DNA from: an uncultured Porphyromonadaceae bacterium | Lineage (GTDB): Bacteria; Bacteroidota; Bacteroidia; Bacteroidales; Muribaculaceae | DNA length: 22,076 bases | Direction: 5' to 3' | Assembly: GCA_947174735.1 (NCBI GenBank) | Contig: CAMWKC010000008.1 | Location: 1-22,076 of the forward strand | Part shown: piece by piece, positions 1 through 22,076 of the stretch | Position numbering within the stretch: the first letter of the stretch is position 1 | How the letters are laid out: each line of letters begins with the position of its first letter | The notes under the pieces: generated by a model | Seen by the model: only the letters and a program-made list of their open reading frames with translations | What the model was told of the DNA's origin: nothing | The model's database searches: none | Program-made: the position numbers and the translations under genes

Positions 1-156
1 GAGTAATCGTAGCTGTCGGAATTATCAGAATAATCTGCTTATTCCGACTGCTCCGATTTTTCTGATAGCTCTGATAGCTCCGATTATTCCGATTCCGATA
101 AATCCGATTACTCTGATAGCTCCGATTACTCCGATAGCTCCGACTATTCTGACTAC
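1..156. repeat. 9-bp-period degenerate tandem repeat array
   Basis: About seventeen units of the form TCC/T-GAT/C-NNN can be followed in register from about position 7 to 156, cleanest at 43-156 (for example TCTGATAGC at 61-69 and again at 70-78, TCCGATTAC at 103-111 and 121-129). One unit at 88-93 is shortened to six bases. The last unit (148-156) contains the TAG stop codon of the minus-strand GH3 gene. Read on the plus strand the array would encode Ser-Asp-x repeats, but upstream stops (4-6, 10-12, 31-33) and the lack of a start argue against translation. On the minus strand the units contain repeated TAA and TAG triplets. The array may continue left of the window. Its function is unknown. 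Confidence 0.8.
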
Positions 157-1679
157 CCTATCAAGCTGAGCAGGCGGTCCATGACGCCGCGATGGTTGAC
201 AAGCCGTGGCACTTTGCGCTGGCCTCCCAGTTTGTGGGTGCCGGCAGAAGCCAGCCAGCGGTCGAAGAGACCGCGAGGCGCAGACAGAACTTCAGGCGGA
301 TCAAGGAATATGGTGTTGGCACGTTTGGCTTCGTAATCGGAATTAAGCTGTTGCAGCTGGTGATCAAGCTCGACAGCGAAAGCATGCACATTGCTCGGCG
401 CCTTAGCCCACTCTATCAGCCATTGGTGGCGCCCCCGCTTACCGTCAGAGGCAAAAACAGGAGCAGCCGTGTAATTGACAATCGAAGCACCGGTCAGACG
501 ACAGGCCTCAGCTATGGCACGTTCAGCGTTATCCTCCATCAGTTCTTCGCCAAAGGCATTGATATAACTCTTGGTACGCCCGGCTATACGGATTTTGACC
601 GGAGCAGTCTGGGTGACAGTTACCGTGTCGCCGAGATGATAACGCCACAGACCGTTAGAAGCCGAAATAACAAGTTCGTATGTACGGTCTTTTTCCACTC
701 CCCATAGCGGCACAGGCTCGCCCTTACCGTCAATAGGGAAAAACTCATAGAATACCTCACAGTCAGCTATTAGCAAAAGCGACGGATCAGTAAGGTCATT
801 CTGCACACCAAAGAAACCTTCCGAAGCGTTATAAGTCTCCATGAAGTGCATTTTTGACATATCAGTAAGACGACGGTATTCAGCCCTATAAGGTTCAAAC
901 GAAATGCCACCGTGAAAGAATACCTCCAGATTAGGCCACACCTCCGACAGATTTGATGCACGTTTCGACTTCAGTATAGAACGTATGACGGTCAGAAACC
1001 ACGACGGCACACCTGATATATTGGTGACATTGCAATCACGTGCAGCTTTAACGAGAGCCGGCAGCTTCACTGTCCAGTCAGACAGCAGAGCCGTTTTACG
1101 GTCAGGTACACGGGCCATGTCAGCCAGAAAAGGCATCTTGCTTATAAGTGTGGCACTGAGATCACCCACTTTAACACGCTGGTCGGCAGGATGAAGTTCG
1201 TTGGCAAACGAACCACCCAGTATGAACCCCTTGCCTGAGAATATCCGGCTGTCGGGCACCTGACGCAGATAATGTCCTACCGTGTCCGCACTCCCGGCAT
1301 AGTGGTTATAGCGCAGACAATCGGTAGTGATAGGTATATATTTCGACTTGCCCCCCGATGTGCCTGACGACTGGGCATAGTCGCGGCACACACCGGGCCA
1401 CAGCACATCTCGCTCTCCGGCCACCATACGCATCACCGAATCGCGTATAGCTTCATAACCTACATGCGGCACACGCCGCCGATAGGCTTCGTAAGGATTG
1501 CGCAGATGCGCCAGCTCGTCGTAGGCATACCGACGTCCCGGTTCGGTCGCAGCTCCGCGCTTCAGAAGGCTACGGAGCACTTCGGCCTGCAGATCGGCTT
1601 CGTTAGTGCGCCATGCATCGGTGCGCTGAGCTCGGTTCACCATTCGGTTCCGGAACAGCGGAGTGTAATCTATTCCCAT
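153..1679 (-). CDS. GH3-family acyl-adenylating / acyl acid-amido synthetase-like protein
   Basis: This 508-residue protein belongs to the GH3 family of the ANL superfamily (named after plant auxin-responsive GH3). The family activates a carboxylic acid with ATP to an acyl-adenylate and transfers it to an amine or thiol; the bacterial substrates are mostly unknown. Visible motifs are the phosphate-binding loop SSGTSGGKSK (residues 104-113), the second ATP motif ETYNASEG (281-288), RYHLGD (346-351) and a C-terminal hinge and lid region with AGRTK and INAFGEEL (366-380). The length is normal for bacterial members and no key motif is lost. The ATG at 1677-1679 is preceded by a good Bacteroidota promoter at 1755-1785. 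The protein looks cytosolic, with no signal peptide. It stands alone, divergent from pldA. Family assignment is secure; substrate is unknown. Confidence 0.9.
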   Translation of the reverse strand: MGIDYTPLFRNRMVNRAQRTDAWRTNEADLQAEVLRSLLKRGAATEPGRRYAYDELAHLRNPYEAYRRRVPHVGYEAIRDSVMRMVAGERDVLWPGVCRDYAQSSGTSGGKSKYIPITTDCLRYNHYAGSADTVGHYLRQVPDSRIFSGKGFILGGSFANELHPADQRVKVGDLSATLISKMPFLADMARVPDRKTALLSDWTVKLPALVKAARDCNVTNISGVPSWFLTVIRSILKSKRASNLSEVWPNLEVFFHGGISFEPYRAEYRRLTDMSKMHFMETYNASEGFFGVQNDLTDPSLLLIADCEVFYEFFPIDGKGEPVPLWGVEKDRTYELVISASNGLWRYHLGDTVTVTQTAPVKIRIAGRTKSYINAFGEELMEDNAERAIAEACRLTGASIVNYTAAPVFASDGKRGRHQWLIEWAKAPSNVHAFAVELDHQLQQLNSDYEAKRANTIFLDPPEVLSAPRGLFDRWLASAGTHKLGGQRKVPRLVNHRGVMDRLLSLIG

Positions 1680-1754
1680 TTTCTGTGATGTCTATGGATA
1701 AGATTCTTTGATTCGCGGAGAGGAGTAAATCGCGTGATTATTCTTTATCAACTG

Positions 1755-1785
1755 CAAATTTAATAACATATCCGTCTCTATGCAA
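1755..1785 (-). promoter_or_regulatory. Predicted promoter of the GH3-family gene
   Basis: On the minus strand TTG (complement of 1783-1785) is followed by 20 bases and then TAAATTTG (complement of 1755-1762), matching the Bacteroidota sigma-ABfr pattern of a -33 TTTG and a -7 TAnnTTTG. Transcription would start near 1748, giving a leader of about 70 nt before the ATG at 1679. Confidence 0.6.
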
Positions 1786-1855
1786 GCTTTCGGAGCCTAT
1801 CATTTACCTTTAACAGTTATCAGAGTAGCTTGGAGGAATGGTTTTCAGACTATTT

Positions 1856-1889
1856 TTTGCGCTTATCACAGGGGTTTGTATTATCTTTG
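1856..1889 (+). promoter_or_regulatory. Predicted promoter of the pldA-glycosyltransferase operon
   Basis: TTTG at 1856-1859, 22 bases, then TATCTTTG at 1882-1889 fit the Bacteroidota -33/-7 consensus. Transcription would begin around 1895. This decides the start of the next gene: an ATG at 1830 lies upstream of the promoter, so the ATG at 1917, about 20 nt into the transcript, is preferred. Confidence 0.65.
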
Positions 1890-1916
1890 CAATGTTTTAT
1901 ACACAACCCAAACATC

Positions 1917-2762
1917 ATGACCCGTCTGATCACTGCGCTTCTCTGCGTATTTCTCTCCTCGGCGTACACCTTCAGGTCGGCCGCCCAGCTCCTTTCCGTC
2001 AGGGGACAGGAGGAATTTGTCGACTCACTCAAACATGAACTCGACTTCGGGCCTTATTTCGGCCTTTACAAGGACAATTACTTCACCGTCGGCACTGCAT
2101 TAGGTAAAAAACCTACACGTACCAACTCGGATGTGAAATTTCAGATTTCACTGGCCATACGTATCACCAACGAGATACTGCCTTGGCATTCATATCTTTT
2201 TCTGATGTACACTCAGAAGACATTCTGGAATGTGTTTGAGAAATCCATGCCTATGCACGATCTGAATTTTAATCCCGGTATCGGCTGGACCAAGCCTTTT
2301 TTCAGCAAAGACCGTTATGTGGGTAAAATGACCGTACTGCTCGAACACGAAAGCAACGGCCGCGACAGCATACAGAGCCGTAGCTGGAACCGTATAGCTT
2401 TGTGCGGGTCCACTATAGTCAATGACTGGCTCATGGTTCACTCCAAGTTCTGGATTCCTATTGTCGACGGAGAAAACAACCGGGACATTCTTAATTATAC
2501 CGGTCTGTGGCAAGCCGGTGCGGTATTCAACACACGCGGTCACGAGTTCACCTGGGGCGTAACACTTATGAAGCGTAAAGGCTGGAATCTGAATTTCAAC
2601 ACAGTGGTGGAATTCACATGGCGTGTACACGACAAATCGAATCTCAACCTCTTCTTCCAATATTATAACGGATACGGCGAGAATCTGCTTGACTACAACC
2701 AGTACCACTCACGTCTGCGTGCGGGCCTTGTATTCAAACCCAAGTTCTTCTCCGAATTCTAA
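1917..2762 (+). CDS. pldA: Outer-membrane phospholipase A (OMPLA)
   Basis: The 281-residue product is an outer-membrane phospholipase A1, a calcium-dependent beta-barrel that hydrolyses phospholipids misplaced in the outer leaflet. After a signal peptide (about 1-24) come the family blocks: YTQKTFWNVF (98-107), HESNG (144-148) followed by SRSWNRI (154-160), and NGYGENLLDYNQ near the C-terminus (251-262). By alignment in memory with E. coli OMPLA, His144, Ser146 and Asn158 are the catalytic His-Ser-Asn triad, so the enzyme should be active. The protein ends in aromatic Phe, as barrels usually do. The longer frame from ATG 1830 adds 29 residues that break the signal peptide and start before the promoter. 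It is followed after 22 bp by a glycosyltransferase gene, so the two are probably co-transcribed. Confidence 0.93.
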   Translation: MTRLITALLCVFLSSAYTFRSAAQLLSVRGQEEFVDSLKHELDFGPYFGLYKDNYFTVGTALGKKPTRTNSDVKFQISLAIRITNEILPWHSYLFLMYTQKTFWNVFEKSMPMHDLNFNPGIGWTKPFFSKDRYVGKMTVLLEHESNGRDSIQSRSWNRIALCGSTIVNDWLMVHSKFWIPIVDGENNRDILNYTGLWQAGAVFNTRGHEFTWGVTLMKRKGWNLNFNTVVEFTWRVHDKSNLNLFFQYYNGYGENLLDYNQYHSRLRAGLVFKPKFFSEF

Positions 2763-2784
2763 AGTTCACCATTTACCGTTTATC

Positions 2785-3969
2785 GTGACTGACATTTATT
2801 TTTTTACATTCAATTTCCAGCCTATATGCTGGTGTCTTATCGGTGTCGCCATACTCTGCGGAGTACTGGTCTGGTGGCTTATAGCGCCTTTCAGACGCAC
2901 AGCGGCAACCTCTGTATATGTGCCTACCGAGGCACCAAGTACTACTTCGCATCCCGCTCTCACAGTCATAGTCTATGCTTCAAATCATCTTGACGAACTC
3001 GATGCATATCTGGAGAAGCTTATGCATCAGGATTATGACAATTTTGATGTAGTACTGGTCTACGATTCCGGAGCCTCAGCCACAGCAGCTGTCTCCGAAC
3101 ACTACAACGCACTCTACGAAAATCTTTACTTTACTTTTATTCCGCCCGAATCGCATCACCTGAGTCGTCAGAAACTGGCTGTGACCCTCGGAGTAAAAGC
3201 AGCAAAGGGCGACGTGGTGCGCACTACTGATACGGACTATACCATTCCCTCGGACTCATGGCTGTCGGAGATGATGGACCCGTTTACCCGCGACTATTCT
3301 ACGGAAGTTGTGTTAGGGTTTACCCGCTATGATTTCAGAGAACTCAGCGGTGCTTCGCGCTGGTATCGTCAGTTTGATGCTGTGCTGACTTCAGCCATGT
3401 GGTTAGGTTATGCCATAGGCGGCCGTCCTTATCGCGGTGACGGTTCAAACCTGGCCTTTATGAAACGCCTGTTTTTTGAACAGAAAGGTTTTGCACGTAC
3501 TCTCACCTTACAGACCGGCTACGATGATGTATTTGTCAACGACATTACCTCCTCCGACAATACGGCTGTCATGCTGAATCCCGACTCCGTACTTACCGCT
3601 TACTGGAATGGAGATGCCTCGCGTATGTGGACCGACCGGAAAGAACGCGCCGACTTCTCTGCCCGCTGGCTGCCAAGCGGACCTTTCCTACGGACAGGTG
3701 CTATATCGGCTATGCAGTGGGGTGTGGCCGGCTGTTGTGTCGCTGCCGCTGTTATCGGCCTGCCGAGTCTGATACCGGCTATTATAGCCCTGATAGTGCT
3801 GCTTACTTTCTGGATTTACGAAATTATATTATATAGAAAAGTAGCAGCACGCCTACAGGCCGTAAGGCTCTGCCTTTCACTACCATTCTTCTGGCTCTGG
3901 CACCCGGTCGGCAATCTGCTGTTCCGCTGGCGTCACCGCCCGGATCGCTTCAAGAACTATGCTTTCTGA
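2785..3969 (+). CDS. Membrane-associated family 2 glycosyltransferase
   Basis: A 394-residue GT2-type glycosyltransferase. An N-terminal membrane segment (about 14-35) precedes a GT-A domain with a nucleotide-binding strand and turn (VYDSGAS, 92-98), a DxD-type metal motif within TDTD (148-151), an acceptor-site GDGSNLAF (218-225), a catalytic-base region GYDD (245-248) and a DRKERADFSARW block (284-295) resembling the QxxRW motif. Two or three C-terminal membrane segments follow (about 308-380), then a basic tail. This layout suits a processive or lipid-linked sugar transferase at the inner membrane; the sugar and acceptor cannot be read from sequence. The start is placed at GTG 2785, since the open frame upstream overlaps pldA and encodes low-quality sequence. 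The short gap to pldA suggests an envelope-lipid operon. Confidence 0.85.
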   Translation: MTDIYFFTFNFQPICWCLIGVAILCGVLVWWLIAPFRRTAATSVYVPTEAPSTTSHPALTVIVYASNHLDELDAYLEKLMHQDYDNFDVVLVYDSGASATAAVSEHYNALYENLYFTFIPPESHHLSRQKLAVTLGVKAAKGDVVRTTDTDYTIPSDSWLSEMMDPFTRDYSTEVVLGFTRYDFRELSGASRWYRQFDAVLTSAMWLGYAIGGRPYRGDGSNLAFMKRLFFEQKGFARTLTLQTGYDDVFVNDITSSDNTAVMLNPDSVLTAYWNGDASRMWTDRKERADFSARWLPSGPFLRTGAISAMQWGVAGCCVAAAVIGLPSLIPAIIALIVLLTFWIYEIILYRKVAARLQAVRLCLSLPFFWLWHPVGNLLFRWRHRPDRFKNYAF

Positions 3970-4014
3970 TATATATATCAGAGAGGCACTAAGTTACAAA
4001 AACTTTCTGACATA

Positions 4015-4059
4015 ACAAAGCCCTGACTTTCTCAAGTCAGGACTTTGTTTTATGTTTTT
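4015..4059 (+). terminator. Rho-independent terminator after the pldA-GT operon
   Basis: Arms 4015-4029 and 4034-4048 form a 15-bp stem with one G-T wobble and a four-base loop, followed by a T-rich tract (TTTTATGTTTTT). It closes the plus-strand operon. It may also stop the minus-strand operon arriving from 4137, though the T-tract on that side is weak. Bases 4060-4136 show no other convincing structure. Confidence 0.85.
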
Positions 4060-4136
4060 CAGCATGTTATGAAACGAGGAGACCTCAATTTCGACATAGC
4101 CTCCTGATGTACCCTCTAAGTATTTTTATTACAGAA

Positions 4137-4799
4137 TTACGGTTCAACCACCTGAATAATATTACCGACTTTTTTTAACGGTTTTGCGCCTGTTAAATAT
4201 AAGGGGATTTTAACAGACTCTATAGGGAACAACCTAAGATGAGAACTAAGCGGATACTGCTCAAATATGGCTCTGTCACTGATATACCACTCAGCCACTG
4301 ACAGGTCAGGTAACGATGATATTACCTCCCAGAAATAAAAGAGTTTGTTTTTTGCTACCACTGCGACAGCTTTATGGCCGTCATTAAATGTAGCTATACA
4401 CACATATCTCCATCTTGATATAGTATTCACAAGCTCTTCTTCTGAAGGAGCATACTCTATAGTTATCCGTAGACCGTAGGTAGCAGTGATACGGTTCATT
4501 TCAGCTTTAAACAGTGAACCGTGAGCAGCATCGTCCCGAAGATTATTGGTCTGTATGTAATAATGAATCATCTCATGAAGCAAAGTATCAATATACTCCT
4601 CCTCAGGAAGATTCTGTCTGACGCTTATTTCAATCCATACTGTTTTCTTACCTGAATCTCGATCTGTTTCACAACAAGTACGCCCAAGAGCCCCTTTACG
4701 TGTACTCAGTTGTATAATAGGTCTTTGTAACTGTCCGTAAAAACATAGTTTATTGAAATAATCAAATTTAGTATATAGATATTCAAGTGTTGGCCGCAT
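4137..4799 (-). CDS. SprT-like zinc metalloprotease-domain protein (fourth gene of ZorAB-like operon)
   Basis: A 220-residue protein whose first 110 residues are SprT-like. It has the family opening (LCFYGQLQRPIIQLS, 18-32), then HEMIH (75-79), the HExxH zinc and catalytic motif, with a third likely ligand at His93 in AAHGSLF. SprT/SPRTN proteins are metalloproteases; eukaryotic SPRTN cleaves DNA-protein crosslinks. The usual C-terminal zinc ribbon of SprT is missing: the last 100 residues hold only one cysteine and form a beta-rich domain I do not recognise. No signal peptide or membrane segment is seen, so it should act in the cytosol. It starts 9 bp after the Sel1-repeat gene ends and is the last gene of a four-gene unit. 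Whether it is an effector, a maturation protease or a repair factor is unknown. Confidence 0.82.
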   Translation of the reverse strand: MRPTLEYLYTKFDYFNKLCFYGQLQRPIIQLSTRKGALGRTCCETDRDSGKKTVWIEISVRQNLPEEEYIDTLLHEMIHYYIQTNNLRDDAAHGSLFKAEMNRITATYGLRITIEYAPSEEELVNTISRWRYVCIATFNDGHKAVAVVAKNKLFYFWEVISSLPDLSVAEWYISDRAIFEQYPLSSHLRLFPIESVKIPLYLTGAKPLKKVGNIIQVVEP

Positions 4800-4808
4800 A
4801 GCGTTTAA

Positions 4809-6848
4809 TTATTCTGAAACAGTGTTACCGTTTTTATCTATCCAGTTTGTCCCAAGCCTTATGAGAGCCTTTTTTGAATCGGTATGATTGTGCAAGGCAG
4901 CTTTACGAAACCAAAAAATAGCCTTACTGATATTTTTGGTTCCGGTTTCTCCGAGTTCCCACATTCTCCCTATATTGTACATAGCATCTAATTGAGGGGA
5001 ATCTTCTGTAAAATTTCCTTTATCACCTGTCTGAACAGCTTTGCAGTAATATTCCATAGCTTTAGCAGAATCCTGAGCTATATAATCTCCATACCGGTAA
5101 AGAAAAGCAATTTCCAGCATCGCAGCAACGTTTTCTTTAGCGATAGCTTTCTCATACCAATGAAGCATCTTATCAGTATCCTTCTCTACGCCGCATCCTC
5201 TTTTATATAGCCGGGCCACCTCAATCATTGCTAGTTCAAAACCGTTTTTAGCAGACATCTCCATGTAATGAAACATCTCTTTGTAAGACTGTTCAACACC
5301 TCTGCCTTCTTTATAATAAAGCCCTATATTGTATTGCGCTACATAATTTCCAGAGTCAGCAGCCCTTTTAAACCAGTAAATCTTCTTATCAAGTGCTTCC
5401 TCTACATATCCGAGATTATTCATAGCCGTACAATCTCCTTCTTCAGCCAATTGAGAATATAAGGCCAGAGCTCTGGACCGGTTACCGAATTGGGAATTCG
5501 AATAGGCTACTTTAAAACGACAGCTTCTGTCACCTTGTGCGAGTGCTTTCTCACCCCAATAGGCGCTTTGTTCGTAATCTACCGGAAATATTTCACCATA
5601 AAAATATAACTCACACAACTTTATCTGTGCTGTTATATCACCGTTTTCAGCACTATGTATAAGTGTAATAATCTTATTGTCGTTCGCAGCAGCGACCGGC
5701 AACTCCGACTGTGGTTCTAAAAGGTTTTCCCAGTATCTTTTCTGTTCATTATCGACCGGTAAATCATAACTACCATTCTCAAAGGCATCAGCTAATTTTT
5801 TTATATATTCCGTATTACCTTCATTAGCAAGCATGGCTATAAATTTAATTGCAGTCGCAGAAGAAATATCTTCGTTATTCTCAACTGTAGCTATTATCAT
5901 AGGAGCCAGATACTTATATGTAGATTTAGAAGCAAATGAAGCATATATTTTAACAGCTCTGAGAATATCCTGTTTACATCCGGTACCTTTCATCAAGTCA
6001 TTTGCCACAGCTATTAAAGCAGGCTTATAGGACTGTCGGGCGGCTTTTAAGTACCATTGATGGGCTATGGTATCGTTATGGTCAATAAAATTACCAGTAC
6101 GATAAAATTCGGCTATTTTACATTGGGCCATAGGACAACTTCTTTGTACCTTGTAGTTCCCACACTGATTACATTCTGTACAACCGCTTTCCATCTCATC
6201 AAAACAAAGGAAAAATGAATCTTTAGGGTCAAGGTGTTCAACGGCATGTTCCATATACTCTTTTCTGTCCGAACAAAAAAGGGTAGGGGTGTGCTCTTTC
6301 TCTTCTGAAACGGTAAATCTTAAATCGTCAAGTGTGACTTTAAAATTAATAACTACCGGACAGCTAAACAGATTATCTGTTTCAGATTTCATAAACGATG
6401 CATAATAAGCACAGCGTGTGGAATCAATTATTGAGCGTATCAACTTCTTATTACGGTGTTGCTGAAATCTGAAAAGCCTACCGAGCGGGGTATTATCTCT
6501 TTCACTATTGATATTAGACAAAATATGAAGAATCATAATACTTGAAATATTCAGAGTCTCAAAGTTCTGTTCATCCCAGCGGTTACCTGTCCGTATAATA
6601 TTAAGGCTGTGCCATTTCGATTTCAATTTTTTCTCATTATCCAGAATTTTATAGTTAGTATCACCCAATAGTATAATATTTATACAAAGCTGTTTCCGGT
6701 CAGTGTATATGTCCATGAATTCAAGTACACCCATACTTCCGTCAACATTTGTGCCGTCATATTCTATAATTGTAATGCTTGATACTATTTTCAGAATTCG
6801 TGATAATCTGTCATTATAGTATATTTCTCTCTTAATACATTCTATCAT
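4809..6848 (-). CDS. Sel1-repeat protein with unknown N-terminal domain and Cys cluster (third gene of ZorAB-like operon)
   Basis: A 679-residue protein without signal peptide. Residues 1 to about 215 are a mixed alpha/beta region that I cannot assign. A cysteine cluster follows: Cys223, 226, 229, 238 and 243 (C-x2-C-x2-C-x8-C-x4-C), likely a metal site. From about 240 to 660 there are around eleven Sel1/TPR-like helical repeats, clearest at 472-660 (for example AQYNIGLYYKEGRGV and AMYNIGRMWELGETG). Sel1 repeats form solenoids that bind proteins, so this could be the recognition or scaffold subunit linking the membrane motor to the SprT-like partner; that role is inference. It lies 8 bp after the MotB-like gene and 9 bp before the SprT-like gene. 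The ATG at 6848 is the first in frame and gives tight operon spacing. Confidence 0.85.
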   Translation of the reverse strand: MIECIKREIYYNDRLSRILKIVSSITIIEYDGTNVDGSMGVLEFMDIYTDRKQLCINIILLGDTNYKILDNEKKLKSKWHSLNIIRTGNRWDEQNFETLNISSIMILHILSNINSERDNTPLGRLFRFQQHRNKKLIRSIIDSTRCAYYASFMKSETDNLFSCPVVINFKVTLDDLRFTVSEEKEHTPTLFCSDRKEYMEHAVEHLDPKDSFFLCFDEMESGCTECNQCGNYKVQRSCPMAQCKIAEFYRTGNFIDHNDTIAHQWYLKAARQSYKPALIAVANDLMKGTGCKQDILRAVKIYASFASKSTYKYLAPMIIATVENNEDISSATAIKFIAMLANEGNTEYIKKLADAFENGSYDLPVDNEQKRYWENLLEPQSELPVAAANDNKIITLIHSAENGDITAQIKLCELYFYGEIFPVDYEQSAYWGEKALAQGDRSCRFKVAYSNSQFGNRSRALALYSQLAEEGDCTAMNNLGYVEEALDKKIYWFKRAADSGNYVAQYNIGLYYKEGRGVEQSYKEMFHYMEMSAKNGFELAMIEVARLYKRGCGVEKDTDKMLHWYEKAIAKENVAAMLEIAFLYRYGDYIAQDSAKAMEYYCKAVQTGDKGNFTEDSPQLDAMYNIGRMWELGETGTKNISKAIFWFRKAALHNHTDSKKALIRLGTNWIDKNGNTVSE

Positions 6849-6856
6849 ATTGTATC

Positions 6857-7555
6857 TTATCTTGATCTTTCTACAAAACTTTCCAGTAATTCTTCTCCTA
6901 AAGTTATAATACGAAATTCTACCCTACGCGATTTTTCTCTATCAATAGGCTCACCTGTAAGTAATGCATAGTCGCCATTATGATCTAAAGCATGGCCGTA
7001 TGATAGGCCGTTAGCCGTAAACCAATATTCCAGTAACTTTTTATCTTCTTCTGAGTAACTTTCGTATTTCGATAGATTTCTGAGAAAATACATTACACTT
7101 AATGCACGACGTTGCGAAAGTATAAGATTCGCCATATACGGATCTGAATCAATCGAGGGGAAAGGCACATCATTCGTGTGGCCTTCGATTCTGATTTCAC
7201 GGATTTTATATTTCAGCGAATCATTCAAAAGTATATCAAGATATTTAGGAAGAATCTCTGCTAACTGTGCTTTAAATTCAGGTTTCAGTTCCCAACTGCC
7301 GTCATCAAATAAGGATTCCGCCTTCTGAAAGCGCATCGATAAATCACCACCGATAGTAATAATACTGTCTTTGGATTCCGTTCTGAATTTATCAATAAGT
7401 TTATCATGAAGTTCCTGTTTATTTTCGACAAAATCCTTTAGTATAGTTTGATTGCTATCTACCTGTTTTATATAGGCAATTGCTATGAAAAGAAAAATTA
7501 TCATCAGACCCGTCATAAGATCTGATACTGATAACCATGGATTATTTCTTATCAT
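6857..7555 (-). CDS. ZorB/MotB-like stator protein with OmpA-type peptidoglycan-binding domain
   Basis: A 232-residue protein with a very short cytosolic N-terminus, one membrane helix (about 13-30) and a periplasmic OmpA-like domain. Asp12 at the start of the helix (SVSDLMTGLM) sits where MotB and ZorB carry the ion-binding aspartate, so coupling to proton or sodium flow is expected. The OmpA core shows IEGHTND (123-129), LSQRRALSVMYFL (146-158) and SRRVEFRI (209-216), the peptidoglycan-binding signature. The NPW-SVSDLMTGLM start resembles ZorB of the Zorya defence system more than flagellar MotB. No flagellar gene is present in the window. It follows the MotA-like gene by 6 bp, as expected for a 5:2 stator pair. 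ExbD is excluded by the OmpA domain. No standard zor symbol is assigned because the partner genes differ. Confidence 0.87.
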   Translation of the reverse strand: MIRNNPWLSVSDLMTGLMIIFLFIAIAYIKQVDSNQTILKDFVENKQELHDKLIDKFRTESKDSIITIGGDLSMRFQKAESLFDDGSWELKPEFKAQLAEILPKYLDILLNDSLKYKIREIRIEGHTNDVPFPSIDSDPYMANLILSQRRALSVMYFLRNLSKYESYSEEDKKLLEYWFTANGLSYGHALDHNGDYALLTGEPIDREKSRRVEFRIITLGEELLESFVERSR

Positions 7556-7561
7556 CGGTAA

Positions 7562-8386
7562 TTAATTTAAAGAGTTTTGATTTTCCTCCCGTGAGGCAAT
7601 ACCATCAAGTTTATTTTTTATCTCTTCTAAATTATTATCCATAACTGTTACTGAGGCTGTTGCCGTCATCAACACCGCACGGGCTTTCTCCTGATCACGA
7701 TTGATACTCTGTGTAGCAGTAAGCATATCCTGAAATATACCTTTTATTTCCTCTACGTCATCTTTAACCTGTTCGGTGTCAAGTCGCAGACTTTGTAATT
7801 GTTCCAAGTTCTCTTTAATCTGTGCAGCAGATGTCAACAAACCTTTCAATTGCTCTATATCGTTCTGAATCGACCAAACACTAACCATTAACTCTCTTAT
7901 TCGTGCAAGGTCATTCTTAATCTGTCTGACAACAGGATACAGACTTTCTATTTCGTCCTCAGAGTCAACAGGAGATTTTACAACCGAAAGTAATGATGTA
8001 TGATTGTTATTCAGAGTATCGACTATAAGCTGAACAGCCTGCCTTAAGTCAAACTCAGGATTCTCGTGAGATAACTTTTTACTCAAGACTCTGTTAAGCC
8101 AAATTGAACCGATCATACCTAACAATGATGTGAAGAAAGCTGTCTTAAGTCCCTGTAGCAGTTCCGGTATACTGGCATCCAGATTGTTGGGATTAAAGGC
8201 AATGAGACCAGCCGTAATACCCACAAAAGTACCTACCACACCCAAAGTGGATATTAAGGAAGGAAGTTGTTCCATCCAGTTACGTTTTCTTTTTATATCA
8301 TCTGATCTTACTTTTCTGATATAGAACAGTGCTACAAGAAAGGCAATGATAATTATTGTACAGCAGATATAAGTCAGTAGATTCAT
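7562..8386 (-). CDS. ZorA/MotA/ExbB-like channel protein with coiled-coil tail
   Basis: A 274-residue membrane protein. Helices lie at about 5-23, 42-64 and 76-98. The second has the channel-family motif TLGVVGTFVGIT (47-58) and the third KTAFFTSLLGMIGS (81-94), typical of MotA/TolQ/ExbB proteins. The remaining 175 residues are cytosolic, charged and helical, and include four successive 17-residue repeats (155-222). Three helices plus a long cytosolic tail match ZorA, whose tail is thought to pass the signal from membrane to effectors; this tail is much shorter than in the ZorA proteins I know. It is the first gene of the operon, divergent from the TlpA-like lipoprotein gene. Alternative readings are ExbB/TolQ-type transport or a non-defence motor, but the OmpA-type partner favours a ZorAB-like stator. 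Confidence 0.87.
   Translation of the reverse strand: MNLLTYICCTIIIIAFLVALFYIRKVRSDDIKRKRNWMEQLPSLISTLGVVGTFVGITAGLIAFNPNNLDASIPELLQGLKTAFFTSLLGMIGSIWLNRVLSKKLSHENPEFDLRQAVQLIVDTLNNNHTSLLSVVKSPVDSEDEIESLYPVVRQIKNDLARIRELMVSVWSIQNDIEQLKGLLTSAAQIKENLEQLQSLRLDTEQVKDDVEEIKGIFQDMLTATQSINRDQEKARAVLMTATASVTVMDNNLEEIKNKLDGIASREENQNSLN
7721..7924 (-). repeat. Four 17-residue (51-bp) repeats in the tail of the ZorA-like protein
   Basis: Residues 155-171, 172-188, 189-205 and 206-222 align without gaps on the pattern Q/S-I/V-K/Q-x-D/N-L/I/V-x-x-L/I-x-x-L/I. They start QIKNDLARI, SIQNDIEQL, QIKENLEQL and QVKDDVEEI. The DNA units have drifted, so the repetition is seen at protein level. A related but looser segment occurs near residues 250-262. 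Confidence 0.75.
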
Positions 8387-8657
8387 ACAACATTATTTTT
8401 AGTTGATAATAAATACTTTAGTAATTAAAAAATCTGTCCGGTACTTTGAAAGACCAACACAATGATCTCCGAACCGACTATATGATAATGAAGAAACATT
8501 CGAAGAATATTTTTTCAGTAACTCTGCAAAATTAAATAAAAGTATGAGAATATACATTATCGATATTTCAATACTGAAAAAATTTTTACTAACTAACGAA
8601 TTATCATTATCTTTGCACTTCATCACATACTTATACAATTTCAAAAGTAAATTAAAA
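8387..8657. promoter_or_regulatory. Divergent AT-rich promoter region between the ZorAB-like operon and the TlpA-like gene
   Basis: This 271-bp gap holds promoters for both directions. Plus strand: TATCTTTG at 8608-8615 gives a start near 8621 and a leader of about 37 nt before ATG 8658; its -33 element is weak. Minus strand: TAATTTTG (complement of 8527-8534) would give a leader of about 130 nt before the ATG at 8386, with no clear -33 TTTG. That long leader could carry control signals, but I see no strong hairpin in it. Open frames crossing this gap on either strand (8544 plus, 8399-8716 minus) do not look coding. Confidence 0.5.
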
Positions 8658-9779
8658 ATGAAGAAGATAATTCTTTGGGCGGCTACAGGTTTAATAATGG
8701 TAGGCTGCTCAAACAATGAGGGTGATGTGACTATCCAGCTTCCAGAAGACTTTCAAGAGAAAACTCTGGTAGTCAGTCATGTGACAATCGACAATGTCTT
8801 CAATGCCAAACAGCAGGAAGACCTTAAAGTGGTTTATGACACACTGGAAGTCAAAAACGGTGTTGCGAGAATGAAACTTGATCAAGCCGGGGCTGCGCGA
8901 TATAATATAGAGCCACCGGTAATGAGCCGTATGGAACCCGATTTTTATGCTGCCCCCAACGACAAGCTGGAAGTTAGTATCAGTTCTTTTGATCCGCTTG
9001 ACTATAAAGTAAAGGGCACACAGCTGATGGAGGATCTTACCACACTCTCATCAATTACAGGACCTATCCAGCAGGAATACTTCTATCTGGTTAATAATAA
9101 CGAGAATGTGTCAGAAGCGCAGACGAAGGCTATAATGGATCGCTATGATGCAGCAATCAAAAAATTCGTAGCCGACAACCCTAAAAGTCCGGCTATACCC
9201 TTTGCTATTCTGGACCTCAGCGGTGATGATTTCAAGACTGCATACGATAATATGACCCCGGAAGCAAAGAAGTCTATTCTTATGCCTTACGCTATATTAT
9301 ACAATCAGCAGGCGGAAGAGATGCTGAAAGATAGAGAAGCTGAAGAAGCACGTAAGGCGGAAGTAGCCTCTGGCACAATCACTGCTCCCGACTTTACACT
9401 CCCTGACCTTGATGGTAAAAAAGTAAGTCTGTCTGATTTCCGTGGTAAATGGGTCATCCTCGACTTCTGGGGTAGTTGGTGCGACTGGTGTATAAGAGGC
9501 TTCCCGGCGTTGAAGGAGGCGTATAACAAATACGGTGACAAGATTGTGGTAATCGGTATCGGCTGCAACGAGCCGGAAGCTGACTGGCGTGCCGGAGTCA
9601 AAAAACATCAGATACCCTGGCTGAATCTCTATAACGGTGACAACAGAGAGCTATATACCGCTTATAAAATAGAGGGTTTTCCTACTAAGGCCATCATTAA
9701 CCCCGAAGGCAAACTCGTAGACCTCACTACAGGTGAAGATCCGACATTCTATACCCGTCTTGCCAACTTCGTAGAGTAA
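8658..9779 (+). CDS. TlpA/ResA-like thioredoxin-fold lipoprotein
   Basis: A 373-residue lipoprotein with signal peptide and lipobox MVGC (lipidated Cys17). Residues about 24-120 form a beta-rich N-terminal domain similar in placement to DUF4369 of Bacteroidales TlpA-like proteins, followed by a helical linker and a thioredoxin-fold domain from about 240. The active site is WCDWC (Cys275 and Cys278) and the cis-proline loop is GFPT (340-343). Such proteins reduce or isomerise disulfides in the periplasm; the partner is unknown. The ATG at 8658 is chosen because it begins the signal peptide and lies just after the -7 element; the open frame from 8544 starts upstream of that promoter. It is transcribed alone, away from the ZorAB-like operon, and ends before a strong hairpin. 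Confidence 0.9.
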   Translation: MKKIILWAATGLIMVGCSNNEGDVTIQLPEDFQEKTLVVSHVTIDNVFNAKQQEDLKVVYDTLEVKNGVARMKLDQAGAARYNIEPPVMSRMEPDFYAAPNDKLEVSISSFDPLDYKVKGTQLMEDLTTLSSITGPIQQEYFYLVNNNENVSEAQTKAIMDRYDAAIKKFVADNPKSPAIPFAILDLSGDDFKTAYDNMTPEAKKSILMPYAILYNQQAEEMLKDREAEEARKAEVASGTITAPDFTLPDLDGKKVSLSDFRGKWVILDFWGSWCDWCIRGFPALKEAYNKYGDKIVVIGIGCNEPEADWRAGVKKHQIPWLNLYNGDNRELYTAYKIEGFPTKAIINPEGKLVDLTTGEDPTFYTRLANFVE

Positions 9780-9812
9780 GGCCAGTATCTTACCTTACTG
9801 TACAAGGTATTG

Positions 9813-9886
9813 CTAAAATTAAATAGGAGGTCCTGTCAGCATAATGATTGCCATTATGCTGACAGGACCTCCTAATTTAATTTTAG
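9813..9886. terminator. Very long two-way hairpin terminator
   Basis: Arms 9813-9846 and 9852-9886 pair over 34 bp with a single bulged base and a five-base loop. The outer part of the stem is A/T-rich on both sides, so each strand gives a hairpin ending in a T-rich stretch. It sits between convergent genes (TlpA-like, plus; aminotransferase, minus), and its right arm ends one base before the aminotransferase stop codon. Confidence 0.88.
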
Positions 9887-9887
9887 A

Positions 9888-11081
9888 TTAATGAAGAAGA
9901 GCGGAAGCTTCCCGAATGCGGCGCATAGCTTCGCGTATGTTGTCATCGCTGGTAGCATAGCTCAGGCGCATATAACCCGGTGCGCAGAAAGCGTCGCCGT
10001 CGACACAAGCGACATGAGCATGTTCAAGAATGTACATTACATAGTCGCCGCTACTTTTGATTTCGATGTCACCATAACGTTTACCGATGTAGGCACTTAC
10101 TTCAGGAAAGAGATAAAAAGCACCCTGCGGCACATTACATACCCAGCCGGGAATCTCGGCAGCCAGATTCACTATTAGATCGCGGCGGCGTTCGAAGGCA
10201 TGTCGCATGTCTTCGACACATTCCTGCGGTCCGTTGTAGGCGGCTTCGGCAGCTTTCTGAGCTATTGAAGATACTCCGGAAGTGTACTGACCCTGTAGTT
10301 TAGCGACAGCTTTGGCTATATCAGCCGGTCCGGCCATATAGCCAATACGCCAGCCGGTCATGGCATAAGCCTTGGAAACACCGTTAATTATAACAGTACG
10401 GTCGCGTAGAGATTCAAACTCGGCAATGCTGTGCACATGGTCAACAAAACTGATATGTTCGTAGATGTCATCGGTGAGTACGATAATCTCCGGATGACGT
10501 TCCAGTACTTCGGCCAGAGCTTTCAGTTCGTCGTAGCTATAGATGCTTCCTGTAGGGTTGGAAGGAGAATTAAGCATTATCATACGACTACGCGGGGTTA
10601 TGGCCGCTTCAAGCTGAGAGGCTGTTATCTTGAAATCCTGTTCTATACCGGCATGTACCGGTACAGCCACACCTTCGGCTAACTTTACCATTTCGACATA
10701 GCTGACCCACGCCGGAACAGGAATGATAACTTCATCACCGGGATTTATAGTAGCCAGAATTACATTGCACAGCTCTTGTTTGGCACCGTTGCCGACTACA
10801 ATACAGTCTGGAGTGAAATCAAGACCATTCTCACGACGGAGCTTTCCGCATATAGCCTGTCGTAAAGACAGGTAACCCGCGACGGGGCTGTAACGTGAAT
10901 AATTCTCCTCTATAGCCCGGCAGGCTGCCTCCTTGATGAAGTCGGGAGTATTGAAATCAGGTTCACCTACCGACATGTTGATAACGTCGACGCCCTGCGC
11001 CTTGAGTTCAGCACTTTTCTGCGACATAGCCAGAGTAGCTGAAGGCGACAGAGTCGCCACACGTTGTGATATTCTGTTCAT
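9888..11081 (-). CDS. aspC: Pyridoxal-phosphate-dependent class I aminotransferase, aspartate type
   Basis: A 397-residue fold-type I aminotransferase that probably swaps the amino group between aspartate and 2-oxoglutarate in amino-acid metabolism. Visible motifs are SVGEPDF (37-43), the NPTG loop (175-178) that contacts substrate and cofactor, TDDIY (203-207) for the pyridine nitrogen, SKAYAMTGWRIGY (236-248) with Schiff-base Lys237, and MRLSYA (371-376) with Arg372 binding the substrate carboxylate. The family also includes prephenate and other amino-acid aminotransferases, so specificity is not certain. The start is set at the ATG at 11081, about 34 nt downstream of the predicted transcription start; a frame extending to 11156 would begin upstream of the promoter. 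It is a single-gene unit. Confidence 0.92.
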   Translation of the reverse strand: MNRISQRVATLSPSATLAMSQKSAELKAQGVDVINMSVGEPDFNTPDFIKEAACRAIEENYSRYSPVAGYLSLRQAICGKLRRENGLDFTPDCIVVGNGAKQELCNVILATINPGDEVIIPVPAWVSYVEMVKLAEGVAVPVHAGIEQDFKITASQLEAAITPRSRMIMLNSPSNPTGSIYSYDELKALAEVLERHPEIIVLTDDIYEHISFVDHVHSIAEFESLRDRTVIINGVSKAYAMTGWRIGYMAGPADIAKAVAKLQGQYTSGVSSIAQKAAEAAYNGPQECVEDMRHAFERRRDLIVNLAAEIPGWVCNVPQGAFYLFPEVSAYIGKRYGDIEIKSSGDYVMYILEHAHVACVDGDAFCAPGYMRLSYATSDDNIREAMRRIREASALLH

Positions 11082-11121
11082 TATCTGTTGCCTGAGATTT
11101 ATATCTTGTATGCTTACGGCG

Positions 11122-11153
11122 CGAAGATAGACAAAACTCATGACCCTGCCAAA
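11122..11153 (-). promoter_or_regulatory. Predicted aminotransferase promoter
   Basis: On the minus strand TTTG (complement of 11150-11153) is followed by 20 bases and TATCTTCG (complement of 11122-11129), close to the Bacteroidota -33/-7 pattern. Transcription would start near 11115, supporting ATG 11081 as the gene start. Confidence 0.6.
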
Positions 11154-11157
11154 CATT

Positions 11158-11189
11158 TTGTTAACTTTACGCCTATAACTGCGTTATAG
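11158..11189 (+). promoter_or_regulatory. Possible promoter and operator ahead of the lipoprotein-ABC operon
   Basis: CTATAAC (11173-11179), three bases, then GTTATAG (11183-11189) form a perfect inverted repeat. It lies just after a possible -7 element, TAACTTTA in 11158-11169, so a bound regulator would cover the likely start of the plus-strand transcript. No known regulator site is recognised. Confidence 0.35.
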
Positions 11190-11270
11190 ATTTATATACC
11201 TTAGTATTTCTAAGTATTTTATAATATATGGCGTCTGCCTGAACATCGAAATCATAAAACCGGAAATGAT

Positions 11271-12689
11271 ATGAATCTATTACGCAAGACCGGGCTGTGG
11301 CTTGCCGCAGCCGTATTGGCCCTGTCGGCCTCATGTACAAAAAACACTGACGACAGTGTGTCCGCACTGTTGGGTTCGGTGCCCTCGTCGGCTACCTCGG
11401 TGACAGTAATCAATACTCCACGTCTGCTTGAAGATCTCGGTTGTAAACTGAAAGACGGAAAATTACAACGTAGTGAGGAGACTGAAAAACTGATGGCCAA
11501 TCTTTATCGTGCTCCGGGTACAGGTTTTAAGACTCCGACACTTCTCCTTGCCGATAGTACAGGTGTGAGTCATAGCTCTTGTGTGATGTTCAGCGATGCT
11601 TACGCTACATATCTGACCGGTATGCTTGAAGATACTCAGGAGTTTACTAAATGGATTGAATTTCATACCGGTAAGTCATTCACTGATAATGCCGGTGTCT
11701 ACACCTGCGGTCCTATAGCTTACAGAGGCACTCAGTACTGGATATGTCTTAGCCGTCCTGACAGTCCCATAGACGTCACAGCCGTAAGTTCGTATTCAGC
11801 TCTTAATTCCGCTCAGAGTTTTGTTAGTACTGATGCAGCCTCCCATCTGCAGAAAAGTGACCATGACGTGCTCTACTGGGGCGACATGAACGGATTGTTG
11901 AAGCAGGCTTTCGGCAGTGGTGTCAAGGATATTGCCACTGCTCGTATCGCAATGGGAATGTTATTTGAAGATGCTGCCTATGCCAGCGGTTCGCTCGACT
12001 GTGAGAAAGATATAATAAAAGCAACAGCCACACTACTCAATTCAAAAGGCAATCCGTCGAAATATCTGCTGCCTGTACAGAAAATAGACCTTGCCACAGT
12101 TGAATCAATAGACACTCAGGCTCAGTACCTCTTCGCTATGGGCTATCCTAAGGAACTGACCTCTAAGATAGAACAGATTTCAAGTTCTTTAGGCGGTGCT
12201 TTACCTCCTAACATGGTGTCGATGCTTAAACCTGTCGACGGTACTATAGCGATAGCTATTGATAATCGTCAGGGTGTACAGGGACGCCTCAGTGGTGTTA
12301 TTACTACCGACGGCAAACCGGCCAACACTTTAGCTGATTATATCTCGGATTTCACTAAATCCGCAGGTGGTAAAATAGATAAGGACGGTAAACTATTGCG
12401 TTTTGGATGGGGCGAGGCTAATGTAACCAATGGTGACGGTCAGTTAGAGAAGTCTATATTTACTCTAAAGGACGTTACTCCTAAGTTTAAGGACGCCTGT
12501 ATAGCTTTGGTAGCAAGTGTGCCTGCTAAACAATCTCCTACAGCCGGTACTCCGGAAGCTGAGGATGCCTGTATTGTGATGGCAGCCTATCCTTATTCGG
12601 GTGGCCTGGAATGGCGTGTAGGTGTCGAAGCACCGGCTACACGTCCTAATATGACGGCCTACGTAATCGAGAATATGTTACCTCTCTGA
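11271..12689 (+). CDS. DUF4836-like lipoprotein
   Basis: A 472-residue lipoprotein with a signal peptide and lipobox SASC (Cys22). The body begins with a pattern (GSVPSSATSVTVINTPRLLEDLG) reminiscent of DUF4836 proteins of Bacteroidales, which start with a VPxxAxxVxxxN-type strand after the lipid anchor; membership is from memory. The rest is a long mixed alpha/beta sequence without catalytic motifs I can name. It is the first gene of a unit with an ABC ATPase 8 bp downstream and a permease, which suggests it is a substrate or accessory factor of that transporter at the cell envelope. Function is unknown. Confidence 0.75.
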   Translation: MNLLRKTGLWLAAAVLALSASCTKNTDDSVSALLGSVPSSATSVTVINTPRLLEDLGCKLKDGKLQRSEETEKLMANLYRAPGTGFKTPTLLLADSTGVSHSSCVMFSDAYATYLTGMLEDTQEFTKWIEFHTGKSFTDNAGVYTCGPIAYRGTQYWICLSRPDSPIDVTAVSSYSALNSAQSFVSTDAASHLQKSDHDVLYWGDMNGLLKQAFGSGVKDIATARIAMGMLFEDAAYASGSLDCEKDIIKATATLLNSKGNPSKYLLPVQKIDLATVESIDTQAQYLFAMGYPKELTSKIEQISSSLGGALPPNMVSMLKPVDGTIAIAIDNRQGVQGRLSGVITTDGKPANTLADYISDFTKSAGGKIDKDGKLLRFGWGEANVTNGDGQLEKSIFTLKDVTPKFKDACIALVASVPAKQSPTAGTPEAEDACIVMAAYPYSGGLEWRVGVEAPATRPNMTAYVIENMLPL

Positions 12690-12697
12690 TAGTACTC

Positions 12698-13369
12698 ATG
12701 ACTTCAGTCACCATAAACAGTCACATAGGCAGCATCACCCTTGAGGCGGTGCTGCCTGTGGTGTTTAGTGCCGAACCTCCTGCTGAGAGTGGTGTATGGT
12801 TGCGTAAGGTTTGTTTCGAACGCGGACGTTTTTACCGTATTGAAGCAGCCAGCGGTGCCGGTAAATCATCACTGTGCTCCTATATATATGGTACGCGGAC
12901 GGACTATTCCGGACATCTGTTCATAGGTGATACCGATGCCGCTGTGATAAAGCCTGAACAATGGCAGCAATTACGTCGTATGCACCTTGCCTACGTGCCG
13001 CAGGAACTCGGATTGTTCGGTTCATTAACCGCTCTTGAGAATATCGAGCTTAAAAACCGCCTTACCGGTTATGCGGAGCGCCGTCAGATAGAGCGCTGGC
13101 TTGCTCAACTCGGTATCGCCGAACGGGCCGACTGGCCGGCTGAACGCCTGTCTGTAGGTCAACGTCAGCGTGTGGCACTGATACGTGCCTTATGCCAGCC
13201 ATTTGACTTTCTGCTGCTTGATGAGCCAGTCAGCCATCTTGATTCAGCTAATAATCGTCTCGCTGCTGAAATGATAGCTGCCGAAGCCCGGCGTCAGGGG
13301 GCAGCCGTAATCTCTACTTCTGTAGGCAATCCGCTTGTCCTTGAGAATGCTGAGATTCTTCGTCTCTGA
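12698..13369 (+). CDS. ABC transporter ATP-binding protein, LolD/MacB-like, with divergent motifs
   Basis: A 223-residue ABC ATPase. Present are a Walker A-like loop SGAGKSS (52-58, Lys56), Q-loop YVPQE (99-103), signature LSVGQ (151-155), and Walker B LLLDEP (172-177) with D-loop SHLD. Two deviations stand out: the first Walker A glycine is Ala, and the H-loop, normally a THD-like segment, reads ISTSVGN (205-211) with no histidine. Without the switch histidine, ATP hydrolysis may be slow or depend on other residues. The N-terminus is also longer than in typical LolD proteins, with the Walker loop starting near residue 50. It follows the lipoprotein gene by 8 bp and precedes the permease gene, so the three probably form one transporter or signalling complex in the inner membrane. 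Confidence 0.87.
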   Translation: MTSVTINSHIGSITLEAVLPVVFSAEPPAESGVWLRKVCFERGRFYRIEAASGAGKSSLCSYIYGTRTDYSGHLFIGDTDAAVIKPEQWQQLRRMHLAYVPQELGLFGSLTALENIELKNRLTGYAERRQIERWLAQLGIAERADWPAERLSVGQRQRVALIRALCQPFDFLLLDEPVSHLDSANNRLAAEMIAAEARRQGAAVISTSVGNPLVLENAEILRL

Positions 13370-13411
13370 CTCTGAATATATTAATATATAATTTTACAAC
13401 CGATAACTATT

Positions 13412-14608
13412 GTGACTGCTTCATCACAACTCCTTCTGCGCCGGCTGCTGCGTGCTAATCTTTCGCCGTGGCGTATAGTTGGTTTTATAATATCAAATCT
13501 GCTCGGTCTGGCTATAATCTGTGCCGGTGTTCAGATATATGCCGACCTGCGCGGCCTGCTGCACAGTGAAGGCAGTGTGATTGACACCGGTTATCTTGTA
13601 CTCAATAAGCGTGTAACTGCCTCGACTATGCTTGGTGACAGCAGTAGCGATTTCACTGCCGATGAGATAGCTGACCTTGAAGCTCAGCCATGGGTACGTG
13701 GAGTAGGGCGCTTTACCGCCAGTGGTTACGAAGTACGTGCCGGCATAGAACAGGGCGGACGCGGCATGTCGACTATGCTGTTTTTTGAATCGGTACCGGA
13801 TCAGTTTGTAGATGTGAGCGCAGCTGACTGGCATTACGAACCCGGAGACCGTGAGGTACCTATAATAATAGCTAAAGACTATCTTACCCTCTATAACTTC
13901 GGCTTTGCCTCCGGTGCCGGTCTGCCGCGTGTGTCGGAACAAGTGATGAGCGGTCTTCCTATAAGTCTGCGTCTCAATGGCAATGACGGCCGTCAGGTGC
14001 AACTTGCAGGACGCATCGTAGGATATTCGGACCGTCTTAATACGGTGCTTGTTCCCGAAAGCTTTATGAATTGGAGCAACGAAATGCTTGCTCCCGATGC
14101 CTCCGGTCAACCGACACGACTTATAGTCGATATCAGCAGCCCCGGTGATGTCGCTATAGCTCCTTATCTTGAGGCCCATGGTATGGAAGCGGCCGGTGAC
14201 CAAAGCGGTTCCACGGCCAGTTATCTGCTTAAAGTCTGCGCAGGCATTGTAATAGGCATCGGTGTGGTCATTACGTTGCTGTCAGTCTTTATTCTGCTGT
14301 TGTCTATGTCGCTGCTTCTTGAAAAGAATCGTCCTACTATACACAGTCTGCTCCAGTTAGGATATAGTTTCGGTGAGGTATCCGCTCCTTACCGTCTGGT
14401 GGTGACGATTGCTACAGTTATAAGTATGATATGTGCTATAGGAGCTGTGGTTCTGTTGCGTCATGCCTATCGCCCGGCTCTCGAAGCACTTGATACTCCC
14501 GGAGCCTCGATCTTGTGGAGTATAGCTGCCGCCGTAGTCGTCTCACTACTTTCGCTCGGAATTAACATTTGGTCAGTAAGACGCCGGATACACGCTGCGT
14601 GGCGCTGA
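13412..14608 (+). CDS. FtsX/MacB-like ABC transporter permease
   Basis: A 398-residue membrane protein with the FtsX/MacB layout: one N-terminal helix (about 22-42), a periplasmic domain of roughly 230 residues, then three C-terminal helices (about 275-302, 327-350 and 366-387) and a basic tail. The segment after the second helix (EKNRPTIHSLLQLGYS) matches the short cytosolic coupling loop where such permeases touch the ATPase. This class usually moves lipoproteins or drugs, or works as a mechanical switch on envelope enzymes; the substrate here is unknown. The start is GTG 13412, chosen because it gives the conserved basic N-terminus ahead of the first helix. It lies 42 bp after the ATPase gene. 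Confidence 0.85.
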   Translation: MTASSQLLLRRLLRANLSPWRIVGFIISNLLGLAIICAGVQIYADLRGLLHSEGSVIDTGYLVLNKRVTASTMLGDSSSDFTADEIADLEAQPWVRGVGRFTASGYEVRAGIEQGGRGMSTMLFFESVPDQFVDVSAADWHYEPGDREVPIIIAKDYLTLYNFGFASGAGLPRVSEQVMSGLPISLRLNGNDGRQVQLAGRIVGYSDRLNTVLVPESFMNWSNEMLAPDASGQPTRLIVDISSPGDVAIAPYLEAHGMEAAGDQSGSTASYLLKVCAGIVIGIGVVITLLSVFILLLSMSLLLEKNRPTIHSLLQLGYSFGEVSAPYRLVVTIATVISMICAIGAVVLLRHAYRPALEALDTPGASILWSIAAAVVVSLLSLGINIWSVRRRIHAAWR

Positions 14609-14927
14609 ATATACCTTAATAGGCTTAAAAATGGCAAAAACACCGATAAAATGAAAAAAACAGATATTAAAAATGTTAATTTAGTTAATTAACACTGTTA
14701 ACAGTTAAAAAATGTTTCACAAGGTGAAATAAAGTATCTATTTTTGTCTACGCCTTTGTCAAGGTAAACCATAAAAACTCATAACAAATTGAAAGACAAC
14801 CCATAAATATAATATTCTTTCCCGAGGTGCATAGTCCTGACCCAACGTGCCGTAACACCTCGGTTCTATATATACCCAAGTAAAGAGAGACAACCAAAAT
14901 ACATGTATAACTAAACTCAATTCTTGC
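14609..14927 (+). promoter_or_regulatory. susC: Control region and leader of the sus-like operon
   Basis: This 319-bp gap has no gene. It holds, in order: a cluster of GTTAA motifs at 14675-14708, including the palindromes GTTAATTAAC (14684-14693) and ACTGTTAACAGT (14694-14705); an inverted repeat TTTCAC-AAG-GTGAAA (14715-14729); a -7 element TATTTTTG (14739-14746), with TTTC at 14715-14718 as a likely -33 element 20 bases upstream; and a leader of about 175 nt containing an 8-bp hairpin, CCGAGGTG (14822-14829) with CACCTCGG (14855-14862). No clear terminator for the upstream ABC operon is seen. Confidence 0.55.
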
Positions 14928-17900
14928 ATGAAGAACGTATGTTTTCATCTGAATCGGAGGCTATGGGCGATGATGGCCATGCTGCTATTGCTCACGCTTC
15001 CGGCCATAGCTCAGAAAATTACGGTAAACGGCACCGTAGTGGATGAGTATGGTGAACCCCTGATCGGAGCGACCGTGATGGAGAAAGGTACAAGCAACGG
15101 TACGGCTGCCGACTTTGACGGTAACTTTACCATCACTGTACCGGGTAACGCTACCCTCGTGGTGAGCTACGTAGGTTACGATCCTATGGAGGTGCCTGTT
15201 GACGGACGCACCGAAATCAGGATTGAAATGAAAGAAAACAGTACCATGTTGGCTGAAACTGTTGTAATCGGTTATGGTAGTGTTAAGAAGTCTGATGCCA
15301 CCGGTTCTGTGGCTATTGTGAAACCTGATGAAGTAGAGGCCGGTCTTGCCACTTCTGTGCAGGACATGCTTGTAGGTCAGACTCCCGGTGTGGTAGTTAC
15401 AACTGCCGGTGGTCCTCAGGGTGAAGCTAATATCCGTATCCGTGGTGGTGCTTCACTTTCTGCTAACAATGACCCTCTGATCGTACTTGACGGTGTGCCT
15501 TTGAGCAGCGATACCCCTCTGGGTATGGGTTCACCTCTGTCGATGATTGATCCTGAATCAATCGAATCAATGACTATTCTTAAAGACGCTTCAGCTACAG
15601 CTATCTACGGTAGCCGTGCATCGAACGGTGTGATTCTTATTACCTCTAAGAAAGGCCGTGCCGGTAAACCCCGTGTAAGCTTTACTGCTAACTTCTTTGT
15701 AGACTATGCACGTAAAAAGACTGAAGTGCTCGGCGCAGATGCTTTCCGTAATCTTGTGATTGACCGTTACGGTGCGGATTCTGCCGCTGCCGGTTATCTC
15801 GGCAATGTGAGCACTGACTGGCAGGACGAAATCTATCGTACGGTGTTCAGCTCAGACTACAGTCTTTCAGTAGCCGGTGCCTTAGGTGTGCTTCCTTATC
15901 GTATCAGCGCTTCATTTACCAATAATAAAGGTATTCTCAAAGGTTCAGACATGAACCGTACAACTTTCGGTTTTACTCTGACTCCGAAATTCTTTGATGA
16001 TCATCTTTCGGTTACAGCTAATGCCAAAGGTTTCTATCTCCGCAATAACTGGGGTCAAACCGGTGCTATCGGTCAGGCAGTAAGCTACAACCCGACTATA
16101 CCTATCCGTGATAATGTGCCTATCGTAGGTGGTACTGCTGCTGAGTTCGGTTATCTGTTCAATGGTTACAACGAGCCTTACACTGTAGCCGGCGGTACAG
16201 CTAACCTTGAAAATAATGCTGCTTATAACCCGGTTGCCACTATTGAGCAGGCTAAGAGCAATTCTGAAGTATTCCGTTCAAACGGTAATCTGCAGCTTGA
16301 TTATTCTTTCCATTTCCTCCCCGAACTGCACGCTAACCTTAACCTCGGTTATGACGTAACCAAGTCAAACGACTACAACACAGTTGAGGCTAACTCGCAC
16401 ATGGCATGGAAAGACCATAATAACTACGGCGGTGGTTCTCGTAACAAGCAGTATGCTTTCCGCAGTAATACTCTTCTTGAGTTCTATCTCAATTATAAGA
16501 AAGAAATCGAGTCTGCCCAGTCAATGATTGACGCTACTGCCGGTTACACATGGTCGCGTGATGCTGCTAACGGCTGGAACTATGGTGCAAGCTCTAACTC
16601 AGGTAAAGCAACTACTATGGGTCTTCAGCCTGCTGCACAGACTCCCAACGGCTTTATCCTTAACTTCGATCCTGCTACAGAGAATCAGGTAAACAACCTG
16701 TTCCAGGCAGACAGCACTGACAAGGACGGTAACTACCATTGGAAAAATCACCTGCAGTTACTCTCGTTCTTCGGACGTATCAACTACACTTTCAAGGATC
16801 GTTATCTGTTTACTGCCACAGTCCGTGGTGATGCTACCTCACGTTTCTCTAAAGACAACCGTTGGGGTGTATTCCCTGCTGTCGCTCTCGGCTGGCGTAT
16901 TGACCAGGAAGGTTTCATGGAGCGTGCAAGCGGTTGGCTGAGCGACCTGAAGCTTCGTCTCGGCTGGGGTGAAACCGGTCAGCAGGCTGTAGGTTCTTAC
17001 TACAACTATCTGGCTATGTATAACGTATCACAGCCCGGTTCATACTATACTAACGGTGCAGGCGGCTGGCTGATACCTTACTTCCCCGATGGTTACAATC
17101 CGGATCTGAAGTGGGAAACAACCACAACATGGAACGTCGGTCTTGATTACGGTTTCATGAACAACCGTATCTCAGGTAGCATCGAGTGGTATCTGCGTAA
17201 CACACGCGACCTTCTTTCGACAGTGCCTGTTCCGGCCGGTTCTTCTACCGTTAACTTCCTTCCCCAGAACATCGGTGATATGCGTAACTATGGTATCGAG
17301 TTCAATATCTCAGCCAAGCCTATCGTAACTGATGACTTTGTATGGACACTTAGCTACAATATCGGCTGGAACCACAATGAAATTACCAACCTTGACGGTA
17401 ACGAATTCGGTGTCGGCGGCGGTATCGGTGGTACAGGTGGTAACTGTATGATACACCGTGAGGGTTATCCCGCTTTCTCATTCAACCTTTATCAGCAGGT
17501 TTATGATGCTCAGGGCAATCCTGTGGAAGGTGCTTACGTTGACCAGAACGGCGACGGCGTGATAGATACTCACGACCTTGTTGTTCGTCATTCAAAAGAT
17601 CCTAATGTGACAATGACCTTCGGTTCGAACTTCCGTTATAAGAAGTGGGACCTCGGCTTCTCACTGCGTGCTTCTCTTGGCAATTATGTTTACGCACAGG
17701 CTCTGCGCGGCGGTACAGCTCTTGACGGTGTATTCCGTAACAATCAGCTTTCTAACGTATTCGTTAACGACTTCTACTTCCAGGCTGACCAGTCGTTCTC
17801 TGACTATTGGCTGCGCAACGCTTCTTTCCTGCGCTGTGATAACATCACTCTGGGCTACACTTTCGACAATCTCATCAACGATAAGCTCAACCTGCGTATT

Positions 17901-18032
17901 TTCGCCGGTGTGCAGAACCCCTTCGTCATTACCAAGTACAAAGGTCTTGACCCGGAGGTATTCAGCGGTGTTGACGGTAATATCTACCCCCGTACCACTT
18001 CATGGTCACTGGGTATCGTAGCCAACTTCTAA
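14928..18032 (+). CDS. susC: SusC/RagA-family TonB-dependent outer-membrane transporter
   Basis: A 1034-residue SusC-type transporter that imports oligosaccharides across the outer membrane with energy from TonB. A signal peptide ends near Ala28 (AIAQK). It is followed by a carboxypeptidase-regulatory-like beta domain (about 31-103), a TonB box region (AETVVIGYG, 109-117), and the plug with IRIRGGASL (169-177) and the SusC signature LKDASATAIYGSRASNGV (218-235). The rest is the 22-strand barrel ending in aromatic Phe (VANF). Length and domains are normal for the family. It is the first gene of the locus; susD begins within about 35 bp of its stop, as in other SusCD pairs whose products form a lidded transporter. 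Downstream SusE/F-like genes point to alpha-glucan as cargo. Confidence 0.95.
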   Translation: MKNVCFHLNRRLWAMMAMLLLLTLPAIAQKITVNGTVVDEYGEPLIGATVMEKGTSNGTAADFDGNFTITVPGNATLVVSYVGYDPMEVPVDGRTEIRIEMKENSTMLAETVVIGYGSVKKSDATGSVAIVKPDEVEAGLATSVQDMLVGQTPGVVVTTAGGPQGEANIRIRGGASLSANNDPLIVLDGVPLSSDTPLGMGSPLSMIDPESIESMTILKDASATAIYGSRASNGVILITSKKGRAGKPRVSFTANFFVDYARKKTEVLGADAFRNLVIDRYGADSAAAGYLGNVSTDWQDEIYRTVFSSDYSLSVAGALGVLPYRISASFTNNKGILKGSDMNRTTFGFTLTPKFFDDHLSVTANAKGFYLRNNWGQTGAIGQAVSYNPTIPIRDNVPIVGGTAAEFGYLFNGYNEPYTVAGGTANLENNAAYNPVATIEQAKSNSEVFRSNGNLQLDYSFHFLPELHANLNLGYDVTKSNDYNTVEANSHMAWKDHNNYGGGSRNKQYAFRSNTLLEFYLNYKKEIESAQSMIDATAGYTWSRDAANGWNYGASSNSGKATTMGLQPAAQTPNGFILNFDPATENQVNNLFQADSTDKDGNYHWKNHLQLLSFFGRINYTFKDRYLFTATVRGDATSRFSKDNRWGVFPAVALGWRIDQEGFMERASGWLSDLKLRLGWGETGQQAVGSYYNYLAMYNVSQPGSYYTNGAGGWLIPYFPDGYNPDLKWETTTTWNVGLDYGFMNNRISGSIEWYLRNTRDLLSTVPVPAGSSTVNFLPQNIGDMRNYGIEFNISAKPIVTDDFVWTLSYNIGWNHNEITNLDGNEFGVGGGIGGTGGNCMIHREGYPAFSFNLYQQVYDAQGNPVEGAYVDQNGDGVIDTHDLVVRHSKDPNVTMTFGSNFRYKKWDLGFSLRASLGNYVYAQALRGGTALDGVFRNNQLSNVFVNDFYFQADQSFSDYWLRNASFLRCDNITLGYTFDNLINDKLNLRIFAGVQNPFVITKYKGLDPEVFSGVDGNIYPRTTSWSLGIVANF

Positions 18033-18066
18033 TCATTACATGATAGAAACGAAAAACCTTAAGACA

Positions 18067-19764
18067 ATGAATCTCAAAAAATATTTAATGATTGGTGGTG
18101 CTGCTCTTACTCTCGGTCTGAGCTCATGCGTAGGCGACCTTGATTTGGAGCCTAACGATCCCAATCTGGTAAATCCTAACGATCCCGATTTTAAAGCCAA
18201 TACTCTGGCTATCTGCTATTCGGGTATCGCTTGCAGCGGTATCTCAGGACCTGGTAGCTCATACGTAAGCGGTCTTGATGCCGGTACTTCGGCTTACCTG
18301 CGTATGATATTTACTCTTAATGAGTTTCCGACTGACGAGGTAGTATGGCTCTGGTCTGACTCCGGCGTACCCGAGATTACAGCCTGTACATGGGCAAGCA
18401 ACAACGGTCTGCTTGAAGGTGCTTATTACCGTCTTGTAGGACACGTGGCTATATGTAACCAGTTCCTTGCCAATACAGCTGATGCTACAGACGCTGAGAC
18501 AAGCGAAATGCGTGCTGAGGCACGTGTGCTCCGTGCATACTCATATTATAATATGCTTGACCTGTTCGGACAGTCTTCATTCATTACTGAAGAAGCTGCC
18601 GTTGGTGAGGAACCAGAGCAGATTTCACGTAAAGATCTTTATGACTGGCTTGAAGCTGAGTTACGTGACATTGTGGACAACAAACTTATCAGCGAAAATC
18701 CTGTATACGGCCGTGTAGGTCTTGATGGTGCTGAAGCTTTGTTAGCGCGTCTTTATCTCAATGCCGAAGTATTCTCCGGAACAGGTGCCTGGGATAAATG
18801 TAGCGAGCGTTGCGAGAATATTATCGCACGTCATCGTGGCAGTGGTTTCCAGGGTTCTGGTCTTGCCGAGCATTACCTCTATCTGTTCGCACGTGACAAT
18901 AATGCTTATATGCCCGGTGGTTCGAATAAAGCTGAGAATGAAATTCTCTTCGGTATATCTTTCGACGACACTATGACACAAAGCTACGGCGGTCCGTCGT
19001 TCATCATAGCTGCTACTATATCTAATACTCACTATATGCCGCGACAGATATACGGTTGCTCCGGCGAATGGTCATGTATCCGTGGTATCAAGCAGATGGC
19101 CGAGAAATTCTATGGTCTTGACGGTGACGTCCGTGACGACCTGTGGCTGCGCGGTATAATGCCCGCAGGCCAGAATGCCGATGGCAGCTGGGAAGCTGAG
19201 GATTACAGCGATGAATTCAAAGGCTTCAATGAAGTTTCATGGGCTACTGCAGGTGGTAATGCTATTGTTAAATTTACCGGTCGTACCCGTAACGCTGCCG
19301 CTGACGGTGGCTGGGACATGACAATGGGTTCAGACGGCAACTGGGTATGCAACTTCCCCGCTACCACATTTGCTTCTACTGACCAGCCTATTATACGTCT
19401 GGCTGATGTATATCTGATGTACACTGAGTGTTATGTCAACGGTGGTGCCGGTGAACGTCAGAAGGCTCTTGATTATATCAACGTTGTACGCGCCCGCGCC
19501 GGTGCTCCTGCCTATGGTGCTACTGACCTGACTCGTAAGGGTATAATGGACGAGCGTTCACGTGAGCTTTATCTTGAGAGCGTACGCCGCAGTGACCTTG
19601 TGCGCAACGGTATGTTCGTAGGTCCGACACAGACAGTATGGCAGTGCAAGGGTAGTCTTGAGAACCTCGAGGGTACACGTATTGCCGCTCACTATGCTCT
19701 TTATCCTATCCCGGCAGCGGTGCTGGCAGCTCAGCCTGACTTCAAGCAGAATCCGGGTTATTAA
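18067..19764 (+). CDS. susD: SusD-family starch-type glycan-binding lipoprotein
   Basis: A 565-residue surface lipoprotein that acts as the hinged lid on SusC and binds the glycan. Lipobox GLSSC gives lipidated Cys21. Compared from memory with B. thetaiotaomicron SusD, several regions match: PTDEVVWLW (88-96; the Trp pair of the starch site), QSYGGPS (305-311; Tyr307) and GEWSCI (333-338; Trp335), plus the C-terminal RRSDLVRNGMF and YPIP blocks. Keeping Trp96, Tyr307 and Trp335 supports starch or a related alpha-glucan rather than an unrelated substrate. The ATG at 18067 gives a standard lipoprotein signal of 20 residues; an in-frame ATG at 18040, 7 bp after the susC stop, would add nine residues and cannot be ruled out. 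Confidence 0.93.
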   Translation: MNLKKYLMIGGAALTLGLSSCVGDLDLEPNDPNLVNPNDPDFKANTLAICYSGIACSGISGPGSSYVSGLDAGTSAYLRMIFTLNEFPTDEVVWLWSDSGVPEITACTWASNNGLLEGAYYRLVGHVAICNQFLANTADATDAETSEMRAEARVLRAYSYYNMLDLFGQSSFITEEAAVGEEPEQISRKDLYDWLEAELRDIVDNKLISENPVYGRVGLDGAEALLARLYLNAEVFSGTGAWDKCSERCENIIARHRGSGFQGSGLAEHYLYLFARDNNAYMPGGSNKAENEILFGISFDDTMTQSYGGPSFIIAATISNTHYMPRQIYGCSGEWSCIRGIKQMAEKFYGLDGDVRDDLWLRGIMPAGQNADGSWEAEDYSDEFKGFNEVSWATAGGNAIVKFTGRTRNAAADGGWDMTMGSDGNWVCNFPATTFASTDQPIIRLADVYLMYTECYVNGGAGERQKALDYINVVRARAGAPAYGATDLTRKGIMDERSRELYLESVRRSDLVRNGMFVGPTQTVWQCKGSLENLEGTRIAAHYALYPIPAAVLAAQPDFKQNPGY

Positions 19765-19773
19765 TCATTCCTA

Positions 19774-19827
19774 TTTTCCTGAGCTATGCCGTACAGTCCA
19801 TAAATTTACGGCATAGCCAAAGGAAAA
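19774..19827 (+). other. Intercistronic hairpin between susD and the susE-like gene
   Basis: GCTATGCCGTA (19783-19793) pairs perfectly with TACGGCATAGC (19807-19817), and the flanking TTTTCCT (19774-19780) pairs with AGGAAAA (19821-19827). There is no T-tract after it. It is better explained as an mRNA-stabilising or attenuating element that sets unequal levels of susCD and susEF messages than as a full terminator. Confidence 0.75.
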
Positions 19828-19860
19828 GTAGCTTCAAACTAACAATCAACCAAAAGACTG

Positions 19861-20697
19861 ATGAAAAAGATATTTCATATATTTGCCATCGCCGCTGTGT
19901 CTCTCGGTTTTGCAAGCTGTGACGAGGCATGGGATGACAACCCGGTGCTTAAGACACATGAGGGGGTCATTACGACCTCATTCCTCAACGAGCCGGTGAT
20001 GCAGGACCAGAGCATTATGCTTACCCAGGCTAATGGCTCAGGTAATTTCCATCTGACCTGTTCTCAGCCCGATTTCGGCTATGCTGCTATCGCTACTTAT
20101 AAAGTACAGGTATCGCTGAGTCCGGAATTTACCGACTATCGTGAGATTACACAGGCTTTCTATGACTGTGCTCAGATTAATCCTGTCAACAGTGATATGG
20201 CTGCTGCTCTCGAATATCTGGCCGGTGTACAGACCGAGGCTGATCTTCCATTACCTTATCAGCCCCTCTATATGCGTCTGCGCTCTTTCGTAGCTCAGGA
20301 TGAGGAGCATACTCAGTATCTTTCTAATGTAGTTAAGTTCAATAGTGTTTCGGCTGATTATCTGGCTATCTGGGTTTCAGACGTACCTGTTGATATTTAT
20401 CTGCGCGGTGGTATGAACGGTTGGGGCTCAGAGCCTGCATGGCGTTTTGTTACCGGTCCGGAAGAAGATACATGGGTAATTAAGAATGTTACAATTCCTG
20501 CCGGTACCGAATTTAAGGTAGCTGATCCTAACTGGGGTGAGATGAACTATGGTAGTGCTGATAAAGCTGCTCCTAACGAGAAGATAACTCTGGAATATAA
20601 CGGTGGTAATATTGTTATGGAGGAAGACTTCAGTGGTCTTGTACAGCTCAGCCTCGAACAGGGTGTTTACTACCTGACATTTGATGCTTCAAAATAA
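19861..20697 (+). CDS. susE: SusE-like surface glycan-binding lipoprotein
   Basis: A 278-residue lipoprotein with lipobox FASC (Cys20), followed directly by acidic residues (DEAWDD), the type of signal that sends Bacteroidota lipoproteins to the cell surface. An N-terminal SusE-type Ig-like domain (about 25-165) is followed by one carbohydrate-binding-like repeat (about 170-275) with the pattern YLRGGMNGWG (180-189) and aromatic residues typical of starch-binding SusE/SusF modules. It is shorter than B. thetaiotaomicron SusE, having one rather than two such modules. It follows susD after a hairpin and precedes a susF-like gene, so it most likely helps hold alpha-glucan at the surface. The ATG start fits the signal peptide. 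Confidence 0.85.
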   Translation: MKKIFHIFAIAAVSLGFASCDEAWDDNPVLKTHEGVITTSFLNEPVMQDQSIMLTQANGSGNFHLTCSQPDFGYAAIATYKVQVSLSPEFTDYREITQAFYDCAQINPVNSDMAAALEYLAGVQTEADLPLPYQPLYMRLRSFVAQDEEHTQYLSNVVKFNSVSADYLAIWVSDVPVDIYLRGGMNGWGSEPAWRFVTGPEEDTWVIKNVTIPAGTEFKVADPNWGEMNYGSADKAAPNEKITLEYNGGNIVMEEDFSGLVQLSLEQGVYYLTFDASK

Positions 20698-20713
20698 AAC
20701 TAATCAACCTTCT

Positions 20714-20747
20714 CGGTAGATTCTTCCGTTTACGGAAGAATCTACCG
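20714..20747 (+). other. Intercistronic hairpin between susE-like and susF-like genes
   Basis: Arms 20714-20729 and 20732-20747 pair perfectly over 16 bp around a two-base loop. An A-rich but not T-rich sequence follows, so it is probably an mRNA-processing or stabilising element rather than a complete terminator on the plus strand. The ATG of the next gene is 27 bp further on. Confidence 0.75.
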
Positions 20748-20774
20748 GAAGAATAAAAAGCAAACAAAGACACA

Positions 20775-21857
20775 ATGAAAAAATACAGCATACTTTTTCT
20801 GGGTGCTCTCGGTCTGCTGGCAACCTCGTGCGATGATAACCACATCGAGCCGGCTAAGCCGCAGCAGAATCCCCAGGAAGAAATTCTGAAGGTAGGCAAC
20901 ATCACTTCGGAGACCGCTGGAGTTCTGGCCTCCGGGTCGCTGACACTGGGTCAGTATCCTAATTTCGGAGACATGATACCAGTCATGAAGCTGGTTTCTG
21001 CCGAGAATATGCCGGTTGGTGGTGAGGTGCTTTATCATGTTGAGATTTCTAATACTCCCACTTATGATGTAAAGGCAACTCTTACCGCTACTCCGGGTAG
21101 TGACGAGCTTTACTATGCTGACGCATACGAGTGGAATAATGCTCATGTGGCTATCTTCGGTGAGAGCCAGCGTGAACGTACGGTTTACTACCGTGTTGCT
21201 ACTTTTGTAGAACTTGACGGTAGCGATTACCGCTATGATGCTCCCAACTACACCGCACAAGGTCAGCTCAAAGAGACTTGCATCGACACCGGTGTGATTG
21301 TTGAGCTGTTTACTCCCGGTGAGGCTAATGGCAACAATGTAGCTGCCAGCCAGCCTCTTGCCGGATGGGATCAGACTAACTTCCAGGGCTATGCTCATCT
21401 GAACGGTACTTTCAAGCTCGTCAACTCACTGACAAGCGGCAAGAGCTACGGTATGGGTGCTGAGGAAGGTACTCTGCAGGAGAACGGTGCTAATATTCCG
21501 GTACCCGGTGACAACGGTCTGTATTGGGTTGAGGTCAATCTGGATGAGATGACCTATAAGCTGACTCAGATTTCGACTATCGGTATGGTAGGTGGCTTCA
21601 ACGGTTGGAGTGTGGCTGACGCAGTTGCACTGACTCCCTCATCTGACTTCCTGACATGGACTGTCACTGTTAAGGATATGGCAGCCGGCGAGTGGAAATT
21701 CTGTGCCAACAATGACTGGGCTATCAGCCTCGGTACTTCACTCGGCAATCTGACTCAGGGCGGTAACAACCTGCAGCTCGCTCAGGACGGTACTTATGAA
21801 GTAGTGCTGCATCTTAATGATGTGCCCTATACTGCTACAATGACTAAGAAAAACTGA
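20775..21857 (+). CDS. susF: SusF/SusE-like surface glycan-binding lipoprotein
   Basis: A 360-residue lipoprotein with lipobox ATSC (Cys19) and acidic residues right after it (CDD), suggesting surface display. An N-terminal SusE/F-type domain (about 35-165) is followed by two tandem carbohydrate-binding-like modules, about 170-262 and 265-357. The second contains GMVGGFNGWS (270-279) and EWKFCANNDWAISLG, close in pattern to the single module of the preceding gene (GGMNGWG). Such SusE/F modules bind starch through aromatic residues and do not cut it. The gene is last in the unit and is followed by a strong terminator. It is shorter than B. thetaiotaomicron SusF, which has three modules. Confidence 0.87.
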   Translation: MKKYSILFLGALGLLATSCDDNHIEPAKPQQNPQEEILKVGNITSETAGVLASGSLTLGQYPNFGDMIPVMKLVSAENMPVGGEVLYHVEISNTPTYDVKATLTATPGSDELYYADAYEWNNAHVAIFGESQRERTVYYRVATFVELDGSDYRYDAPNYTAQGQLKETCIDTGVIVELFTPGEANGNNVAASQPLAGWDQTNFQGYAHLNGTFKLVNSLTSGKSYGMGAEEGTLQENGANIPVPGDNGLYWVEVNLDEMTYKLTQISTIGMVGGFNGWSVADAVALTPSSDFLTWTVTVKDMAAGEWKFCANNDWAISLGTSLGNLTQGGNNLQLAQDGTYEVVLHLNDVPYTATMTKKN

Positions 21858-21886
21858 GCGGTAAGATAAAACCTCTACTCTATTTT

Positions 21887-21937
21887 AACATTGGGCCAGA
21901 CTCGCAGCGAGTCTGGCCCAATGTTATTTCTGTTTTT
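21887..21937 (+). terminator. Rho-independent terminator of the sus-like operon
   Basis: Arms 21887-21904 and 21908-21925 form a perfect 18-bp stem with a three-base loop, followed by ATTTCTGTTTTTT. It ends the susC-D-E-F unit inside the window, so any linked glycoside hydrolase would need its own promoter or read-through. Confidence 0.9.
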
Positions 21938-22076
21938 TCTCGATCTTATAAATTCCTACGCGCGACTCCAAAGGAGTCACGAACCTGACTTCAGCTTCTA
22001 CCATTATAAAAAATATCTTTAAACGCGAGTTCGGGATAAGAACCGCAACAAAAAATTGAATCGGCAACTTGAAAAA
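21938..22076. other. Right-end intergenic stretch
   Basis: No gene is visible in these 139 bases. There is a short hairpin, GACTCC (21964-21969) with GGAGTC (21973-21978), and a possible -7 element TATCTTTA near 22014-22021 that may belong to a gene starting beyond the window. Confidence 0.4.

Follow-up and report, generated by a model that had tools for sequence, protein, structure and literature searches.

The question raised by this locus is whether four closely packed genes, in which MotA/ExbB-like and MotB-like proteins are followed by a Sel1-repeat protein and an SprT-like metalloprotease, make up a further type of Zorya anti-phage system, and whether the output of such a system could be proteolytic. 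The genes lie in a 22,076-nucleotide stretch of a contig from an uncultured Porphyromonadaceae bacterium (hereafter the window, meaning the whole stretch analysed). Zorya types I to III carry, besides ZorA and ZorB, the additional genes ZorC/ZorD (type I), ZorE (type II) or ZorF (DUF3348)/ZorG (DUF2894) (type III), as set out in PMC8565338 and PMC11890865. In the account given by Mariano et al. (PMC11890865), the ZorA5B2 complex of types I and II is similar to rotary motors powered by ions, with ZorB as the peptidoglycan-binding subunit, and defence depends on the tail of ZorA, on the channel aspartate and on the binding to peptidoglycan; type II ZorE is described there as a nickase recruited by ZorAB, and the characterised outputs of both types target DNA.

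Operon layout and the ZorA-ZorB pair

The four tightly spaced ORFs form one minus-strand operon (window positions 4137–8386) with intergenic gaps of 6, 8 and 9 bp, exactly the coordinates given in an earlier note on this DNA. It is bounded by plus-strand ORFs, one ending at 3969 and the other, TlpA-like as read by eye, with a likely start at 8658. GC content is 36–38% across positions 4001–9000, compared with 44–52% in the rest of the window.

The first gene (7562..8386, minus strand; 274 aa) encodes a MotA/ExbB/TolQ-like protein that matches the PADLOC ZorA2 profile at 6.2e-43, and a ZorA profile (A4) matches ZorA of PDB entry 8VVI at 4.7e-18. The three-helix MotA/ExbB-like character claimed for it is borne out by hydropathy analysis (threshold 1.3), which gives three membrane segments, the third weak at 1.35, and by a MotA_ExbB match (PF01618) at 1.3e-4, slightly below the curated cut-off. 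The second gene (6857..7555, minus strand; 232 aa) encodes a MotB-like protein which matches PADLOC ZorB2 at 1e-67 and the ZorB3 profile at only 4.3e-4. As had been proposed, it has a single membrane segment and an OmpA-like peptidoglycan-binding domain (PF00691 at 7.3e-06, slightly below the curated cut-off); residues 5–230 align with the type II ZorB of S. kujiense in 8VVI (7.4e-32). Asp12 (codon 7520..7522, minus strand), predicted from this alignment to be the ion-channel aspartate, falls on Asp21 of the S. kujiense protein (8VVI_A), the critical channel residue according to Mariano et al. (PMC11890865). Asp12, within SVSDLMT, and an EGHT motif are both kept in all eight operons described below, and from motif correspondence we infer that the EGHT histidine is the peptidoglycan-binding histidine of ZorB (H141 in E. 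coli type II). The NCBIfam ZorA2 match has an E value of 1.4e-20, but its 73 bits fall far short of the curated cut-off (700), as do the 90 bits of ZorB2 (cut-off 400); scores so far below the cut-offs are expected of a divergent branch. Taken at the level of sequence, these comparisons support assignment of the pair to ZorA and ZorB of the type II branch.

One property of ZorA differs from the earlier description. The 'long cytosolic tail' is about 170 aa in the window and 114–185 aa across the operons, which is short for ZorA; the extension in S. kujiense type II ZorA spans residues 100–378 (PMC11890865). Overall, ZorA is 221–292 aa long in the Sel1-SprT operons and 364–693 aa in the ZorE loci examined, a comparison with unrefined starts that sets aside one split ZorA (271 + 247 aa, locus L171). 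The tail that types I and II need for defence is much shorter in the operons here.

The Sel1-repeat and SprT-like partners

The third gene (4809..6848, minus strand) encodes a 679-aa protein with a predicted α/β N-terminal domain (residues ~1–190) and a Sel1 solenoid (~190–679), the latter matched by PF08238 in six stretches (3.5e-39). The cysteine cluster previously noted in it (Cys215, Cys223, Cys226 and Cys238; 6135..6206, minus strand) is identical in all eight operon sequences, in which His108, Thr144, Arg145 and Cys192 are likewise invariant; in a wider set of 25 sequences Cys192, Cys223, Cys226 and Cys238 are invariant and Cys215 almost so. The cluster is a candidate metal site. Outside the Sel1 part the protein has no significant Pfam match and no PDB sequence match. 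The solenoid is shared with SEL1L, LpnE and LceB, from which the protein differs in its additional N-terminal domain, its cysteine cluster and its linkage to ZorAB.

The fourth gene (4137..4799, minus strand; 220 aa) encodes an SprT-like protein (PF10263 at 5.2e-13) with a Spartan fold. Its HExxH motif, recognised in the earlier note, and a distal histidine occur in all eight operons, and the residues of the resulting HExxH-x13-H site (His75, Glu76, His79 and His93; 4521..4577, minus strand) are invariant across an alignment of 35 SprT sequences. The product is predicted to be an SprT/Spartan-type metalloprotease with proteolytic activity. It is unlike SPRTN/SprT metalloproteases in its operon link to ZorAB and in a C-terminal α/β domain of no assigned fold, which is unmatched in Spartan.

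Neither partner protein matched the ZorC, ZorD or ZorE profiles, or the Pfam families DUF3348 and DUF2894, at E values up to 1. The locus shares the ZorAB motor core with types I and III, but not their additional genes, and its gene set differs from types I, II and III, ZorF and ZorG included; on this point the earlier claim of a distinct type, made with some hesitation, stands.

Recurrence of the operon

Scanning genomes with the SprT alignment gave 237 confirmed relatives, of which the 80 best loci, in named MAGs, were evaluated. ZorA, ZorB, Sel1 and SprT occur in identical order on one strand in the window and in seven of these 80 loci (L006, L007, L008, L009, L010, L012 and L028), six from Bacteroidales groups and one (L007) from 'bacterium P3'; gaps between genes range from -4 to +34 bp over the eight operons. 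Since the gene set is found again in seven further named loci, the operon is not a chance arrangement. SprT identity to the window is 45–91% in the seven operon loci and at most 41% in the other 73, where no ZorAB linkage was seen (five are unjudgeable, with less than 1 kb upstream; 51 have at least 5 kb upstream). That most SprT relatives are unlinked to ZorAB implies other roles for this protease family.

An independent query with the Sel1 N-terminal region matched three of 397 family genomes, all three with the operon; they comprise the window's own genome and two others, recognised by shared contig sequence as those of L006 and L009. Among 335 genomes of the phylum the same query gave a full match in the own genome alone, plus one repeat-only partial match. 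The four-gene system is rare in these family- and phylum-level scans. A ZorB search of 393 order and 198 family genomes yielded ten further genomes with true ZorB, and none of the nine judgeable ZorAB loci had Sel1 or SprT partners. The recurrence of both partners that had been anticipated is consequently seen throughout one clade (8/8 operons) but not in the other judgeable ZorAB loci of the order.

In metagenomic data (contigs of at least 4 kb), the longest contig of 16 of 78 ZorB clusters has the same nucleotide size as that of an SprT cluster; a shifted-length control gave a mean of 0.27 and a maximum of 2. Additionally, 119 of 120 SprT protein clusters, chosen for likeness to the window's SprT and including its own cluster, score more than 20 bits higher with a profile of ZorAB-linked SprT than with one of unlinked SprT. 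Genome counts may therefore understate how widespread the system is among uncultured Bacteroidales, with ZorAB linkage supported for some clusters only.

Evolution of the four genes

In a midpoint-rooted ZorB tree of 27 rows, the eight Sel1-SprT-linked proteins form a single clade (100/99) which joins two ZorE-linked sequences, L199 and L200 (97/93), and is nested among ZorE-linked ZorB; an earlier tree of 18 rows also recovered the group, at a lower support of 62/97. The ZorE labels of the larger tree were confirmed by profile in 12 of 12 cases, and the ungrouped L202 and L204 carry ZorE too. For SprT, one branch (81/97; present in 82% of bootstrap trees) separates the operon proteins from 102 unlinked SprT, the operon side also including 18 database sequences of unassigned genomic context.

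The four proteins co-diverge, with Mantel r of 0.82–0.98 over eight loci (0–2 of 5000 permutations as high) and of 0.80–0.95 over six loci when the near copies L006 and L028 are removed (1–3 of 720 permutations as high). All four genes are under purifying selection: dN/dS is 0.04–0.27 for two pairs of close relatives, and in the third pair compared, three of the four genes were saturated.

The operon resembles Zorya II in its ZorA/ZorB branch, channel aspartate, EGHT motif and ZorA-ZorB-effector order, and differs from it in its shorter ZorA and in having Sel1 and SprT where the ZorE HNH nuclease would stand. Apparently, an effector swap took place from a type II ancestor, with gain of Sel1 and SprT, loss of ZorE and shortening of ZorA.

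Genomic neighbourhood and alternative readings

Restriction or candidate-defence genes lie upstream of the operon in four of the seven relatives, a raw count with no random-Bacteroidales baseline beside it: a D12 methylase and an AlwI nuclease in L008, GmrSD in L010, and DUF3990/PDC-M13 genes in L012 (161-aa ORF) and L028 (72-aa ORF), PDC names being PADLOC candidate-defence labels. The tested genes of L006, L007 and L009 include no counted defence neighbour, two matches being left uncounted, and the seven flanking ORFs tested in the window gave no defence match beyond an ABC-ATPase cross-match. Nearby defence genes, which the earlier note had looked to, are seen in part of the relatives but not among the window ORFs tested. 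The earlier note had also named findings that would count against it, and the results lie the other way on each: contexts are not solely housekeeping, the pair is related to ZorA/ZorB, and its partners co-occur with it elsewhere.

The mixed neighbourhood bears on whether a ZorAB-like motor has been recruited to envelope stress or protein quality control rather than to anti-phage defence. The lack of defence genes among the tested window neighbours would fit such a role, as would ORFs read by eye as ClpS-ClpA-Aat, beginning 2 bp and 1 bp after SprT in L007 and L010 respectively; we nonetheless consider it improbable, given the descent of ZorB from among ZorE-linked Zorya II, the patchy distribution of the operon and the upstream genes of the four relatives. 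It is far less probable still that an ordinary Zorya ZorAB is accompanied by Sel1 and SprT as unrelated passengers: many Bacteroidales do have SprT relatives without ZorAB, but the seven further loci, with four genes in constant order, and the co-divergence and separate SprT clade already contradict it. A rather unlikely arrangement, though one deserving more weight than either of these, reverses the roles of the partners, such that the Sel1 protein acts as effector or sensor through its N-terminal domain and cysteine cluster, and SprT is a regulator that sets this activity free by cleaving the Sel1 protein or another repressor. The confinement of the N-terminal domain to operon genomes in the family-level scan and the invariant residues of the Sel1 protein favour it, and this protein evolves fastest of the four (58% identity between L007 and L008, compared with 94% for ZorB); against it, no significant Pfam or PDB match was obtained outside the Sel1 part.

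Proposed mechanism and implications

That the four-gene system is a Zorya subtype is, in our view, highly probable, and the subtype is well supported by the sequence comparisons. The literature searched, with most subscription papers outside its scope, contained no paper that mentions both Zorya and SprT. Among the papers listed there, judged mostly by title, nothing relevant was found on Zorya with a metalloprotease, on ZorA with a protease or on a further Zorya type; the single paper naming Zorya and Sel1 concerns moss, and those linking SprT or Sel1 with anti-phage defence are not about Zorya. We favour, as probable though far from assured, a new anti-phage subtype derived from type II by effector swap, in which ZorAB signals via the Sel1 protein to the protease. 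A protease output is plausible, and the odds lean slightly towards it.

For this favoured reading, the sensing step follows published work on the first two Zorya types, to which we add, by inference, an adaptor role for Sel1 and SprT as the output. Phage entry would disturb the envelope and switch the ZorAB motor; the Sel1 solenoid would dock onto the short ZorA tail, substituting for the absent part of the rod, and would hold or activate SprT where the phage enters. The adaptor idea is supported by analogy with Avs5, whose C-terminal repeat domain (TPR and Sel1 motifs) is described as required for activation (PMC12931631). SprT would then cut proteins at the entry site. Its likeliest targets would be phage proteins that accompany the incoming DNA or attach to it, the alternative being a host protein whose loss halts the cell.

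Spartan proteases act on DNA-bound proteins, cutting them. Jumbo-phage SprT-like peptidases are thought to cleave host proteins, as presented in PMC7824862. Whether the SprT substrate here is phage or host appears to us evenly balanced. The full scheme, a first proteolytic Zorya in which the motor acts through a Sel1 adaptor in place of the ZorA rod on a protease destroying proteins that arrive with phage DNA, is tentative and, in all its parts together, doubtful.

If ZorAB does drive a protease, the motor would be a general sensor of entry with interchangeable effectors. The short-tailed ZorA also opens the question of how the signal is relayed, by the rod in types I and II and perhaps by a separate Sel1 adaptor here.

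Neighbours of the operon and of its relatives

In two distant copies of the four-gene operon, the SprT gene is followed by the same set of ORFs, recognised by eye as ClpS, ClpA and Aat; these begin 2 bp after SprT in L007 (L007:9675-12863) and 1 bp after it in L010 (L010:9674-12917). Their position next to SprT may reflect a common insertion site or, alternatively, a link to the N-degron pathway. In the window itself, a large TonB-dependent-receptor-like ORF and then a SusD-like ORF (14928-19764; by eye) likely form a carbohydrate uptake locus.

Seven IMG/VR viral contigs (L195-L201) bear ZorA-ZorB-ZorE operons; phages may therefore carry type II Zorya systems, at least in some cases. In one genome of the family, two ORFs of 271 and 247 aa (L171:8132-9752) together make up the type II ZorA; this split may represent either a broken gene or an assembly error.

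SprT-family proteins outside ZorAB operons

The window's genome carries a second SprT (L235; G000:C129:3094-3750), which is 30% identical to that of the window and adjoins ORFs resembling, by eye, VWA and TerD genes.

In Bacteroidaceae/Prevotellaceae MAGs, a member of the same SprT family, at about position 9001 of each locus, is the last gene of a further operon (L038, L053, L056, L074 and, in part, L055), with a 17 bp overlap of SprT in L038 and L053. In L038 the products of this operon include a PglX-like methylase as well as PglZ-like and helicase-like proteins; the BREX-like operon is a second putative defence-type partnership of the SprT-family protease, besides that with ZorAB.
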